From positions 1,061,384 to 1,125,383 of the forward strand of contig NZ_LUKD01000001.1 of the NCBI RefSeq assembly GCF_001592745.1: DNA of 64,000 nucleotides, written 5' to 3'. Origin of the DNA: Bdellovibrio bacteriovorus (GTDB taxonomy: Bacteria; Bdellovibrionota; Bdellovibrionia; Bdellovibrionales; Bdellovibrionaceae). The notes beneath the pieces were generated by a model. The model was not told the DNA's origin. It made no database searches and was given only the letters and a program-made list of their open reading frames with translations. Each line of letters starts with the position of its first letter. The stretch's first letter is position 1. This document shows, piece by piece, positions 1-64,000 of this stretch. Both the position numbers and the translations under genes were made by a program.

Positions 1-138
1 CAAAAATAATATTCGTTAGGGCACGGTGAACTTCCTCCACCAAGCTTTCAATTCATTTTCATTTGAACTGCTTCTAATCACGAGAAGCAAAAGAGAGAAC
101 ACAAACGACATGTGTAGAGAGACAATGACAAAAAAACA

Positions 139-165
139 AAGGGGAAGCGCATAGCACTCCCCCTT
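139..165 (-). terminator. Intrinsic terminator of the DksA-like gene
   Basis: Read on the minus strand, a 12-bp stem with G-T wobbles (AAGGGGGAGTGC / GCGCTTCCCCTT) and a TAT loop is followed by TGTTTTTTTG. It lies just downstream of the DksA-like gene. Positions 1-138 show no gene I can support. Confidence 0.8.
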
Positions 166-208
166 ATATCCCCTCGAGATAAATCTATTTTAAAGTACGC
201 GCGAAGAA

Positions 209-580
209 CTAACCGCGAGCGTAACGCTTATTCATGGATTCGCGAATTTCAGCACCTTCGATGCTCAAGCGAGTCCAAGGAATCGCGCGCAAGCGTTCTG
301 GTTCGATTTCTTCTTCGGTTTCTTCACAGTAACCGAATGAACCGCCCTCGATACGCGCCAAAGCGCTTTCGATTTCCATCAATTGGGAACGAAGTCTTTC
401 GTGCATGCTCAAGAATTCTTGTTCAGCAAGTACGCGGACAGTTTGGTCGCCCTCATCGCCGCCTTTTTCTTCGTTCTGGTCCAAGTTCAAACGAGCTTCT
501 TTAACCCTGTTCAGGATGTCTTGCTTCGTTTGCAAAAGCTTTTGTCTACATTCTAAGACTAGCTTTTCAGAGATAGCCAT
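209..580 (-). CDS. DksA/TraR-family protein with degenerate zinc finger
   Basis: 123 aa. Members of this family bind the RNA polymerase secondary channel and alter initiation, often with ppGpp. The N-terminal half (about 1-75) is a charged coiled coil ending in ExExALxRIExGxFGYCEET, the hallmark entry into the DksA zinc-finger region. The segment GYCEETEEEIEPERLRAIPW matches the family layout, but only one cysteine remains (about residue 84) where four metal ligands are usual, so zinc binding by the normal C4 site looks lost. A good ribosome-binding region (AGGAACAGGGGGG) precedes the ATG. The gene stands alone with its own terminator. The family call is firm; the exact role is unknown. Confidence 0.85.
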   Translation of the reverse strand: MAISEKLVLECRQKLLQTKQDILNRVKEARLNLDQNEEKGGDEGDQTVRVLAEQEFLSMHERLRSQLMEIESALARIEGGSFGYCEETEEEIEPERLRAIPWTRLSIEGAEIRESMNKRYARG

Positions 581-627
581 ATTGCCCCCCTGTTCCTTCC
601 AGCTTAAGTGCCAATTTGGAACTGACC

Positions 628-657
628 TATTAAGTTCTACCCTTGTAAATTTTGCAA
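628..657 (-). promoter_or_regulatory. Candidate sigma70-type promoter for the DksA-like gene
   Basis: Read on the minus strand: a TTGCAA -35 box (652-657) and a TTAATA -10-like box (628-633) with an 18-bp spacer, about 50 bp before the start codon. It rests on consensus matching only. The rest of 660-940 is AT-rich and shows no gene or strong structure. Confidence 0.35.
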
Positions 658-943
658 CTAAAAAATCTTACATTAACTTAAAATTAAACAAATCCATGAA
701 AATCTTAATGAATATTTAAATGTAGCCATGGATGCGCCGATCCGAAGTCCTCAAAAATCGTGTTCCCACGTCAGGATCTTACAATTTCAATCCTGTTTTT
801 GATTAGAGCCATCAGCATTCGCAGCGCGTTATAGTTTAGTGCAAACCTCCTAAAAAGAAAACTCGCAGCCCGCAAACAGGCTCTAAAGTCTCATGTTAGG
901 ACACACGGGAAGTGATTTTAGGTGAATGGAGAAAACAAAAAAG

Positions 944-970
944 AAAGGCGACCTTCCTCAGATCGCCTTT
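944..970 (-). terminator. Intrinsic terminator of the small secreted protein gene
   Basis: The minus strand reads AAAGGCGA, an 11-nt loop, TCGCCTTT, then CTTTTTTG. It is placed about 40 bp after the stop of the gene ending at 1013. Confidence 0.8.
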
Positions 971-1012
971 CAAAATAAAGACTCTCTCCCCCGAGAGAAT
1001 ATCTTTAAGCCG

Positions 1013-1357
1013 TTATTTCAAACAAGAAGCTACACGCGCCAGAAGATCCCCGGTCGCGGCGTTCAACTTAACAGCCATTTTTTTACCCTGTACTCCGCGA
1101 GTGCGGAAGGCCTGAGCGGACTCATCCATTTGTGCAGTAACGGCATTCACTGAGGACCCCTTTGCCGATGCAACAACGGAAGAATACTCTTCCATGGATG
1201 ATGCGAATGTTTCGTGATTGTTAACCAGACTGAGCATGATCTGCTGTTGCGCCGTCTGAAGGGCTTTAAGTTCTTCCTTAAGCTGCGCACAGTTCGAAGC
1301 GGCAAATGAACCAGAAGTGAAAAGAATCACAGTGAAGAATGTAGCGATGGTTTTCAT
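1013..1357 (-). CDS. Small secreted protein, unknown function
   Basis: 114 aa, not recognised. The N-terminus (MKTIATFFTVILFTSGSFAAS) is a typical Sec signal peptide with cleavage expected after the SFA segment near residue 19. The mature part is about 95 aa and mostly helical, with two cysteines (about residues 23 and 112) that could form a disulfide in the periplasm. It has its own terminator and no operon partner; the TetR gene upstream is on the same strand but about 90 bp away. Confidence 0.7.
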   Translation of the reverse strand: MKTIATFFTVILFTSGSFAASNCAQLKEELKALQTAQQQIMLSLVNNHETFASSMEEYSSVVASAKGSSVNAVTAQMDESAQAFRTRGVQGKKMAVKLNAATGDLLARVASCLK

Positions 1358-1450
1358 GTCGTTGCCTTTCGGTCAGTTGTGATCTGCAACTAAAGCAACG
1401 AGTCTGCCACCTAAAAAGCCGTTTAATTCGCTCTCAGGTGACATTTTTGG

Positions 1451-2059
1451 CTAGGACTTGAGAAATTTTTCAAACTCGTCCTTTGTTTCGCCAGAAGTGT
1501 AAGGCAAAAGAAGGCGAGCCACGTGACGGCGACCGCGATCGATACTGCGTTTTCCCGGCTGCTTTTCCGCAGATTCGAAGAACTGCAAGAATGTCGTCGC
1601 CATGGCTAATAAGGATTCCGCAATATACTGCATTTCAGACAATTGCTCGATCTTCGCCATTTTGCCATCCTTCACCCATTGGCGGTAAAGGATCACCATC
1701 AGCTTCATCATTTTTTGGATATGGTTTCTCCACATTTTTGCCAACTGCTGGTCTTTGCGACGAAGGGCATACATCTCGCGGTGGAAGAAGCGATAGCGCC
1801 AGTAAAGCTCGAAATTTTCATTGATGAATTCCAAAGGACTTACTTTTTTCGTGCGACGAGGACGCCAAACATCATAGGTTTCCTTCGCCATGCGCTTAAA
1901 AAGTTCAACGAGAATTTCCTCTTTATTGTCATAGTGGAAATACAGATTTCCGGGACTGATTTCCATCGCTTTTGCGATGTGATTTGTCGTGATCGCCACG
2001 ACGCCGCTGCGGTTGAAGAGTTCGATGGAAGTAAGGAGGATGCGTTCTTTGGTCTTCAT
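1451..2059 (-). CDS. TetR/AcrR-family transcriptional regulator
   Basis: 202 aa. Residues 1-50 form the TetR helix-turn-helix: TKERILLTSIELFNRSG, then TTNHIAKAMEISPGNLYFHY, and the usual FKRM helix start. The C-terminal ligand-binding domain (about 60-200) is helical and unassigned. TetR proteins usually repress a neighbouring gene and release DNA on binding a small ligand. The divergent neighbour is the penicillin-binding transpeptidase at 2197, with about 137 bp between them, so that promoter region is the obvious candidate target; this is inferred only from arrangement. Confidence 0.9.
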   Translation of the reverse strand: MKTKERILLTSIELFNRSGVVAITTNHIAKAMEISPGNLYFHYDNKEEILVELFKRMAKETYDVWRPRRTKKVSPLEFINENFELYWRYRFFHREMYALRRKDQQLAKMWRNHIQKMMKLMVILYRQWVKDGKMAKIEQLSEMQYIAESLLAMATTFLQFFESAEKQPGKRSIDRGRRHVARLLLPYTSGETKDEFEKFLKS

Positions 2060-2196
2060 GTCTCTAAGTCTTTAGTCCAAGTCTGCTTGAGAGTCACGTA
2101 AGAACAGCCTTGAAATAGGCTCCGGATGAGGCTTTCCCGTGTCTTCTTCTGAGATTGGCCTTGTAACCAATTAAAAGTTGATGCTACGATTAAATA

Positions 2197-3480
2197 ATGC
2201 GCGCAAAAAACAAATATAAGTTGTTAAAACTATTCGCCTTTTCTGGAGCAAGCCTCTTCGCTTTGTATTCTCTTATGGGCTTCACGTCTTCAGAAAGCCA
2301 AGAAGCCCCCGCTCTTAAAAAGATTCAAACTCAACTGGAACAACGAACTCACATCGCCAAAGTGGTGGGAGAAAAAATTCGCTCCAATCAATTCCCTGAA
2401 AAGTTAGATATCAACTGGGATGGCGAAGGCCAATCAGTAAAACTGGCTTACACGATTGATGAGGGTTTGCAGAAAGAGGCGGATCGTCTTTTGAAGTCTT
2501 ACAAACCAGACTACGGCGCGATCTTTATGATCGACGCTATGACAGGCGAAGTTCTAGCAATGTCGAGCTTTCAGCGCGACAACCCTTCGGCTCCCAACCT
2601 TAATTTGCAAGCGACATTTCCTGCAGCCTCTGTTTTCAAAGTCGTAACGGCGACGGCCGCCGTTGATAAAGCAGGCGTAAATCCTGAACATAAAATCCGT
2701 TACAATGGCGGAGCTTACACGCTTTATAAAAAGAATGTTCTTTCTGACAAAGTGACTCGTTGGACGAATGTAATTTCGTTGAAGGATGCCTTCGCGCGCT
2801 CTATCAACACAGCCTTCGGCCGCTTGAGTATCGAAAATCTTCACCCTGAAGATTTGAACGAATACGCCAACCGCTATATGTTCAATCAAGAAATTCCTGC
2901 CGACTTCCCCGTCGATATGGGTGTGGCTTATGTTCCACCAGGCAAAGGCTTTGAGCTTGCGGAAGTGGCTTCAGGTTACAATAAAACAAACCGCATGAGC
3001 CCTGTTCAAGGCGCCATGATCGCAGCCGCAGTGGCTAATGGCGGTCAAGTTGTTGTTCCTTATCTTTTTAATTCTATCGAAGATGAAAAAGGCAGTGCCC
3101 TTTACCAAGGTTCGACTTTGACTAACGGAACCATCATGACGAAAGAGTCTGCTGCGAAAGTACGTCAGTTGATGGAACAAACAGTTGTTGCAGGGACGTC
3201 TCGCCGTTCATTCCGTCCCATTGTTAGAGACCGCAAATTCCGTGAAATTGAGATGGGCGGTAAAACAGGTCACTTAACTGGCGACAATCCTCGTGGCCGC
3301 GTGGATTGGTTCGTGGGTTACGCTCTGGATGACGAAAGAAAAATCGCCGTAGCGGCAATTACTGTGAACAAAAAATTCTGGACAGTGAAATCGGCGCATT
3401 TGGGACAAAGCATGTTCCGCAAATACTTCGGCCCGATCGTGTCGAATCAAAAAGGCCGTGTGATCTCTTCCGCAAAATAA
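2197..3480 (+). CDS. Penicillin-binding transpeptidase-domain protein
   Basis: 427 aa. An N-terminal membrane anchor or uncleaved signal (about 8-30) is followed by a short linker and one transpeptidase domain (about 85-410). All three catalytic motifs are present: SxxK as SVFK (S145-K148), SxN as SIN (202-204) and KTG (356-358). This is the fold that cross-links peptidoglycan in the periplasm. The protein lacks the large N-terminal non-catalytic domain of PBP2/FtsI and any glycosyltransferase domain, so it is a minimal monofunctional enzyme; a class-D-like or PBP-like accessory role is possible. No clear Shine-Dalgarno precedes the ATG. It is divergent from the TetR gene and ends at a bidirectional terminator. 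Confidence 0.88.
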   Translation: MRAKNKYKLLKLFAFSGASLFALYSLMGFTSSESQEAPALKKIQTQLEQRTHIAKVVGEKIRSNQFPEKLDINWDGEGQSVKLAYTIDEGLQKEADRLLKSYKPDYGAIFMIDAMTGEVLAMSSFQRDNPSAPNLNLQATFPAASVFKVVTATAAVDKAGVNPEHKIRYNGGAYTLYKKNVLSDKVTRWTNVISLKDAFARSINTAFGRLSIENLHPEDLNEYANRYMFNQEIPADFPVDMGVAYVPPGKGFELAEVASGYNKTNRMSPVQGAMIAAAVANGGQVVVPYLFNSIEDEKGSALYQGSTLTNGTIMTKESAAKVRQLMEQTVVAGTSRRSFRPIVRDRKFREIEMGGKTGHLTGDNPRGRVDWFVGYALDDERKIAVAAITVNKKFWTVKSAHLGQSMFRKYFGPIVSNQKGRVISSAK

Positions 3481-3500
3481 GGTACCAGGTTCTTTTAAAG
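3481..3500 (+). repeat. Copy of the gene-end dispersed repeat (AGGTTC flavour)
   Basis: GGTACCAGGTTCTTTT begins directly after the TAA of the transpeptidase gene. It matches one arm of the palindromic element at 59184-59262 (AAAGGTGCCAGGTTCTTT) apart from A for G in GGTRCC. Confidence 0.55.
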
Positions 3501-3510
3501 AAAAAATAAA

Positions 3511-3531
3511 AAGGCACCCTCGAGGTGCCTT
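3511..3531. terminator. Bidirectional intrinsic terminator
   Basis: Stem AAGGCACC / GGTGCCTT with loop CTCGA. A T-run follows on the plus strand and the complement of AAAAAATAAA gives a T-run on the minus strand. It lies between the convergent transpeptidase and fxsA genes. Confidence 0.85.
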
Positions 3532-3534
3532 TTT

Positions 3535-4104
3535 TTATTCTTCTTTCTTCTTTTCTTCGTGAGTGATTTTAATCGGAGTGACATCAAGTACATTCGCTTC
3601 ATTCACCTCGCGCTCGTTTTGAGGAGCTGAGCCGTCGGTTCTGCGAAAACCCTGACCATCGTTTCTGAATTCATAATAACGAAAATCCATTCCTGCGTTT
3701 CCGAAACCAAAAGGCCCTTTCGAAAACCCTCCAGCAAAGCCACTCATGCCTTTAGCGACTTGTTTTGCCATGTAGAGTTTAAATCTCCACACAGCTAAGT
3801 GGCGAAGCCCGGGCAAGAACAAAATCAAACCAAGAACGCGAGTGAAAAAAGAGGGCACTAGGAATAACAATCCGGAAAGAAAGATCGCACCCGAATGCAG
3901 AATCTTAGAAGCCGGCAGCTGTCCGCGCATCACCGTTGTCTGCAAAGTCATCAAGGCCATGCGACCGACTGTTGAAACAATGAAAAGCCCCAGCAAACAT
4001 GGAAGAAGATAAAGGCCCAAAGTATTTAAGAAGCCCCAGTGACGAACTCCAACAAAGAAGATCACGATTTCTGCAATCACTAAGGGAAAAGGAATAAAGA
4101 ACAT
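3535..4104 (-). CDS. fxsA: FxsA family membrane protein
   Basis: 189 aa. FxsA is a small inner-membrane protein; in E. coli its overproduction relieves phage T7 exclusion by F plasmid. The N-terminal 110 residues carry the family pattern: a first hydrophobic helix (FFIPFPLVIAEIVIFFV), a second long segment around 25-50, and the LSGLLFLVPSFFTRVLGLILFLPGLR hydrophobic block in which the PGLR end is typical. The C-terminal 70 residues are glycine-rich then charged and variable, as in other members. The second of two tandem ATGs is chosen because AAGGAG sits 5 nt before it and only 2 nt before the first. Confidence 0.85.
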   Translation of the reverse strand: MFFIPFPLVIAEIVIFFVGVRHWGFLNTLGLYLLPCLLGLFIVSTVGRMALMTLQTTVMRGQLPASKILHSGAIFLSGLLFLVPSFFTRVLGLILFLPGLRHLAVWRFKLYMAKQVAKGMSGFAGGFSKGPFGFGNAGMDFRYYEFRNDGQGFRRTDGSAPQNEREVNEANVLDVTPIKITHEEKKKEE

Positions 4105-4115
4105 CATGACTCCTT

Positions 4116-4164
4116 AGAAAAAGACACCTGGTACCTTTTCCACACAAAGGGAAGCAGGTACCTA
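4116..4164. repeat. Inverted pair of gene-end dispersed repeat arms
   Basis: Two arms lie here: AAAAAGACACCTGGTACC and, after a short spacer, GGGAAGCAGGTACCTAAA, each matching one flavour of the arms of the 59184-59262 element. The second overlaps the TAG stop (4162-4164) of the exonuclease gene. Confidence 0.5.
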
Positions 4165-4932
4165 AAGGTCCAAAGTGGCTACGACCGGACAGTGGTCAGA
4201 GCCTTGAACTTGGTCGAGAATATCTGCTGAAGCCAGATATTTCTCAAGGCCTTTTGAGATGCAGATATAGTCAATCCGCCAGCCTTTGTTAGAAACGCGG
4301 CCAAAAGTGCGCATATCCCACCATGAGTAACGCTTTGCTTCGCTTGGTTTGAAATAACGGAAAGTGTCGATGAAGCCCAACTCTAAGAATGAGTCAAACC
4401 ACGCTCTTTCTTCAGGCAAAAATCCACTGACTTTCGAAAGGCGAACCGGATCGTGCACGTCGATATTGTCATGAGCGACGTTGTAATCACCAACGACAAC
4501 GACTTGTCGTCCCGTTTTCATTTTCTCTTTCAGATGGATATTGAGATCCTTCAAGAATTTTTGTTTAAAACCGTGGCGTTCTTCACCAGAACCACCATTT
4601 GGAAAATAAATATTGTAAAGATCAAACGCTCCATGATCCGACATGACGATGCGACCTTCCGCTTCGTACTCGGGAATACTGTCGAAATGAAACTGCACCG
4701 CTTGCGGATCTTGGTGCACAAAGGTTGCCACGCCGGAATACCCTTTTTTCGTCGCTGAAGACCAAAAAGAATATTCCCATCCTAATTTTCTTGTTTCGAT
4801 TTCCACCTGATCAATGTGAGCTTTCGTTTCTTGCACGCAAAAAATATCCGGCTTTTCTGCATTCACAAAATCCATCAGGCCTTTCTTATAGCAGGCTCTA
4901 ATTCCATTCACATTCCAAGAGACGATTTTCAC
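4162..4932 (-). CDS. xth: Exodeoxyribonuclease III (AP endonuclease family)
   Basis: 256 aa from a GTG start chosen because it gives the family N-terminus VKIVSWNVNGIRA, has GGAG 6 nt upstream and avoids overlap with the divergent peroxiredoxin gene. The enzyme cuts abasic sites in DNA and degrades 3' ends during base excision repair. Motifs in order: WNVNGIRA, DIFCVQETKA with the metal-binding Glu, IYFPNGGSG, VVGDYNVAHDNID, WWDMRTFGRVSNKGWRIDYI, and the C-terminal GSDHCPVVATL with the catalytic Asp-His pair. Length equals that of bacterial XthA-type enzymes. Extension to an upstream start would add a signal-like segment that is not family-like. Confidence 0.95.
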   Translation of the reverse strand: MKIVSWNVNGIRACYKKGLMDFVNAEKPDIFCVQETKAHIDQVEIETRKLGWEYSFWSSATKKGYSGVATFVHQDPQAVQFHFDSIPEYEAEGRIVMSDHGAFDLYNIYFPNGGSGEERHGFKQKFLKDLNIHLKEKMKTGRQVVVVGDYNVAHDNIDVHDPVRLSKVSGFLPEERAWFDSFLELGFIDTFRYFKPSEAKRYSWWDMRTFGRVSNKGWRIDYICISKGLEKYLASADILDQVQGSDHCPVVATLDL

Positions 4933-4999
4933 AGTTTCTCCTTGAGTTTCCGCCCTAGAGGGAGCAACTATAAATAGCAGATGCAAGGAGACAGTGTCT

Positions 5000-5527
5000 A
5001 TGCCAATGATTAACCAACCCGCACCCCACTTCACCGCGCAAGCCGTATTTGATTCTGGCGAAGTGAAAGATATTTCTTTGAACGATTACAAGGGAAAATG
5101 GGTCATTCTTTTCTTCTATCCTTTGGACTTCACATTTGTTTGTCCAACGGAATTAACTCAATTCCGTGAGCATCTTCGCGAGTTTGACGCTGCGGGCGCC
5201 GTTGTTATGGGTTGCAGCGTGGACTCTGTTCACTCTCATAAGCGTTGGTTGCGCGATGACTTAGGAAATTTGGGTTATCCTCTTCTTGCGGACCTAACTA
5301 AACGCATTGCACGTGATTATGGTGTGCTATTTGAAGATCGCGGTATTGCCACACGCGGAACTTTCATCATCGATCCAGACCAAAAGATTCAATACATGAG
5401 CATTCACAATACTTCTGTCGGTCGTGACGCTAAAGAAATCCTGCGCGTCCTACAAGGTTGCCAATCCGGTGAGCTTTGCCAAGCTGGTTGGAAAAAAGGT
5501 GACATGCACATTTCCCCATTGAAGTAA
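5000..5527 (+). CDS. Typical 2-Cys peroxiredoxin (AhpC/TSA family)
   Basis: 175 aa; reduces hydrogen peroxide and organic peroxides in the cytoplasm. The peroxidatic Cys is in DFTFVCPTEL (C48) and the resolving Cys in GELCQAGW (C160), so it is a complete 2-Cys enzyme. Other family marks are FFYPLDFTF, GCSVDSVHSHKRW and TRGTFIIDP. The ATG at 5000 is preferred to the GTG at 4994 because AAGGAG lies 9 nt upstream of the ATG but only 3 nt from the GTG. It is divergent from exonuclease III and its stop is one base before the next gene, indicating translational coupling. Probably part of the oxidative stress defence. Confidence 0.93.
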   Translation: MPMINQPAPHFTAQAVFDSGEVKDISLNDYKGKWVILFFYPLDFTFVCPTELTQFREHLREFDAAGAVVMGCSVDSVHSHKRWLRDDLGNLGYPLLADLTKRIARDYGVLFEDRGIATRGTFIIDPDQKIQYMSIHNTSVGRDAKEILRVLQGCQSGELCQAGWKKGDMHISPLK

Positions 5528-5528
5528 T

Positions 5529-6695
5529 ATGAGCTTGAAATCAGATTTTATTCAGCAGTTAAAAGCATCTTATCCGGCGCTTCAACAGAAGCAGCTGGAG
5601 GATATTGTGTCTGAGAATCTGATTTCCCCTTTTGCTGTCGAGTTGCCACCTTCGGTATTGAAGCAGGCCCAAGATATTGTCGCCGCTCTTTTTTCTTTGC
5701 GTGAAAGCAAATCCTACCTTGGTCACTATAAAAAGCTGATCGAAGAAAAAGGTCTGAAAGACCCTGGAAATAAATCCATCATGATGAGCTATGATTTTCA
5801 CTTAGATGAAAATCAGAACTTAAAATTGATTGAAGTGAATACCAATGCGGCCTTTCAGATTTTGGGATACGAGATGTATCGTATGAAAGGGCATCCTCTT
5901 CCGGTCGCTGATTTTTCTCCGCTGGAGATGGGCGCCAACATTCGTGAAGAGCTTGCGTTACAAGGAAAATCGCCTTCGCAAAATCTTAAGATCGCGATCA
6001 TTGATGAAGCGCCTTCCGAACAGCGCTTGTATGTTGAGTTCTTGGTTTACAATGAACTTTATAAATCTCTTGGTTGGGATTCGCGCATCATGGATTACCG
6101 TGAGCTCTTCCAAGACTTTCATCCCGAATTTATTTACAATCGATACACAGACTTCTTTTTAACGGCACCAACCAGCCAAGCATTGCGCGAAAAATTTCTG
6201 AATCGTGAGGTCTGCCTTTCTCCAAATCCTTATGAGTATCTGCTTTTGGCAGATAAGCAGCGCATGATTGATTGGATGCAGCCGAACTTTCTTGAGAATC
6301 TGGGCGTGGATTCGGAACAGGCCGCTTTGATCCGTCAGACCGTGCCGTTTTCTTATGATTTAAAACCGGAATTGTCTGAACAGATTTGGGCGGAAAGAAA
6401 GAAATTATTCTTTAAACCAAAGAACGCCTTTGGCTCAAAGCTCTCTTACAAGGGTTCATCGATCAGCAACAAGGCCTTTCAAGATATTCTTGACCAAGAC
6501 ATGATCGCACAAGAGTTTGTGCCGGCTCCGGAAATGACTTTTGAAACTCCTGATGGTCCTCAGAAGTTTAAATTTGATTTACGCTGTTATGCTTATCAAG
6601 GCCGCTTGCAACTTGTGCTTGCCCGCATCTATCAGGGACAAGTCACGAACTTGCGCACACCTTATGGTGGCTTTGCGACAGTGTTATTTAAGTGA
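5529..6695 (+). CDS. ATP-grasp-like protein coupled to the peroxiredoxin
   Basis: 388 aa, not assigned to a named enzyme. The central and C-terminal parts resemble the ATP-grasp fold: KKLFFKPKNAFGSK is the usual Lys-containing strand with flexible glycine loop, DMIAQEFVPAPEM the hinge strand, and FKFDLRCYAYQGRLQLVLARIYQGQVTNLRTPYGG the metal-binding block (D-R, then the T-N-L-R segment). The N-terminal region carries EVNTNAAF, also seen in ATP-grasp ligases. Such enzymes join a carboxylate to an amine or thiol using ATP. Being 1 nt after a peroxiredoxin, it could make or modify a small redox molecule, but this is inference. Convergent with the next gene, overlapping by 12 bp. Confidence 0.6.
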   Translation: MSLKSDFIQQLKASYPALQQKQLEDIVSENLISPFAVELPPSVLKQAQDIVAALFSLRESKSYLGHYKKLIEEKGLKDPGNKSIMMSYDFHLDENQNLKLIEVNTNAAFQILGYEMYRMKGHPLPVADFSPLEMGANIREELALQGKSPSQNLKIAIIDEAPSEQRLYVEFLVYNELYKSLGWDSRIMDYRELFQDFHPEFIYNRYTDFFLTAPTSQALREKFLNREVCLSPNPYEYLLLADKQRMIDWMQPNFLENLGVDSEQAALIRQTVPFSYDLKPELSEQIWAERKKLFFKPKNAFGSKLSYKGSSISNKAFQDILDQDMIAQEFVPAPEMTFETPDGPQKFKFDLRCYAYQGRLQLVLARIYQGQVTNLRTPYGGFATVLFK

Positions 6696-7304
6696 TTTCA
6701 CTGCATCATAGCGGATCGAAAGATACTGAGTTGTCTCTCCATCTTTTTTAACTAACAACAATTCGTACTCATTATGGGCACGTTGATAGATTTTGTACTG
6801 CGCTCCTGCACTTTGAATCCAGGCCTCAAGCTGTTCTTTCTGCGGAAACGACGGGCTTTTTAAATTCCAAAAAGAAAACTTGGACCCATCGGTCATCATC
6901 TGAAACTGCCACAGACTTTGGCCTACTTTCGGTTTCTTGTAGGTATCAATAAGTGTCGGAGCAAATAAAGCAAAGCGACGACGCTCCTCTGCTTTTGAAT
7001 TCCCGCAAAGAACAGAGGGCTCTGACGATTGCCCCTTTAAGAAAGACTGATAGCCATAAAGCTTGGTTTCTTGTCCTTGGCCTTCTACATAAAACTCGGC
7101 GTCTCGTGCGACCAACAAGGTTTCTGGAAGACGCGCAAGAGTTCCCACAAAGTCAGCGCGCATTTCATTTAAGAACTCAGGACGCTCTTCGCAGGCCGGT
7201 GCTGCGAAGAATTGCGGTTGCAGCAAGCGACCCACATCTGCGTTTTTCACCGCGAAGGAGCTTGTCGAAAGAAGCACTAGTAGCAGAAAGCCAGATGTTT
7301 TCAA
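6684..7304 (-). CDS. Secreted protein, unknown function
   Basis: 206 aa, not recognised. It starts at a TTG with GGGGACC upstream; MKTSGFLLLVLLSTSSFA is a clear signal peptide with cleavage near residue 18. The mature part of about 188 aa is mixed alpha/beta with two cysteines (CEERPEF near 38 and VLCGNSKAEE near 99), suited to a periplasmic disulfide. The 3' end overlaps the convergent ATP-grasp-like gene by 12 bp and no terminator lies between them. Confidence 0.65.
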   Translation of the reverse strand: MKTSGFLLLVLLSTSSFAVKNADVGRLLQPQFFAAPACEERPEFLNEMRADFVGTLARLPETLLVARDAEFYVEGQGQETKLYGYQSFLKGQSSEPSVLCGNSKAEERRRFALFAPTLIDTYKKPKVGQSLWQFQMMTDGSKFSFWNLKSPSFPQKEQLEAWIQSAGAQYKIYQRAHNEYELLLVKKDGETTQYLSIRYDAVKSLK

Positions 7305-7429
7305 GAGGTCCCCTTTTTATGTCTAGTCCAGTATTCGGCAGAAAGTTTTTAAGGCTTAATATTAAAGTGCAGTCGTGTTCTGCCGATATAAAGAGTGTCT
7401 CATTTTTCTACAAGGAGTGTGGAAGTAAC

Positions 7430-9286
7430 ATGACGATGAAATTAAGCGGCGCTCGAAAACAGAAGGAATCGACAAACTTTTATTCATCTTTCGACCAACT
7501 CAATGGCGTGCATCCTTGGATGGAGTCCGTTGAAGATGGTTACGTTGCTTACCGCGTTCGCGAACTTCGCACCGGCAAAGTTGCTTACTTCAACTTTATA
7601 TTAGCAAAAGAAATGGGCCTGATTTCTCCAGATCATCCTCTGCAGATGACAGAAGATTTGGAAAATAAACTGATCGAAACTTTCTCGATTCAAATCATCA
7701 ACGAATACGACGAACTCACCCAGCGCCGCATTGATCCTGAAACCGTTCGCCCTCATCGCCACATGGCCACTCGCTACCTTCAACTTCAGCACGCTAACAA
7801 ACAAGGTAAAACTTCTGGTGACGGTCGCGGCATCTGGAACGGCACGGTTTATCATCGTGGGACAACGTGGGATGTCTCTAGCCGTGGCACCGGCGTTACT
7901 TGCCTAGCTCCTGGAGCTGTCGAAGCAGCGAAGCCCTTAAAAACAGGTGGCACAGAGTTCGGCTATGGCTGCGGTTTAGCGGAAATCGATGAGCTTCTTG
8001 GAGCTTCGATCCTTGCCGAAGTTATGCATCTTCAAGGTCTTCGCACCGAACGCGTTCTTTGCGTGATTGATCTTGGAAAAGGCTATGGCATCGGTGTCAG
8101 AGCCGCGCAAAATCTGATTCGCCCTGCGCATCTGTTCCTTTATTTGAAGCAAGAGAAATACGAAACACTGAAATCCGCCACTGACTATTTAATTGAACGC
8201 CAAGTTTCTAACAAAGCCTGGAATATTCCTACAAAAGGTCCCAATAAATACGACGCTCTTTTAAGCTGCGTATCTAAAGCCTTCGGAGAGTTCACCGCGC
8301 AAATGGATATCGACTATGTCTTTGCCTGGTTAGATTGGGACGGAGACAATGTTCTTGCCGACGCTGGAATCATCGACTACGGAAGCGTTCGTCAGTTTGG
8401 CATTCGTCACGACAAATATCGCTATGATGACGTCGAAAGATTTTCAACAAATCTGAATGAACAAAAACAAAAAGCCCGCCTGATTGTGCAAGTGTTTGCC
8501 CAGATGGTGGACTATTTGAAGACGAAAAAGAAAAGACCTTTGCGTGACTTCGCTCGTCACCCTGAAGTTTTAAAATTTAATAAAACTTTCGATCAAAAGC
8601 GTGCAGAGCGTATTTTGTACCGCATGGGCTTTAACGAAACACAAAGAAACAATATATTTGCGCAGAAAAATCTTTTCGAAAAATTCGATAAAGAATTCAC
8701 GTTCTTTGAGCGCGCTAAGATCAGTGGCTCGACCGAAAAGGTCGCTGACGGAGTCAACCATCCAGCTCTGTTCAACATGCGTGCGATTTTAAAAGAGTAT
8801 CCAAAATTCCTTCAAGAAAGCCCTGTGCCGTTTGAGAAACGTTGGATGACGGACGGAAACTTCTTTAAGATTATTCTTTCTAGTTTTGCTAAAGCTCGCG
8901 ATGCGCGCATGGGTGAAAAACAACAGCGCCACATTGAAAAATTCCAGATGGCTTACCGCGCTTTAGTTGTCGCCGCCGCTGGAAAACAAAAGCCCGAAAC
9001 AATTATCAAAGGCATCAGTGAACGCGCAGAGAAACTAAACTCTGACAAACGCATCACTGGAAACGCCTTGATTGAAATGGTGGAAGAGATCATCACGGAA
9101 AAGAAAAAAGGTCTGCCGATGGATCAAATCCAAAAGATCGTCGATCGTCTGGTTTTTGAAAACAACGGTTTGCCAGAAGTGAACACCAGCCGTTTCTATA
9201 AAGATCTACAAAGCACACCAGCCGTGAAAATGGATCTTTACGCAAAACTCTTAAGCCTCGTCGAAGAAAACGCCGAGTCTATCTAG
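7430..9286 (+). CDS. Divergent SelO-like (UPF0061/YdiU) pseudokinase-fold protein
   Basis: 618 aa. SelO proteins have a kinase fold turned around to transfer AMP to protein side chains. Family-like features are GDGRG (130-134), the long GGTEFGYGCGLAEIDELLGASILAEVMHLQGLRTER block that parallels the SelO REFLASEAMHALGIPT segment, VFAWLDWDGDNVL, and IIDYGSV with D316 at the metal-binding position, followed by a YRYDDVERFSTNLNEQ tract. Resemblance is partial, so other kinase-fold assignments are possible. The ATG at 7430 is chosen because GGAAG and AAGGAG lie just upstream; an open frame extends back to 6953 but crosses the divergent secreted-protein gene and looks non-coding. The last 8 bp overlap the convergent gene. 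Confidence 0.55.
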   Translation: MTMKLSGARKQKESTNFYSSFDQLNGVHPWMESVEDGYVAYRVRELRTGKVAYFNFILAKEMGLISPDHPLQMTEDLENKLIETFSIQIINEYDELTQRRIDPETVRPHRHMATRYLQLQHANKQGKTSGDGRGIWNGTVYHRGTTWDVSSRGTGVTCLAPGAVEAAKPLKTGGTEFGYGCGLAEIDELLGASILAEVMHLQGLRTERVLCVIDLGKGYGIGVRAAQNLIRPAHLFLYLKQEKYETLKSATDYLIERQVSNKAWNIPTKGPNKYDALLSCVSKAFGEFTAQMDIDYVFAWLDWDGDNVLADAGIIDYGSVRQFGIRHDKYRYDDVERFSTNLNEQKQKARLIVQVFAQMVDYLKTKKKRPLRDFARHPEVLKFNKTFDQKRAERILYRMGFNETQRNNIFAQKNLFEKFDKEFTFFERAKISGSTEKVADGVNHPALFNMRAILKEYPKFLQESPVPFEKRWMTDGNFFKIILSSFAKARDARMGEKQQRHIEKFQMAYRALVVAAAGKQKPETIIKGISERAEKLNSDKRITGNALIEMVEEIITEKKKGLPMDQIQKIVDRLVFENNGLPEVNTSRFYKDLQSTPAVKMDLYAKLLSLVEENAESI

Positions 9287-9524
9287 AATTCTTTTTTAAA
9301 GACACGCCCTCAACGACAAGTTCATCGGTGAGGGCTTCAATCAAAGTCCCCGCCCGAGGCAAAGGCAATAACTCCCCTTCGCCAATGATATAGTCTTCGA
9401 TAGATCCTTCCATAGTCACCCAAGCCTTCCCCGCTAGGACCTTGTACGCATCTGGTACAAAAGCCTTCGCTGGATTCCATAGCTCGCCTTTTTGAATCTT
9501 AATCTGATAAACCATATAAGCCAT
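9279..9524 (-). CDS. DUF2917-like small protein
   Basis: About 81 aa; exact start uncertain (ATGs at 9539, 9524 and 9515, none with a strong ribosome-binding site). The pattern KGELWNPAKAFVPDAYKVLAGKAWVTMEGSIEDYIIGEGELLPLPRAG resembles DUF2917, a small cupin-like beta domain of unknown function (W-VT-EG-D--I--GE pattern). It is divergent from the Lrp/AsnC gene, sharing an intergenic region of less than 90 bp, so the two may be jointly controlled. Confidence 0.6.
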   Translation of the reverse strand: MAYMVYQIKIQKGELWNPAKAFVPDAYKVLAGKAWVTMEGSIEDYIIGEGELLPLPRAGTLIEALTDELVVEGVSLKKNSR

Positions 9525-9610
9525 TATACTGAATATCATTAGATAAAGATCGCAAATAGGTGCTATCCTTAAACAAACGAATGGCATTCAGCCAGACCCC
9601 AGGGGGACCC

Positions 9611-10054
9611 ATGACTCTAGATGATGTCGACAGAAAAATATTAAGTTTATTGAAAGAGGACGCCCGACTTCAGTACGCCGAAATAGGCAAAAAAGTAAAC
9701 CTCTCCGCCCCCGCCGTCCACGCCCGAGTCAAGAAAATGGAAACCAACGGCATCATTAAAAGATACACCATCGACATGGAGCCAGAACCCTTAGGAGCCA
9801 GCCTCTGCGCCTTCGTAAGAATCGCAAAAAGCAAAGGCACGTCTGCCTCCATCGCCCACCACTTCAAAAAAATAAAACAAATAGAAGAATGCCACGGCGT
9901 CGCCGGCGAAGATTGCATCTACATAAAACTAAGAACCCAATCCACCAACGAACTCTCAAAACTCATAGACGAAATCAGAAGCATAGAAGGCGTAGACCGA
10001 ACGATCACAGTAGTAGTCCTAGAAACCCACTTCGAAAGAGGCCTCCAAGCCTAG
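9611..10054 (+). CDS. Lrp/AsnC-family transcriptional regulator
   Basis: 147 aa. Residues 1-55 are the AsnC winged helix-turn-helix (LDDVDRKILSLLKEDARLQYAEIGKKVNLSAPAVHARVKKM, then GIIKRYTI); residues 65-145 form the RAM ligand-binding domain (CAFVRIAKSKG, IEECHGVAGEDCIYIKLRT). These proteins sense amino acids and oligomerise on DNA. The ATG at 9611 follows AGGGGG; a frame back to 9560 lacks homology. From about 9660 the third codon positions are dominated by A and C, with many ATA, AGA and CTA codons, unlike most neighbours. The target is unknown; the divergent DUF2917-like gene is one candidate. Confidence 0.9.
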   Translation: MTLDDVDRKILSLLKEDARLQYAEIGKKVNLSAPAVHARVKKMETNGIIKRYTIDMEPEPLGASLCAFVRIAKSKGTSASIAHHFKKIKQIEECHGVAGEDCIYIKLRTQSTNELSKLIDEIRSIEGVDRTITVVVLETHFERGLQA

Positions 10055-10271
10055 CCTTTAGCAATCTCAAGAAAACGCCGAACACGTAAATAAGTGTGTT
10101 TACGCATCGGACACCTCCTGTTGTTAAACGGACAGGAGATCCACCAAAAGCGAATCTGGCGAAAGCAAAGATTCGCTTTTGCATTTCTAACTCCAAAAAA
10201 AATCTCCCCCCAAAAAAGCCCACGGCAACAAAAACAAAACTTCCGCAGTTCTCCCCTCAGAAGTTAACGAA
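10055..10271. other. Intergenic A/C-rich stretch with small stems
   Basis: No gene is supported. It holds CTCCTG / CAGGAG around 10117-10140, the hairpin at 10146-10180, and then strongly A/C-rich sequence up to the long inverted repeat. Confidence 0.5.
10146..10180 (+). terminator. Likely terminator after the Lrp/AsnC gene
   Basis: An 11-bp perfect stem, AAAAGCGAATC / GATTCGCTTTT, lies about 90 bp past the stop. The following T-run is short (TTTTGCATTTC), so termination may be weak. Confidence 0.6.
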
Positions 10272-10430
10272 GATTTGCTTTTCGAAGAAGTCTTAGAGTG
10301 CTTACCCGAAGAAGGGCCTTAGCCGGCGCCACGATGGCGCGAACCGAGGCAAAGCCTCGGCGGCGACCGAGCCTGGAAGGCGTGCCCGCCGAAGCGGTAA
10401 ACACTCTAAGACTTCTTCGAAAAGCAAATC
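10272..10430. repeat. Long inverted repeat with 35-bp arms and structured core
   Basis: Arms 10272-10306 and 10396-10430 match as inverted copies over 35 bp with one mismatch (C10301 against A10401). The 89-bp core is GC-rich and holds two perfect hairpins: GCGCCA-CGA-TGGCGC (10326-10340) and CCGAGGC-AAA-GCCTCGG (10344-10360). No convincing ORF lies inside. It could be a MITE-like or palindromic extragenic element, or the gene of a structured RNA; the sequence cannot decide. Confidence 0.8.
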
Positions 10431-10461
10431 CCCCGTCTGAAACGACGAGGGAAGAAAAAGG

Positions 10462-10503
10462 AAACCCACACGCGGGGATTTCCAGAAGGACACGTGTGGG
10501 TTT
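10462..10503 (-). terminator. Terminator of the L,D-transpeptidase lipoprotein gene
   Basis: An 11-bp stem (AAACCCACACG / CGTGTGGGTTT); on the minus strand it is followed by CCTTTTTC. It lies 25 bp downstream of the gene's stop. Confidence 0.75.
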
Positions 10504-10527
10504 TGAGGGGCTTTGATATCGAAACAA

Positions 10528-11274
10528 TTAGTTCGCGTAAGCGTAGATCAAAGTACCATTTTTCAACATATTAATAACTTTAGTTTTCAGTGAGCTCGCA
10601 ACCGCAGGGCAACCCCAGCTACGACCTTGAATCACTGATTTTTCTTTCACATAGCTTGCACCATGGATAACAACTGCACGACCGCGCGCATTCGAGTTTG
10701 TCGAAGAAAGACCATCAAGTCTTAAAGACAAACCGTTGCTTCCGTTGTAAGTGCTGCCTGTAAGGTAGTAACCCAAAGAGCTCGCTTTAGAACCCGACTT
10801 GTTACTGAACTTCTCTGCATAACCGTCGTGGTTAGAATCAGAACCTTTACCGTGAGCTACGTGGATGCTCCATACTTTACCCGTTTTCATATCAATAATA
10901 TGGAAGCGAGCTTTTGTGGATTTTGCACCGAAGTCGATCACAGTTACATAGTTCTTGTTTTTGATTTTTGATTTATTCGAATCGAAATAAATCAAAGCTT
11001 TTGCTAGAGCATCCGTATTGATAGCTCTATTTGGATCCACGTAATCGTACTCTTTTAAGATCGCAGATTTAGTACTTGTTGCTACCGCATTCTCTTCAAC
11101 CATATTGGCTGCTTCTGGGTTTTCTGTCTGAGCCGTAGAGTCAAATACTTGCTCTTGGGTCGCGTCGTCTTGCAACGTCTCCGTGGAACTTAAGTCTTCA
11201 CTGTTTCCTGCACAAGCAGCTAGTCCTAGGTAAGCAGTCAACACAAGTGAGCTTAGTAATGTTTTTTTCGTCAT
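10528..11274 (-). CDS. Murein L,D-transpeptidase catalytic-domain lipoprotein
   Basis: 248 aa. The signal peptide ends in a lipobox (YLGLAAC, Cys about residue 22), so the protein should be lipid-anchored. Residues 23-75 are a Thr/Glu/Ala-rich linker. The C-terminal catalytic domain (about 80-248) has the L,D-transpeptidase_2 signature: VVIHGAS with the conserved His and RSWGCPAV with the nucleophile C222. Such enzymes cleave or form 3-3 peptidoglycan crosslinks or exchange terminal D-amino acids. In predatory Bdellovibrio, L,D-transpeptidases modify both prey and self wall, which makes a predation role plausible but unproven here. GGAGGAAGA precedes the ATG, and it has its own terminator. 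Confidence 0.88.
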   Translation of the reverse strand: MTKKTLLSSLVLTAYLGLAACAGNSEDLSSTETLQDDATQEQVFDSTAQTENPEAANMVEENAVATSTKSAILKEYDYVDPNRAINTDALAKALIYFDSNKSKIKNKNYVTVIDFGAKSTKARFHIIDMKTGKVWSIHVAHGKGSDSNHDGYAEKFSNKSGSKASSLGYYLTGSTYNGSNGLSLRLDGLSSTNSNARGRAVVIHGASYVKEKSVIQGRSWGCPAVASSLKTKVINMLKNGTLIYAYAN

Positions 11275-11481
11275 TCTTCCTCCGTGAAAAATTGGCGTTG
11301 TGTGTTTTGTGAGATCCTACATAAACGACCTTACAAAACGGCAATTATCGTTACGGAAAAAAGAAATTTAAGACGTTCATCCCAAAGAAATTTGAGAATG
11401 CATTTGATATAGCAAGTCCTAAGTTCGTGAACAAACTCAGGTTCGGGGTAAGCATTTAAAGGATATTCAGATTCGACAAAG

Positions 11482-11507
11482 AAAACGGCGAGGATTCTCG
11501 CCGTTTT
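11482..11507 (-). terminator. Terminator of the ctp-esterase operon
   Basis: A perfect 11-bp stem, AAAACGGCGAG-GATT-CTCGCCGTTTT, immediately downstream of the esterase stop on the minus strand. Confidence 0.85.
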
Positions 11508-11511
11508 AAAA

Positions 11512-12153
11512 TTACTTTTTTAGTTCAGAAAGCTGTTCTCGCACCCATTTGCGAATAATGGGGTATTCTTCATCTTGAAGGGAATGATCTTTGTCCATTT
11601 CGACCCAATCGACTTTCAGTCCAGCGTCTTTTAATTTTTCAACGCCATACTTTGTTTCTTCTAAAGGAAGAATGTCGTCTTGATGGCCGTGAGTAAATAG
11701 CCAAGGCGTGTGTCGCGCTTCCATAGATAAATTCGAACGCCAGCGAGGATAGAAGTTGAAGTAACCACTGATGCCCACAACGCCGGCAAGCTTCTTAGGA
11801 TAATTCAAACCCACGTCAGCACTGATCAAACAGCCTTGTGAAAATCCAAACAGGAAAATCTTTTTTGGATCCCAGCCTTGGTTTTCTAAATCGTTCAGAA
11901 GATCAAAAAGCTTCTCACGGATTTTTAAGACACCGTTGCTTTGAAAAGGAGGTTCTCCGTACCAGGTGTAACCATCCATAAAGCGACGGGGAGCATTTAG
12001 CAGAAGATAATTCATCTCGGGTATATTCAGCTCGTCATTAAAAGAATAAAAAGGACGAATGCTGTCCCCACGACCGTGTAAGACGATCATCAAAAATTCC
12101 GACTTCTTTTTCGCGGGGATAAACTTGTGCTTAAATAAATTCGTAGAAATCAT
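11512..12153 (-). CDS. Alpha/beta-hydrolase, predicted carboxylesterase/phospholipase
   Basis: 213 aa, the size of the phospholipase/carboxylesterase family (PF02230). The catalytic triad is visible: nucleophile Ser in LFGFSQGCL (GxSxG), Asp in THGHQDDILP and His in MDKDHSLQDEEY. The oxyanion-loop motif LHGRGDS is near the N-terminus. No signal peptide, so it is probably cytoplasmic. The substrate is not predictable; members cleave short-chain acyl esters. Its start overlaps the stop of the S41 protease gene by 4 bp, so the two are translated together. Confidence 0.85.
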   Translation of the reverse strand: MISTNLFKHKFIPAKKKSEFLMIVLHGRGDSIRPFYSFNDELNIPEMNYLLLNAPRRFMDGYTWYGEPPFQSNGVLKIREKLFDLLNDLENQGWDPKKIFLFGFSQGCLISADVGLNYPKKLAGVVGISGYFNFYPRWRSNLSMEARHTPWLFTHGHQDDILPLEETKYGVEKLKDAGLKVDWVEMDKDHSLQDEEYPIIRKWVREQLSELKK

Positions 12154-13700
12154 AAACCTGCTCTAGCCACGGAACGAGAACAAAATAAAACTTGGCGCGC
12201 TTTCGTCAATTGAACATCATCACCAGAACCCAACTCTTCCATTTCCAAACAGTCTCCGGAAGAATACGCGATTGAAGAACGCACTTGTTTTTCAGGTGCA
12301 AACAATGGATTCATGAACTGGTCCGACTCTCTGGAAACAGAGATCTTTTCGAAGTCCACCGCAACGTCAGGCTCTAAACCCTTCATTTGCGGAGAACGTC
12401 CTGACGGAAGGTAGTAAAATCCTTTTGTCTCGAACAAAGCGATTTTCTTGTTCTGCGACCAGTACTCGCCCTCTTGGAATGAGCCTTTACCGAAAGTTTT
12501 TTCGCCGACAAGCACGGCGCGGTTTAAGTCACGCAAAGCACCAGCCACGATTTCGGCGGCGCTGGCAGATGAACCGTTGATAAGAATGGCCATCGGCAAC
12601 GAGAACATTTTCTCTTCACCACCATAGTATTCTTCAGGCTTTTTAGTCGGATCTAAGTAACGAACTTCAAAAATCTTCTTTTCGCCACCGACGAAAAGGC
12701 TCGCAATACAGGCCGCTTCTTCCATTTGGCCGCCTGGATTATCACGGAGATCCAAAAGCATTCCACGAACATGGGACTTTTTAACGATTTCCAAAGACTC
12801 TTTCACTTTATCACAAGCGCCTTTTGCAAACTTGTTGATGCCCACAACGGCGATAGGCTTAATACCGTCAATCACGCGGGTGGAAACTGTCGCCACGGTG
12901 ATTTCTGTGCGACGAAGACGGAACTTTTTCCGTTCGCCATCGCGCTCAACAACAACGGAAGTCACGTCGCCGACTTCACCTTTCAAAAGCTCAGACACAC
13001 GCACTTGCATCAAGCCACGAACTTTTTTTCCATTTACAGAAACTAACAAATCCCCTTTTTCAACTCCGGCCAATTTTGCTGGACTGCCTTCGGTCACCTT
13101 ACGAACTACATAACCCAAAGCGGATTGTCCAAGAGTGATTCCAAGCGAAGTCGAGCGGTTGTCCGCTTTAGAAACAACTTCTTTAAACTGAGAAACCGGC
13201 ATCAAGTAGGTATGCGGATCACGGAAGACAGAAATGAAGCCGTTAAGACCCATTCCCACCATCCAGGATTTTTGATTTTCAGAAATATGTTTTTTCTCTA
13301 GCTCTTTCCAGGCATTAAAAAAAGAAACTTTCACCGCTTTGGCAGTGTCTTTAGAGAAAAATTCTCTCCAAGGAGCCAGCTGTTTCTTCTCGGAGCTCAT
13401 GTCAGCGGACACATCATCAGCCGATACCAGCTTCCCCTCTTGGGTCAGAGATAAATTGAAGCGACCTGCGATAGTTAAGACCGCATTGGCACATGCCAAA
13501 TAGTAACGCTCTGAACTGCTGCAGGTTTGATCTTGTAAAAGGTCTTCCAAGGCTTCTGGGCCGAGCCCCGTCTCAGCCCAGTAGTCTTCAACAGACTTCA
13601 CCTTGGAAGTGTCGCGATGAGAAGTACGCGACAAGGAAAGACTGACCCCCACGGCCAATACTAACAATGATGCTATGAAAAAACGTGGTGAACTAAGCAC
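12150..13700 (-). CDS. S41 family C-terminal processing peptidase (Ctp-like)
   Basis: 516 aa from a GTG start with GGAGG 6 nt upstream. A signal peptide or anchor (SPRFFIASLLVLAVGVSLSLS) directs it to the periplasm. After an N-terminal region of about 170 aa comes a PDZ domain (LGITLGQSALGYVVRKVTEGSPAKLAGVEKGDLL) and then the S41 serine protease domain: DLRDNPGGQ, SASAAEIVAGAL with nucleophile S380, and GEKTFGKGS with general base K405, exactly 25 residues later as in plant D1 protease. Ctp proteases cut near the C-termini of envelope proteins, often peptidoglycan hydrolases. It is the first gene of a two-gene operon with the esterase. Confidence 0.93.
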   Translation of the reverse strand: MLSSPRFFIASLLVLAVGVSLSLSRTSHRDTSKVKSVEDYWAETGLGPEALEDLLQDQTCSSSERYYLACANAVLTIAGRFNLSLTQEGKLVSADDVSADMSSEKKQLAPWREFFSKDTAKAVKVSFFNAWKELEKKHISENQKSWMVGMGLNGFISVFRDPHTYLMPVSQFKEVVSKADNRSTSLGITLGQSALGYVVRKVTEGSPAKLAGVEKGDLLVSVNGKKVRGLMQVRVSELLKGEVGDVTSVVVERDGERKKFRLRRTEITVATVSTRVIDGIKPIAVVGINKFAKGACDKVKESLEIVKKSHVRGMLLDLRDNPGGQMEEAACIASLFVGGEKKIFEVRYLDPTKKPEEYYGGEEKMFSLPMAILINGSSASAAEIVAGALRDLNRAVLVGEKTFGKGSFQEGEYWSQNKKIALFETKGFYYLPSGRSPQMKGLEPDVAVDFEKISVSRESDQFMNPLFAPEKQVRSSIAYSSGDCLEMEELGSGDDVQLTKARQVLFCSRSVARAGL

Positions 13701-13739
13701 TCATCGCCTCCCGACTAGTGACACTCTTGAGCAACGGCT

Positions 13740-13783
13740 GTGCCGCCTCAGATCGAATTGGTTCCATTCTGAGGCACTTTTTT
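13740..13783 (+). terminator. Terminator-like hairpin in the ctp/hldD divergent region
   Basis: GCCTCAGA / TCTGAGGC with outer GTGCC / GGCAC pairing around one bulge, then TTTTTT on the plus strand. No plus-strand gene ends just before it, so it could end a short leader or antisense transcript. Confidence 0.55.
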
Positions 13784-13878
13784 GGTATTTTTTGCTGGGT
13801 TGAACAGGCCTCTAACAGGCCGCAAAACTGGCCCCTGTCCTTGAGAAAAAATCGGCTCTGTAATAGGGTGGAAAAACT

Positions 13879-14847
13879 ATGATTATTGTAACTGGTGCAA
13901 ACGGCTTTATTGGCAGCGTGATGGTGTGGGAACTCAACGAAAAAGGCTTTACGGATATCATCGCCGTAGACTCTGTGGGTTTGAACGAACGCAATCTTCT
14001 TAAAAAACGTCAAATCACGAAGTTTCTTCTTAAAGACGAACTTTGGCCGTTCCTAGAAACTGACGAAGCTAAGAAAAAAGTCACTTGGATCATTCACATG
14101 GGCGCGTGTTCTTCCACTACTGAAACCAACAAAGAGTTTCTTTGGGAAAACAACACTTACTACACACAAAGAATTTTTGAATGGTGCGCGGAACATGGAA
14201 AATCAATGATCTATGCTTCCAGCGCGGCGACTTACGGAGCCGGCGAATTGGGCTTTGACGATACGACAGACCCTGAAAAACTTCGTCCGCTCAATCTTTA
14301 CGGCGAGTCGAAAGTTCTTTTTGATCGCTGGGCATTGAAGCAAACTAAAACTCCTCCTCACTGGTACGGACTGAAGTTCTTTAACGTCTTTGGGCCCAAT
14401 GAATACCACAAAGAGGCGATGTCGAGTGTGGCTTTCAAGGCTTACAATCAGATTAAAGCTAACGGCAACTTAGGCCTGTTCAAATCCGCAGATCCTAAAT
14501 ACAAAGACGGCGAATTCATGCGCGACTTTGTCTACGTGAAAGACGTGACAGGATGGATGGCAGAGCTGATGGATAAAAAACCGAAGAACGGTGTTTATAA
14601 CATGGGCTTTGGTAAACCTCGTACCTGGTTGGATTTAGCTGGCGCTGTATTTACAGCCATGAAAAAAGAAATGAAAATCAACTGGCTGGAAATGCCAGAA
14701 AATATTCGCGGGCAATATCAGTATTTCACTGAAGCAAAAACAGATAAATGGTTGGCTGCCGGTATGAGCCCAGCAAAATGGCCGCTTGAGAAAGCCGTTG
14801 CTGATTATGTGCAAAATTACCTGTCAAAAGACGATCCTTCGCTTTAA
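13879..14847 (+). CDS. hldD: ADP-L-glycero-D-manno-heptose 6-epimerase
   Basis: 322 aa; inverts C6 of ADP-heptose to make the L-glycero form used in the LPS inner core. An extended short-chain dehydrogenase: NAD(P)-binding GANGFIG (6-12), HMGACSSTTE, and the catalytic Tyr-Lys pair in NLYGESK. VFGPNEYHKEAMSSV and the C-terminal region match HldD/RfaD enzymes, and length is typical. It heads a plus-strand operon with the aromatic hydroxylase (9 bp gap) and the TrmJ-like gene. Presence implies a heptose-containing LPS core. Confidence 0.95.
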   Translation: MIIVTGANGFIGSVMVWELNEKGFTDIIAVDSVGLNERNLLKKRQITKFLLKDELWPFLETDEAKKKVTWIIHMGACSSTTETNKEFLWENNTYYTQRIFEWCAEHGKSMIYASSAATYGAGELGFDDTTDPEKLRPLNLYGESKVLFDRWALKQTKTPPHWYGLKFFNVFGPNEYHKEAMSSVAFKAYNQIKANGNLGLFKSADPKYKDGEFMRDFVYVKDVTGWMAELMDKKPKNGVYNMGFGKPRTWLDLAGAVFTAMKKEMKINWLEMPENIRGQYQYFTEAKTDKWLAAGMSPAKWPLEKAVADYVQNYLSKDDPSL

Positions 14848-14856
14848 GGACTGAAT

Positions 14857-16599
14857 ATGGAGACAGACTTTTTACCGCCGCACTTAAGAAAATACGTCGT
14901 TGAACAACACTACGAAAAGTACACCCCCGTAGATCAAGCGGTTTGGAGATATATTCTTCGTCAGTTGAAGGCCTTTCTTTCAAAGCATGCGCATGAATGT
15001 TACGTTGAAGGTTTAGAAAAAACCGGCATCGACATCGAAAAAATTCCGCGCATCGAAGACGTCAGCGCAAAATTGCAAGAATTTGGCTGGAGAGCCCTTC
15101 CCGTCAGTGGGTTTATTCCACCGGCGGCGTTTATGGAGCTTCAATCTTTGGGCGTCCTTCCGATCGCTTCAGATATGCGCACTCTGGATCATCTGCTTTA
15201 CACGCCGGCTCCTGATATCGTTCACGAAGCCGCGGGACATGCACCGATTTTGATTCACCCTGAATTTTCAGAATATCTTCGTCAGTATGCTCAGGTCGCA
15301 AAAAAGGCGATCATCAGCAAAGAAGATCTTGATCTGTATGAAGCCATTCGCGATCTTTCTGACATCAAAGAAAATCCGGCATCAACGCCAGAACAAATCA
15401 AGGCCGCAGAAACACATCTAGAGATCGTCAGCAAAAACATGTCGCATGTTTCAGAAGCTTCTGAACTATCACGCATGAATTGGTGGACGGCCGAGTATGG
15501 CTTAATTGGCACTTTGGACAATCCAAAAATTTTTGGTGCGGGCTTACTTTCAAGCGTCGGCGAATCGAAATGGTGCTTGAGCCAAAAAGTGAAGAAGATT
15601 CCGTTGACCGTTGATTGTATCAAACAAACTTACGATATCACGGAACCCCAGCCCCAACTTTTTGTGACACCGGACTTTAAAACACTCAGTAAAGTTTTAG
15701 ACGACATGGCCGACCAAATGGCCTTCCGATTGGGTGGCCTTGCCGGATTGAAAAAGGCGATCGAAGCTCATTCGGTTAACACCGCAGAGCTCAATTCAGG
15801 CATCCAGATTTCTGGTCAGATCGTTGAAGCGATCACGGATAACAACGGTCAGCTGGCTTACTTACGCTTGAGCGGCCCGACACAGCTTTGCTACATGGAC
15901 CAAGAACTTTCCGGTCACGACAAGAAATACCATGCGCATGGTTTTGGAACTCCTGTTGGCTTTTTGAAAGCTCATCCTAACAAGTGCCCTTCTACATTTA
16001 CAGATGCGGAATGGGCCGAGCTTCAAGTGGAATCTGGAAAAACCGCGCGCCTAGAATTTACTTCGGGCGTAGTGGTTACTGGTGTCGTGCAATATCGCCT
16101 TATTAAAAATAGCAAAACCATCACTTTGACGCTGGAAAATGCGAAAGCCGAGCTCAATGGCCGCATCTTATTTGCACCTGAATGGGGCACTTACGACATG
16201 GCTATTGGCTCTTCAGTGACCTCGGTCTTTGGAGGCCCTGCGGATCGCGAAGCTTACGGCGAAACCGTCGACTTCATCGCGAAACGCGTTCCGGTTCCAA
16301 GTTATTCCGAACAAGAGCTTTCAAGACACCGCAACTATGGCGCCGTCAGAAAACTGCGTGAAGAAAAAGTGCAGGGCTCAAAATTGACTGAAGAATTATC
16401 GGAAATTTTACAATCTCACCGCAGTCTTTTTGCGGAGGATTGGCTTTTGTTATTAGAAGCTTTAGAAATTCTTCAAGCGCGCGATCCCCAATCTTCTTTG
16501 AAAAAGCAAATTGAAGAAGACTTGGCGAAGCTCGCGAAAAAGGATGAAAAAACCCAAGGTTTGATCCAAGACGGTCTGACTTTGGCAGGAGCTCTTTAA
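14857..16599 (+). CDS. Aromatic amino acid hydroxylase (phenylalanine 4-monooxygenase type)
   Basis: 580 aa. The catalytic domain (about 40-300) has the non-haem iron ligands H123 and H128 in HEAAGHAP and E213 in WWTAEYGLIG, so a working pterin-dependent hydroxylase making Tyr from Phe is likely. FIPPAAFMELQSLGVLPIASDMRTLDHLLYTPAPD precedes the site as in bacterial PhhA. The protein is about twice the length of classical PhhA: roughly 280 C-terminal residues (about 300-580) are an extension of unknown role, shared with a longer family subgroup. It lies between hldD and the TrmJ-like gene, with TAATG overlap to the latter. HPPD at 19411 would use the Tyr-derived keto acid, giving a partial Phe degradation route. 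Confidence 0.88.
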   Translation: METDFLPPHLRKYVVEQHYEKYTPVDQAVWRYILRQLKAFLSKHAHECYVEGLEKTGIDIEKIPRIEDVSAKLQEFGWRALPVSGFIPPAAFMELQSLGVLPIASDMRTLDHLLYTPAPDIVHEAAGHAPILIHPEFSEYLRQYAQVAKKAIISKEDLDLYEAIRDLSDIKENPASTPEQIKAAETHLEIVSKNMSHVSEASELSRMNWWTAEYGLIGTLDNPKIFGAGLLSSVGESKWCLSQKVKKIPLTVDCIKQTYDITEPQPQLFVTPDFKTLSKVLDDMADQMAFRLGGLAGLKKAIEAHSVNTAELNSGIQISGQIVEAITDNNGQLAYLRLSGPTQLCYMDQELSGHDKKYHAHGFGTPVGFLKAHPNKCPSTFTDAEWAELQVESGKTARLEFTSGVVVTGVVQYRLIKNSKTITLTLENAKAELNGRILFAPEWGTYDMAIGSSVTSVFGGPADREAYGETVDFIAKRVPVPSYSEQELSRHRNYGAVRKLREEKVQGSKLTEELSEILQSHRSLFAEDWLLLLEALEILQARDPQSSLKKQIEEDLAKLAKKDEKTQGLIQDGLTLAGAL

Positions 16600-17396
16600 T
16601 GAATTTGAAACGTCCCTTTGAAGTGCGCATTGTTCTAGTGCGCACCATCTATGAAAGAAACATCGGTTCCACGTCGCGCGCGATGAGCAATATGGGTTTT
16701 GATAAACTTGTACTAGTCGCACCTGCTTGTGAAATTACTTATGAAGCTCAGCAGGCGGCAGCCACCGGGCAAACGGGTCTGCAAAACAGAACGACTTATG
16801 CTTCTTGGGACGAGTTTTTTGCAAAAGAACCTGAAAGCATTAAAATCTGCTTCACGGCCCGCGACGGAAAAGGACGCCAAGTCCGTGATATCGACGAGGT
16901 CCTCACAGATATCGCGGATCATGCTCCTCAATTTCAGGTTCAAAGCGATGAACCTTACGTCATTCACTTGATCTTTGGCCCTGAAGACTGGGGTCTGGCC
17001 GCTGAAGACCTAGAACATGCAAACTTCTGTGCCTGCTTACCTACATTCGGAGAAAACTGGAGTCTGAACCTAGCCCAAGCCACTCTTTTAGGGATGTTCT
17101 CTTTAAGAAAAATGTGGGGCGGACAACGCACAAAACTTGATGGCGGAAAAAGCCGTCGCGCTCCTCAAGGAATTGAGGGCATCAATCCGGAAGAAACTTT
17201 GCACACATGGTTGCAAGAGATGGGTTTTGATTTAACTCGTCAGCGCAAAATCAACGTGTTCACGGTTCTTCGCCGTATGCTTTTACAAAACACGCCGACG
17301 AAGAAAGAACTTGTCGTGCTTGAAACCGTCCTGCAACAAAGCATTCGCAAGCTTCGTGAATGGAAAGAATATCAAAAAAGAGACGGCAAAGCCTAA
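16599..17396 (+). CDS. TrmJ-like tRNA/rRNA 2'-O-methyltransferase (SpoU family)
   Basis: 265 aa. The SPOUT trefoil-knot methyltransferase motifs are in order: VLVRTIYERNIGSTSRAMSNMGF (motif 1), IHLIFGPEDWGLAAEDL (motif 2) and LPTFGENWSLNLAQATLL (motif 3). TrmJ methylates the ribose of nucleotide 32 in tRNA. The C-terminal tail (about 185-265) is helical and charged, as in TrmJ. Starts inside the stop of the hydroxylase (TAATG), so it is translationally coupled. Another SpoU-family rRNA target cannot be excluded. Confidence 0.85.
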   Translation: MNLKRPFEVRIVLVRTIYERNIGSTSRAMSNMGFDKLVLVAPACEITYEAQQAAATGQTGLQNRTTYASWDEFFAKEPESIKICFTARDGKGRQVRDIDEVLTDIADHAPQFQVQSDEPYVIHLIFGPEDWGLAAEDLEHANFCACLPTFGENWSLNLAQATLLGMFSLRKMWGGQRTKLDGGKSRRAPQGIEGINPEETLHTWLQEMGFDLTRQRKINVFTVLRRMLLQNTPTKKELVVLETVLQQSIRKLREWKEYQKRDGKA

Positions 17397-17800
17397 GACG
17401 TTATCAAGTCGTCTTGAAGACGATCTTGCTGCTCACGAATAACACGAAGCTGTTGGTCTAACTTCGTCAAAGCTGTCGTCATACTTTGGCCCAAGTCGGT
17501 AAGTTCGTTAATTCTGGCAATGGTGTCAGAATCTTCGGCTCCCACTAAGCGAAGGCTTTCAAGTTTTGCGGAATTAAGATCAATTTCTTTGGAAACGGTT
17601 TCCATTTTTTGATTCAGCTTTTTACGGTCCTCGACCAAAGCTTTCGTCATTTCATGAATCTGTTCTGAAGTCAGAACTTCCAGTTTTCCAGTTTTAAAGG
17701 AATCGTCAGATGGAGTCTCTTCACCTTGGAAGGCTTCCCAGAAAAGAGACCATTCATTTTTGAGGGCTTTTACGATCGACCTACTACTGTCATCACCCAT
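17393..17800 (-). CDS. Coiled-coil protein, unknown function
   Basis: 135 aa, not recognised. No signal peptide. Residues 40-130 are rich in Lys, Glu, Gln and Leu with heptad spacing, predicting a long coiled coil; the N-terminal 35 residues are acidic with aromatics (WSLFWEAFQGEE). Its 3' end overlaps the convergent TrmJ-like gene by 4 bp. It lies 42 bp after the PspC-like gene on the same strand and is probably the last gene of the hppD operon. Confidence 0.65.
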   Translation of the reverse strand: MGDDSSRSIVKALKNEWSLFWEAFQGEETPSDDSFKTGKLEVLTSEQIHEMTKALVEDRKKLNQKMETVSKEIDLNSAKLESLRLVGAEDSDTIARINELTDLGQSMTTALTKLDQQLRVIREQQDRLQDDLITS

Positions 17801-17842
17801 ATATAATTAAATACTCCTGCGCTCGAAAGCGACTTACCGGGT

Positions 17843-18217
17843 TCAGGCTTTCGGAATAAGAAAGTAACAAAGCCCGTAACCCAAGATCGCCACACCAAAA
17901 GTCACAAGGGCCATGACCACGAAACCCGTTCGGACCAGCCCGACTTCGATGCGGTATCTCTGGGCTATTCTAGCACAGACGCCTAGAAGCTTGCCATCCA
18001 GGGCATGGTCTAGCTTATCGACGCGGGGCAAACAGACCGCCAAAATCAAATAAAGGAGGATTCCGGTACCAAACCACAATATCGCGATAAGCCAAATGAC
18101 GCGCACTATCCAAGTTTCAATACCTAAGGCCGTACCTAGACCTTTGCAAACACCCGCCAAAGCACCATCACTGGCGCGAACCCAACGGTAGTTTTGAGTC
18201 GCTGAATTTACTGTCAT
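17843..18217 (-). CDS. PspC-domain membrane protein with two tandem PspC modules
   Basis: 124 aa. The first PspC module (about 10-65) reads RWVRASDGALAGVCKGLGTALGIETWIVRVIWLIAILWFGTGILLYLILAVCLPR, and a second (about 70-124) reads LDGKLLGVCARIAQRYRIEVGLVRTGFVVMALVTFG-ILGYGLCYFLIP. Each has the GVC helix and a hydrophobic membrane segment. PspC proteins are inner-membrane stress sensors of the phage-shock response; no PspA or PspB is seen here. Its start overlaps the ribD stop by 4 bp (ATGA). Confidence 0.88.
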   Translation of the reverse strand: MTVNSATQNYRWVRASDGALAGVCKGLGTALGIETWIVRVIWLIAILWFGTGILLYLILAVCLPRVDKLDHALDGKLLGVCARIAQRYRIEVGLVRTGFVVMALVTFGVAILGYGLCYFLIPKA

Positions 18218-19401
18218 GACAAAGTCCCCGTAATCATAAAGTCGTTTCCAAAAGTCAGGTAACGAGGGTTTTTAATATGAATTTTATTTTTCATTTCGGA
18301 AATCCGCACAGTCTCGGTCCAAGAGCGTGCTCCACCAGATCCCATGATGATGGGCGCCTGGAACATATAAAGACGGTTTACTAAACCCGAGCTAATGAAC
18401 GAACTTGCTGTCATCGCTCCACCCTCGACCATCACCGATCTTAAACCTTTTGTATAAAGCTGAGCCAACAGAGCTTCAAGATCCAGATCCCCTCCGACAT
18501 TCGTTTTCACGTAAACGATTTGCGGAGCCTTCTTTAACTTCGACAATGTCTTATCCACGCGTTCTTTTGCTTCTTCAGCCACACACCAAAAAATATTCTC
18601 TGGAGCGTGAACCTCAGAAAGCTTTAATTCATCGAAGCGGTAAAGCAGTTCACCTTCACCATCGATCACGACGACCTTGTTGTTCTTTTTGATCTCGGGA
18701 TGACGAATATTCAACGAAGGATTGTCAAAGTCGATCGTGCCTTTACCTACGACAATGGCGTCGTAACAAGCACGCAGATAGTGAACATACTCGCGCGATT
18801 GGGGCCCGGTGATCCACTGACTTTCACCGGACTTTAAAGCCACTTGACCGTCAATACTGGAAGCCATCTTCAAAACCACAAAAACTTTTTTCTTGCGGAA
18901 ATTCCAAAGAAAAGCTTCGCACACTTCTTCCAGTAGCGTTTTGATTTCTTGGTCTTCATCAGAGTTTTTAGAGGAAAAAACCTCGGCTTCAATACCGGCG
19001 TTTTTTAAAATGTCAGCGCCTTGACCCGCCACCAAAGGATTCGGATCGATCAAACCGAACGTCACTTTTTTTAAAGGAAGCTTCGCCATCATCTTTGCGC
19101 AAGAAGGAGTTTTACCTTCATGAGCACAAGGCTCTAAGGTTACAAAGACATGAGCCCCTTTTAGAATTTCCGGAGATAGATCTTTCAGAGCATTCACTTC
19201 AGCATGAGGGCCGCCGTAAAATTCATGATGCCCGCAGGAAATAAATCCTCCATCAGCATCTAAAACGACGGCGCCCACTAAGGGATTGGGACTGACACGC
19301 GTCGCCCCTTTGTAAGCTTCACTGATGGCCAGTCTCATGGCCTGTTCGGGTGAAAGCTTGGTTCCCTTTGCGGGAATAGAAAGGGGCTTAATAAGTTCCA
19401 T
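18214..19401 (-). CDS. ribD: Bifunctional pyrimidine deaminase/reductase RibD
   Basis: 395 aa; converts diaminohydroxy-ribosylaminopyrimidinone phosphate to the ribitylaminouracil phosphate in two steps of riboflavin synthesis. The N-terminal deaminase (about 15-160) has the zinc site HAEVNAL and PCAHEGKTPSC. The C-terminal reductase (about 175-395) has MASSIDGQVALKSGESQWITG and VEGGAMTASSFISSG. The length is slightly above the usual 360-370 aa. It is 9 bp after hppD and overlaps pspC, so it is part of this operon rather than a rib operon; no FMN riboswitch space exists directly upstream. Confidence 0.95.
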   Translation of the reverse strand: MELIKPLSIPAKGTKLSPEQAMRLAISEAYKGATRVSPNPLVGAVVLDADGGFISCGHHEFYGGPHAEVNALKDLSPEILKGAHVFVTLEPCAHEGKTPSCAKMMAKLPLKKVTFGLIDPNPLVAGQGADILKNAGIEAEVFSSKNSDEDQEIKTLLEEVCEAFLWNFRKKKVFVVLKMASSIDGQVALKSGESQWITGPQSREYVHYLRACYDAIVVGKGTIDFDNPSLNIRHPEIKKNNKVVVIDGEGELLYRFDELKLSEVHAPENIFWCVAEEAKERVDKTLSKLKKAPQIVYVKTNVGGDLDLEALLAQLYTKGLRSVMVEGGAMTASSFISSGLVNRLYMFQAPIIMGSGGARSWTETVRISEMKNKIHIKNPRYLTFGNDFMITGTLS

Positions 19402-19410
19402 AGATCCTGA

Positions 19411-20466
19411 CTATGTTAAATATCCACGTTCGCGTTGATCACGCTCGATAGCATCGAACAACGCTTGGAAGTTGCCATCACCGAAACCATCATGACCTTT
19501 ACGTTCAATCACTTCATAGAAGATCGGACCGAAAGTGTTTTTCGTGAAGATTTGTAGCAAGTAGCCTTTTTCATCTCCGTCCACCAAGATCGCATTCTTT
19601 TCAAGGCGATTCAAATCCTCGGTCACGTTCGGAACGCGCGCGGGAAGCATCTCATAGTAAGAGTGCGGAGGTGGAGTTAAGAATTGGATTTCACTGTTTT
19701 TCAAGTTTTCCAAAGTTTGAACAATGTCAGTCGTCAACAAAGCCACGTGCTGAATGCCAGAACCCTTGTATTCATCCAGGTACTCCTGGATTTGAGATTT
19801 GGACTCTGTAGGCTCATTGATAGGGACTGAGAATTTTCCGCATGGAGAACGCATTACTTTTGAAAGCAAACCCGTCTTCGCACCACGGATGTCGAAGTAA
19901 CGAGCTTCACGGAAAGCCAAAACTTTCGTGTAGAAGTCACACCATTTGTCCATTTCACCTTTAGGAACATTGTTGGTGAAATGATCAATCACAGTGAAAC
20001 CCACGCCCGCCGGAAACTTATCTTCCGGTTTTACTTGGAAAATTTCGTTGTAAAGTTTGTTCTGGTTTTTCTCGTCGATGAAATAGATCAACGAATCACC
20101 AATGCCATAAATAGCTGGGAATGGTGTCGCGCCCTTTTGGTGATCATTGCCCTCGTAAGGACGGCCCCCGCGTGCAACTGCGGTCTTGAAAGCGTGTTCT
20201 GCATCTTGAACGCGGAAACCTGTCGCGCAGATCGAAGGGCCGTGCATTTTTGCAAAGTCTGTTGCGAAAGTTTGCGGTTCACAGTTCAAAATATAGTTGA
20301 TGTCGCCCTGGCGGAATAAGCGGATGTTTTTGCCATGAACTTGTCCCACTTCTTTAAACGCATAACGTTTGAAGATAGTTTCGAAATAGTGAGCGTCGGG
20401 ACCTGAATACTCAATAAAATCCACGCCGTTAAGGCCGATGGGATTTTGCTCTGTAATTTGAGCCAT
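19411..20466 (-). CDS. hppD: 4-hydroxyphenylpyruvate dioxygenase
   Basis: 351 aa; a Fe(II) enzyme turning 4-hydroxyphenylpyruvate into homogentisate in Tyr/Phe degradation. Iron ligands are seen in VIDHFTNNVPKGEM (first His), GIQHVALLT (second His) and FGPIFYEVIERKGHDGFGDGNFQALFDAIE (Glu). Also typical is NPIGLNGVDFIEYSGPD at the N-terminus. AGGAGGAAGC precedes the ATG. It is the first gene of a minus-strand operon with ribD and pspC. No homogentisate dioxygenase or aminotransferase gene is in this window, so the remainder of the route is elsewhere or homogentisate has another fate. Confidence 0.95.
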   Translation of the reverse strand: MAQITEQNPIGLNGVDFIEYSGPDAHYFETIFKRYAFKEVGQVHGKNIRLFRQGDINYILNCEPQTFATDFAKMHGPSICATGFRVQDAEHAFKTAVARGGRPYEGNDHQKGATPFPAIYGIGDSLIYFIDEKNQNKLYNEIFQVKPEDKFPAGVGFTVIDHFTNNVPKGEMDKWCDFYTKVLAFREARYFDIRGAKTGLLSKVMRSPCGKFSVPINEPTESKSQIQEYLDEYKGSGIQHVALLTTDIVQTLENLKNSEIQFLTPPPHSYYEMLPARVPNVTEDLNRLEKNAILVDGDEKGYLLQIFTKNTFGPIFYEVIERKGHDGFGDGNFQALFDAIERDQRERGYLT

Positions 20467-20655
20467 TGCTTCCTCCTAAAAAACCGACAGTAGCCCTATT
20501 TAACACTGATTTCAAGCAAGAAGAAACTAAGGAATATCAATCACTTAAGTCTTACACCCTGACTGTCAGCAAGTCGTCCCCAGAGTGCCTCATGTATTTC
20601 GCCGACAGCCCAGGGATTTGATCGCCAAATCCACCTGGACACGCAGAATAGATTC

Positions 20656-21792
20656 ATGACTAAACATATTCTATTTTCTTTATTTTTAGTATTCACCAGT
20701 GCCAACGCCAGCGCCGTCGATAGCGTGACTTTCACGATTCATCACTTCTATCAATCGCCTCGCGCTTTAGGAATGGGAGATGCCTTCACCGCAGTCAACA
20801 ATGATTACTCTGCACTTTATTACAACCCAGCCGCTCTGGCCCGTCGAACGGAAAACACGTGGAACTTAGGAATCTTAAGCGCGCAAGGGTCTCCATCCAC
20901 GCTGGATTTTTACAACGACCTTAATGACATTCAAAGCTCCAGTGAAACAGAAACTGAAAAACAAGACGCCCTGATTGATCTCATACAGGAAAATTACGGG
21001 AACACTTACACCGCGCGAATTCAACTTTTTGAAATCATCTACGCCAAACCCCAATGGGCCTTTGGATTTATTCCGGCCGATCTGACTTTTGAAGCAGGTC
21101 TGCATCAACAGATTGGCCCCGCCGTGAATACGACGGTCTATGGAGATTCCAGCTTGGCCATGGGCTACGGACAAATGGCTTCGGAAAACCTTTCCTGGGG
21201 TGTGACGGCGAAATTTGTGAATCGCGTTTTTCTAAGTCGTTCTCTGAGTGCTACTGAACTTGCCGCCAATGAGAACTACATCTCGCGTGAAGATCTATCG
21301 GAGGGTTACACAATCGACGCCGATGTTGGGGTTTTATGGACTCAAAACTGGTCCGAGCAAATATATAATTTTGCCTTCGTCGCAAGGAACATTTTTAATT
21401 TTGGTTTTGATAACAGCTTTGGTCTTATCAACAAGGACAGTGATAAAAATCCGGAACCGCTTTATCGCGTTTTTGACATCGGCTCTGCGTGGGAGTTCCC
21501 CGCAAGTTTCGGAACTTCGGGACGAGTCGCTTTAGATTTTCGCGATCTGAATCACCCCAATTTCAATTGGAAAAAAGGATCGCACTTAGGGGTTGAAGTA
21601 GATTGGACGCCTTCAACCTGGATTAAAAATCAATTCCGTTTAGGATTGAGCGAAACCTATTGGACCGCCGGATATTCTTTAGCACTTCCCTACTTTGCGT
21701 TGGATCTTGTCTCTTACGCAGAGAACGTGGGGACATTGGAAACACCGGATGACAGTCGCATCTATCTGGTGAAACTCAACGTGCCCTTTTAA
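20656..21792 (+). CDS. Outer-membrane beta-barrel protein, TraF/PorV-like
   Basis: 378 aa. A signal peptide (about 1-20, LFLVFTSANASA) precedes a beta-rich chain. The segment YQSPRALGMGDAFTAVNNDYSALYYNPAALA is the hallmark of the FadL/PorV/TraF-type barrel superfamily (RALGMGGAF-A-ADD--A-YYNPAGLA). It ends in alternating aromatics with the final residues LVKLNVPF, suiting outer-membrane insertion. Function unknown; relatives transport hydrophobic molecules or sit in secretion systems. Convergent overlap of 4 bp with the following lipoprotein gene. Confidence 0.75.
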   Translation: MTKHILFSLFLVFTSANASAVDSVTFTIHHFYQSPRALGMGDAFTAVNNDYSALYYNPAALARRTENTWNLGILSAQGSPSTLDFYNDLNDIQSSSETETEKQDALIDLIQENYGNTYTARIQLFEIIYAKPQWAFGFIPADLTFEAGLHQQIGPAVNTTVYGDSSLAMGYGQMASENLSWGVTAKFVNRVFLSRSLSATELAANENYISREDLSEGYTIDADVGVLWTQNWSEQIYNFAFVARNIFNFGFDNSFGLINKDSDKNPEPLYRVFDIGSAWEFPASFGTSGRVALDFRDLNHPNFNWKKGSHLGVEVDWTPSTWIKNQFRLGLSETYWTAGYSLALPYFALDLVSYAENVGTLETPDDSRIYLVKLNVPF

Positions 21793-22484
21793 TTCGAATT
21801 ATTTTTCCACTTATCTAAAATTTTTCGCCCTGTTTGTTCCAGATCGCCTTGCCCCTCAGCGACCGCATTCTGATGTTGCTCACACAGTTTTTTATTCGGC
21901 ACATTCCCCGAACGACAGGCTCTGTTATAGACGTTCACTACGGCTGTCCCAATCTGTTGGATCGCGGATACAATATTCGCACTGCCCGAATTTTCCATCG
22001 TCGTGATCGCGGCCCGAATATCTGCCGCCGTCGGAGGAGTTTGCGCATCCCAAGTCAATCCCCCCAGCTCAGCAATGGTTGTCGCCGCTAAAGCCAAGGA
22101 GCCGAACAATCGCAAGCTTTTTTGTTCCGACTTCTGACAGGCAATATCTGTTTTAAGAGCAAAGGCGCGGTTCAAATTCGGGGTGCCTTGACTTGCAAAG
22201 GCTAAGTACCCTAACAGTCCGGGTGTCCCATCGCCACTGTCCTCTAACTGACGAAACGAACGACGAAAACGGTCACCGGTGCCAAAACCCTCGGTCACAA
22301 AACCAGCAGCACATTTCAAAACGTGCGCATCCGCTCGGTCGACAGACTCGATGTCGGCAATACAGCCTTGAGCTTGTTCTGGAGTTGCATTGTCCAGACA
22401 AAGTTGTGCGTCTCCGATACGATCGGATACGGTTTCACTGCACGCGATAAAAAGAAAACAAGATAGAAGAAGGAGCGCCTTCAT
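21789..22484 (-). CDS. Lipoprotein, unknown function
   Basis: 231 aa from the ATG preceded by GAGG with a 5-nt spacer. The signal peptide ends in a lipobox (LFIAC, Cys about residue 15). The mature part has many cysteines (around 10), for example LCLDNATPEQAQGCIADIE, LKCAAGFV, DIACQKSEQ and NRACRSGNVPNKKLCEQH, suggesting several disulfides in the periplasm. Not recognised as a known family. It overlaps the convergent barrel gene by 4 bp. Confidence 0.7.
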   Translation of the reverse strand: MKALLLLSCFLFIACSETVSDRIGDAQLCLDNATPEQAQGCIADIESVDRADAHVLKCAAGFVTEGFGTGDRFRRSFRQLEDSGDGTPGLLGYLAFASQGTPNLNRAFALKTDIACQKSEQKSLRLFGSLALAATTIAELGGLTWDAQTPPTAADIRAAITTMENSGSANIVSAIQQIGTAVVNVYNRACRSGNVPNKKLCEQHQNAVAEGQGDLEQTGRKILDKWKNNSN

Positions 22485-22556
22485 AAACACCTCGATCTTT
22501 ATATTTTGAAAGACGATGTTGTTGCTGGCACTGTGTTTGTCAGCAGACGGCGGAAT

Positions 22557-23813
22557 CTAATTTTCTAGACGCTTGTAAAAATCCAAGACTTTCGGATCCA
22601 CAATAATAGAGCGCGGATTCCAGCCGATAAGATGCAGTCCTTCTGAGGAACGCAATCGACTTAAAGCCACGTAAGCATGACCGGGCTCCCACAGTGAACT
22701 TAAGTCACACCACAAGTCATCCAACGTCGCTCCCTGACTTTTGTGAATTGTCGTGGCGTAAGCCAGCGTTAAGGGGAATTGCACCACTTGCGCCATGATA
22801 TTTCCTTCAGCATCCTGAATAGCGAAGGAAGTTTTTTCGACTTGAACCTCACGACCCCCGTCTTTTTTAACCATCACAGTGTCAGCCGTAATATCGGTGA
22901 CCACACCGCGAGTCCCGTTCACCCAGCGCTTTTGCGGATCGTTCTGCAAAAACATCACGCGACAACCGAGTTTAAGAACCAGCTTTAAAGGCACGGGAGC
23001 TGACTTCTGAAGAATTTCGATATGCTTTTCGGTTCCAAAGTAAATGGAATCAATCGTGATCTCTTCTTCATCGAGCTCGCGTAATTTCTTCTGATTGAAA
23101 CTATCCGCCGCAATTTTTCGAGGAAAAAGCCTCGTTCCCGGATGATCTTCATCGTGCTCTTGCAAATGCTCGTTCAAGAAATCCCGCACGCGTTCTGTCG
23201 TCAGCCCATGACGAACATCACTTAAGATATCTAGAAATAAATTATCACTGACACGTTGATTGTGAGACAGCTTGACGTTTTGAAAGCCGCTTTGGTGCCA
23301 GACGGCGTTCATAAAACACCAATCTCTTTGCCCTGTTTGGGTAACGGGTGGTAACTGCGCAAAATCTCCGACAGAAATAATGCGCATGCCTCCCCAAGGA
23401 AGTTTTGACTCGCGCGCCCTTTGCGAAAGAGCTTCGGCAATCATTAAAGCTTGTCCGGGAATCATGGAAATTTCATCGATGATCACGCCTTCGACCTTAC
23501 GAAGACGAGCCATTAATTTTGTATCTTTAGAAGCCCGAGCATAGGTGGCGTCGGGTCCGCCTTCCATAATTCCTAGTCCAAAGAAGCTGTGAAAGGTTCG
23601 TCCGCCCAAAAGAACAGCCGCGGCCCCAGTGCTTGCCAAAATCGGCATGGACTTGGGATCGAGCTCTTTCATGAAGTGACGAATAAGAAAACTTTTGCCG
23701 CTGCCGGCTCCGCCTGTAAGAAAAACATTTTCGCCGGAACGAAGAAGTTCCAGAGCGCCAGATTGTTCAGGAGAAAGGTCGACAGGAGTTTTTGACATGA
23801 ATGGAACGATCAT
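22557..23813 (-). CDS. PIF1-like/RecD-like superfamily 1 DNA helicase
   Basis: 418 aa. Walker A GGAGSGKS (about 35-42), Walker B VEGVIIDEISMI, motif III VGDFAQLPPV, and the UvrD C-terminal-2 domain ending LTLAYATTIHKSQGATLDDLWCDL then VALSRLRSSEGLHL. These are the marks of AAA-type PIF1-like 5'-3' helicases that unwind stalled forks or DNA-RNA hybrids. It is shorter than full RecD or RecD2. Two starts are possible: the ATG at 23813, or the ATG at 23798 (MSKTPVDLSPEQ); neither has a clear ribosome-binding site. Confidence 0.88.
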   Translation of the reverse strand: MIVPFMSKTPVDLSPEQSGALELLRSGENVFLTGGAGSGKSFLIRHFMKELDPKSMPILASTGAAAVLLGGRTFHSFFGLGIMEGGPDATYARASKDTKLMARLRKVEGVIIDEISMIPGQALMIAEALSQRARESKLPWGGMRIISVGDFAQLPPVTQTGQRDWCFMNAVWHQSGFQNVKLSHNQRVSDNLFLDILSDVRHGLTTERVRDFLNEHLQEHDEDHPGTRLFPRKIAADSFNQKKLRELDEEEITIDSIYFGTEKHIEILQKSAPVPLKLVLKLGCRVMFLQNDPQKRWVNGTRGVVTDITADTVMVKKDGGREVQVEKTSFAIQDAEGNIMAQVVQFPLTLAYATTIHKSQGATLDDLWCDLSSLWEPGHAYVALSRLRSSEGLHLIGWNPRSIIVDPKVLDFYKRLEN

Positions 23814-23842
23814 GCCACAGACACGATCGTTCCTTCAATAGC

Positions 23843-24358
23843 TTAGCGAGAGAATTTACCGTTCAAATTGACTTCACGTTGCGTAGTCTCGCAGATTTCG
23901 CGAGGACCCACGCGTGGATCTACGACTTCCCAACGACAATGACGGTCAAAATAACGACGATCTAAGATTCTGACGTGGATCGTGTTGTAGTTGTTGCTGA
24001 AACTCAAGACAACCTCACGTCCATCCATAAAGCAAACGCCTGGATCAAAGTAGAATCCCACCGATTCAACAACACCCTTGCGAGTCACGTACGCCCATTT
24101 CAAATCGTTTACAGAAGATTGGCATTGAGGCATCACGAAACTATCACCGCGAGCATCTTTGTAAGTAAGAACAGGTCTGTTTCCTTGAAACGTGATCGCC
24201 AATTCACCACGACGTCCTTCGAAAGAGCCTTGATAAACGCCTTCTACTTTTTTCGCGCGAGACAGATATTCATCCGGCACTTCGCCATTTTCAATTTTGA
24301 CTGTCTTACAAGCCGTCAAAGCCAATGTTGCTACGAGGAGCAAAACAAATTTTTTCAT
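23843..24358 (-). CDS. Small lipoprotein, unknown function
   Basis: 171 aa. A lipobox LALTAC (Cys about residue 17) ends the signal peptide. The mature part is beta-rich with four cysteines (MPQCQSS, GVCFMDG, RHCRWEV, EICETTQ) and the pattern VEGVYQGSFEGRRGELAITFQGNRPVL that suggests a small beta-barrel or lipocalin-like domain. No family recognised. An A/G-rich ribosome-binding region (GGAAAGGGGATCTCTT) precedes the start. It may share a transcript with the downstream helicase gene (29 bp apart). Confidence 0.68.
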   Translation of the reverse strand: MKKFVLLLVATLALTACKTVKIENGEVPDEYLSRAKKVEGVYQGSFEGRRGELAITFQGNRPVLTYKDARGDSFVMPQCQSSVNDLKWAYVTRKGVVESVGFYFDPGVCFMDGREVVLSFSNNYNTIHVRILDRRYFDRHCRWEVVDPRVGPREICETTQREVNLNGKFSR

Positions 24359-24521
24359 AAGAGATCCCCTTTCCTTTTCGATTACCGCGAGTTTCCGGGT
24401 AAGTAAAATTGATTAACTTGTTGATAACGCCCTCGATCATAGCCCCAAAGGCCTTTTAAATGAATTTAGGCAGGTTTACGATTTACAAACGAACAACCTT
24501 TTCCAATGTGGGAACTCAAGC

Positions 24522-26510
24522 ATGTTAAAACTTCTATTGGCCTCCACCCTCATTTTGTCAGCACAGGCAAAATCCGCAAAAACAGCGGCCCCCTCTTCTG
24601 ACATCCCTGAAAAAAGATCATTCCCATTGAGTACCGATGTCAGTCCCTGTGAAGACTTTCACAAATATGTCTGTGAAAAAGCGGAGGCTTCATTCAAACT
24701 GCGCCCCGATCGCCGCAGCCACACCTTTGCCTTCAATGATTCTAGAGAACGTCTTTTGGAAGTTAAAAAGAAATTCATGAAGGACCTTCCTGCGCAAAAA
24801 AATATGGATTCGCGCAGCGAACAGATCCGCGATGTTTACATGTCATGCATGAATACGTCAGCGAAAGCCAAAGACGAAAAAGCCGAAGTCGTTCGCATGG
24901 TGAACGAGATTGGTAAAATTAAAACCACCGAAGAATTAGTTCGTTACTCTCATGAAAATTTGCCAAAGGGTTTTGGCAACATGGTTTATCTGTGGGCTTC
25001 TCCGAATTTGGACAATCCGAAAAAAATGGATGCCATGCTGTATGCCAATTTCATGCTTCTTCCTGATCACAAGTATTATGAGCAGCCAGAGCTTTTGAAA
25101 GAGTACGAATCCTTACTCACCATGTTCATCCAAAACATCGAGCCCAAAGTAAAAAAGGCGGATGCTCAGGCGCGTGCAAAAGCGATGGTCGCATTTGAAC
25201 AAGAGTTTATTAAAACTTATCCGGTAACGGCCGTTCGCCATCAGCGTTGGAGCGAAAAACGTGTCAGCTCTCAAGCAGATCTTTTAAAAAAGTATCCGCA
25301 GCTTTATTTAAAACCCCTGTTTGATAAAATCCCCCCTGAAGTGGTTGTAAATACGCCGATCCCCGAATCTTTGGATTTTATTAACGCGCAATTAGACAAG
25401 CTTCCTTTGCAAGTGTGGAAAGACGTTTATCTGTATAAAGCTTTGGGCGATCAGATGGACGACGGCTACCCGAAGTTTTTCCAAGCCGGATTCAATTTTG
25501 AAAAGAAGTTCTTCGGCGGTCCCGAGAAGCGTCCGGACCGTCAAGAGCGTTGCACGACAACAGCGGGCAACTACTTCATGAAAGAAATTGATGCTGCGTT
25601 GGTCGACAAAGTCTTTCCTCATTTCGACGAAAGCAAAGTCAACGAAGTGGGCGCGCGTATTCGTCAAAGTATCCTGGATGGTCTAGAGGCAAATAAATGG
25701 CTTTCTAAAGAAGGAAAAAAAGAGGCCATCGCAAAAATTAAGACGGCGCGTTTGCAACTGGTGAAGCCTCACACAGACAAAGAGTGGGATTTCGTTCCTC
25801 TTCGTAAATATTCAAAAACGAACTACGTGCAAAATATGCACACCTACAATGAAGCTCGCTGGGAAAAGAACATGACAGAGCTTCGCGAGCCCGCCAATCA
25901 GGATGCTTGGGGCATGGGACCGTTGACCGTGAATGCGTACTACAGCAGCAATGAAAACAAATTTGTTCTGCCCATTGGTATTCTTCAATATCCGTTCTAC
26001 GACAAAGATGGATCAGTGATTGAAAACTTAGGCGCCGTTGGCGCGGTGATGGGACATGAATTGGGTCACAGTATCGATGACAGCGGATCAAAATATGATT
26101 CTCAAGGTCGCCTTCGTCAGTGGATGACCACAAAAGACATCATGGAGTTCAACTTGCGTGGGCAAAAGATGATCGATCAGTTCAATCAAATCGGTCATGA
26201 CGGAAAACTGACTTTAGGTGAAAACGTCGCCGATCTTGTCGGTTTGACGTTTGCCTACAATGCGGCCTTCCCTAAGGGCCAAGGAACTGAAAAAGATAAA
26301 AAAGATTTCTTCATAGCCTATGGCCGCCTGTGGTGCACAGTGATCCGCCCTGATTTTGAAAAGTTGATGCGTAAAACGGATCCGCACTCTGCGGGATGGG
26401 CTCGTATCAATGAACAAGTAAAACATCAGCCGGCCTTTGCTGAAACCTTCCAGTGCAAGCCTGGCGACAAAATGACTTTAGATCCAAAAGACCGAGTGCA
26501 GATCTGGTAA
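24522..26510 (+). CDS. M13 family zinc metallopeptidase (PepO/neprilysin-like)
   Basis: 662 aa. A signal peptide (about 1-16) suggests secretion. The N-terminal domain (about 35-430) has the M13 opening PCEDFHKYVCEKAEASF. The catalytic domain has VMGHELGHSIDD (zinc ligands H512 and H516, catalytic E513) and GENVADLVGL (third ligand E567, D571). NAYYSSNENKFVLPIGILQYPFYD is also conserved. C-terminal family marks are present, but the ending is KDRVQIW rather than the usual CRVW. M13 enzymes cut small peptides. For a predator, an exported peptidase could digest prey peptides (inference). It has its own terminator. Confidence 0.93.
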   Translation: MLKLLLASTLILSAQAKSAKTAAPSSDIPEKRSFPLSTDVSPCEDFHKYVCEKAEASFKLRPDRRSHTFAFNDSRERLLEVKKKFMKDLPAQKNMDSRSEQIRDVYMSCMNTSAKAKDEKAEVVRMVNEIGKIKTTEELVRYSHENLPKGFGNMVYLWASPNLDNPKKMDAMLYANFMLLPDHKYYEQPELLKEYESLLTMFIQNIEPKVKKADAQARAKAMVAFEQEFIKTYPVTAVRHQRWSEKRVSSQADLLKKYPQLYLKPLFDKIPPEVVVNTPIPESLDFINAQLDKLPLQVWKDVYLYKALGDQMDDGYPKFFQAGFNFEKKFFGGPEKRPDRQERCTTTAGNYFMKEIDAALVDKVFPHFDESKVNEVGARIRQSILDGLEANKWLSKEGKKEAIAKIKTARLQLVKPHTDKEWDFVPLRKYSKTNYVQNMHTYNEARWEKNMTELREPANQDAWGMGPLTVNAYYSSNENKFVLPIGILQYPFYDKDGSVIENLGAVGAVMGHELGHSIDDSGSKYDSQGRLRQWMTTKDIMEFNLRGQKMIDQFNQIGHDGKLTLGENVADLVGLTFAYNAAFPKGQGTEKDKKDFFIAYGRLWCTVIRPDFEKLMRKTDPHSAGWARINEQVKHQPAFAETFQCKPGDKMTLDPKDRVQIW

Positions 26511-26516
26511 TGAGAC

Positions 26517-26545
26517 AAAAGCCGCTTCAAAATGAAGCGGCTTTT
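26517..26545 (+). terminator. Terminator of the M13 peptidase gene
   Basis: A 12-bp perfect stem, AAAAGCCGCTTC-AAAAT-GAAGCGGCTTTT, within a run of T. Confidence 0.9.
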
Positions 26546-26629
26546 TTTTTGGATTCTACTCTTCATCATTTTTAAGCGAAAGTGCCTTGAAAAGCTCGTG
26601 GGCTGTGTCAAGAAGCCGATAAGAAGATC

Positions 26630-27562
26630 ATGGTACGTATATTCTTTTACTCTGTCTTACTCATGTCTTTGAGTGCGTGCAGCTTGGATCTTAAGAAAGT
26701 GACGGATGCACTCACGGAAATTCCTTCCGAGGACGCCATTCAGTATTCATGTCCCACGGGTTATGTTTACGTGCCACCTTCTGCCAGCGAAACTCCGCCA
26801 GGATTTTGTGTCGCAAAATACGAAATGAAAGACGTGGCTGGCGTTGCCACATCTCAAGCTGGTGGTGCTCCCTGGGGAAATATCGATCGCGACGATGCGG
26901 TCACCGCTTGTCAGGCTTTGGGTTCTGACTACGACCTTATCAGCACGGCTCAATGGAATAAGATCGCCATCAACATCACTGAAACTACGGCGAACTGGAG
27001 TTCTGGAGCCGTTACTTCGGGAGCTTTGAATCGCGGTCACTTTGACAACTCTTACGGAAGTCTGCTTGAGGCCGGTGGAGACGATCATCCTTGTTATGGC
27101 TATGACTTCGATAGCTCCGGGGCCGCAGACTCACAAGCGTCATTAGACGCCATCTGCAGTCCCAGCCTGTGGCATGAAAACCGAAGAACTCACCAACTGT
27201 CTAATGGCGAAGTGCTTTGGGATTTCGCCGGGAACTCTTGGGAGTGGAACAAAGAAAACTTCACCGATCCCGGCGCTTCAAGCAATGACTACATCGCTGA
27301 TTTGGTGGGACTGGGCGGAAGTTTTGCTACTTTGTTTGCGCCCTCAAGCTCTTTAGTTTGTGCAAGTCCTAACTCGAACGAATATTGCGGAATGGGTTTT
27401 GCCTGGATTAATGGACCGGGTGGAGCGATCGCACGGGGCGGAAGCCTTTATAATGGAACTGACACCGGAGTTTTCGCTGTAGACCTCGACAATTCACCCT
27501 CGTACTCAAATACTCACGTGGGTTTCCGCTGTGTAACTTCCGCCACTGCTGCACCCCAATAA
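26630..27562 (+). CDS. SUMF1-like (formylglycine-enzyme-fold) lipoprotein
   Basis: 310 aa. Lipobox LMSLSAC (Cys about residue 17). From about 40 onward it follows the FGE-sulfatase/C-type-lectin fold pattern: GYVYVPPS-GFCVAKYEM near the start, AVTACQALG then LISTAQWNKIA in the middle, GEVLWDFAGNSWEW, and ARGGSLYNG-VGFRCV at the end. True formylglycine-generating enzymes need a specific pair of catalytic cysteines; I do not see that arrangement, so it is more likely a binding or structural member. Lipid-anchored and envelope-located. Confidence 0.75.
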   Translation: MVRIFFYSVLLMSLSACSLDLKKVTDALTEIPSEDAIQYSCPTGYVYVPPSASETPPGFCVAKYEMKDVAGVATSQAGGAPWGNIDRDDAVTACQALGSDYDLISTAQWNKIAINITETTANWSSGAVTSGALNRGHFDNSYGSLLEAGGDDHPCYGYDFDSSGAADSQASLDAICSPSLWHENRRTHQLSNGEVLWDFAGNSWEWNKENFTDPGASSNDYIADLVGLGGSFATLFAPSSSLVCASPNSNEYCGMGFAWINGPGGAIARGGSLYNGTDTGVFAVDLDNSPSYSNTHVGFRCVTSATAAPQ

Positions 27563-27637
27563 AAAAGCCTCTCTTTGCTGCATTTCAAAGCAAGTCCTGT
27601 TATGCTAAGAATCTTGGCTGTGACGCAGGAGGAATCT

Positions 27638-28003
27638 GTGACAGTGAAGTTAGTGAACTTCGAAACAAAAACTGAAAATCCTCATTATGAGGGAGTCTAC
27701 GACATCGCACCGGCGGAATTACAAAAGCTAATGGCCGATGTGAAGCTTATTGATGTTCGTCAACCCGACGAGTACACGGGCGAACTGGGTCACGTCCCGG
27801 GTTCAGAACTTGTGGTTCTGAACACTCTTCCCGATCATCTTGAAAATTTACCTAAAGACCAAACTGTGGTCTTCATTTGCAAAAGTGGCGGTCGCTCTGC
27901 TCAGGCCACAGCTTTTGCAAAAATGAATGGCCTTACTCACGTTTATAATATGCAAGGTGGAATGATGCTTTGGAACCACCTTCAATTGCCTGTTGAAAGA
28001 TAG
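27638..28003 (+). CDS. Rhodanese-like sulfurtransferase domain protein
   Basis: 121 aa from a GTG start chosen because a full AGGAGG lies 5 nt upstream; the frame extends further back without homology. A single rhodanese domain: LIDVRQPDEY, HVPGSELV and the active-site loop FICKSGGRSAQA with persulfide-forming C81, then NMQGGMMLWNHL. Cytoplasmic sulfur-transfer or thiosulfate-related role; the partner is unknown. The stop overlaps the region of the 5'-nucleotidase start and the two are likely co-transcribed. Confidence 0.9.
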   Translation: MTVKLVNFETKTENPHYEGVYDIAPAELQKLMADVKLIDVRQPDEYTGELGHVPGSELVVLNTLPDHLENLPKDQTVVFICKSGGRSAQATAFAKMNGLTHVYNMQGGMMLWNHLQLPVER

Positions 28004-28010
28004 AAAAAAT

Positions 28011-29382
<1,372 letters not shown>

Positions 29383-29384
<2 letters not shown>

Positions 29385-29416
29385 TGCCTGCTTCTTTTTT
29401 GGGTCTACACCGCAGC
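29383..29416 (+). repeat. Half copy of the gene-end dispersed repeat
   Basis: Starts inside the TAG stop: GTGCCTGCTTCTTTTTTG (18 bp) is identical to the left arm at 59187-59205, and after a divergent hexamer ACCGCAGCA is shared too. The right arm is missing; the terminator of the nucleotidase gene follows instead. Confidence 0.75.
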
Positions 29417-29440
29417 AAAGCCACTCTTAGGAGTGGCTTT
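29417..29440 (+). terminator. Terminator of the rhodanese-nucleotidase unit
   Basis: Stem AAAGCCACTC-TTAG-GAGTGGCTTT followed by TTTTTG. Confidence 0.9.
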
Positions 29441-29562
29441 TTTTTGCCCAAAGGCGATAGCGACTTTAACCGCAACCCCTAATACCCCCCCAAAGAAACC
29501 GCGACCACTCAATTGGCACTCGGCGTTATCTCATTAATTTCAAATAATTAGCCCGGACCTCT

Positions 29563-29630
29563 AGTACTGTACAAAACTTAGTACTTTACATTACACAGTA
29601 CCTAGCATAGCTTGGTACTGGAAAGGCGTT
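29563..29630 (+). promoter_or_regulatory. Four-copy 17-bp phased repeat before padR, candidate operator array
   Basis: AGTACT at 29563, AGTACT at 29580, AGTACC at 29597 and GGTACT at 29614 recur exactly 17 bp apart; the rest of each unit is partly conserved (GTACAAAACTT, TTACATTACAC). The last unit reaches the padR start region. Each hexamer is itself palindromic or nearly so. The likely reading is binding sites for PadR or for RNA polymerase control; not established. Confidence 0.6.
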
Positions 29631-29633
29631 GTT

Positions 29634-29951
29634 ATGAATGCTCAGTTTAAAAAAGGTGTGCTTGAACTTTCGGTGCTCACCCTGATCGGTCGCAAAGACT
29701 ACTACGGCTATGAATTGGTGGAGGAAATTTCTAAGGTTTTAGAAATTTCAGAAGGCACTCTGTACCCCATTTTGCGCCGCTTGACCGAGGAAAAATATTT
29801 TGAAACCTACCTGCAGGAATCCTCGGAAGGACCTCCGCGCAAATACTATCGGATTACCAAGCTAGGTAAAGAGTTCCAAAAGGAACAGTTCAAGCAGTGG
29901 GTGGAATTCAATCAACAAATCGAAAAATTAATTGGCAGGGACATTATATGA
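29634..29951 (+). CDS. PadR-family transcriptional regulator
   Basis: 105 aa, the small PadR class. The winged-helix pattern is clear: FKKGVLELSVLTLIGRKDYYGYELVEEI, then EISEGTLYPILRRLTEEKYFETY (recognition helix and wing), and the wing strand ending GPPRKYYRITKLGKEF. Such regulators often repress their own operon. The stop overlaps the start of the DUF1700 gene (ATGA), so it is the first gene of a PadR-DUF1700-DUF4097 operon, a module well known in Firmicutes. The repeat array directly upstream is its candidate operator. Confidence 0.92.
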   Translation: MNAQFKKGVLELSVLTLIGRKDYYGYELVEEISKVLEISEGTLYPILRRLTEEKYFETYLQESSEGPPRKYYRITKLGKEFQKEQFKQWVEFNQQIEKLIGRDII

Positions 29952-30520
29952 CGAAACAAGAGTTTCTAAAAAATCTGAAAGAGGAGCTTGAAAAAAACAA
30001 AGTTCAAAATGTTCAAGATATTCTGACAGACTACGAAGAACATTTTGTGCATGGCCTTAGCAAAGGCAAAACGGAAGTGGAAATTTGCGAAGGTTTAGGC
30101 TTTCCCTCCGTCATCGCTAAAGCATATCAAACCGAAAGCTTGATCAGCGAAATCAAAAATCCGGAAAAGGGATTTAACTTAAGTTTGGCAGTGACGGTGA
30201 TTGGCCGTTTATTGGTGATCGCCCCTTTTAATTTCCTGATTCTTTTTATTCCCGGCGTTGTGATTTTCGCTCTGCTGGCTTCGGGCTGGGCGGTCTCTGT
30301 AGCTATCGGATCCGCGAGTCTTGCACTTCTTTCGATGCTGCCTTTTTTAGGAACCGTCTCTGCAGGGGCCTGGGCGTGGGTCACGGGACTGTCGACAAGC
30401 TTTGGCCTTCTTGGTCTTGCGATTCTTGGTGGCATGGTGATGTTCGTCATCACTAAGTACATTGTGTTAGCGATCATCAGCTATCTGCAGTGGAATTTAA
30501 AATTCATTCTACAAAAATAG
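29948..30520 (+). CDS. DUF1700/HAAS-domain membrane protein
   Basis: 190 aa from the ATG that overlaps the PadR stop. The N-terminal soluble domain (about 1-70) carries the HAAS signature: MTKQEFLKNLKEEL, ILTDYEEHFVHGLSKGKTEVEICEGLGFPSVIAKAY. The remaining 120 residues hold about four membrane helices (starting SLAVTVIGRLLVIAPFNFLILFIPG). In known modules this protein works with PadR and DUF4097 partners; its job is not established. Membrane location is predicted. Confidence 0.88.
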   Translation: MTKQEFLKNLKEELEKNKVQNVQDILTDYEEHFVHGLSKGKTEVEICEGLGFPSVIAKAYQTESLISEIKNPEKGFNLSLAVTVIGRLLVIAPFNFLILFIPGVVIFALLASGWAVSVAIGSASLALLSMLPFLGTVSAGAWAWVTGLSTSFGLLGLAILGGMVMFVITKYIVLAIISYLQWNLKFILQK

Positions 30521-30529
30521 GAGCCTCAA

Positions 30530-31381
30530 ATGAAATCTCTGGGTCTATTTGGGAAGTTCTTTATCGCGTTTACAATTTGGACGGTGGCTTGCCTGAGTCT
30601 TGCTACCTATGCCGGAAGTAAAGCCTACGAACAAGATCCCACTTTATTAAGTAAAATCGAAGACAACTACAACGTACGTATTCACGTCGGTGGCATCAGC
30701 AAAGCAGACGCTGGCTGGGAAGAAACTAAAGACACATGGAACTTTGCCCCTCCCGTAAAGAAAGTTTCATTTAAGTCGATCAATGCCACGGTGTCCTTTA
30801 AAAAAGGAATCGGCGAAAACATCATCGTCTCAGCGACCGGACGTTTAGATAAAAGCAAAGCCCCCCGCCTTTTAAAAACGGAAGTTCAAGCAGACGAAAT
30901 CATTATTCAGCAGCCTGAAGATGAGGCGACCAGCGAGCTTGACGTGCGAATCGAAGTTCCCCCTTCGTTAGCGAAGAATATCGACATCGTGACCGTCAAC
31001 GGAAATGTTGTGATGGAAAACACGCTTACCGATGAATTGGCGATTAAAACCGTTGCTGGTGATGTGATTTTAAAACAGATTCAGACGCAATCCATCGCTC
31101 TACACAGTGTCTCTGCGGATATCAAAGCCGAAGACATCTCAGCTCAGAAAGTGACTGGAAAGTCGGTCAGTGGAGATCTAGAAGTATCGACACTGACTCC
31201 GGCAGAGGTGGCTTTTACGTCAATTTCAGGCGATGTGAAAATAAAAATGGCCCCGTCAGATAAACTTCGCTTCTCATTAAAATCTGTCTCTGGCGAAATT
31301 CATAATAGCCACGGCAGTAATAAAAATGGCAACATCGGTGTGAGTGTTTCCACAACGAGTGGCGATATCGAGATTGAATAA
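30530..31381 (+). CDS. DUF4097 beta-helix-like repeat protein
   Basis: 283 aa. An N-terminal membrane anchor or signal (about 6-28, GKFFIAFTIWTVACLSLATYAG) is followed by DUF4097 beta-strand repeats (about 80-283): short units with VSGDV/VSGDL/ISGDVKI/TSGDIEI endings that stack as a beta solenoid. AGGAGCC precedes the start. It is the third gene of the PadR module. Role unknown; adhesin-like proteins share the repeat. Exported to the periplasm or membrane-tethered. Confidence 0.85.
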   Translation: MKSLGLFGKFFIAFTIWTVACLSLATYAGSKAYEQDPTLLSKIEDNYNVRIHVGGISKADAGWEETKDTWNFAPPVKKVSFKSINATVSFKKGIGENIIVSATGRLDKSKAPRLLKTEVQADEIIIQQPEDEATSELDVRIEVPPSLAKNIDIVTVNGNVVMENTLTDELAIKTVAGDVILKQIQTQSIALHSVSADIKAEDISAQKVTGKSVSGDLEVSTLTPAEVAFTSISGDVKIKMAPSDKLRFSLKSVSGEIHNSHGSNKNGNIGVSVSTTSGDIEIE

Positions 31382-31395
31382 CTAAGGAAGGTCTT

Positions 31396-31896
31396 ATGAA
31401 AAATCTTTTAATTACAGGTGCTCTTGTTCTTGCCGCAATGACAGCGATGGCTGAAGCAAAAATTGGATTCGTTGATATGCAAAAAGCTATCAAAGCTACT
31501 TCGGCTGGAAAAAAAGCGACGGCAGAACTAGATGCGCAATTCGAATCTGAAAAGAAAAACTTCGAGAAAAAAGAAGCTGAGCTCAAGACCATGGCTCAAG
31601 ACCTTGAAAAGAAAAAAGCCGTGATGTCTGAAGAGGCTTTCAAGGCAAAACAAATAGAATATCAAAAAGCCGTTATGGCCTTTCGTGATTCCATGGCGAA
31701 AAGTCAGAACGAGATCCAAAAGAAGCAAGAGCAGCTGACGGCTCCTATCTTAGAAAAAATGGAAAAAGTCATCGCTCAGGTTTCAAAAGAAAAAGGATTT
31801 ACCATGGTTCTTCAGGACACGCGCATGATCGTCTACTCGGTCGCGGAAGTGGATCTCACTGAAGATGTGGTGAAGGCTTACGAAAAAGAAAAATAG
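31396..31896 (+). CDS. skp: OmpH/Skp family periplasmic chaperone
   Basis: 166 aa. A signal peptide (about 1-20) precedes KIGFVDMQKAI, the conserved start of the OmpH/Skp body. Residues 40-115 form the long charged coiled coil that makes the tentacles (KKNFEKKEAELKTMAQDLEKKK), and the C-terminal part returns to the core with GFTMVLQDTRMIVYS and DLTEDVVKAYEK. Skp holds unfolded outer-membrane proteins in the periplasm. AAGGAAGG precedes the start. It is 14 bp after the DUF4097 gene and may be on the same transcript; in many genomes Skp adjoins bamA, which is not seen here. Confidence 0.88.
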   Translation: MKNLLITGALVLAAMTAMAEAKIGFVDMQKAIKATSAGKKATAELDAQFESEKKNFEKKEAELKTMAQDLEKKKAVMSEEAFKAKQIEYQKAVMAFRDSMAKSQNEIQKKQEQLTAPILEKMEKVIAQVSKEKGFTMVLQDTRMIVYSVAEVDLTEDVVKAYEKEK

Positions 31897-31922
31897 GTTG
31901 TTCCCGCGTTCCTTTCGTTTTA

Positions 31923-31949
31923 GGGAAGAAGGAGTTGCACCTTCTTCCC
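31923..31949 (+). terminator. Terminator after the skp gene
   Basis: Stem GGGAAGAAGG-AGTTGCA-CCTTCTTCCC followed by TTTTTT. Confidence 0.9.
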
Positions 31950-31976
31950 TTTTTTATTTAAAATGAACGCGAGCGT

Positions 31977-31999
31977 AAAAAGTCCCTAGGCACCTTTTA
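31977..31999. repeat. Weak copy of the gene-end dispersed repeat
   Basis: AAAAAGTCCCTAGGCACCTTT overlaps the end of the SDR gene; its inverse has the AAAGGTGCC core of the 59184 element, but the rest diverges. Confidence 0.35.
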
Positions 32000-32707
32000 C
32001 CAAGGCAAAGGATCGCCATCGCGGAAGAAGCCACCGTTAGGACCACCCTTAGGAAGAGTGGCTGCCCAGATGATGCCTTTAATTCCCTGCTCTACCGTAC
32101 GGTCTGCATGCGGGCCACCCATGTCTGTACGCACCCAGCCAGGCGATACAGAGTTCACGCAGATATCAGCACCTTGAACTTCCGAAGCAAAAAGATTCGT
32201 CACCATGTTCAGAGCCGTTTTAGATATACGGTAAGACGCTGAAGCGTTTTGAGGAACTGACAGCTGAGCCATTCCGCTTGAGACATTGACAATACGCCCG
32301 TAGCCTTCTTGTTGCATCAACGGAAAAATTTTCTGCGTCAGCAAAAAAGGACCTAACGTGTTCGTCGCAAATGTTTTTTGGATTGTGGAAGCTTTTGTTT
32401 TAAATAAAGAAGAATTTCCACCGTCCTCACTATCAATAAGAATTCCGGCGTTATTCACAAGAACATCCACAAAGCCAAAATCTTTGCGGATATTTTCAAC
32501 GAATTCATTAATACTTTTTTCCTGCGAAAGATCCAGCTTCATCGGAACAACATCCAAGTCCTTCATTTTGAAGGCATTGATCTGCTTTTGAGCTTTATCG
32601 GGATTTCGCATGGCCATCACCACTTTGAAACCTCTTTGCGCCAGGGCCTCACTTGTCGCAAGACCCAAACCACGATTTGCACCGGTGACGATAGCAATCT
32701 TTTTCAT
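31997..32707 (-). CDS. Short-chain dehydrogenase/reductase (carbonyl-reductase-like)
   Basis: 236 aa. NAD(P)-binding TGANRGLGLA (8-17), the NNAG motif (LVNNAGILIDS), catalytic Ser in IVNVSSGMAQL, and the YRISK catalytic Tyr-Lys pair, with VSPGWVRTDMGG afterward. The TGxNRGxG pattern and the end GFFRDGDPLPW fit plant/animal carbonyl-reductase-like SDRs, which reduce small carbonyls with NADPH. The substrate is unknown. It lies 11 bp after the secreted protein gene on the same strand. Confidence 0.9.
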   Translation of the reverse strand: MKKIAIVTGANRGLGLATSEALAQRGFKVVMAMRNPDKAQKQINAFKMKDLDVVPMKLDLSQEKSINEFVENIRKDFGFVDVLVNNAGILIDSEDGGNSSLFKTKASTIQKTFATNTLGPFLLTQKIFPLMQQEGYGRIVNVSSGMAQLSVPQNASASYRISKTALNMVTNLFASEVQGADICVNSVSPGWVRTDMGGPHADRTVEQGIKGIIWAATLPKGGPNGGFFRDGDPLPW

Positions 32708-32718
32708 GAACTTTTTCC

Positions 32719-33309
32719 TTACTGAGGACGTGGAACTGGGAAGTCAGGGCCCGCGCCGCCGCCACCGCCATCAACGGGAACCGGCACTAACACACCCGTA
32801 GACCAGTTGCGTGCATCAATCACACACTCACTGGAAATCACGCGCCAGCGCTCGATAGGAAAGTGATAAACGGTTTCAACCCAGCCCCAACCGTTCCAGT
32901 CAACGACACGGCGATAACCACCACGGCCGTCGCGATCCACAACGGAACGAGTTTCACGATGGAATGTAAGAAGTGGATAATGAAGTTTCAATCGGCCATC
33001 ATGAGTCAGCTGAGCTTTTGCGGGCTCTTCAAAAAGACAACCATAGAAGCCGTCGATGCTGCGGATGCGACCTTCAAGAATTTCTCCTGGTTGCACATCA
33101 CGATTTTTCGGTACGCGGAAAGAAAAGAAATAATCAGAAGGTGCGCCATTGTAGTAATAGCTGCGAGTATTCAAAGTCAAAAGACCATCGAATTCAACCA
33201 AGCGAACCGTCGCGCGACCGTCTTCGCTCATCCATGTGCCTTCCAAATTACTGCCGGCAACGGCATTGAAAGACAAAGCCATTGTTAAAGCGGCTACGAA
33301 CATTTTCAT
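32719..33309 (-). CDS. Secreted beta-rich protein, unknown function
   Basis: 196 aa. A signal peptide (about 1-18, ALTMALSFNAVAGS) precedes a beta-rich body: LEGTWMSEDGRATVRLVEFDGLLTLNTRSYYYNG near the start, then YGCLFEEPAKAQLTHDGRLKLHYPLLTF, RDGRGGYRRVVDWNGWGWVETVYHFP, and a proline/glycine-rich tail with GGGGGAGPDFPVP. Two cysteines (about 94 and 160) may pair. The start of the body resembles small lipocalin-like domains, but no family is certain. Probably in an operon with the SDR gene and the anchored protein upstream. Confidence 0.65.
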   Translation of the reverse strand: MKMFVAALTMALSFNAVAGSNLEGTWMSEDGRATVRLVEFDGLLTLNTRSYYYNGAPSDYFFSFRVPKNRDVQPGEILEGRIRSIDGFYGCLFEEPAKAQLTHDGRLKLHYPLLTFHRETRSVVDRDGRGGYRRVVDWNGWGWVETVYHFPIERWRVISSECVIDARNWSTGVLVPVPVDGGGGGAGPDFPVPRPQ

Positions 33310-33318
33310 AATTTCCCC

Positions 33319-34053
33319 CTATCGAGAACCCGCATTGCGGTTGAACAAAATGATGTAATCTTTCGCACCCGTTTGTTCCATCATTCCCGAAAATTTATTG
33401 TCTTCAAATTTCTTACGGTAGGTCTTGCGAGCGATGTTTTGAATCATGCACCCCAATGGACCTGTACCCGATAAATCTTTACCTTCTTCGATCACGCATT
33501 TGGGTTCGAAGGACTCTTCTTGCTGACGAGTCACCGGAAACTTCGTGACAGAAAAACTGACTACATCGAGCTTGTACTCTTCTTTCAAACGATTGGCAGG
33601 ATTTTTCTTTAATAGTTGCGAAGAATAAATGTTAGGCACGATGGCTGCCACCCGCAAACCCTGCTCTCGAGCCTTCTTTACGCCGTCCACGAAGCGATCC
33701 ATTTCGTTTTTGATATCCACGCGCATGTTGGAATTAAAAAGCTCCACATAAGGCAACATGGGCTCCACCACGATCACGTCATATTTGGATCCGGCCTCTT
33801 GATTGGCTTCAAAGAATCCGCGCAGAAGCTCCATGTCTTCGATTTGGTTAGGAGTGACACCGAACAAAACAACCGGCGCTTCTTTGACCTCTAAGCGAAG
33901 ACGTTCGTAGACACCCTTTCCCAACTCTTCCGGAGTCGTGACTTGAGAAAATTTGATCTTGGGAATGCTTTGCGGCTGAATAGAGAAATTCATCGCAAAA
34001 TAAATACCCAAAGCGATCACGGCGGTAGCACAAGCCCAATAAATGTATTTCAT
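33319..34053 (-). CDS. Membrane-anchored protein, unknown function
   Basis: 244 aa, not recognised. An N-terminal membrane segment (about 3-24) anchors a soluble, probably periplasmic domain. The middle part alternates strands and helices (KEAPVVLFGVTPNQIEDMELLRGFF, YDVIVVEPMLPYVELF, EQGLRVAAIVPNIYS), which suggests an alpha/beta fold. Two cysteines (about 189 and 204) lie in KCVIEEGKD and LGCMIQN. It is the first gene of a minus-strand group with the secreted protein and SDR genes. Confidence 0.62.
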   Translation of the reverse strand: MKYIYWACATAVIALGIYFAMNFSIQPQSIPKIKFSQVTTPEELGKGVYERLRLEVKEAPVVLFGVTPNQIEDMELLRGFFEANQEAGSKYDVIVVEPMLPYVELFNSNMRVDIKNEMDRFVDGVKKAREQGLRVAAIVPNIYSSQLLKKNPANRLKEEYKLDVVSFSVTKFPVTRQQEESFEPKCVIEEGKDLSGTGPLGCMIQNIARKTYRKKFEDNKFSGMMEQTGAKDYIILFNRNAGSR

Positions 34054-34122
34054 GGGGCCGAAGGTCGCGCAGAATATGAGCGAAGTCTAGTTACGGCGCT
34101 ACGCACGCCATTCGTCGCAGCG

Positions 34123-34151
34123 TGGCAATCCTCATTGTAATCTGTTAGAAT
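34123..34151 (+). promoter_or_regulatory. Candidate extended -10 promoter of the CoA operon
   Basis: TGTTAGAAT at 34143-34151 is an extended -10 match (TGnTAnnnT); the -35 region at the 17-bp distance (TGGCAA, 34123-34128) is weak. It is 58 bp before the first gene of the operon. Confidence 0.35.
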
Positions 34152-34208
34152 TATGCTAGGTTGCGAACATTACATAGGACTTGATCCCTAGGACAGGTAC
34201 CCACTTAT

Positions 34209-34931
34209 ATGAAGGCGACGAATACAAATTCTTCTTTTTCTTATTTAATTATTGGCTCTGGCCGCGTCGCCCGACACTTGGGCTATTATTTTCACTTACT
34301 CAATCAACATTTTGAAACTTGGGATCGCTCGCAAGACCCCCACGCGCTAGCAAGAAAAGTCGCGAAATCTTCTCACGTCTTGCTCGCGATAAGTGATTCG
34401 GCGCTCTTAGGATTTTACCGTCAACATCTAGCCGGTCATGATAAAGTCTTCGTGCACTTTTCAGGCGCTCATCATTTTGAAGATATGATCGCGGCGCACC
34501 CGTTGATGACTTTTGGTCCCGAGCTTTATGATCTTTCGTTTTATCAAAAGATTCATTTCACGATAACCGGAGCTCGGTCCCTCCAAGAAGCCATTCCGGT
34601 ATTCACGAATCCTTTTTCTGTTCTGCCTCCCGAAGCAAAGGCACGTTATCACGCTTACTGCGTTTTAGGTGGTAACTTCGTCACTCTACTTGTGAACAAA
34701 ATGTTGCAGGGATTTTCCGAGATGAATATTCCAGCTGAGGCGGCTCACCTCTACATCGAAAAAATTCTGGCAAATACTTTTCAAAATCCAACACAGGCTT
34801 TGACCGGCCCCTTAGTGCGCAAGGATGCCGAAACCGTCCACGCGAATTTACAAGCGCTTTCCCAAGACTTGTATCTTCCTGTGTACGAAGCCTTTTTAAA
34901 AACCCACTGGCCCGATTACCCGCAAAAGTGA
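34209..34931 (+). CDS. Rossmann/DUF2520 protein, likely PanG-type ketopantoate reductase
   Basis: 240 aa. The N-terminal Rossmann dinucleotide-binding motif is IIGSGRVARHLGYYF (about 14-28), followed by SSHVLLAISDSAL and FVHFSGAHHFEDMIAAHPLMTFG, the DUF2520 pattern. The C-terminal half (about 140-240) is helical (GFSEMNIPAEAAHLYIEKILANT). It is the first gene of an operon with panB 7 bp downstream, then panC, coaBC, coaX and panD. The only pathway step missing from that set is ketopantoate reduction, so this gene is a strong candidate for the PanG-type reductase first described in Francisella. The sequence shows the fold and context; the reaction is inferred. Confidence 0.72.
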   Translation: MKATNTNSSFSYLIIGSGRVARHLGYYFHLLNQHFETWDRSQDPHALARKVAKSSHVLLAISDSALLGFYRQHLAGHDKVFVHFSGAHHFEDMIAAHPLMTFGPELYDLSFYQKIHFTITGARSLQEAIPVFTNPFSVLPPEAKARYHAYCVLGGNFVTLLVNKMLQGFSEMNIPAEAAHLYIEKILANTFQNPTQALTGPLVRKDAETVHANLQALSQDLYLPVYEAFLKTHWPDYPQK

Positions 34932-34938
34932 GGCTGCT

Positions 34939-35730
34939 ATGAAAACCATTTTAGATTTTCAGAATAAGAAAGCAAAAAAAGAAAAGATATCCATGGTCAC
35001 TTGTTATGACTACACTTTCGCACGCATCCTAGCAGAAAGCGATGTGGACTGCCTATTAGTGGGTGACTCTTTGGCTATGACAATGCACGGGCATAAAACA
35101 ACCTTGAATGCCTCTGTGAATATGATGGCTTTACATACTGCCGCCGTCGTGCGCGGAGCCGGAGACAAGTTTGTTGTAGGTGATTTACCGTTCATGAGTT
35201 ACCGCAAAGGCCTGACTGCTAACATGACATACGTAGAAAAGATCATGAAAGCCGGTGCTCACGCGGTAAAACTTGAAGGTGCTTCCGGAAATATTGAGCT
35301 CGTAAGACACCTTGTCGATTCGGGCGTACCAGTGATGGGACATTTAGGATTAACCCCGCAGTCAGTAAATCAGCTGGGTGGTTTTAAAGTTCAAGGTCGT
35401 GATGAAAAGGCTCAGAAAAAAATTAAAGAGCACGCCTTGCAACTTCAGGAAGCCGGCGCTTTTTCCATCGTACTTGAATGTGTTCCTTCAAATCTTGCCA
35501 AAGAAATCACGGCATCACTTGAGATTCCGACTATTGGTATTGGCGGAGGCCCAGATTGTGACGGCCAGGTTCTGGTTCTGCAGGACATGTTAGGAATGAC
35601 TCCGGGTTTTAAACCTAAATTTCTAAAACAATACTTCAATGGTTTTGAAACAATGAAAGAGGCCTTCAACACTTACCATCAAGAAGTCGTTCAAGGAAAA
35701 TTTCCAACCGAGAAAGAGAGTTATTCATGA
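34939..35730 (+). CDS. panB: 3-methyl-2-oxobutanoate hydroxymethyltransferase
   Basis: 263 aa; adds hydroxymethyl from methylene-THF to 2-oxoisovalerate, giving ketopantoate. Conserved blocks: MVTCYDYTFARILAESDVDCLLVGDSLAMTMHGHKTT (metal and substrate site), FVVGDLPFMSY, AVKLEGA, PVMGHLGLTPQSVNQLGGFKVQG, ECVPSNLAKEIT and the IGIGGGPDCDGQVLVLQDMLGM end. Length is standard. The stop overlaps the panC start (ATGA), so the two are coupled. Confidence 0.96.
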   Translation: MKTILDFQNKKAKKEKISMVTCYDYTFARILAESDVDCLLVGDSLAMTMHGHKTTLNASVNMMALHTAAVVRGAGDKFVVGDLPFMSYRKGLTANMTYVEKIMKAGAHAVKLEGASGNIELVRHLVDSGVPVMGHLGLTPQSVNQLGGFKVQGRDEKAQKKIKEHALQLQEAGAFSIVLECVPSNLAKEITASLEIPTIGIGGGPDCDGQVLVLQDMLGMTPGFKPKFLKQYFNGFETMKEAFNTYHQEVVQGKFPTEKESYS

Positions 35731-36482
35731 GCGAAGTTCTGCACTCTCCTTCAGAAATGAAAGCTTGGCGAAAAAACAAGGTGGGAACGATCGGCTTTGT
35801 CCCGACGATGGGAGCTTTGCATGCGGGCCATGAAGAGTTGATCAAACGTGCTCGCAAAGAAAACGACTTGGTCGTCCTTTCCATTTTTGTAAACCCTACG
35901 CAGTTCAACGACCCGAAGGATCTGGCGAAGTATCCAAAAACCTGGGAGCAAGATTTTGCAATGGCCGAGATGAATGGCGTCGACGCGGTCTTTTTCCCCA
36001 ACTATGAGGAAATGTATCCGGATAAGTACCGCTACAAGGTTTCAGAGAACGACTATTCTTTACTTTTAGACGGCGCCCATCGGCCGGGTCACTTCGACGG
36101 AGTTTTGTCAGTTGTGATGAAGCTTTTTAATCTGGTAAGTCCAAGCAAGGCTTACTTCGGTGAAAAAGACTTCCAACAGCTGTCCTTGATTCGCGGAATG
36201 GTGGATGCCTTTTTTATGAATCTGGAGATAGTCCCCGTCGCGACAGTGCGTGAGCAAGACGGTCTTGCCATGAGCTCCCGCAACACTCGATTGACGGCTG
36301 AAGAAAGAAGAATCGCACCGGCCATATACAAAGCTATAACTGAAAGCAAAAGTGCTGAAGAGGCTACGGCAAAACTTCAAGCTCAGGGTTTTGCCGTTGA
36401 TTACGTCACTGACGTGGGGTCACGCCGCTTTGTCGCGGCGAAATTGGGCGAAGTGAGGTTGATAGACAATGTCGAAATCTAA
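35727..36482 (+). CDS. panC: Pantothenate synthetase (pantoate-beta-alanine ligase)
   Basis: 251 aa; joins pantoate to beta-alanine with ATP. Family marks: GFVPTMGALHAGHEELIKRAR (the HxGH nucleotide site), VVLSIFVNPTQFNDPKDLAKYP, DGAHRPGHFDGVLSVVMKLFNLV, AYFGEKDFQQL, and REQDGLAMSSRNTRLTAEER. It is slightly shorter than the usual 280 aa, mostly through a reduced C-terminal domain. Translated from an ATGA overlap with panB; its 3' end overlaps coaBC by 14 bp. Confidence 0.96.
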   Translation: MSEVLHSPSEMKAWRKNKVGTIGFVPTMGALHAGHEELIKRARKENDLVVLSIFVNPTQFNDPKDLAKYPKTWEQDFAMAEMNGVDAVFFPNYEEMYPDKYRYKVSENDYSLLLDGAHRPGHFDGVLSVVMKLFNLVSPSKAYFGEKDFQQLSLIRGMVDAFFMNLEIVPVATVREQDGLAMSSRNTRLTAEERRIAPAIYKAITESKSAEEATAKLQAQGFAVDYVTDVGSRRFVAAKLGEVRLIDNVEI

Positions 36483-37734
36483 AGTCCTTTTTATTATGAC
36501 AGGCTCGATTGCCTGTTACAAAGCCTGCCACGTAGTTTCTAGGCTGGTTCAAGCAAACTGCGAAGTGCAGGTTGTAGCGACTCCTTCGGCATTAAAATTC
36601 GTTGGCAATGCGACACTTGAAGGCTTGACTGGAAAACCTGTCGTGAGCGACATGTATGCCGCTGGCAATGTCATGGACCATATTCATCTTATGAGATGGG
36701 CCGACGTTGTTTTAGTAGCTCCAGCGACGGCCAGCTTTATCAATAAAGCCGCTCAGGGCGTAGGCGATGATTTAGTGCAAACTCTTTTCCTCGCTCATGA
36801 CTTTAAGAAGCCTTTCCTTATTGCTCCGGCAATGAACACGAGCATGTATAAGCACCCGGTGACGCAAAAGTCTTTGCAAACCCTACGCGACATGGGACTA
36901 CAGATTCTAGAAACTGCTTCAGGCATACTGGCTTGCGGCGAAGAAGGCTGGGGAAAACTTCTTGAACCTGATCTGATATTAAAATTCACGCTGGAAGCGC
37001 TTCAGAACAAAGGAGCCGCCGTTCCTTCAGAAGCGATCAGCTTTAAAACCGCCAGCAAAGTCAAAGTGTTGGTTACGGCAGGCGGAACACAAGAGCCTAT
37101 CGACACTGTACGCGTTATCAGCAACCTAAGCTCGGGCAAAACAGGTGTGACAATCGCCGAAAGCCTTACGCAAATGGGTTTTGACGTAACATTGTTGCAA
37201 GCTCATGGATCTGCAAAAGCCGAACACGTGACTCGACAGGATTTCTTCACGAGCTTTGCTAGCCTTGATGAAAAGATGAAAAACTATCTTTCCAGCGAAG
37301 AATTCACGCATGTGATTCATGCAGCGGCAGTCAGCGACTACTCCGTCGATAGCATTGAAGTCAATGGCGTCAAACATCGTCCTTTCGAAGTAAAAAAGGT
37401 CAGTTCGGATGCCGACCACTTGAACATTCATTTGAAACGCAATCATAAGATTGTCGATCGTTTGAAAGACTATTCAAAAAATAAAAGCCTTCAAGTCATC
37501 GCGTTTAAACTGACCAGCCATGCTTCGACCGAAGAAAAGCAAAAAGCCGTAAACAAGTTGTTTCAGGGTTCTCACGCGGACTTCGTCGTTCATAACGACA
37601 TGACCGATATCGATATTGTTAACAAAACACATAAGTTCACTTTGCACTCGCCATCGGGCGCAGTGGCTTGCGAAAGCTTAGAAAGACTTTCCAGTGAATT
37701 GATCCACGCGCTAATGCCTAAGGATACTTTATGA
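36469..37734 (+). CDS. coaBC: Bifunctional phosphopantothenoylcysteine decarboxylase/synthetase
   Basis: 421 aa. The N-terminal CoaC flavoprotein domain (about 1-180) has [27 protein letters not shown] and the [11 protein letters not shown] motif, and [18 protein letters not shown] with the active Cys. The C-terminal CoaB domain (about 195-421) has [25 protein letters not shown] and [10 protein letters not shown]; the later VAFKL-type and NDMTDIDI segments fit. Together they turn 4'-phosphopantothenate plus Cys into 4'-phosphopantetheine. It overlaps panC and the coaX start (ATGA). Confidence 0.95.
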
Positions 37735-38501
37735 TTTTATGTCTTGATGTGGGAAACACTCAAATCTATGCCGGTCTTTTTGATAAAGACAAAATGGTTC
37801 TTTCGTTCCGTAAGAACTCCAAAAGCGGAGCTTCTTCTGATGAGACCGGAATCTTTTTAAGAAGCGCTATTCGTGAGAATGGCTATGATCCATCTAAGAT
37901 CAAGCAAATCGCTATCTGCAGTGTCGTTCCCGAGGTGATTTATTCTCTTCGTGGAGCTTGCATGAAGTATTTCAATATCAATCCATTCATCCTCCAAGCA
38001 GGCGTCAAAACAGGATTGAAAGTAAAGTACCGCAATCCACTTGAGGTCGGCGCCGACCGCATTGCCAATACAATTGCGGCGACTCACCTTTACCCCGGGA
38101 AAAACCTGATTATCGTCGATTTGGGCACGGCAACCACATTCTGTGCCGTCACGAAAGAAAAAGACTACTTGGGGGGATCTATCGTGGCGGGTCTTCGCCT
38201 TTGTATGGAAGCTTTGGAAAGTAAAACGGCGAAACTTCCTTCAGTTGAAATCGTTTCTATGCACGAAGCCTTAGGCCGCTCGACGGTGGAAAGCATTCAA
38301 TCTGGACTTTTTTACGGCCACTTAGGAACGATCCGGGAATTAAGTGATAGAATCACGAAGGAATGTTTCCAAGGAGAAAAACCGCTCGTTATTGGAACTG
38401 GTGGCTTTGCCTACCTGTTTGAAAAAGAAAAAATCTTTGATGAGATCGTGCCGGATTTAGTTCTAAAAGGCATGCTAATCGCTTTGCAATACAATACGTA
38501 A
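37731..38501 (+). CDS. coaX: Type III pantothenate kinase
   Basis: 256 aa; phosphorylates pantothenate, the first committed CoA step. Family marks are the P-loop-like [13 protein letters not shown] at the start, the CSVVPEV block, [23 protein letters not shown], the [14 protein letters not shown] phosphate/metal motif and [14 protein letters not shown]. Type III kinases are not feedback-inhibited by CoA. Its start overlaps the coaBC stop. No CoaA or CoaD is seen in this window. Confidence 0.96.
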
Positions 38502-38517
38502 GGATTTAGGAATCACT

Positions 38518-38892
38518 ATGAATTTATCAATGTTAAGAGCAAAAATTCACCGCGCCACCGTTACGGGAGCTGACCTTGATTATGAAGGTTCCGTCAGCGT
38601 CTGTCCGGATTTGATCAAAGCTTCTGGTTTATTAATTAACGAGCGCGTAGATATTTACAATTGTAATAACGGGGCCCGCTTTTCCACTTACGTGATCAAA
38701 GGAAAAAAAGGCGAAATCTGTCTTAACGGAGCTGCCGCTCGCCACGTTCAACGCGGAGACCTGGTGATCATCTGCGCTTACTGCGGACTGAATATGGACG
38801 AAGCTAAAAAACACGAACCTGCTGTGGTTTTCGTAGACGCTAAAAATCGCGTCAAAGAGAAGCGCAAAGAAGACAGAAAAAATAATAAATAA
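38518..38892 (+). CDS. panD: Aspartate 1-decarboxylase proenzyme
   Basis: 124 aa; makes beta-alanine for panC. The self-cleavage site is DYEGSVSV, with Gly24-Ser25 in the exact classical position (the Ser becomes the pyruvoyl group), and K9 is in MLRAKIHRATVTGADLDY. NGARFSTYVIKGKKGEICLNGAAARHVQRGDLVIICAY matches the family body. It is the last gene of the CoA operon, closed by a terminator. Confidence 0.96.
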   Translation: MNLSMLRAKIHRATVTGADLDYEGSVSVCPDLIKASGLLINERVDIYNCNNGARFSTYVIKGKKGEICLNGAAARHVQRGDLVIICAYCGLNMDEAKKHEPAVVFVDAKNRVKEKRKEDRKNNK

Positions 38893-38900
38893 TCAGCACC

Positions 38901-38919
38901 GGGCGGTTTACAACCGCCC
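38901..38919 (+). terminator. Terminator of the CoA operon
   Basis: A perfect 8-bp stem, GGGCGGTT-TAC-AACCGCCC, followed by TTCTTG, ten bases past the panD stop. Confidence 0.8.
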
Positions 38920-38932
38920 TTCTTGAAGATGA

Positions 38933-39895
38933 TTATTTACAGTAGCGGTATTGACTCATGATTGCGCGGGTCTTTTGCGCCCCAGAGATATCGCCACCAC
39001 GACGTTTGTTCCAATCGTCACTGCGTAAAGGGCCCCAATAAGTTCCTTCAGGACCTTTTGATGTCGGCGTCATCAGTGTGTCGCGATTCTGCAATTCTTT
39101 CGCTAACAAATCGATACCACATTGAATGTTTTGATAAGGCACGTGAAGGTCGCGTGCTTTAGGACATACTGGTTTCCACACTTGCAGAAGTCCAATTGCG
39201 GTTCCGTTCGGCGCGTTGGGATTGTCATTTCGTGGGTTACAACTTGATTCTGAAGAAGCCATGGACATGATAATCCACACCCAATAAAGCTCCCGCTGGT
39301 CTTTAGACATCTTTGGATAATTCGGACACCACTTTGTGATATCGTCAGGAATATTTTCACCGAAAGAGTCTGGCTTCTCTTTAATCTGTTGAAGAGTGTA
39401 GGATCCCCATGAACCTAACTGACCTTCTTTATTAATAAAATTGTCGCAACCCTTGGCCATTTTTGCACTGGCATCAGATCCAACTTCCCGAGCGATGTTG
39501 CGATCAAGATCCTTTTCGTAAATAAAACCTTCTTTTTCGCGCGCCGCCCAGGCTGCATCCATGACGTCATAAGAGTTGTCTTCGGTTTTCTTCGAGTCCG
39601 CGCCCATGGCACTTTGTTTACCGCCACCACTGAACATATTCGTACAGAAGCCCATGATCAGCTGAAAGATACTTTGTTTTTGTGTTGCTGCAGCTTGCGC
39701 TTCTTGAGCTGCCAGCGCTTGATTTGCCGCCGTTTGCGCCGCAGCCGCTTGTTGTTGAAGCATGTAATTTTGCTGCGCTTGCATGGACTGGAAAATCGCA
39801 GTGGCATTCGCCGGGTTCGGAGCCGCCGTCGTTGTTTGCGCAAAAGAAAGCGCTGGAGCAAATGTTGCCGTAACAATTAGAATCTTGATGCGCAT
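38933..39895 (-). CDS. Lytic-transglycosylase-like secreted protein with Ala/Gln-rich region
   Basis: 320 aa from the ATG preceded by AGGGA. A signal peptide (about 1-19, ILIVTATFAPALSFA) precedes a long Ala/Gln-rich stretch (about 25-80) that looks helical and low-complexity. The C-terminal domain (about 195-320) has an SLT-type pattern: WIIMSMASSESSCNP with the catalytic-type Glu, then TAIGLLQVWKPVCPKARDLHVPYQNIQCGIDLLAKEL. These enzymes cut the glycan strand to make anhydro-muropeptides. It also has several cysteines. Family membership is likely but the fold is atypical in length, so the enzyme class is uncertain. Confidence 0.68.
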   Translation of the reverse strand: MRIKILIVTATFAPALSFAQTTTAAPNPANATAIFQSMQAQQNYMLQQQAAAAQTAANQALAAQEAQAAATQKQSIFQLIMGFCTNMFSGGGKQSAMGADSKKTEDNSYDVMDAAWAAREKEGFIYEKDLDRNIAREVGSDASAKMAKGCDNFINKEGQLGSWGSYTLQQIKEKPDSFGENIPDDITKWCPNYPKMSKDQRELYWVWIIMSMASSESSCNPRNDNPNAPNGTAIGLLQVWKPVCPKARDLHVPYQNIQCGIDLLAKELQNRDTLMTPTSKGPEGTYWGPLRSDDWNKRRGGDISGAQKTRAIMSQYRYCK

Positions 39896-39997
39896 GTACG
39901 TCCCTGTCTCCATAAGGGACTTATCGGGAAACGCCCAAATTCCATGAATATTTCTGGGCTATTTACGAGGCCTGTTTCACTATGATACAGTCGCCGG

Positions 39998-41830
39998 ATG
40001 GGTATTACGCTTCTTCAGCTTCAGGACGGCCACAAAGCCTATGGTCCAAAGATTCTATTCGATAACGCCACTTTCGCAATCAATGAAGGCGAACACGTCG
40101 GGGTCATCGGTCCCAATGGCGCTGGCAAAACGACTCTCTTTAAAGTTTTGGTAGATCAAGAACATCTGGATCAAGGAATCGTCACACGATCCCAACAACT
40201 TCGGCTGGGATACCTTGAACAAGAAGCTGAATGGAACGTCGACGAAAAGGTGGAAGAATACCTGGATAAAAACTGCATCAAGCCTCTTTGGGAATTAAAG
40301 CAGTTTGGACTCAAGCTAGGTTTGACGGAAGTGCATTTTCAATCGCATTTAAAACAGCTCAGCGGCGGCTATCGCATGCGCGTGAAGCTTCTTTATCTGA
40401 TTGGCCAAGAACCCAATCTTTTGCTGCTGGATGAACCAACGAATTTTTTGGATCTGGAAACCCTCTTAGTCCTTGAAAGCTTTTTACAAGAGTTTAAAGG
40501 CGCCTTTCTGTTAATTTCGCATGATCGCGAGTTTTTACGTCGCGTCACCGACCATATTCTTGAAGTTGAATCTGGCGACATTGTGAAGTTTCCGGGAAGC
40601 CTGGACGACTACTTCGAACAAAAACAGATGTTGAACGAGATTTTGCAAAAACAAATTCTTTCCCAACAGGCAAAAAGAAAATCCATTATGGATTTCGTCA
40701 CACGTTTCGGTGCGAAAGCCACCAAAGCCCGCCAGGCGCAAAGCCGCCTGAAGGCCTTGGAAAAGATGGAAGTCATAGAAATGAAAGCGGCTCCCACTCA
40801 TTCACATATTCATATTCCACCGGCGCAACCAACCGGAAAGATGATTTTGGAGATTGAGAATGCAGATTGCGGATATGGCGAAAAAGTCGTTCTTAAAAAT
40901 GTTTCTTTGCGTTTAGAACGTGGGAACCATCTGGGTATTGTCGGACTGAATGGTGCAGGTAAATCTACTTTGCTTAAATCACTGGGCGAACAGATTCCTT
41001 TAGTGAAGGGTTCCATCAAATGGGGCCATCAAGTCAGTTACTCCTATTTCGCACAGCACACACCGGAAGCTTTAAATCCCGAGCACACTGTTTTAGAGGC
41101 CATGGCTGCGACCGCTCATAAAGAAGTGACTCAACAAGATGTTTTAAATATCGCAGGAAGCTTGCTCTTTTCTGGGGACGCCGTTCATAAAAAAGTAAAA
41201 GTGCTTTCCGGAGGCGAAAAGTCCCGTGTGGCTTTGGGACAAATTCTTTTGCAAAAATCCCCACTCCTTTTGTTGGATGAGCCTACGAATCATCTGGACT
41301 TCGATACTGTCGAAGCCCTAACAACGGCTTTGGAAAAATACGAAGGCACGATTGTGACCGTCAGCCATGATCGAGGTTTTATCGGACGTGTTGCCAATAA
41401 AATCCTGGAAGTGAATCATGGCCTTTTGACTCTTTATCCTGGCACTTATGATGAATACGTCTGGAGTTTGCAAAAAGGTTTCTTGGCAGAAAGAACTTTT
41501 GAGGCGGCAGACAGCAAAGGGGCAAGCACGACCAAAAGCGACGAGCCCGCAAAGTTTAACTATAAAGAAGAGCGCAAACGCTTAGAAAATTTGATCAAAA
41601 AAGCTCAAAAGCAGATTGAAGATTGTGACAAGAAGATTGCCCAATTAGGGCAAATGCGAGATTCTTTAAACGAAAAACTAATGACGGCCTCTGGGGACAA
41701 GGCAGCGACGTTTGCAAAAGAGCTGCATGAACTGAGCGGTCAAATCGAAGATCTGGAATCTTCTATGCTTCAGGCGATGGAAGATCAGCAAAACTTCGAG
41801 ACAGAACTAAAACAACTTGTAGGATCATAA
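39998..41830 (+). CDS. ABC-F family ATPase (Uup-like)
   Basis: 610 aa. Two ABC domains in one chain: Walker A GPNGAGKTT (about 38-46) with signature LSGGYR, and Walker A GLNGAGKST with signature LSGGEKSR, each followed by LLDEPTNFLD/LLDEPTNHLD. The linker is KSIMDFVTRFGAKATKARQAQSRLKALEK, an ABC-F interdomain helix region. The C-terminal coiled coil (about 520-610, KEERKRLENLIKKAQKQIEDCDKK) is a Uup-type DNA/ribosome-associated tail. ABC-F proteins act on the ribosome, not on membranes. The next gene starts directly after its stop. Confidence 0.93.
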   Translation: MGITLLQLQDGHKAYGPKILFDNATFAINEGEHVGVIGPNGAGKTTLFKVLVDQEHLDQGIVTRSQQLRLGYLEQEAEWNVDEKVEEYLDKNCIKPLWELKQFGLKLGLTEVHFQSHLKQLSGGYRMRVKLLYLIGQEPNLLLLDEPTNFLDLETLLVLESFLQEFKGAFLLISHDREFLRRVTDHILEVESGDIVKFPGSLDDYFEQKQMLNEILQKQILSQQAKRKSIMDFVTRFGAKATKARQAQSRLKALEKMEVIEMKAAPTHSHIHIPPAQPTGKMILEIENADCGYGEKVVLKNVSLRLERGNHLGIVGLNGAGKSTLLKSLGEQIPLVKGSIKWGHQVSYSYFAQHTPEALNPEHTVLEAMAATAHKEVTQQDVLNIAGSLLFSGDAVHKKVKVLSGGEKSRVALGQILLQKSPLLLLDEPTNHLDFDTVEALTTALEKYEGTIVTVSHDRGFIGRVANKILEVNHGLLTLYPGTYDEYVWSLQKGFLAERTFEAADSKGASTTKSDEPAKFNYKEERKRLENLIKKAQKQIEDCDKKIAQLGQMRDSLNEKLMTASGDKAATFAKELHELSGQIEDLESSMLQAMEDQQNFETELKQLVGS

Positions 41831-42634
41831 ATGTCGAGATGGATATTGCTGGCTTTGGCCTTGAGTTTGGTTTCTTGTGCAAGTTATTTCAAACGCAAAG
41901 ACTGTGAATCAATCAACTGGTTTGAACATGGCAAAAAAGTCGCCTTGAGCGGAAAATGGCTGAATGCCGACGCCATGGTCACAGAATGTCGCAAGGTCGA
42001 TGCAGAAATTCAAGAATCCCAACTGGATTTGGGATTTAAAAACGGCATGCAGATTTACTGCAGCAACACCAACGCCTATAACGTCGGAAAAAGCGGAGAT
42101 TTCTTTTCGCGCGATCTTTGCGAAGGGCCTCAGATCAATGTTTTGCTGAATGAGCACAAAAAAGGCGTCGCAGCTTACTGCCACAAAACCTATGGCTTCA
42201 CAGCAGGAACCTCCGGGAAGAAATATCAAAATATCTGTCCAAAAGATATGGAACCGGCATTTCTTAAAGAATATCGCCGCGGTCGCAAGAAGTATGTTGA
42301 AACTTTGATTTCGACTAAAGAAAGCGAAGTCCGTGAGCTCGACAATCGCATGCGCACGATGAAGTCAGATTTGAATTTTCAAAAAGGTCGCCTGACAGGC
42401 CTGCGCGGAGAATTGAATTCGTTAGAGACTCAAAAAGCTTTCGTTGCAAATAACAATCCCGCTCAATTGGGTTACATTGAAAATCGCATCAGCCAATTGA
42501 ATTCAGATATCTCTTCTTTGAACTACGATATCTCTGGAAAAGAGAACGAAATTAAGAAGCTCGAGAATAATAGGAATTCAAAGCTGTCTGAAATCACCGG
42601 ATTTAAAGAAGAGCTTCCTAGTTTAGACGAGTAA
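41831..42634 (+). CDS. DUF2799 lipoprotein with C-terminal coiled coil
   Basis: 267 aa. The ATG follows the previous stop with no gap. Lipobox LSLVSC (Cys about residue 16). The DUF2799 region (about 18-155) has WFEHGKKVALSG, LGFKNGMQIYCSNTNAYNVGKSGDFF and EHKKGVAAYCHKTYGFTAGTSGKKYQNICPKDMEPAFLKEYRRGRKKY. The rest (about 160-267) is a coiled coil with Glu/Lys/Leu/Asn heptads. Envelope lipoprotein, no known activity. Convergent with the next gene, stop to stop with no spacing. Confidence 0.8.
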   Translation: MSRWILLALALSLVSCASYFKRKDCESINWFEHGKKVALSGKWLNADAMVTECRKVDAEIQESQLDLGFKNGMQIYCSNTNAYNVGKSGDFFSRDLCEGPQINVLLNEHKKGVAAYCHKTYGFTAGTSGKKYQNICPKDMEPAFLKEYRRGRKKYVETLISTKESEVRELDNRMRTMKSDLNFQKGRLTGLRGELNSLETQKAFVANNNPAQLGYIENRISQLNSDISSLNYDISGKENEIKKLENNRNSKLSEITGFKEELPSLDE

Positions 42635-44188
42635 TTAGTTCGGAACGCGGAACCATTCAATCGCGTCCACATAGGCTTTGGGTTGGTAAGCATTGGCCTG
42701 TTCACTCCAGTGAACTTCGCGCCAACCTAGGCTCTTGAACGAGGGATTTTCCACATCTCGCTTTTGAATAAACTCAAACACGTTAGAAACTTGCTCAAGC
42801 TCACTTTTCTTCATCAAGAGCGATGGCAAATGGAACTGAACAAACGCGATACCCTTGTTTTGAGCGCCGAAACCTTCGGCCCCTTCATTCAGAAAACGTG
42901 AATACTGAATTTCTCTATTAGTATCACAGTGATCCACCACCAAAAGCTTCTCAGTGATGTTGGCGTAATCCATCACATAACTGAAGTTATACCCACCACA
43001 CTTTTCCACCACTGTACGGTTGGCTTTAATCTGGCCAAACGATTTTAAAGGAATTGGAAAACGTGACGGCAGCATCCAAAGATTGTCTTGATCTCGTAAG
43101 GCAATCTGAACCTTTGGTGAAGCTTTGGCTATCTTCATAAAATGCGCAAAGATAGCGGATTTTTCCGTCAAAGTCGTAGGGCTTACAAACAGAAGATCAA
43201 AGGACGCCTCGGCAAAAGCCTCTTGAAACCCGTGACTGCGTAACTCATTAGTGAAATTCGCCGCAAAGATCCGATGCGTTTCGGAATCCTTCATTGCCTG
43301 CGATGAAGCGAGAAAAGAATTTATATTCTTCATAGCTTCAGCCGCTTTAAGCAGTGTGGTTTCTTGAACACCTGCCAATCGGTGCATACCAATCAGTGGT
43401 AGAGCTGGCTGATGTTCGGAACGCAGAAGTCGGGGCAGATTCTGAACGAAGTTGAATCTTTCTCTGCTAGAAAGGCCTTTGTATGAATTCACCCAGCTCG
43501 TCACCAAAAGAGGCCTTAAACTTAACTCCACGACTTGCTGATCTACGGACAAATCTTCTTTGTGCTCTAAGCAAACAGCAAAGTGCTCTGACTGCTTCCA
43601 AGGAGATTCACAGTAAGCCGGGACCGATTTGATCACAAAAGGCCAGCGCACTTTACGAAGTGCTGTAGCAATCTTGGTTTGCGGATCACCTAAATCCAAA
43701 TCACCATTCAAGAGATAGACTATAAAGTCGGTAATCACTTCTTCCATTAAAATCTGCTGCGCAAACAGGGCTTCATTACGTTCGCGGTACCAAATTTTCG
43801 CTAACGCCTTTTCTAAATGCCCTGGGGCCTCCAGAAGTTTTGCACCGATATATATTTGATGTCCTTGCACGCGGTACAAGTAAGGACGGTCTTCAAGAAT
43901 CGTTAGCTGCACTTTCTTATAGAAAGGCTCGATGCTTTCAAGAAGCCTTTCCATTTGCTGCACACGATAATTCAAATCCTTCACCTGCTCACTGAAGTAA
44001 GCACTGAATGGGACATTTTTATTCAAAGCACAACGATAGATGCTCTCAGAAGAATCGGCCGACACCCTGTCAATTCTTTCGACAACCTTGGAATCAATAC
44101 AGATCGGCCTCTTCGTCATCTGAAGAACCATCAGGCTAAGTAAGCCAAAACACACAAGACTGAGCGAGGTCAACCAACGGGCCAGCAT
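42635..44188 (-). CDS. Membrane-anchored protein, unknown function
   Basis: 517 aa, not recognised. An N-terminal hydrophobic segment (about 5-24, WLTSLSLVCFGLLSLMVL) acts as an anchor or signal; the rest is soluble, probably periplasmic. Scattered Cys residues (IYRCALNK, PAYCESPWK, FAVCLEHK, EKCGGYNF) could form disulfides. There is no clear catalytic motif. It starts 10 bp after the stop of the second ABC-F gene on the same strand, so the two are likely co-transcribed; why a ribosome-associated ATPase should share a transcript with it is unclear. Confidence 0.65.
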   Translation of the reverse strand: MLARWLTSLSLVCFGLLSLMVLQMTKRPICIDSKVVERIDRVSADSSESIYRCALNKNVPFSAYFSEQVKDLNYRVQQMERLLESIEPFYKKVQLTILEDRPYLYRVQGHQIYIGAKLLEAPGHLEKALAKIWYRERNEALFAQQILMEEVITDFIVYLLNGDLDLGDPQTKIATALRKVRWPFVIKSVPAYCESPWKQSEHFAVCLEHKEDLSVDQQVVELSLRPLLVTSWVNSYKGLSSRERFNFVQNLPRLLRSEHQPALPLIGMHRLAGVQETTLLKAAEAMKNINSFLASSQAMKDSETHRIFAANFTNELRSHGFQEAFAEASFDLLFVSPTTLTEKSAIFAHFMKIAKASPKVQIALRDQDNLWMLPSRFPIPLKSFGQIKANRTVVEKCGGYNFSYVMDYANITEKLLVVDHCDTNREIQYSRFLNEGAEGFGAQNKGIAFVQFHLPSLLMKKSELEQVSNVFEFIQKRDVENPSFKSLGWREVHWSEQANAYQPKAYVDAIEWFRVPN

Positions 44189-44197
44189 ATGAACTAG

Positions 44198-45733
44198 CTA
44201 AGATTGCAAAAGGTAGACCTCCTCAACCCCGATGTTTTCCAAGAAGACTTCGTCATGGGAAACCACCAAAAGAGCTCCCTTGTATTCGTTTAAGGCGGCT
44301 TCCAGAATTTCGAGACTTTGCAGGTCTAAGTTGTTCGTCGGTTCATCCAGAATCAGCAACTGAGGCATCGGTGCCGCCAGCAGGATTTTTGCAAGCCCCG
44401 CCTTCAGCTTTTCACCTCCACTCAGTGTAGCAACCGGCTGGTGCACTTTTTCTTTCATGAACTGAAAACGGGCCAGTTTGTTGCGCGTTTCAATTTCATC
44501 GTAAGCAGAAGTCTGCATCACGTTTTCCATCACCGTCAGATTCGGATCCAGCAAGGAATACTTCTGGTCTAAGAGTGCCACTGTCACCGCCCCCAGCTTG
44601 ACCACGCCGACTTGTTCCACATTCCCTGGCAACTTTTTTAAAAGCGCCTGAATTAATGAACTTTTGCCACTTCCGTTAGCCCCTGCCAAAGCCCATCTCC
44701 GGTTTCCACGCATAAAGAAGGAAATGGGTTCTTCCCAAAGAAAATTTTCTCTTTGAGGATAGCGCAGGTTAAATTCATCCACTTCAATCACTAGCTTCCC
44801 TTCGGGTAAAGCCACGTCCGGAAGTTCCAGCCCCAAGAGGGTTTCCGTTTTTGCCTGAGACAGCAAAGTGCGGAACCCTTCTGTCGCGTTTTCCACACGC
44901 TTTTCCTCATGCACGTGAACCTTTGCATGAGTGACTTCGGCTCTTCTTTTTAAACCTCCCGCGACGATACGCGGGATACCGCCCTTGTCTGCGACTCGCT
45001 GACCTCGGCGCATGCGTTTTTCCTGCGCGTCCATTCTTTCGTGATACTCTTTTTCGATTTTCTTTTTTTCTTTGCGCGCCCGCTCGATTTTTACTTGCTG
45101 CAATTCCCTTTCGGCTTCTTTTAATTCTTGATAATGCGTGAAGTTCCCGCCGTAACTCGAAAGACCTTGGTTGGAAAGTTCCCAGATAGTATCGACATAA
45201 TTTAGAAGTTCCCGATCATGGCTAATGACCAGCAAAGCTCCTTGATAGGCTTTCACAAAATCAATAATCATCTGCCGTCCAGCTTTGTCTAAATTATTGG
45301 TCGGTTCATCCAGAATCAGAAGTCCCGCGGGCGAAGCCAAGGCTTTGGCGATTCGAACGCGCGTCCATTCTCCTCCGCTCAAATTTTTGAGCGAAGATTC
45401 CAAAGAAAGGTTTTGTAAAAGAGCTCCCCAAATTGCGGGATCTGCATAAGGGCTTAGCCATAGCTCCATCAGGTACTCACCTACCGAGATATCCGCAGTT
45501 TCCGCGAACTGAGTTAAATAAATCACCGGATGCGAGCGCAAGAGGACCCCTGAAGTCGGCTCAAGCTCGCCGGCAATAATTTTGGCTAACGTGCTTTTAC
45601 CAACACCGTTAGGCCCCACCAATCCGCAGCGGAGTGAGTTTAACGAAAATGAAATGTTTGAAAACAGCACTTCACCTTGAGGAAGCTCAAAGCTCAGTGA
45701 CTGACCAGTCACCTGTATTAAATTGTTTTGCAT
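44198..45733 (-). CDS. ABC-F family ATPase (second copy in the window)
   Basis: 511 aa. Two ABC modules with Walker A GPNGVGKST (about 38-46) and GANGSGKSS, signatures LSGGEWTRV and LSGGEKLKA, and LLILDEPTNNLD twice. The central linker is a charged helix region (REIQQVKIERARKEKKKIEKEYHER type, then GGIPRIVAGGLKRRAEVTHAKVHVHEEKR), longer than in translation-only EttA-type proteins and like ARE/antibiotic-resistance ABC-F proteins. It may protect ribosomes or regulate translation; a resistance role is not shown. The upstream leader (45734-45835) is structured. It is followed by the unknown membrane-anchored gene. Confidence 0.9.
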   Translation of the reverse strand: MQNNLIQVTGQSLSFELPQGEVLFSNISFSLNSLRCGLVGPNGVGKSTLAKIIAGELEPTSGVLLRSHPVIYLTQFAETADISVGEYLMELWLSPYADPAIWGALLQNLSLESSLKNLSGGEWTRVRIAKALASPAGLLILDEPTNNLDKAGRQMIIDFVKAYQGALLVISHDRELLNYVDTIWELSNQGLSSYGGNFTHYQELKEAERELQQVKIERARKEKKKIEKEYHERMDAQEKRMRRGQRVADKGGIPRIVAGGLKRRAEVTHAKVHVHEEKRVENATEGFRTLLSQAKTETLLGLELPDVALPEGKLVIEVDEFNLRYPQRENFLWEEPISFFMRGNRRWALAGANGSGKSSLIQALLKKLPGNVEQVGVVKLGAVTVALLDQKYSLLDPNLTVMENVMQTSAYDEIETRNKLARFQFMKEKVHQPVATLSGGEKLKAGLAKILLAAPMPQLLILDEPTNNLDLQSLEILEAALNEYKGALLVVSHDEVFLENIGVEEVYLLQS

Positions 45734-45739
45734 GATAAT

Positions 45740-45798
45740 ATCCGTCCAACAGCCTGAGAGGCCTTAAGAAGTTCTTAGAATAAGGAATAATGACGGAT
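45740..45798 (-). promoter_or_regulatory. Closed leader structure before the second ABC-F gene
   Basis: A 7-bp closing stem pairs 45740-45746 (ATCCGTC) with 45792-45798 (GACGGAT); inside are two small hairpins, GCCT-GAG-AGGC (45752-45762) and TAAGAA-G-TTCTTA (45765-45777). In the transcript the 3' arm sits 6-12 nt before the ATG and would hide the weak GGACGGAT ribosome-binding site. A further GTCGGG/CCCGAC hairpin lies at 45815-45833. Regulatory role is inferred. Confidence 0.5.
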
Positions 45799-45971
45799 TT
45801 AATTTCTCATAGACGTCGGGTTTAGAGCCCGACTGAACAAGACTAACACAGTCGAGTGCTTTTTTTCAATAGCCTACAGGCCAGGATTATATGTATGTCA
45901 CAAATAGAGGCGCCTATTGCGTATTTAAGCCATCTTCTTTAAACCATCGGTATATCCCGGAGGACATTTAT

Positions 45972-46379
45972 ATGTCTAAATTCAAGATCCTTGCGATGGC
46001 ACTGTGCCTGGCACCCATGACTTCAGTTGCTCAAAACAAACCTCGCCAGTCAGCCCTAGAGAATGCTGAATGGGTTTATTGGGCTTTGTCTCACACCTTC
46101 CCTGAATACAAAAAATCAATCGGACCAGATGCTTATGAATTCTATCTTCCGCAACTAGAGTGCAGATCTATCGATATACGCGAAGAAGGCGAACCCGTTA
46201 TAAAAGTGGAATGCAACGGTCGACCTGCCACCGAGCTTTTTTTAACTTTGTTGAATGCAGGAGCCCCAGTTTCTCGCGAAAAAAACGGAGCTTCTCACAT
46301 AAAGCTCCGCAATATCGCCTGTGGCGTTGAAGACTTAGGAGCCGAGCAGCCAGAATATTACTGCACGGCTATTCAATAA
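45972..46379 (+). CDS. Small secreted protein, unknown function
   Basis: 135 aa from the ATG with GGAGGA at 45959-45964. A signal peptide (about 1-19, ILAMALCLAPMTSVAQ) is followed by a mature part with four cysteines (LECRSIDI, VECNGRPA, IACGVEDL, YYCTAIQ), suited to two disulfides. NAEWVYWALSHTFPEYKKS and LRNIACGVEDLGAEQPEYYC suggest a compact exported domain; not recognised. Its stop is one base before the end of the convergent lipoprotein gene. Confidence 0.72.
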   Translation: MSKFKILAMALCLAPMTSVAQNKPRQSALENAEWVYWALSHTFPEYKKSIGPDAYEFYLPQLECRSIDIREEGEPVIKVECNGRPATELFLTLLNAGAPVSREKNGASHIKLRNIACGVEDLGAEQPEYYCTAIQ

Positions 46380-46380
46380 T

Positions 46381-47811
46381 TTACCAGCAAGGCGCCGTCG
46401 GTTGAGACTTCGCCGTCACTTCTTTTAAAGAGCTAACAAGTTTATCATCTGAAGCGATTAAAATAATATCCTGAGCTTTTTCTTTGCCCTCAGCCAAAGC
46501 CCCTTCGCAAGCCGTTTTTCCGTCGACTACTGTCACTTTTTTAAGTACGCCAGGGATTGATAAAACTCCAGAAAGACCGAAGTCAGTTTTTCCTTCGGCT
46601 TCTACTTTCTTTAATACCAAATAATTTAAGCGGTACTTCGTTCCAACCTCAGGCTTTTCTAACCCTTTTGAGACCAACGGAAGAAGCTGCAATTTTTCGT
46701 TCTTTGAGTTCATCACTTCGACAACATCCTGACCATTCATATCATAGAAGACTTCCGTCAGCAGAGAAGACACTGCTTCAGCTTCTTTGACCGCCAAAGA
46801 GATCAGACGATATCCCGCATGGCCTGGAATTTTAAACACATCAGATCTTTCCACGTTCACGAGGCATTTTGAATTGCTGTCCGAACGCAAAGAAAAGCAG
46901 GTCGATTCTTGTCCATGAAGTTGCATGACAGCTTTAAAAAGAGCCTCTGCCTGTGCGTCTGTCAATTTCTTGGGGTTCGCGACTTCCGATGCTTTACCCA
47001 ACTTAAATGAGAACAGACGCATATCGAAACCTGCATCTGTAAGTTCTTTCAAAAGATCTGCTTCTGTCAGCTGCACACCTTTTTGAGTAATCAGAGCCAA
47101 GACGCGGTCGATCCGATTTTCATCAGCGCGTTCCATCTTTCTACTTACTGAAGGAGCCGTTTTAGCGACTGTCGTGTCTGATTTCGATTTAGATTTAGAA
47201 GCTTCAATTCGAGCCGCCGCCGCTTGTTCTGGTGTTGGACTTTGCGCGAGCGCTTGGCACTCTGTATTGTTTAAGCTTTGCTTAGCTAAAGTACAAAGTT
47301 CCTGGCCCGAAAGATTGCGTAGAGAATAAAGACTCGTCAAATACTGTCTTAGAATAAGTTTCGCCTGTTCTTCAGAGGCGATCGTTACAAAGGCCTTGTC
47401 ATCGACAAAAACTTCGAACTGCGTCTGGCGGACCACGGCCTGTTGATGACGAACTTCATACTCTTCCGAAATAAAATTCGAAATTGTCTTTAAATCTACT
47501 CCGCCGAAAATCCAATTTTTCAATGAAAACAAACCACTCCAAGGCACCTGCCCTGATTTTTCTAAAGCTTTAAAAAGTTCGGAAAGATGAGAATTGTACG
47601 CTGTTAAAACGCGTGGATCCTTAATGTTCTTAGAATATTTTTTGGCTACTTCCGTTTTCTTGGCTACGGACTCAGTAACTTGGGCTGCGGTCCCTTTTCC
47701 TGCGGCACGCACTGAGGCCTTGCGGCTAGTTTCTTGACAGGCTGACAAAACAAGGGAAGCCGAAACCATCAAAGCAGTCGTTAAATGCCAATATTTTCGA
47801 GTAGAGTCCAT
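46381..47811 (-). CDS. Large lipoprotein, unknown function
   Basis: 476 aa from the ATG with GAGGTG upstream. The lipobox SASLVLSAC has its Cys near residue 25. The N-terminal mature region is rich in Lys and Ala (about 28-65). A later charged stretch with RIEASKSKSKSDTTVAKTAP forms a linker, and the C-terminal half (about 240-476) is mixed alpha/beta with Cys pairs (ESTCFSLRSDSNSKCLV, KTACEGALAEG). Not recognised. It is 10 bp after the stop of the histidine kinase gene on the same strand and so is probably expressed with it. Confidence 0.65.
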   Translation of the reverse strand: MDSTRKYWHLTTALMVSASLVLSACQETSRKASVRAAGKGTAAQVTESVAKKTEVAKKYSKNIKDPRVLTAYNSHLSELFKALEKSGQVPWSGLFSLKNWIFGGVDLKTISNFISEEYEVRHQQAVVRQTQFEVFVDDKAFVTIASEEQAKLILRQYLTSLYSLRNLSGQELCTLAKQSLNNTECQALAQSPTPEQAAAARIEASKSKSKSDTTVAKTAPSVSRKMERADENRIDRVLALITQKGVQLTEADLLKELTDAGFDMRLFSFKLGKASEVANPKKLTDAQAEALFKAVMQLHGQESTCFSLRSDSNSKCLVNVERSDVFKIPGHAGYRLISLAVKEAEAVSSLLTEVFYDMNGQDVVEVMNSKNEKLQLLPLVSKGLEKPEVGTKYRLNYLVLKKVEAEGKTDFGLSGVLSIPGVLKKVTVVDGKTACEGALAEGKEKAQDIILIASDDKLVSSLKEVTAKSQPTAPCW

Positions 47812-47821
47812 AGCAACACCT

Positions 47822-50410
47822 CTATAGACTTCTATTTTCAAAAGAAGTGCCCGGTCTCATTTTGAGATCCGCCACTTTTATCAACTCCTGACGAAGAGCC
47901 TCTTTGGAAACCGGTTTCTGTAAATAGCCATCAAATCCCTCGGCTAAACAACGCTCTTGATCGCCTTTCATCGCGTGGGCCGTGACCGCGGCAATTCGTC
48001 CTGAATAACGACGCTTTTTCAATTCGCGAAGTGCTTCAAAGCCATCCATGACCGGCATTTGCACGTCCATTAAAATCAGATCATAAGTTTTTTGCGAAGC
48101 TTTCTTAACGGCTTCAACACCATTTTCTGCGGTTTCTATACGCGACCGAGATATTCCAAATTTTTGAAGGTAGTGACAGAACAGCTCTCGATTATCAACG
48201 GCATCATCCACGACCAAAACCGATTTGATAGAGCTAAAATCATAAACCTGATTCACTCTGTGATTGTCAGGAACAACCTCTTTACTTGTCACAATATCGC
48301 AGGCTACGGTGATTAAGAAAACACTTCCTTTTCCCGCAACACTCTTGTCAAGAATCACGTCCCCACCTAGAAGCCTCGCAAGTTTTCGAGATAAGAATAG
48401 TCCTAAGCCGGTCCCACCGAACCGTCTGGTCGTAGAGCTATCGGCTTGAGCAAATGGTTGAAAGAGAAGATTCTTTTGTTCATCAGAAATCCCGATACCG
48501 GTGTCAATGACTCTAAATTCTAAGACACACAGATTTTTATCAATGGGGTCGGGCCGCCGACGCACATGAAGCTCCACCGAACCTTCATCCGTGAACTTGA
48601 TCGCGTTACCGATTATATTAATAAGAATCTGTCGAAGACGTGTCGGATCTGTGCGGATATAGTCAGGAAGTTCGTCATACACGATTTTTAAAGACACGCC
48701 TTTTTCTTCCGCTCGCAAAGTCAGAAGATGTTCGATATCGGATAAAATTTCCCTTAAAGAAACGGCCAGCTTTTCAATTTCAATTTTTTGCGACTCTACT
48801 TTAGAGATATCCAAAATTTCATCAACGATTCGCAGTAGTTGCTGACCATTGCGGTAAATAGTTTCAACTGAATCTTTCATCTCAGAAGCCAGGCCATCTG
48901 CCTCTTGCAAAATTTCTGCGAATCCCAACATCGCACCTAAAGGCGTGCGAATTTCGTGGCTGACGTTGGCAAGAAACGCAGATTTCGCCCTGCTAGCCTC
49001 TTGAGCCTTGTCATAAAGACGTGAGTTTTCAATTGCAAGTCCTAGCCGAGAAGAAACTTCCTCCAGCAGTGGCAGATCCGCTTCCGTATAGCGAGGACTC
49101 TGCGGCTTATTCAGGAACGTAATAAAACCGATTGGTTTTTCATCGCGAATTTTGATCGGCGTAAAAGCAATCGAGCCTACAGCGATCGCCTTTTCACTTT
49201 CACGAGCACCGGTACCATAGGCTTCCTCCACATGAAAATCCAAGTTTTCACCTAAGATGATGTCTGCCTTCCCCGTCTTTAAAACTTTTCCCGGTCCAGT
49301 GTTAGAGTCCCACCTTAAAGGATGACGCTGGCGCCATAGCAACGCCTGACTTTCTTCTATCGGGTCCTGAGCCGCGCCTGCCGTCAGACTGATTTCCAGC
49401 CGTTGTTCATCTAAAAGATCAACGATACAGAGATCTGCTTTAAACGAAACGACTTTTCGACAGAATGCCTTAATAATTTTATCAAGTTCAAAAGATTGTG
49501 TAATTAAACTGATATCCGATAGAAAGCTCATTTCCTTAGCGTGATTTTCAGCCTGCGTTCTTGCGAACTCAGCTTGAAAAAGGGCCATCTTTTGCTTCTC
49601 GATTTCCTTTTCTTCGGTGATGTCTTCAGAAACTCCCAGCAAATATTGAGGCTCTTGGTTTTTTCCTAGAACAGGGATTTTTTTAGTATGCAGATAACGA
49701 ACTCCGTTGCGGGTGTCGATCACCTCTTCAGGAATGTCGACCACGTTTTTTTGATTTAAAACGGCGCGGTCTTTAGAAGTGAAAAAGTCAGCCTGTTCTT
49801 TTGGAAAAAAATCGTAATCATTTTTTCCGATAAGCTCTTGTCTTGGCACACCCAAAAGGTCTTCTCCAGCACGGTTGAATCGAACAAAGCGTAAATCTTG
49901 AGCATCTTTAACAAAGACCATATTCGGAATATTCTCAAAAATGGCTTCAAAGAAGGCTTCGGACTGTTGTAGCTGTTGCGTTCTTTCGACAACACTTTCC
50001 TGCAAACTTGCTTTAGCTTCTTCTAATTCTTTTTCGGCGCGCTTAAGTTCGGTCGCATCAAGAACTAGGGCGATGACTGTTCCGTCCTGATATAAAGTCA
50101 GAGCCACTGAAACTGGAATGCGCGTTCCATTTTTATGAATGTACTGCTTTTCAAATCGTTTTACCGCATGCGTCTGCACAATTTCGGTGGCTGCTTTTTC
50201 ACTGCGCGGAACATCTTCGGGAGCAGTCAGAATTCTCCAATTCAGTTCTCCCCTTTGCAGTTCTTCTCTGGAGTATCCTACCAGATTTAAAAAGTAGTCA
50301 TTGGCCTCAACGATTTTCCCTTCCAGAGTGGTACACATAATACCAATCACGCCCGATTCAAATATCGTGCGATACCGTAGCGATTCGTCCGGACTCAGCG
50401 AAGAAGGCAT
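47822..50410 (-). CDS. Hybrid sensor histidine kinase with PAS-PAS-GAF sensors and receiver
   Basis: 862 aa from the ATG preceded by GGAG. Domain order: PAS (about 8-125: [29 protein letters not shown]), a short coiled coil, PAS (about 150-265: [27 protein letters not shown]), GAF (about 300-460: [20 protein letters not shown]), HisKA with H485 in [14 protein letters not shown], HATPase ([27 protein letters not shown]), and a receiver domain with phosphoacceptor D782 in [13 protein letters not shown]. It lacks membrane helices, so it is a cytoplasmic sensor. A longer open frame upstream of 50410 has no homology. No separate response-regulator gene is adjacent; the lipoprotein gene follows 10 bp downstream. 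Confidence 0.93.
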
Positions 50411-50572
50411 AATGAATTCTCCAAACTTAAACGTAAGCCGCAGGGGCTTTGGCGACAACGGAATGTGTTTAGGACTGAAACTCAACATAAGCCCAGGCAA
50501 AGCCGGATTGTTGCGGATCAATTCCAGATAACTGGTCTTATTTGTACAGCCACAATCGTTTAGTCTAGGAGC

Positions 50573-51724
50573 ATGAGTCTTTTGAAATTCATTCTGTTGT
50601 CCGTTTCGTTGCATAGTTCTTGGGCCCAAAACTCTACTCAAGCGGTGTTGCCAATTGGGGCTATTCCGAAAGACTCAGCTATCGAACTTAAAACTGTTCC
50701 TACCGGATCGTTTTTCAACCCTGCCGTTCGCAGCGACAACACCGAAACTGGTTTTCAAAAAGTCGACAATTCGGGCTTGATGCAGGTGAAATCCATCACG
50801 ACCAAAGATACTTCTTCTGACACCGCCGACTTACAAGCACTTGCTACGAATCAACAACTGGTCGTACAAACCGTGGACCTTACAGCCCAAAACTCGAATT
50901 GCTCAAGTTCGGGTGATTCCACAAATTGCACAATCACACAGGACGTGCCGGTTTATAAAACGGGAAACTTTGATTTCGTTAATTGGTTCTTAAATCTTTT
51001 TGGCATGGGAAAGCAGCCCAGTTTAGTAACGCCGTCGAAAAACATCGACAAAACATCGCCGAAAGAAGCTATGGCCTTAGCTTTAGAAAAAACCGTAACA
51101 GAAACAAATGCAAAACTTGCTAAACCCTTAGAACCCAGTTGTACGGACAATCTGCCACAAGATTTAAAGCGCGATAAAACTTTAGTATGCGGAGTTGAAC
51201 AGGCACTCGCGGCCTTCAAAAAAGGAAAAGACGACGGCAAAATCACCCAAGAAGTTTTCATCTTCAATGATTTTTCTAATGGCGGAGTCATGGGGAAAAT
51301 GTGGTTTCTAAATGCCGACGGAACTCCCGCAAAAGTCGTGGATAAAAATCCGATCTGGGTTTCTAGAGGTGAAGGGGGCTTTGGAAATGGACGAGGCACC
51401 ATGAGGACTCCGAACGGCGCTGTCGTCACGAAGGCTTATCGTCCTCCTCGCGGTGGAAATATCAAAGACGGTGTGGAGCTTGTCGGGTTGGAACCTGAAA
51501 ACCAAGACATTTTCGGTCGAGGAGTTTTGCTTCACGGCTGGGATCCGTACACTCCCACTCAAGGCTGTCTGGGCGTTGCAGGGAACTTAGATACCAGGGC
51601 AAAGGGGAATTCCAAATTAGGTGGAACCCCGCCTTACTTAGACATTATGAAAAAAGGCTTACTTAAAAACGGAGGAGTGATGATTTACAATTTCACTCCG
51701 GTGAAAAAGAACAAGTGTTCCTAG
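50573..51724 (+). CDS. Secreted L,D-transpeptidase-like protein with TQGC active-site motif
   Basis: 383 aa. A signal peptide (about 1-19, [13 protein letters not shown]) is followed by a linker region (about 20-130) and a C-terminal domain (about 200-383) with the murein L,D-transpeptidase layout: a conserved-type His in [14 protein letters not shown], then [10 protein letters not shown] with the candidate nucleophile Cys, where the usual motif is SxGC. Earlier strands ([21 protein letters not shown]) match the domain entry. It probably acts on peptidoglycan in the periplasm; the T-for-S change leaves activity open. It is divergent from the histidine kinase and overlaps the convergent mvaB gene by 4 bp. 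Confidence 0.7.
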
Positions 51725-52662
51725 GCGTTGCGAGTGACCTTGCCGAGCGGTTTTAATTTACCAACCTTACCCACTTTCGAAGGCAAAGGGTGCTGAATCT
51801 TTTCAGCCATCCAAGGATCGATTTCTAAAAGCTTATCCAAGTTCAAGCCTGTCTTCACACCCATACCATGGAACATGTAAACGACGTCTTCGGTCGCGAC
51901 ATTTCCAGTAGCCCCTGGCGCGTAAGGACATCCGCCTAAACCACCCAGGCTTGTATCAAAAACCATCACACCGAGCTTATAAGCCGCAAGAATATTGGCC
52001 AAAGCTTGCCCACGAGTATCGTGAAAGTGACCCGCAAGTTTTTTTACTGGCACGACCTTCTTCAATTTTTTAAATAATGATTCCACTTGGCCTGCATCAG
52101 CCACACCGATGGTATCGCCAATAGAGATTTCATAAACACCTAGCTTATGCATACGTGCAGCCAATTTGACCACACGCGCTTCAGGAACTTTGCCTTCAAA
52201 AGGACAGCCGAAACACGTTGAAAGATAACCGCGAACCTTGATTTTGTGCTTTTTTGCTAAAGCCATCACAGGTTCAAAGCGCTTGAAGCTTTCATCAATA
52301 GAGCAATTGATGTTTTTCAAAGAAAAGGATTCTGAGCAGGCGGCAAAGATGGCCACTTCTTTCACACCACTTTCAATCGCATCTTGCATTCCACGTTCAT
52401 TCGGAACAAGAACAGAGAATTCCGTTTTCTTGGGAATGGCACCGGATTTCACAAGCGTAAAAGTTTTTGTTAGGACTTCAGCAGTTCCCGCCATTTGTGG
52501 AACCCACTTCGGAGACACAAAAGCACCAATTTCCACTCGCTTAGTACCGGCTTCGATCAGTCGTCTTGCAAATTCCACACGAGTGTCTGAATCCAAAACG
52601 GTTTTTTCGTTTTGCAGACCATCTCTTAATCCCATTTCAACAATCACGACTGACTTTTTCAT
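51721..52662 (-). CDS. mvaB: Hydroxymethylglutaryl-CoA lyase
   Basis: 313 aa; cleaves HMG-CoA to acetyl-CoA and acetoacetate, the last step of leucine degradation. A TIM-barrel enzyme: VEMGLRDGLQNEK at the N-terminus (metal and catalytic residues), GAFVSPKWVPQMA, RGYLSTCFGCPFEGKVPE, ISIGDTIGVADAGQVESL, GHFHDTRGQALANILAAYKLGVMVFDTSLGGLGGCPYAPGATGNVATEDVVYM with the active-loop Cys. It is the last gene of the liu-type operon, 5 bp after the biotin-carrier gene. Confidence 0.95.
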   Translation of the reverse strand: MKKSVVIVEMGLRDGLQNEKTVLDSDTRVEFARRLIEAGTKRVEIGAFVSPKWVPQMAGTAEVLTKTFTLVKSGAIPKKTEFSVLVPNERGMQDAIESGVKEVAIFAACSESFSLKNINCSIDESFKRFEPVMALAKKHKIKVRGYLSTCFGCPFEGKVPEARVVKLAARMHKLGVYEISIGDTIGVADAGQVESLFKKLKKVVPVKKLAGHFHDTRGQALANILAAYKLGVMVFDTSLGGLGGCPYAPGATGNVATEDVVYMFHGMGVKTGLNLDKLLEIDPWMAEKIQHPLPSKVGKVGKLKPLGKVTRNA

Positions 52663-52667
52663 AGATC

Positions 52668-53048
52668 CTATTTATCGGAAACTGGTTTAATTTTAATAAG
52701 CGCTTTACCCAAAGCCACTTGTTCACCGACCGCGCAAGAAATGCTGTCGATAGTTCCTGCGATATCCGCTTTCAAAGTGTACTCCATTTTCATGGCTTCC
52801 ATCACAAGAACGGCTTGGCCCGCTTCTACTGAAGCTCCGGCAGAAACTAAAAGTTTCGTCACCTTTCCTGGCATTGGCGCCACCACTTGATCGGAAGATC
52901 CGCCAGCACCCGCCTTTTTACGGGACTTACGTCCGGTAGAAGCATCCATCGTGAAAACACGTCCATTGTGATGCACCCACAACGTGCCTTTAATCAATTG
53001 GGCATGAGCTTTATGGTCAACACCGTCGACTCTAACTTTGATTTCCAT
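52668..53048 (-). CDS. Biotin carboxyl carrier protein of an acyl-CoA carboxylase
   Basis: 126 aa. The biotin attachment site is VMEAMKMEYT with K87 as the biotinylated lysine. Around it is the standard beta-barrel lipoyl/biotinyl domain (APMPGKVTKLLVSAGASVEAGQAVLVMEAMKMEYTLKADIAGTI). The first 50 residues are a short charged lead-in ending in a KKAGAGGSSDQ linker. Unlike usual MccA subunits, this domain is encoded separately from the biotin carboxylase. Its start overlaps that gene's stop (TAATG). Needs biotin ligase. Confidence 0.92.
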   Translation of the reverse strand: MEIKVRVDGVDHKAHAQLIKGTLWVHHNGRVFTMDASTGRKSRKKAGAGGSSDQVVAPMPGKVTKLLVSAGASVEAGQAVLVMEAMKMEYTLKADIAGTIDSISCAVGEQVALGKALIKIKPVSDK

Positions 53049-54526
53049 TAGATGCCTCTCCAATAAGATGCCCATGGTGAAGTATTCGCACCTTGGTTTT
53101 GTGTCCCACCACCGCGAAGTTGCAGAAGTGCGCCTTCCGCGATCTTTTTATCCAAGCTAGAAAGCTCTGGTTCTTTCAAAGCTTCGCTAAAATAAGTTTC
53201 GATAAAACGAGTGGTCATTGTTCCCATAACAAATTCTTTGTGAGAAAGAATTTCGATCAAGTAAGGAATATTCGTGTGAACACCAAACACCACAGAGTCT
53301 TGCAAGACGCGAATCATTTTTTGAATCGCTCGTGAGCGGGTTTCATCCCACACAATGACTTTGGCAATCATCGGATCGTAGTAAGGAGTGATTGTATCGC
53401 CCGCATCAAAACCATATTCATAACGACGTCCCGGTCCTTCCGGCCATTCCACATGTCCTAGAAGACCTGTTGAAGGAACGCCACCCATGAATGGGTTTTC
53501 CGCATAAATACGACACTCGATAGAGTGCCCCCGAGGAACGCGCACTTGTTTTGGATCATGCACGAATTCGCCTTGAGCCGTCAGGATTTGCATTTTCACC
53601 AAATCCACTCCCAAAACTTCTTCAGTTACCGGGTGTTCTACTTGCAAACGGGTGTTCACTTCTAAAAGATAAAATTCATTATCTTGAAGAAGGAATTCAA
53701 CAGTTCCCGCTCCTTTGTATTTTCCTAAAGTGGCAATCGCGCAGGCGGCTTCGCCCATGCGACGACGAAGATCGTCACTCAGCGAAGGGGATGTCGCCTC
53801 TTCAATGATTTTCTGATGACGGCGCTGAACAGAGCACTCACGGTCAAAGAAGTGAATCACATTTCCAGTGCTATCACCGAAGACTTGAAATTCAATATGT
53901 TTTGCGCGATCCAGGTATTTTTCTAAAAAAACTTTTGGAGAACCAAATGCCGATTGAGCTTCACGTTGAGCGGATTCAATCAACTCTTTAGCTTCCGCTG
54001 AAGATTTGATGAGCTTCATCCCGCGTCCGCCGCCACCCGCAGCGGCTTTTACGATCACAGGGAAACCGATTTTTTCAGCTTCCAAAATCAAGTGAGCCAC
54101 TTCTTGGTTTTCGCCCTGATAGCCTGGCACTAAAGGAAGGCCTGCTTTTTTCGCCAACTCCTTACAGTGAACTTTATCGCCTAAAGAACGAATTGATTCC
54201 GCAGAGGGACCAATGAAAGTCAGTCCGGCTTTTGTCACAGCTTCGGCGAAGTCGGCATTTTCAGACAAGAAACCAAATCCCGGATGGATGGCTTGAGCGC
54301 CACCCGCCAAAGCGCCGTCGACGTTTGCTTTGATGTTCAAATAACTTTCTGCCGTTGGCGCGGGTCCAATGCAGATAGTTTTGGTCGCCATTCTGTAAGC
54401 GCGAGTGTTGATATCTGCTTCCGAATGCAACAGAACGGTTTCGATGCCCAATTCTTCACAAGCTTTGATAATACGAACAGCCACTTCACCTCGATTGGCG
54501 ATGGCGATTCTAGAGAACTTAGCCAT
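53048..54526 (-). CDS. Biotin carboxylase subunit of a methylcrotonyl-CoA-type carboxylase
   Basis: 492 aa from the ATG at 54526 (GGAG 9 nt upstream), overlapping the preceding stop by one base. ATP-grasp carboxylase: IANRGEVAVRIIKACEELG, GFLSENADFAEAV, KAAAGGGGRGMKLI (glycine-rich ATP loop), HIEFQVFGDSTGNVIHFFDRECSVQRRHQKIIEEA, and LLEVNTRLQVEHPVTEEV. It carboxylates the biotin carrier with ATP and bicarbonate. With a typical MccA the chain would continue into the biotin domain; here it stops after about 490 residues. Confidence 0.92.
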   Translation of the reverse strand: MAKFSRIAIANRGEVAVRIIKACEELGIETVLLHSEADINTRAYRMATKTICIGPAPTAESYLNIKANVDGALAGGAQAIHPGFGFLSENADFAEAVTKAGLTFIGPSAESIRSLGDKVHCKELAKKAGLPLVPGYQGENQEVAHLILEAEKIGFPVIVKAAAGGGGRGMKLIKSSAEAKELIESAQREAQSAFGSPKVFLEKYLDRAKHIEFQVFGDSTGNVIHFFDRECSVQRRHQKIIEEATSPSLSDDLRRRMGEAACAIATLGKYKGAGTVEFLLQDNEFYLLEVNTRLQVEHPVTEEVLGVDLVKMQILTAQGEFVHDPKQVRVPRGHSIECRIYAENPFMGGVPSTGLLGHVEWPEGPGRRYEYGFDAGDTITPYYDPMIAKVIVWDETRSRAIQKMIRVLQDSVVFGVHTNIPYLIEILSHKEFVMGTMTTRFIETYFSEALKEPELSSLDKKIAEGALLQLRGGGTQNQGANTSPWASYWRGI

Positions 54527-55305
54527 TATTGTGATCTCCAAGATGGTTCACGTTTTTCTAAGAAGGATTTAAGACCCTCTTGTCCTTCGGTACTCACGCG
54601 ACGTTCTGCAATTAAAAGCGTCGTCGCGTCTTTTTGTTGAGACCAAGACATGAAATTCAAATCATTTAAAAGTTTTTTAGTTTCGCGAACGGCTTCCGGT
54701 CCGCACTGCAAATAGTTGTGAATCACTTTTTGCACGGCTGTGTGGCCCTCACCCGGAGGAACCACTTCTGTCACAAGACCCGCCTGTTGAGCGACATGGG
54801 CGTTAAACACCACACCCGAAAGCATCAAGGGACGAACCTTTCCTGGCACCGCTTTGCGATTTACAAAACTGCTAATTACCGCCGGAGCAATTCCCAGCTT
54901 AACTTCACTAAAGCAGAACTGAGTGCCCTCTTCAGCAATCACTTCGTCACAAATAGCAACAAGACCCAAGGCGCCACCAAACGCGGCTCCGTGAACCATA
55001 CCAATCACTGGCAAAAGACACTGCGCCATGGTTTCAAACATGTTAAAGAGTTTCAGAGAATCTTCGCGATTTTGTTCAAACGAAAAGTTCACCATTTCGC
55101 GCATCCAGTTCAAATCTGCGCCAGCGCAAAATGCTTTGCCTTCTCCTTGCAAAACCACGGCTCGCAAATCTTTACGGGCATTCAGGCTGCGGAAGGATTG
55201 AGTCAGCTCTTCGATCATCTCAGGATTAAAAGCATTGCGCACGTCAGGTCTATGCAACTTGACGTAAGCGACTTGATTCATCTCGGTCACAACAACAAAA
55301 GACAT
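54526..55305 (-). CDS. liuC: Enoyl-CoA hydratase family, likely 3-methylglutaconyl-CoA hydratase
   Basis: 259 aa; hydrates methylglutaconyl-CoA to HMG-CoA. Crotonase fold: YVKLHRPDVRNAFNPEMIEELTQSF, the oxyanion loops GKAFCAGADLNWMREM and GMVHGAAFGGALGLVAICDEVIAEEGTQFCFSEVKLGIAPAVIS. The named substrate is inferred from position between MCC beta and the biotin carboxylase. Its stop overlaps the next start (TAATG). Confidence 0.88.
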   Translation of the reverse strand: MSFVVVTEMNQVAYVKLHRPDVRNAFNPEMIEELTQSFRSLNARKDLRAVVLQGEGKAFCAGADLNWMREMVNFSFEQNREDSLKLFNMFETMAQCLLPVIGMVHGAAFGGALGLVAICDEVIAEEGTQFCFSEVKLGIAPAVISSFVNRKAVPGKVRPLMLSGVVFNAHVAQQAGLVTEVVPPGEGHTAVQKVIHNYLQCGPEAVRETKKLLNDLNFMSWSQQKDATTLLIAERRVSTEGQEGLKSFLEKREPSWRSQ

Positions 55306-55307
55306 AA

Positions 55308-56915
55308 TTACATCCTAAAGACGCCTTGGGATTTTTCTCCCCAAGACTTGTTAAGACTTGCTGCAATTCCCAAAGCCAGTACACGGCGTGTATCTGCTGG
55401 ATCGATAATACCGTCATCCCAAATACGCGCTGACGAATAATAAGCTGAACTTTCACGCTCGTATTTTTCAAGTGTAGGACGTTTAAACTCGGCTTGCTCT
55501 TCCGGTGACATGCTTTGTTTTTTTGCCGCCATCTGATCCAGCTTCACCGTCAAAAGAACGTTCGCTGCTTGCTCGCCACCCATCACGCTGATTTTAGCGT
55601 TCGGCCACATCCATAGCTGACGAGGCTGATAAGCTCTTCCACACATCCCGTAGTTGCCCGCCCCATAAGAGCCGCCAATAACCACAGTGAATTTTGGAAC
55701 ATGCGCATTCGAAACAGCCATCACCATCTTCGCGCCATGTTTCGCGATACCTTCATTTTCGTATTTTTTTCCGACCATGAAGCCTGTGATGTTTTGCAAG
55801 AAGATCAAGGGAACTTCGCGCTGTTCACAAAGTTCAATAAAGTGCGCGGCTTTTTGCGCGCTCTCGCTGAATAGAACACCATTATTCGCGATAATACCAA
55901 CGGGCATTCCCCAGATGTGAGCAAAGCCCGTCACTAAAGTTTTACCGAAAAGAGGTTTGAACTCATGAAAGCGAGAACCGTCCACGATACGCGCAATCAC
56001 TTCACGCACATCAAAAGGAACGCGACTGTCTTTAGGGATCACGCCATAGATTTCTTTTGAATCAAAAAGAGGTTCTTCGACCGGCATCATTTTCATTTGC
56101 ACAGCACGTTTGTGATTTAAGTGTGCGACGATCGAACGAGTGATTTCAATCGCATGTAGATCATCTTCAGCGAAGTGATCAGTCACACCGCTAGTTTCAC
56201 AGTGAACCTGAGCGCCACCTAACTCTTGAGCATCAACGACTTCTCCCGTTGCGGCTTTCACCAAAGGAGGACCACCCAAGAAAATTGTTCCGTTTTCTTT
56301 TACGATGACGGTTTCATCACTCATCGCCGGAACGTAAGCTCCCCCGGCTGTACAAGATCCCATGACCACGGCGATTTGCGGAATGTTAGCAGCGGACATG
56401 CGAGCTTGGTTATAAAAAATTCTTCCGAAGTGATCACGATCTGGGAAAACGTCCGCTTGCATTGGCAAGAACGCGCCGCCGGAATCCACAAGATAAATAC
56501 AAGGAAGACCATTTTCAAAAGCGATCTCTTGCGCACGCAGATGCTTTTTTACGGTCATCGGAAAGTAAGTTCCACCCTTAACAGTCGCATCGTTCGCCAC
56601 AATGACACATTCTGTCCCGTGAATCACCGCGATGCCGGTGATAACACCAGCACCTGGAGCCTGGCCTTCATACATGTCCCAGGCTGCAAGTGTAGAGAAC
56701 TCAAGGAAAGCTGTACCGCCATCCACAAGTGCTTCAATACGCTCACGTGCTGTTAACTTGCCACGAGCTTTGTGTTTTTTTGTCGCGTCTTCACCGCCCC
56801 CTTGTTTAACAAGGTCCACTTTTTCACGCCATTCATTGACGATGCCTAACATCGCTTCGCGGTTGGCTTTAAAGTCGGCAGAATTTGTATCTATGTGACT
56901 GTCTAAAATTTCCAT
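55308..56915 (-). CDS. liuB: Methylcrotonyl-CoA carboxylase carboxyltransferase (beta) subunit
   Basis: 535 aa; moves carboxyl from biotin to methylcrotonyl-CoA in leucine degradation. Family marks: [147 protein letters not shown], and the end [10 protein letters not shown]. The MCC rather than propionyl-CoA identity follows from the GGAFLP/ARMSA type motif and its liu neighbours. It is 2 bp from liuC. Confidence 0.95.
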
Positions 56916-56927
56916 AAATCCTAAAAA

Positions 56928-57560
56928 CTATTCTTGTCCAGCAAGTGCGGGAGTGTGTTTAAAATTCAACTGCAAACGGATCTCCGCCACAGCTTGTTCG
57001 TTGTCGTCAAAGATCTTAAGTTCGGCTTCGCTTTTAGCTTCACGATGATCGCGCAATGCTGAAAGCACCAACTCACGCGTGGTTTCTGGAAGCTCCATGC
57101 GAATACGGCAGTCTTCAGTTTGATTTTTAAAGAATTCAGCTTCGATTCGAGAAACAGAAATTTCAAAGTTTCCCACGGGAGCGTGGCGCATCCACAACAC
57201 TTTCGCGGCTTCTGCCGCTGCGGTTGTCAAAGCCCCTTCGTGCATGCTGTTGGTTTCGCTCATATTGCGAGTGCGAGCGGGAACCACCATCTCGACTTGC
57301 GTGTCAGAAAGGCGAGAAATTCTTAAACCCATGCCGGCTGAAAAAGGTCTCACGATATCCAGCGCATAACTCAAAGCAGCATGCGAAGCCTTCGGGGAAA
57401 CCTCTTCCAAAAGAGCGGCAAGGTCCGCCGCGCTCATACGAATGCCACGACTTTCCAACTGAGATTTCAATTCGTCTTTGGCAGTTTGCAACTGCTGACG
57501 CAGGTTCTGCTCCAGCTCAATCCCCTTTGACATTAAGATTGTCAGCCATTGTTGGTTCAT
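56928..57560 (-). CDS. Hotdog-fold thioesterase-like (DUF4442-like) protein
   Basis: 210 aa from the ATG preceded by GAGAGGA. About the first 75 residues are a helical lead (NLRQQLQTAKDELKSQLES). The C-terminal part (about 80-205) resembles DUF4442 acyl-binding hotdog domains: RPFSAGMGLRISRLSDTQVEMVVPARTRNMSETNSMHEGALTTAAAEAAKVL, followed by strands with FEISVSRIEAEFFK. It may be an acyl-CoA thioesterase or binding protein for the pathway. It is the first gene of the operon, 12 bp before liuB. Functional assignment is tentative. Confidence 0.62.
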   Translation of the reverse strand: MNQQWLTILMSKGIELEQNLRQQLQTAKDELKSQLESRGIRMSAADLAALLEEVSPKASHAALSYALDIVRPFSAGMGLRISRLSDTQVEMVVPARTRNMSETNSMHEGALTTAAAEAAKVLWMRHAPVGNFEISVSRIEAEFFKNQTEDCRIRMELPETTRELVLSALRDHREAKSEAELKIFDDNEQAVAEIRLQLNFKHTPALAGQE

Positions 57561-57661
57561 GAGATATCCTCTCTGCACGGTTGTTGAAAAAAACGGAATA
57601 TCATGCTCGGATAAGGATGTCAGTTTTATCACACTGAGTAAATGGAGAGAGGACTCTAGGA

Positions 57662-58147
57662 ATGAAGAAAATTGTTAGCCTCATTGTTTTTCTTGTGGCG
57701 TTGGTTTGGACTTGGAATGTAATTCACACTTCTGAAGCTGTGGGTTTTGAGACGCACTCCGGCATCCAGTTGAAATTAGCTGAACTTATCGGCAACACGC
57801 TAACAACGAAGAAGCCTCAGGCTAAGGACCTTTCTATCATGCGCCTTTGGACAGAATCTTTGGGTGATAACAAAGTTCGCGCTGTGTTCGCTTACAAATT
57901 CATTGAGCCTTCTGAAGAGGGCGAAGAGCTTGAACAAATCATCGAAGGCGAAGCTGTTCTTCACCGTGAGCCTTCCGAAGACGCCAACACAGACAAATGG
58001 GTTCTTCAATCCGTAAAAACGACAAATGACATCGTGGTGTTCACTGAAGGCACGACTTTAACTCCAGGTGAAGCTCCAGAAACAGAAGAAGCAGCTCCAA
58101 CGGCAACTCCAGCGGCGACAGCGGCTCCTCAAGAAGCGACACACTAG
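57662..58147 (+). CDS. Small membrane-anchored or secreted protein, unknown function
   Basis: 161 aa. An N-terminal hydrophobic segment (about 3-18, KIVSLIVFLVALVWTW) is an anchor or signal. The rest (about 25-125) is a soluble domain with strands (VRAVFAYKFIEPSEEGEELEQIIEGEAVLHREP) and an acidic Pro/Ala/Thr-rich tail (about 135-161). No family recognised. It is two bases before the methyltransferase gene and most likely in its operon. Confidence 0.68.
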   Translation: MKKIVSLIVFLVALVWTWNVIHTSEAVGFETHSGIQLKLAELIGNTLTTKKPQAKDLSIMRLWTESLGDNKVRAVFAYKFIEPSEEGEELEQIIEGEAVLHREPSEDANTDKWVLQSVKTTNDIVVFTEGTTLTPGEAPETEEAAPTATPAATAAPQEATH

Positions 58148-58149
58148 AA

Positions 58150-59184
58150 ATGCCCATTCCTACACAATTCATCCAGATTGATGAAGAGGGTTTTGGACTC
58201 AGCCGAGACATTCGCATCCAAGACCCATTGGTAGGACAAGAACTTCTGCAAAATCTAAAAATTCATGAAGGTGGAACCCTGCTTTCCACCATCGGTGAAA
58301 CTCCCGTCATCGTCGAAGCTTTCGACGAGCCTTACGTCGCATCACAAGTTCACTTGAAAGAAGGCGTTTGGGAAATCTCTCTTCCCTACGGCGTTCACTA
58401 TTCATTTCAATTAGAATCTTTGTCGCTGGATGAGTGGGATCGTTTTCACGGTTATACTTCGAACAACATTCCTTTTGTTTTTTCTCGCAAAGCTCAAGCC
58501 AGTTTCTTTAATTTGCTCGATGAATACGGCGACGATTTCATCGAGTTCCAAGGTAAGACTTACGACATTCCAAACTATTGGCCCTCGAACGAAAATGTCG
58601 AAAAAGAAACTTATTGGAGCAGCATCTACAAAGAAGAAGCCAACCCCGGATGGAATTTGGGTGAGCCGGCAGAAGCTTTGAAAGACATGATTCCTCGACT
58701 GAAAATCGCGCGCTCCCGCGTTTTGGTTTTAGGTTGTGGAGAAGGTCACGACGCCGCTTTATTCGCGGCCGCAGGACACTTTGTGACGGCTGTCGATATT
58801 TCTCCCGAAGCTATTGAAAGAGCCAAGAAAAATTACGGCCATCTTTCGAACTTAACCTTCGTTGAAGCCGATCTATTTAAACTTCCTCGCGAATACGACC
58901 AAGCCTTTGACATCGTTTTCGAACACACGTGCTACTGCGCCATCAACCCGGCAAAACGCCAGGAACTCGTCAAAGTTTGGAATCGCGTTCTAGTCAGCGG
59001 AGGCCACCTGATGGGCGTCTTTTTCACTTTCGAAAAACGCCAAGGCCCACCCTACGGCGGAACCGAATGGGAACTGCGCCAACGCCTAAAATCCCACTAT
59101 CAGCCCATCTTCTGGGGCCGCTGGCAAAAATCCATTCCCCGACGCCAAGGCAAAGAACTCTTCATCTACACCAAGAAAAACTAA
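58150..59184 (+). CDS. TPMT-like SAM-dependent methyltransferase
   Basis: 344 aa. About 130 N-terminal residues of unknown type precede the methyltransferase domain (about 145-344). That domain has the thiopurine/thiol methyltransferase entry ETYWSSIYKEEANPGWNLGEPAEAL, motif I VLVLGCGEGHDAALFAAAG, TAVDISPEAIERAKKN, and EHTCYCAINPAKRQELVKVW then GGHLMGVFFTFEKRQGPPYGGT. It may methylate a small thiol or metalloid. The 3' third has unusually C/A-rich codons next to the dispersed palindrome, which starts at the stop codon. Confidence 0.85.
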   Translation: MPIPTQFIQIDEEGFGLSRDIRIQDPLVGQELLQNLKIHEGGTLLSTIGETPVIVEAFDEPYVASQVHLKEGVWEISLPYGVHYSFQLESLSLDEWDRFHGYTSNNIPFVFSRKAQASFFNLLDEYGDDFIEFQGKTYDIPNYWPSNENVEKETYWSSIYKEEANPGWNLGEPAEALKDMIPRLKIARSRVLVLGCGEGHDAALFAAAGHFVTAVDISPEAIERAKKNYGHLSNLTFVEADLFKLPREYDQAFDIVFEHTCYCAINPAKRQELVKVWNRVLVSGGHLMGVFFTFEKRQGPPYGGTEWELRQRLKSHYQPIFWGRWQKSIPRRQGKELFIYTKKN

Positions 59185-59262
59185 AAGGTGCCTGCTTCTT
59201 TTTTGTACTTCACCGCAGCACAAAGTGATGCGTTGAAGTACAAAAAAGAACCTGGCACCTTT
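59184..59262. repeat. Complete copy of a dispersed palindromic element
   Basis: Two 29-nt arms, 59184-59212 and 59234-59262, are inverted copies with two mismatches (TGC against AGG at one site). A 21-nt loop carries a further imperfect palindrome around GCAGCACAAAGTGATGC. The left arm begins in the TAA stop of the methyltransferase gene, and the element ends 15 bp before the acetyltransferase start. Partial copies sit at 3481, 4116-4164, 29383, and more weakly at 31977 and 59800. Confidence 0.85.
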
Positions 59263-59277
59263 GGGTCGGAGGATCTC

Positions 59278-59802
59278 ATGCACATAGAATTCACCCAAGC
59301 CGATGAAAGCCACATCGACCACCTTGTCGAACTCGTCAACTCCGCTTACCGCGGTGATAGCTCCAAAGAAGGTTGGACGACCGAAGCGGATCTTCTTGAT
59401 GGCCAACGCGTTGATGCCGAAGGGATCCGTGAGCTGATCAACAAAGAGGATTCCATCATACTCATCGCCGAAGACGACGACACAGGCGACCTTTTGGGCT
59501 GTGTGCATTTAGAAAGACAAAATACGAAATGTTATTTGGGGATGTTAACCGTCGATCCGTCATTGCAAAGTAAGGGAATTGGCAAGATGTTGTTAGACGA
59601 ATCAGAAGCACTTGCACAATTCTGGGATTGCACTAGCATCTATATGACGGTGATTACGGTACGTTCTGAATTGATTGCCTGGTACGTGAAGCATGGCTTC
59701 CGCGATACCAAGGAAAAAAAGCCGTTTCCTTACGGTGACGAACGCTTCGGGATCCCGAAAGTTCAAGGGCTGGAGTTCACAGTTCTTGAAAAGAAAATCT
59801 AA
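59278..59802 (+). CDS. GNAT-family N-acetyltransferase
   Basis: 174 aa from the ATG preceded by GGAGGA. The acetyl-CoA-binding signature is LTVDPSLQSKGIGKMLLDESEALA (the Q/R-x-x-G-x-G/A loop), with the preceding strand TGDLLGCVHLERQNTKCYLGM and the end LIAWYVKHGFRDTKEKKPFPYGDER. N-terminal strands (MHIEFTQADESHIDHLVELVNSAYRG) complete the fold. The acyl acceptor is unknown. It lies just after the palindromic element. Confidence 0.87.
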   Translation: MHIEFTQADESHIDHLVELVNSAYRGDSSKEGWTTEADLLDGQRVDAEGIRELINKEDSIILIAEDDDTGDLLGCVHLERQNTKCYLGMLTVDPSLQSKGIGKMLLDESEALAQFWDCTSIYMTVITVRSELIAWYVKHGFRDTKEKKPFPYGDERFGIPKVQGLEFTVLEKKI

Positions 59803-59822
59803 AAAAAGAAGCAGGGGCTTTT
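59800..59822. repeat. Weak copy of the gene-end dispersed repeat
   Basis: AAAAAAAGAAGCAGGGGCTTT overlaps the TAA of the acetyltransferase gene; its inverse shares CCTGCTTCTTTTTT with the left arm of the 59184 element but not the rest. Confidence 0.45.
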
Positions 59823-59834
59823 TTTGGGGGACAT

Positions 59835-60623
59835 ATGATGCAGGGATGGATCCTGGCATTGGCAGTGCTACTAGGCACTTCGGCATACGCATATGAAATT
59901 CCGAGCGACAGCGACGTGATGACTCACTTCGGGGATTGCAAGGCAGAGTTTCTTCCTTCTAACTTTTCTATCTTTGTTTGGAATATCAAAAAAGCGGAGT
60001 CCAAAGCTCGCTGGGCCATGGATTTTGAGCGATTCGCTCCCAAATCCGACGTCGTTCTTATTCAAGAAGCGATGCTCGATACCTTTGTGACGTCTATTGC
60101 TCTTCGCCAAAAAAACTTTTGCTGGGATTTCGCCACCAGCTTTATCGACAATGACCCAACAGGCGTTATGAACGGCTCTCCAATCACGGCATTGAAAACA
60201 CATTTCTTGCGCAGCCCCGGGCGTGAACCGATCGCACGCACTCCTAAAATGACGTTGATTGCCGAATTCGCCATCGCCAACAGCCGTGAAACTTTGATGG
60301 TCGCAAATATTCACGCACTAAATTTCGTTCAGGACAAAAACAACCGCGCCCAGATTCAGGCTGTCGCGGACTTCTTGAAAAAACATAAAGGCCCCATCAT
60401 TTTTGCTGGAGACTTCAATAGCTGGAACGGCAACCGCACCAGTGCCTTAAATGAGATTCTGTCTCCATTGGGACTTAAGAAAATTCCTTTAGATAACGAT
60501 GATCGTGGTATGAAGCTGGATCACATCTTCGTTCGCGGGCTCTTAACTCACTCTTCCACTCTTCATCCTGATATCAAAAGCTCCGATCACGCCCCGATCA
60601 CGGCCGCATTCCGCCTTAAATAG
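59835..60623 (+). CDS. Secreted endonuclease/exonuclease/phosphatase-fold enzyme
   Basis: 262 aa. A signal peptide (about 1-20, ILALAVLLGTSAYA) sends it out of the cytoplasm. The EEP fold is clear: IFVWNIKKAESKARW (Asn motif), SDVVLIQEAMLD (metal Glu), ANIHALNF, PIIFAGDFNSWNGNR (catalytic Asp/Asn) and the C-terminal SSDHAPITAAF (Asp-His pair), with MKLDHIFVRGL. Members hydrolyse DNA, RNA or phosphoesters. As an exported enzyme in a predator it could degrade prey nucleic acid, which is inference. Cytoplasmic XthA-like relatives differ in lacking a signal. AAGAAGC repeats lie between it and the previous gene. Confidence 0.85.
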   Translation: MMQGWILALAVLLGTSAYAYEIPSDSDVMTHFGDCKAEFLPSNFSIFVWNIKKAESKARWAMDFERFAPKSDVVLIQEAMLDTFVTSIALRQKNFCWDFATSFIDNDPTGVMNGSPITALKTHFLRSPGREPIARTPKMTLIAEFAIANSRETLMVANIHALNFVQDKNNRAQIQAVADFLKKHKGPIIFAGDFNSWNGNRTSALNEILSPLGLKKIPLDNDDRGMKLDHIFVRGLLTHSSTLHPDIKSSDHAPITAAFRLK

Positions 60624-60734
60624 GGCTTTTGCGCCAGATCAGCCATCTTAAGACCAGCTCCCAGAGCGGGTAAGATTCATTTTTCGTATAATAACATATT
60701 GTCTATGTATTAAAATTTTTCTCGTTTTAGGCGC

Positions 60735-60763
60735 ATAGTCTCCTTTGAAAAGGAGGCCACTAT
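60735..60763 (+). promoter_or_regulatory. Hairpin hiding the ribosome-binding site and start codon
   Basis: ATAGT-CTCCTT (60735-60745), loop TGAA, then AAGGAG (60750-60755), GCC bulge and ACTAT (60759-60763) can pair. The AAGGAGG Shine-Dalgarno and the A and T of the ATG (60762) are covered. It could act as a thermosensor or as a repressor-modulated switch; not shown. Confidence 0.5.
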
Positions 60764-61292
60764 GTTTTCAAAACTAATCATGTCAGCACTTTTGGGATTG
60801 TGTGCTTCCGCGACGGCTTTGGCTGACCAAATGGGTCCTAACGGAGACAAATTCTATGAAGAGGCTGCTCATTTTGAGCACGCTTGCCGTACTGAACCCT
60901 GTGAAGGTCCTTACAGCCGCGTCCTCGTTTACGATCAAAAAGCAAAACTCACAAAAATTTCAGCTGAAACTCGCGAGACTTTGAAAAAGGTGGCCGTGGA
61001 TCAGGCGCAAGTCTGGGGCGACACTATTCTCGAGGGAGATTATTACGCTTCCGGGCGTACTCGCTTGGATCAAGTCATGGCCTTCTATAAGGGTCAAGAG
61101 CTTATCGGCTACAAAATCCAGTACTCTGAAAAAGCCTGGTACACTGGAGATTGCGAATTCGACGGCTCACGCGCTTCGTTGAAAGGCTGCCAAGAAGGTC
61201 GCATCGTTGAGGGAAGCTATGTTTCCTCTGACGCTCAGACTTACTTCAGCGACGAAGAACGTTACGCTGAGTTTTCTTTTGTCCAAGACTAG
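60762..61292 (+). CDS. Secreted protein, unknown function
   Basis: 176 aa. A signal peptide (about 1-20, LIMSALLGLCASATALA) precedes a mature part with acidic and Lys-rich stretches. HACRTEPCEGPYSR and GDCEFDGSRASLKGCQEG hold cysteines that may pair, and EGDYYASGRTRLDQVMAFYKGQELIGYKIQYSEKAWYTG suggests a small beta-rich domain. Not recognised. Strong Shine-Dalgarno AAGGAGG but enclosed in a hairpin. It ends 17 bp before the ABC transporter genes. Confidence 0.68.
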   Translation: MFSKLIMSALLGLCASATALADQMGPNGDKFYEEAAHFEHACRTEPCEGPYSRVLVYDQKAKLTKISAETRETLKKVAVDQAQVWGDTILEGDYYASGRTRLDQVMAFYKGQELIGYKIQYSEKAWYTGDCEFDGSRASLKGCQEGRIVEGSYVSSDAQTYFSDEERYAEFSFVQD

Positions 61293-61309
61293 TCTATAGT
61301 GTCGCCAAC

Positions 61310-62140
61310 ATGGCGATAGCAATCGAAACTGAAAATCTAAAACGCGTCTATCAAACTTATCAAAAGCCCGAAGGATTTCTAAATTCCCTTCGCGGCTTTG
61401 TGAATCGTAAGCACATTGATCGTGTAGCCCTTGATAGCACTTCTATTCAAATTGAATCTGGTCAAATTGTGGGTCTTGTAGGCGCTAATGGCGCTGGCAA
61501 AACAACTCTTTTAAAGATGCTCTCAGGGCTGGTAACGCCAACGAGTGGTGACGCTAAAGTTTTGGGTTTCCGACCGTGGGAACGTAAAAACGAGTTTCTT
61601 CGTCAGATCAGCATTCTTTTAGGTCAGAAAAATCAGTTGTGGTGGGATATTTCTCCCGCTGATTCCTATGCACTCCTGGCGCGCATTTATGATTTGGATT
61701 TAGTAAAAGCCCGCAAACGCGTTGAGCACCTGGCTGATATGCTTCAGTGTTCGCACGTTCTGCACACCCAATTACGCCGCTTAAGCTTAGGCGAGCGCAT
61801 GAAAATGGAAATTATCGGTGCGCTTTTACATGAACCCCAAGTTCTATTTCTGGATGAGCCCACCATTGGCCTTGATATCGTCGCCCAAGAAACCATTCGC
61901 GAATTCTTGGATGAGTACGTTAAAGAAAAAAGCCCCACCGTCATTCTGACCAGCCACTATATGGATGACATTGCCAAGCTTGCCGACAAGCTTCTTCTGA
62001 TTAGTAAAGGGCACATCGTCTATCAGGGAACTGTTCCTGATTTCGTGGCAAAATCAAATAGTGAATTAGCTGAAAATGAAGAGGTCGATTTTGAAGATGT
62101 CATCCGCCGTTTTTTGGAAACGGAATCTCGCGTTCGCTAA
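61310..62140 (+). CDS. ABC-2 type exporter ATP-binding protein
   Basis: 276 aa. Walker A GANGAGKTTLLK, signature LSLGERMKMEI, Walker B VLFLDEPTIGLD and H-loop LTSHYMDDI; N-terminal AIETENLKRVYQTYQKPEG and the LGFRPWERKNEFLRQISILLGQKNQLWWDI block fit the subgroup with ABC-2 permeases of the DUF990/NatA type. It is the first of three exporter genes; the start of the next lies inside its 3' end. The substrate is not predictable; the two permeases below complete the pump. Confidence 0.93.
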   Translation: MAIAIETENLKRVYQTYQKPEGFLNSLRGFVNRKHIDRVALDSTSIQIESGQIVGLVGANGAGKTTLLKMLSGLVTPTSGDAKVLGFRPWERKNEFLRQISILLGQKNQLWWDISPADSYALLARIYDLDLVKARKRVEHLADMLQCSHVLHTQLRRLSLGERMKMEIIGALLHEPQVLFLDEPTIGLDIVAQETIREFLDEYVKEKSPTVILTSHYMDDIAKLADKLLLISKGHIVYQGTVPDFVAKSNSELAENEEVDFEDVIRRFLETESRVR

Positions 62141-62909
62141 ATTGGCGATCGTCACAAATCTTGAATATCGCCTGAACTATTTCGTCGATGCGATTTTGCA
62201 ACCGACGATCACCACAGGCATCGAGATGCTTTTGTGGCACGCGGTCTTTGTCGGTGCTGGCACAGCCGAAGTTGCCGGATTCACCCGCGACTATTATCTT
62301 TCTTATGCTCTCTGGGGCGCTTTCTTTGCGCGCATTTGCACGAGCTGGATGTATGAATACCGAATGATTCAAGAAATCGACACGGGCACCATCAACAGCC
62401 TGCTGGTTCGACCCATGAGTTTCTACGAGTATTATTTTTCGCAGTTGATGGGATACAAATTCGTCACGACACTTGTCTCGATGCTGATCCCACTTAGTGT
62501 CGTTATGATTTTTAAATTACCGACACAGCTTTCAAGACTTCCCATGGCCTTTGCTTTAGAGTTTTACTATCTCATCCTGGTTCACTCGATCAGCTTTGTG
62601 GTTGCTTCCATCGCTTTTTATTTCAATAAGGTCTATTCCCTAACTGGAGCAAAGAATTTAGCTCTGTGGCTTTTCACCGGAGAACTTTTTCCTTTGGATC
62701 TGATGTCAGAACCATTCAGAACTTGGGCCATCGCTCTTCCATTCAGCGCCGGAGTCTATGTTCCTGTCGGATATATCACGGGTCGACTTGAAATAGCGAC
62801 AGTATGGCAGTCATTTGTCTCCGTCACTATCGGCATTGTCGTCGTAAATTTAATTGGCATGGCGATGTGGCGTAAGGGAATCAAAACTTATGCGGGAACA
62901 GGTGCTTAA
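62097..62909 (+). CDS. ABC-2 type exporter permease (first)
   Basis: About 270 aa. The ATG at 62097 is preferred, 12 nt after GAGG; an earlier in-frame ATG at 62076 is possible. Six hydrophobic segments follow the ABC2_membrane_6-type layout: ATVTNLEYRLNYFVDAILQP-like start (here AIVTNLEYRLNYFVD), DYYLSYALWGAFFARICTSWMYEYR, YYFSQLMGYKFVTTLVSMLIPLSVVMIF and later segments. It overlaps the ATP-binding gene by about 44 bp and the next gene by one base (TAATG). Confidence 0.88.
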   Translation: MSSAVFWKRNLAFAKLAIVTNLEYRLNYFVDAILQPTITTGIEMLLWHAVFVGAGTAEVAGFTRDYYLSYALWGAFFARICTSWMYEYRMIQEIDTGTINSLLVRPMSFYEYYFSQLMGYKFVTTLVSMLIPLSVVMIFKLPTQLSRLPMAFALEFYYLILVHSISFVVASIAFYFNKVYSLTGAKNLALWLFTGELFPLDLMSEPFRTWAIALPFSAGVYVPVGYITGRLEIATVWQSFVSVTIGIVVVNLIGMAMWRKGIKTYAGTGA

Positions 62910-63703
62910 TGAAGAACATTAAAAAGTATCTTCTTTTGTACTTCGCTCTTTTTAGGACCAGCTTCATTGCCGATCTTGAATATCGTGTGAACTTCCTGAC
63001 TCGAATCATGACAGATATTTTCTGGTATGCGGCTCAGATTATAACATTTGAAGTTTTATTCCATCACACCCCCCGTATTGGTGACTGGAACTTAGAACAG
63101 ATGCGTGTCTTTCTGGGAATTGTATTTGTGGTCGACGGACTTTATATGATCATCCTTTCGGAAAACTTAGATCAATTTTCCGAAAAAGTCCGCAAAGGTG
63201 ATTTGGATCTGCTTTTAGCTAAGCCTGTGAACTCGCAGTTCATGCTGAGTCTGCAAAAAGCATCAACTGCAATGATTGGAAATCTGGGGCTGGGCCTGGC
63301 TTGGTTCATCTACAGTCTTTTGCAACTTTCTGAATTTAATTGGTTTCGACTGTTGTGGCTCTTAATTTTGATTCCTTGTGGACTGGTCGCTCTGTACGCC
63401 ATGAGATTTTTTATGGCTTCAACCGCCGTGATCTTTGCACGCTCAGAAAATTTGCAGTTCATTTGGTATCAGATTTACAAGCTTGGGATGCGCCCCGATT
63501 CGATTTATGTTCCTTGGTTTAAATGGGTTCTATTAACCGCGCTTCCCGTCGGCGTGATCGCAAGTGTTCCTGCTCGCGCCCTCTTAGAACCACCGCAACT
63601 GGAACTGTTTGCTTGGGTCGTCGTTCTTGCGGGTCTTTTAATTTATCTTTCAAACAAATTTTGGAAATTTGCCTTGCGTTTTTATTCCAGCGCAAGCTCT
63701 TAA
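62909..63703 (+). CDS. ABC-2 type exporter permease (second)
   Basis: 264 aa with six hydrophobic segments: LLYFALFRTSFIADLEYRVNFLTRIMTDIFWYAAQIITFEVLF at the start, a middle pair around LGIVFVVDGLYMIILS and FNWFRLLWLLILIPCGLVALYAMRFF, and a C-terminal pair ending AWVVVLAGLLIYLSN. The shared ADLEYRVNFLTR/TNLEYRLNYFVD motif with the first permease shows they are paralogues, so the pump is probably a heterodimer. It starts within the previous stop. Substrate unknown. Confidence 0.88.
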   Translation: MKNIKKYLLLYFALFRTSFIADLEYRVNFLTRIMTDIFWYAAQIITFEVLFHHTPRIGDWNLEQMRVFLGIVFVVDGLYMIILSENLDQFSEKVRKGDLDLLLAKPVNSQFMLSLQKASTAMIGNLGLGLAWFIYSLLQLSEFNWFRLLWLLILIPCGLVALYAMRFFMASTAVIFARSENLQFIWYQIYKLGMRPDSIYVPWFKWVLLTALPVGVIASVPARALLEPPQLELFAWVVVLAGLLIYLSNKFWKFALRFYSSASS

Positions 63704-63715
63704 GGAGGGTTATCT

Positions 63716-64000
63716 ATGATTAAAATTTACGGTTCTCCGATGTCTAGCGCGGGTCGCTGTTATTGGATGCTTGAAGAGTTGGGTGTTCCCTACGAGGTGA
63801 TGCCTTTGAACATGAGTGAAAAAGAGCAAAAGTCTGAAGCTTTCCTTAAGATCAACCCGAATGGAAAGATTCCAGCGATCGTCGATGGGGACTTCACACT
63901 TTGGGAATCCATGGCTATCACCAACTATCTGGCAAAAAAATTCGAAAGCCCGTTAGCCGCGAAAAACTTGCAGGAAGAGTCTTTGATTCAACAGTGGAGC
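63716..64000 (+). CDS. Glutathione S-transferase family protein, cut by window end
   Basis: The first 95 codons are open to the window edge. The N-terminal thioredoxin-like GST domain is visible: IKIYGSPMSSAGRCYWMLEELGVPYEVMPLNMSEKEQKSEAFLKINPNGKIPAI, then DFTLWESMAITNYLAKKF (glutathione-binding Glu-Ser). AAGGAGGG lies about 6 nt before the ATG, which is 13 bp after the permease stop. The C-terminal helical domain is beyond the window. Confidence 0.9.
   Translation, partial: MIKIYGSPMSSAGRCYWMLEELGVPYEVMPLNMSEKEQKSEAFLKINPNGKIPAIVDGDFTLWESMAITNYLAKKFESPLAAKNLQEESLIQQWS

Follow-up and report, generated by a model that had tools for sequence, protein, structure and literature searches.

Among PadR-s2 regulators, cdPadR1 of Clostridioides difficile R20291 autoregulates, and TACT(N11-12)AGTA in its own promoter was bound in gel shifts (PMC5050560). 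Its two repeats are separate (N11, N12), lie 25 and 52 bp in front of the gene and give rise to several shifted bands, and one of them overlaps the -35/-10 region (PMC5050560). In Listeria monocytogenes, LltR represses its own padR-DUF1700-DUF4097 operon (lmo0599-0601) more than 100-fold (PMC6624303). In HAAS-PadR-Toastrack systems, a standalone PadR wHTH protein is accompanied by a neighbouring HAAS membrane protein, which carries a GxP motif, and by a Toastrack protein; these have been proposed as a membrane alternative to two-component signalling, with HAAS passing a membrane signal on to PadR (PMC11237479). The canonical operator of LmrR, LadR and PadR is ATGT-N8-ACAT.

The locus described here lies in a 64,000-nucleotide stretch of Bdellovibrio bacteriovorus DNA (NZ_LUKD01000001.1, positions 1,061,384 to 1,125,383, forward strand), hereafter the window. 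It contains four hexamers at 17-bp steps in front of a padR-HAAS-toastrack operon, and the array is very probably the operator through which the neighbouring PadR controls its own operon, with dimers on three overlapping inverted repeats blocking the promoter and repressing the operon.

The locus resembles the cdPadR1 operator in its TACT-N11-AGTA repeats, of which there is more than one per padR promoter and one over the -35/-10 region, and in the PadR-s2 type of its regulator; autoregulation of the window PadR is proposed by analogy. It differs in that the sites form a chain, whereas the cdPadR1 repeats stand apart. The gene order is that of lmo0599-0601, and autorepression of the LltR type is likewise proposed here; unlike the window, the LltR host is Gram-positive and an extra gene, lmo0602, rises with the operon (PMC6624303). 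With the canonical LmrR/LadR/PadR operator the window would have in common an inverted repeat read by a PadR dimer, but the half-site and the spacing differ.

PadR and its operon

Three genes on the forward strand follow the array:

29634..29951, + strand: padR, encoding a 105-aa PadR-s2 regulator (Pfam PF03551, E 1e-19; nearest solved chain 7wjp)
29948..30520, + strand: gene for a HAAS/DUF1700-type multi-spanning membrane protein (PF22564, E 4.5e-8), with a 4-bp overlap between its start and the padR stop
30530..31381, + strand: gene for a Toastrack DUF4097 protein (PF13349, E 9.7e-18)

PadR has the size and predicted architecture of the PadR-s2 group (about 100-120 aa, single C-terminal helix), matches PF03551 with 70.7 bits against a cut-off of 27, and aligns nearly end to end with the PadR-s2 structures 4esb, 5dym and 3f8b. 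The group motif, EGTLYPxLxRLE together with a tryptophan in the last helix, is found in the window as SEGTLYPILRRLT, with the last E changed to T, and W89 is invariant in 18 family sequences. The standalone PadR is adjoined by a HAAS protein whose PF22564 match is above the cut-off, and all 34 scanned proteins downstream of padR in the window and its relatives are HAAS. Toastrack is present in the window and in 16 of 19 family neighbourhoods, and most family genomes examined keep it beside HAAS. The operon corresponds to the PadR-HAAS-Toastrack module already described. It had been called a module mostly known from Firmicutes in the initial annotation, and most close relatives outside the window's family do come from Firmicutes. 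The window's genome yielded no PspA, and Bdellovibrio is not mentioned in the description of HAAS-PadR-Toastrack systems (PMC11237479).

An OmpH/Skp-like gene (31396-31896) begins 15 bp after the Toastrack gene. Among the family genomes examined, such a gene adjoins the cassette only in the window and one relative (L127), and ompH is therefore probably outside the module.

In the PadR tree, which is weakly supported because the protein is short, Bdellovibrionota sequences fall together, except for a lineage of two congeners (represented by L009) placed near Bacillales. In these congeners (L009 and L010; padR at locus position 1501) no adjacent Toastrack gene like that of the window was found, and their PadR may represent a separate acquisition. 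When window positions 29634-31381 are compared with L126-L144, PadR is far better conserved (92-93% in the nearest congeners) than HAAS (56-76%) and Toastrack (42-55%), as if the operator-reading part were constrained and the membrane parts diverging.

Sequence and rarity of the array

29563..29619, no strand assigned: whole array, four RGTACY hexamers at 17-bp steps (sequence, GTAC chain and genome counts)

The hexamers begin at 29563 (AGTACT), 29580 (AGTACT), 29597 (AGTACC) and 29614 (GGTACT), and all four positions and the exact 17-bp steps are as first annotated. The interval originally given, 29563-29630, has the correct start but extends too far, as the array ends at 29619 and the remainder reaches into the Shine-Dalgarno region. 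Over 17 nt, units 1 and 2 are 76% identical.

The window contains 91 GTAC tetranucleotides, and the array, a chain of four with period 17, is the sole GTAC chain of three or more at periods of 5-100 bp. If positions are taken as independent, as the calculation presumes, the chance expectation of four-chains is about 3e-7 for one period and about 3e-5 for all 96 periods; an origin of the array by chance is excluded for practical purposes. The whole 3.755-Mb genome has 12 occurrences of GTAC-N13-GTAC, three of which are the steps of the array, and the core site is unique in the genome at up to three mismatches.

Three overlapping inverted-repeat sites

The array consists of three 19-bp sites of the form TACY-N11-RGTA, scored with a matrix trained on other phyla only:

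29565..29583, no strand assigned: O1, upstream predicted operator site TACTGTACAAAACTTAGTA, unit 2 common with O2 (score 13.3; outer half best at 17 bp in relatives)
29582..29600, no strand assigned: O2, central predicted operator site TACTTTACATTACACAGTA (score 22.9; core conserved before padR)
29599..29617, no strand assigned: O3, downstream predicted operator site TACCTAGCATAGCTTGGTA (score 13.5; inverted repeat; outer half best at 17 bp in relatives)

O1 and O2 are both TACT-N11-AGTA, and O3 is TACC-N11-GGTA, in which the left-half C and the right-half G have changed together, preserving the symmetry. There are, then, two exact sites of the cdPadR1 type (TACT-N11/12-AGTA) and one symmetric C/G variant near the padR promoter. 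The canonical PadR operator ATGT-N8-ACAT, with half-sites 8-10 nt apart, is absent from 29540-29640. Within each AGTACT, AGTA closes one site as its right half and TACT opens the following site as its left half; the 17-bp step arises because each site has 4 + 11 + 4 bases, minus the 2 (TA) common to neighbours. The symmetric site consensus is TACTTTGCA-W-TGCAAAGTA, with ends TACY and RGTA.

The repeats had at first been read as direct repeats able to bind several PadR dimers or another regulator cooperatively. On such a reading each palindromic AGTACT would be the centre of one dimer, and four dimers would stand at 17-bp steps. The perfect palindromy of AGTACT and the retention of TA steps at 17 bp fit this model, but cdPadR1 binds TACT-N11-AGTA and did not bind fragments in which no repeat was intact (PMC5050560). 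Furthermore, the first unit is conserved on its inner side, with 0.33 vs 0.06 bits per column in Bdellovibrionota and 0.30 vs 0.08 in others, which is expected if the array begins there as a half-site. The contrast in the last unit is weaker (0.50 vs 0.32 in Bdellovibrionota, 0.28 vs 0.22 in others) and confounded by the -10 box. Dimers centred on hexamers are thus improbable, and the direct-repeat reading is not favoured, as both the cdPadR1 unit and the conservation pattern put dimers between the hexamers. What stands of the earlier description is that the hexamers are real and that the array looks like a multi-site PadR operator; they are better read as half-sites common to three overlapping inverted repeats, with three sites between hexamers and not four on them.

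Conservation in relatives

Distribution of padR is patchy, the gene being present in 25 of 66 family genomes. Upstream regions were compared for 103 padR loci, taken from one family-wide list and one genome-contig scan, with some genomes in both. A core (O2) site, scoring higher than the 99% level obtained with shuffled upstream regions, precedes padR in 92 of these loci, across Bdellovibrionota, Bacillota and others. Removal of near-copies left 69 non-redundant loci, 19 from Bdellovibrionota and 50 from others, mostly Bacillota. A symmetrised matrix was trained for each of these groups, and both give the consensus TACTTTGCAATGCAAAGTA.

Outer half-sites were scored alone, to avoid counting bases common to neighbours, and each group was scored with the matrix of the other. 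An alignment of padR upstream regions from relatives had been suggested as a check in the initial annotation, and it bears out the spacing: the best outer-half offset is exactly 17 bp in all four cross-lineage tests (z 4.1, 3.7, 3.0 and 2.2, values that treat related loci as independent). TA steps at -17, 0, 17 and 34 are found in 13, 19, 19 and 15 of the 19 Bdellovibrionota loci, the median for any offset being 5%, and in 31, 49, 50 and 23 of the 50 other loci. Relatives retain the 17-bp step, usually with degenerate outer sites.

Two or more exact sites overlap in 9/19 Bdellovibrionota and 5/50 other non-redundant loci, and exact three-site chains were found in the window and its nearest congeners alone. 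O2 is by far the best conserved of the three sites, many relatives having degenerate forms of O1 and O3. Such an array had been considered unusual before a small regulator gene, which does not hold, since genes of its PadR family are regularly preceded by the central site and overlapping exact sites recur.

Another explanation is that O2 alone is functional, O1 and O3 being by-products of its palindromic ends and of the promoter, and the full chain in the window a lineage-specific chance. The pre-eminence of O2 and the presence of at least two exact overlapping sites in just 14/69 non-redundant loci agree with this explanation, which is nevertheless unlikely, given that the outer halves, absent from O2, have their maximum at 17 bp in each lineage group, that position +23 in the left half of O3 (G, 95%) is kept in Bdellovibrionota, and that the overlapping exact sites are found in nearly half of the Bdellovibrionota loci. 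Conservation of O2 and O3 may in part reflect the promoter and not the operator.

Promoter and leader

A generic sigma-70 promoter scan made no call within the array, and the putative promoter was instead read from the alignment of upstream regions:

29585..29590, + strand: putative -35-like box TTTACA inside O2 (TTGACA at this place in Firmicutes relatives), from the upstream-region alignment
29606..29613, + strand: putative -10-like stretch CATAGCTT inside O3 (CATAAT, CATACT or TATAGT in near relatives), register uncertain, from the alignment
29620..29626, + strand: GGAAAGG, Shine-Dalgarno-like, from the sequence

In many Bacillota relatives the core is TACTTGACAATACATAGTA, with a perfect -35 box inside O2, followed by a TATAAT-like box at the place of O3. 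The spacing between the -35-like and -10-like boxes is best at 17 nt in the TACCTTGCAA class, and spacings of 15 or 17 nt fit about equally in the TTGACA class. The -10 register is ambiguous between two positions, and the -10 of the window is a poor match; judged from the sequence, the start site would be at about 29615-29622. As O2 overlaps the -35-like box and O3 the -10-like box, PadR on both would cover both promoter boxes.

The O3 region contains an inverted repeat, 29596-29606/29610-29620, and its 11-nt arms, 91% complementary, might form an RNA hairpin in the leader. A known RNA element was rejected, as Rfam gave no match. The mid-arm sequence is not kept in near relatives, a -10-like box being located there, and the repeat is positioned before or at the predicted start site, all of which makes a leader hairpin extremely improbable.

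Farther upstream, at 29417-29440, an intrinsic terminator-like hairpin with a T run follows a 5'-nucleotidase family gene and separates the padR operon from upstream transcription.

Specificity and predicted regulon

Across the 66 family genomes, the strict core has nine occurrences, one per genome, all within 60 bp of padR. When up to two mismatches are allowed, 14 of 14 sites in these genomes are directly upstream of padR, and none is found in the 41 family genomes without padR. Family sites with three mismatches are a mixture of padR sites and single chance matches. Binding of the array by a regulator other than PadR is very improbable in view of this exclusive co-occurrence with padR, the retention of the sites across phyla having little in common but padR-HAAS, and their match to the proven PadR-s2 operator.

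The genome-wide regulon search found no second array in the window's genome, and the regulon is therefore probably the padR operon alone. The loose pattern TACY-N11-RGTA occurs at 76 places in the genome, fewer than the 270 of the reversed-pattern control, and single loose matches are therefore uninformative. The genome has a second padR-like gene (L001), which is an unfair control, as the DNA considered was that preceding its Pfam match and not that preceding its start codon.

A 19-bp near-perfect palindrome, TAC[TC][TG]CCAC[CG]GTGG[AC][AG]GTA, is also present in the genome at ten or more places (e.g., G000:C1:230040, 452668, 462932, 698101, 885777, 1900360 and 1900467; C6:91009, 91333 and 91461), some copies carrying T at one central position. 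Several copies are paired or in triplets, at most a few hundred bp apart, and they are unrelated to the PadR array.

Proposed mechanism

By analogy with cdPadR1, LltR and the HAAS proposal, PadR dimers would bind the 19-bp inverted repeats with ends TACY and RGTA, at three sites that overlap via common hexamers and have their centres 17 bp apart. PadR on O2 (-35-like) and O3 (-10-like) would occlude RNA polymerase and keep the operon off, O1 and O3 probably contributing affinity or cooperativity to the conserved O2. Upon envelope stress, the membrane HAAS protein, or a ligand, would probably relieve PadR and release the operon.

An offset of 17 bp corresponds to about 220 degrees at 10.5 bp per turn, which would place adjacent dimers on roughly opposite sides of the helix and may let them bind together despite the common bases. 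Neighbouring dimers, having bases in common, might compete instead of cooperate. Changes in spacer length were tolerated by cdPadR1, and the rigid 17-bp spacing may therefore have another cause. It is a tentative and rather doubtful extension of the mechanism that common half-sites load dimers on alternating faces as a cooperative array across -35/-10, acting as a steep switch, and that this arrangement is ancestral in PadR-HAAS systems of several phyla.

Implications

In the open-access literature searched, no description of an overlapping chain for a PadR protein was found, and a search for AGTACT together with PadR gave nothing relevant. The array is a real, mostly expected control element of a known kind. 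It provides a concrete predicted operator for PadR-HAAS, a large and hardly studied class of one-component membrane-stress regulators, and a symmetric consensus usable for regulon prediction. On sequence grounds, the only proven TACT-N11-AGTA example found, that of Clostridioides, would extend to Bdellovibrionota and to most of the Bacillota relatives examined.

Follow-up and report, generated by a model that had tools for sequence, protein, structure and literature searches.

The window analysed here, a 64,000-nucleotide stretch of Bdellovibrio bacteriovorus DNA, carries a run of genes for pantothenate and coenzyme A synthesis and raises the question of which enzyme reduces ketopantoate in this organism. 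In Francisella, PanG reportedly substitutes for PanE and IlvC, and EF1861 of E. faecalis is said, in the same original PanG study, to work as well. The original prediction for the window held that the first gene of the operon, which encodes a DUF2520 protein, might be another PanG in a different phylum. Our analysis indicates that the product of this gene would serve the cell as its ketopantoate reductase, an enzyme of PanG (DUF2520) type, a reading to which we assign a probability of about 0.92 and in which the activity is predicted from sequence.

ORF calling recovered the putative reductase gene exactly at 34209-34931 on the forward strand (240 aa). It is followed, on the same strand, by panB (ketopantoate hydroxymethyltransferase, 34939-35730; TIGR00222, 334.9 bits), panC (pantoate--beta-alanine ligase, 35727-36482; TIGR00018, 277.3 bits), coaBC (bifunctional phosphopantothenoylcysteine synthetase/decarboxylase, 36469-37734; TIGR00521, 274 bits), coaX (type III pantothenate kinase, 37731-38501; NF009855, 334.8 bits) and panD (aspartate 1-decarboxylase, 38518-38892; TIGR00223, 155.9 bits), these five names denoting that the curated NCBIfam cut-offs were exceeded. 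All six ORFs are intact. The genes had been described as all present and overlapping; their presence was upheld, as was overlap at three junctions (panB/panC, 4 nt; panC/coaBC, 14 nt; coaBC/coaX, 4 nt), but the DUF2520 gene is separated from panB by 7 nt and coaX from panD by 16 nt. The claim that no ordinary PanE lies within the operon was confirmed. The nearest ORF upstream of the DUF2520 gene (33319-34053) is on the opposite strand and without a Pfam match, and a promoter-like site at 34122-34151, upstream of the operon, was discarded as being at chance level (8 found versus 5.9 expected). The PanC of the window is short, at 251 aa; TIGR00018 was matched at positions 3-221 of 283 and the Pfam model through to its end, and part of the C-terminal region seems to be reduced.

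The product of the first gene matched DUF2520 (PF10728) at 6e-16 (58.8 bits; cut-off 25). Neither the two PanE domains (PF02558, PF08546) nor KARI_N and KARI_C were reported for it by Pfam at E-values up to 10, and zero NCBIfam models matched at E-values up to 1. Its Rossmann half drew no Pfam call; a family profile, A1, built from 41 DUF2520 proteins, matched the structures 3d1l (7.9e-24, profile positions 7-238 of 244) and 2i76 (5.6e-21, positions 46-239 of 244). These matches and the presence of a GxG motif point to a fold made up of a Rossmann and a helical part, in agreement with the earlier description of a Rossmann DUF2520 protein; a single-protein structure prediction (pLDDT 42) was too poor for use. 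A residue alignment of 53 Bdellovibrionota rows (51 proteins besides the window protein and its locus copy) contained S85, H97, F102, Y147, H148, G200, P201 and R204 in every row, G16 and G18 in all except one incomplete row, and N156 and D206 in 50 rows each. Most of these conserved residues are common to other DUF2520 proteins and therefore mark the family, not PanG alone.

Two 16S primer sites specific to Bdellovibrio match the 3.76-Mb genome to which the window belongs (rated 99.99% complete) exactly, in keeping with that genus. A search of this genome for panE and ilvC, the check proposed at the outset, returned no match to the PanE C-domain PF08546, with a profile search that detected 8 of 14 positive controls, and none to IlvC (PF01450), with one that detected 14 of 14; IlvD was likewise not found by profile search. 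The PanE N-domain PF02558 gave a single match, at 23.5 bits barely above its cut-off of 22.2. The protein concerned scored 191.5 bits against TIGR00112 (proC), slightly below the cut-off of 196.75, and since this sole match is ProC-like, a PanE hidden elsewhere in the genome was rejected. DUF2520 occurs once, upstream of panB. The DUF2520 protein would thus be the only ketopantoate reductase of this genome, although weak copies of others may escape such a search.

Evidence for kinship with PanG came from four Francisella genomes, picked by 16S pattern and searched for DUF2520, each of which yielded exactly one above-cut-off match. At three loci the order is DUF2520 (238-240 aa), panB, panC, with 4 nt shared by the first two genes; panB and panC were named by eye, and panB was also placed in the PanB tree. 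The fourth match, in a short open frame of 83 aa, was left out of comparisons. A DUF2520-containing oxidoreductase has been described with EF1861 and FTT1388 as its homologues, in a paper that cites the original PanG work (PMC4572677), and a panG homologue is described as completing the pantothenate pathway in Coxiella (PMC5449765). Based on the former statement and on the one match per genome in four of four, we assumed that Francisella PanG (FTT1388) is the single DUF2520 protein of Francisella.

The three Francisella proteins were 34-36% identical to the window protein; the F. philomiragia protein, itself a PF10728 member (8.7e-16), aligned with it by BLAST at 34.8% identity over 227 aa (1e-38), whereas among eight other DUF2520 proteins, taken from plasmid records, the best value was 1e-14. 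All three retain G16, G18, N156 and D206 plus every invariant residue. A Bdellovibrionota DUF2520 profile gave them 241-251 bits and the eight others 74-105. In a tree of 63 of 64 rows (L002, the same protein as that of the window, being omitted), 52 Bdellovibrionota and the 3 Francisella proteins split from the 8 others with support of 100/99; the bootstrap had not converged, and branching within the large group was mostly unresolved. By BLAST and tree, the window protein is therefore closer to the Francisella DUF2520 proteins than to the other DUF2520 proteins, FTT1388 and EF1861 themselves lying outside the comparison. Francisella panG and panB (L131, L132 and L133) were nested among Bdellovibrionota in both the DUF2520 and the PanB trees; an AU test of this nesting was borderline (p 0.0425; 51 of 64 rows under LG+G4, 13 copies and long branches left out, the group having been named after the first tree was seen). 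This suggests transfer of a panG-panB block between Francisella and Bdellovibrionota, Francisella being the only Gammaproteobacteria of the clade in the sample.

Five families (panB, DUF2520, IlvC, the PanE C-domain and IlvD) were then surveyed in the same 114 Bdellovibrionota genomes, at least 90% complete and drawn evenly across the phylum, 113 of them at no more than 5% contamination. panB was found in 101 genomes, DUF2520 in 50 and IlvC in 46, panB being present in all 50 and all 46; DUF2520 and IlvC occurred together in none of the 101 panB genomes, and DUF2520 in none of the 13 without panB. In 49 of its 50 genomes the DUF2520 domain immediately precedes panB (domain gap 12-113 nt), as it does in all 12 sampled genomes of the genus of the window. 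An IlvC-family gene held that position in 29 genomes (6-143 nt) and lay elsewhere in 17, and four families (f11, f12, f14 and f20) contain both operon kinds. The PanE C-domain was found in 6 of the 114 genomes: with panB and no other reductase in two (G024 and G034), beside IlvC in one (G029), beside DUF2520 in two (G074 and G113) and without panB in one (G065). IlvD was detected in 0 of 114 genomes by a profile search that recovered 14 of 14 positive controls. The homology and gene order shared with Francisella, the genome search that found neither PanE nor IlvC and the phylum-wide exclusion of DUF2520 and IlvC together support the prediction of a PanG-type enzyme in another phylum.

Three panB genomes (G031, G015 and G040) showed no DUF2520, IlvC or PanE C-domain in the initial search. 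On closer look, G031 proved to carry a diverged DUF2520 gene in the panB slot (L032), which had been overlooked by the genome search despite 33 bits against the Pfam cut-off of 25; the search can therefore also miss weak copies of other families. Two panB genomes without a known reductase remain, G015 (L034) and G040 (L033), each with panB and a panC named by eye, and with no PanE, IlvC or DUF2520 found. In G040 the slot is occupied by an HD-domain-like protein (below Pfam cut-offs), and in G015 by what by eye is an outer-membrane-like protein; in these genomes (94% complete for G040, 93% for G015) the reductase gene may be absent or of a different type.

How many independent events underlie the exclusion was judged from a PanB tree (88 rows, quick method, with neither the short L046 nor any panB from the 17 unlinked-IlvC genomes), in which only 3 changes between DUF2520 and IlvC types were counted. 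For the most part, DUF2520-panB and IlvC-panB are thus two lineages of whole blocks, each displacing the other, and because reductase and panB mostly move together, the exclusivity counts few independent events. The Fisher p-value for the exclusion (2e-23, ignoring kinship) was rejected as independent evidence, given the joint movement in the PanB tree. The survey pattern is consistent and functionally telling, though few independent events lie behind it. The best single case is G018 (L035 and L036), in which panB groups with the IlvC lineage and no reductase occupies the slot; its DUF2520 gene is solitary, 106 kb from panB with no adjoining pantothenate gene, and groups with its own family, f14, which shows a reductase swap at the level of the gene.

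The IlvC-type loci were examined in their own right. The 29 panB-linked IlvC-family loci are L039-L046, L048-L050 and L072-L089. Two panB-linked proteins scanned against the NCBI ilvC model scored 170.8 and 92.7, below the cut-off of 226.15, and one unlinked copy scored 290.7, above it; the panB-linked proteins look diverged. In a residue comparison covering all 29 panB-linked and 2 of the 17 unlinked proteins, K118, E173, D177, E181, E213, E217 and S238 (L091 numbering) were kept in 29/29 of the former, and most of these seven we take to be the metal and substrate residues of KARI. Stop codons fell inside 3 of the 46 IlvC matches (G002, G054 and G056), the G056 open frame (L045, 294 aa) stopping within the match. 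Since IlvD was found in none of the 114 genomes, the usual route to valine cannot be completed with the 46 IlvC genes, which for the same reason probably serve as ketopantoate reductases too, so that a dedicated IlvC-type ketopantoate reductase in Bdellovibrionota appears likely. Among the literature matches listed, no published enzyme of this kind was recognised by title, which does not prove absence; those listed for Bdellovibrio panE, Bacteriovorax ketol-acid reductoisomerase and Bdellovibrio pantothenic acid auxotrophy held, in titles and abstract openings, nothing relevant.

IlvC and the DUF2520 protein of the window belong to different families, weakly alike in the Rossmann part (hhalign, 88 columns). 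A first iterative profile had pulled DUF2520 and IlvC-family proteins together; the combined list was not treated as a family, and only its ORF names were used, split by locus. With the profile rebuilt from DUF2520 alone, only 5 IlvC-family proteins scored, and weakly (4e-6 to 2e-4). We consider it quite probable that, in a phylum without detected IlvD, PanG and a diverged IlvC, one that has left branched-chain synthesis and is now a dedicated ketopantoate reductase, alternate upstream of panB, with G018 as a swap at the gene level and the Francisella panG-panB block perhaps exchanged with Bdellovibrionota.

The alternative that survives best, at a small fraction of the probability, is that the DUF2520 protein reduces another 2-keto acid or an imine, while ketopantoate is handled by an unrecognised or promiscuous enzyme (for example a ProC-like one) or pantoate is obtained from prey. 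DUF2520 genes do occur in non-pantothenate settings: a plasmid collection held 13 DUF2520 matches, and 8 regions were examined, the proteins of the three unannotated ones being the longest open frames at the match, as chosen by script. In the five that are annotated, one locus (Thermomicrobium) adjoins panB and four (Legionella, Monoglobus, Caballeronia and Ruegeria) do not; the DUF2520 name alone therefore does not give function. On the Caballeronia plasmid, the gene (L138, 3842-4675) is clustered with those for a tartrate dehydrogenase, an aldehyde dehydrogenase and an alpha-hydroxy acid oxidase, which hints that the family also includes other 2-keto acid reductases. Enzymes of the superfamily are described as promiscuous, IlvC and ProC types among them, and other 2-keto acid dehydrogenases as misnamed ketopantoate reductases (PMC4353338), and another enzyme may act in the two panB genomes in which no known reductase was found. 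Weighing against this alternative, DUF2520 fills the panB slot in nearly every genome that has it, is missing from those lacking panB and never accompanies IlvC; furthermore, the same gene pair stands in the same order in Francisella, the source of the reported PanG.

Only slightly more improbable than this would be a role for the operon as a remnant in a pantothenate auxotroph, a possibility compatible with a sound enzyme in an idle pathway. The iCH457 model of B. bacteriovorus is described as counting pantothenate as one of up to 24 in silico auxotrophies, and as predicting a requirement for valine, the source of ketoisovalerate (PMC7529429). Against a remnant, all six ORFs are intact, and the DUF2520-panB pair is kept in 12/12 sampled genomes of the genus and panB in 101/114 of the phylum. 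That the protein is a regulator or scaffold retaining a Rossmann fold, outside pathway enzymology, is favoured by operon position and by a Pfam family of unknown function, and is scarcely credible given that eight residues are invariant in 53/53 rows and G16 and G18 nearly so, and that the same slot is filled in 29 genomes by IlvC-family genes keeping IlvC-conserved residues.

With the DUF2520 protein as ketopantoate reductase, the pathway would run as follows. The genome encodes a type II branched-chain aminotransferase (TIGR01123, 364.3 bits versus 250.05), so ketoisovalerate could come from valine; valine, probably taken from prey, would be converted by this enzyme, if so used, to 2-ketoisovalerate, which PanB would hydroxymethylate to ketopantoate. 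In the DUF2520 protein, the Rossmann half would bind NADPH, for which an arginine at position 40, past the second strand, would be suited, and hydride would pass to the 2-keto group of ketopantoate; in the helical half, the conserved YH(x7)N stretch would be the likeliest acid/base and substrate site. The use of NADPH, like catalysis by H148 and N156, is a prediction. PanC would join pantoate to beta-alanine supplied by PanD, and CoaX and CoaBC would take the product to 4'-phosphopantetheine.

On this assignment, the gene supplies a step that the pantothenate branch of this predatory bacterium would otherwise lack. Because a relative of PanG heads an operon in a genome where the usual reductases were not found, the predatory Bdellovibrio is probably able to make vitamin B5 itself, and the presence of a PanG-type gene means that the listed pantothenate auxotrophy of B. 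bacteriovorus (PMC7529429) merits re-testing. DUF2520, an uncharacterised domain, becomes tied to a defined step in a second phylum, membership alone not meaning PanG. PanG itself is an already known kind of enzyme; the wider value lies in its alternation with a probable dedicated IlvC-type counterpart and in the doubt cast on a listed auxotrophy. With IlvC in 46/114 genomes and IlvD found in none, these genomes provide a natural test of whether IlvC can be a dedicated ketopantoate reductase, and they caution that the presence of ilvC is not proof of valine synthesis.

Set beside known systems, the window protein shares its proposed reaction with PanE/ApbA, which has a Rossmann plus helical domain, and carries neither PanE domain. 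Of the solved DUF2520-type structures, 2I76 is entered as 'Hypothetical protein' and 3D1L as 'Putative NADP oxidoreductase BF3122', and the latter differs at aligned sites, with Tyr for H97, Leu for Y147 and Ala for S85. YkpB of B. subtilis has been named 'PanG' in a paper that places the ketopantoate reductases of B. subtilis in one cluster of orthologues (PMC11487621); this 'PanG' is taken to be of the PanE type, hence different from the window protein. Likeness to Francisella PanG extends to a DUF2520 protein of about 240 aa, the order DUF2520-panB-panC, identities of 34-36% (to three Francisella proteins, none of them FTT1388) and the retention of S85, H97, F102, Y147, H148, N156, G200, P201 and R204; the operon of the window differs in running on into coaBC, coaX and panD, the Francisella sequences examined ending within panC. 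For the IlvC type, precedents are described in Buchnera, whose ilvC complements a panE ilvC mutant of E. coli (PMC4306246), and in Corynebacterium glutamicum, whose ilvC stands in for panE (cited in PMC4306246 and PMC4353338), while IlvC homologues can use other substrates, such as pyrroline-5-carboxylate (PMC4353338). In both precedents IlvC also serves amino acid synthesis, and Buchnera has ilvD (PMC4306246), whereas IlvD was found in 0/114 Bdellovibrionota. The proposed step is nevertheless the same, and in 29/114 Bdellovibrionota an IlvC-family gene fills the slot upstream of panB.
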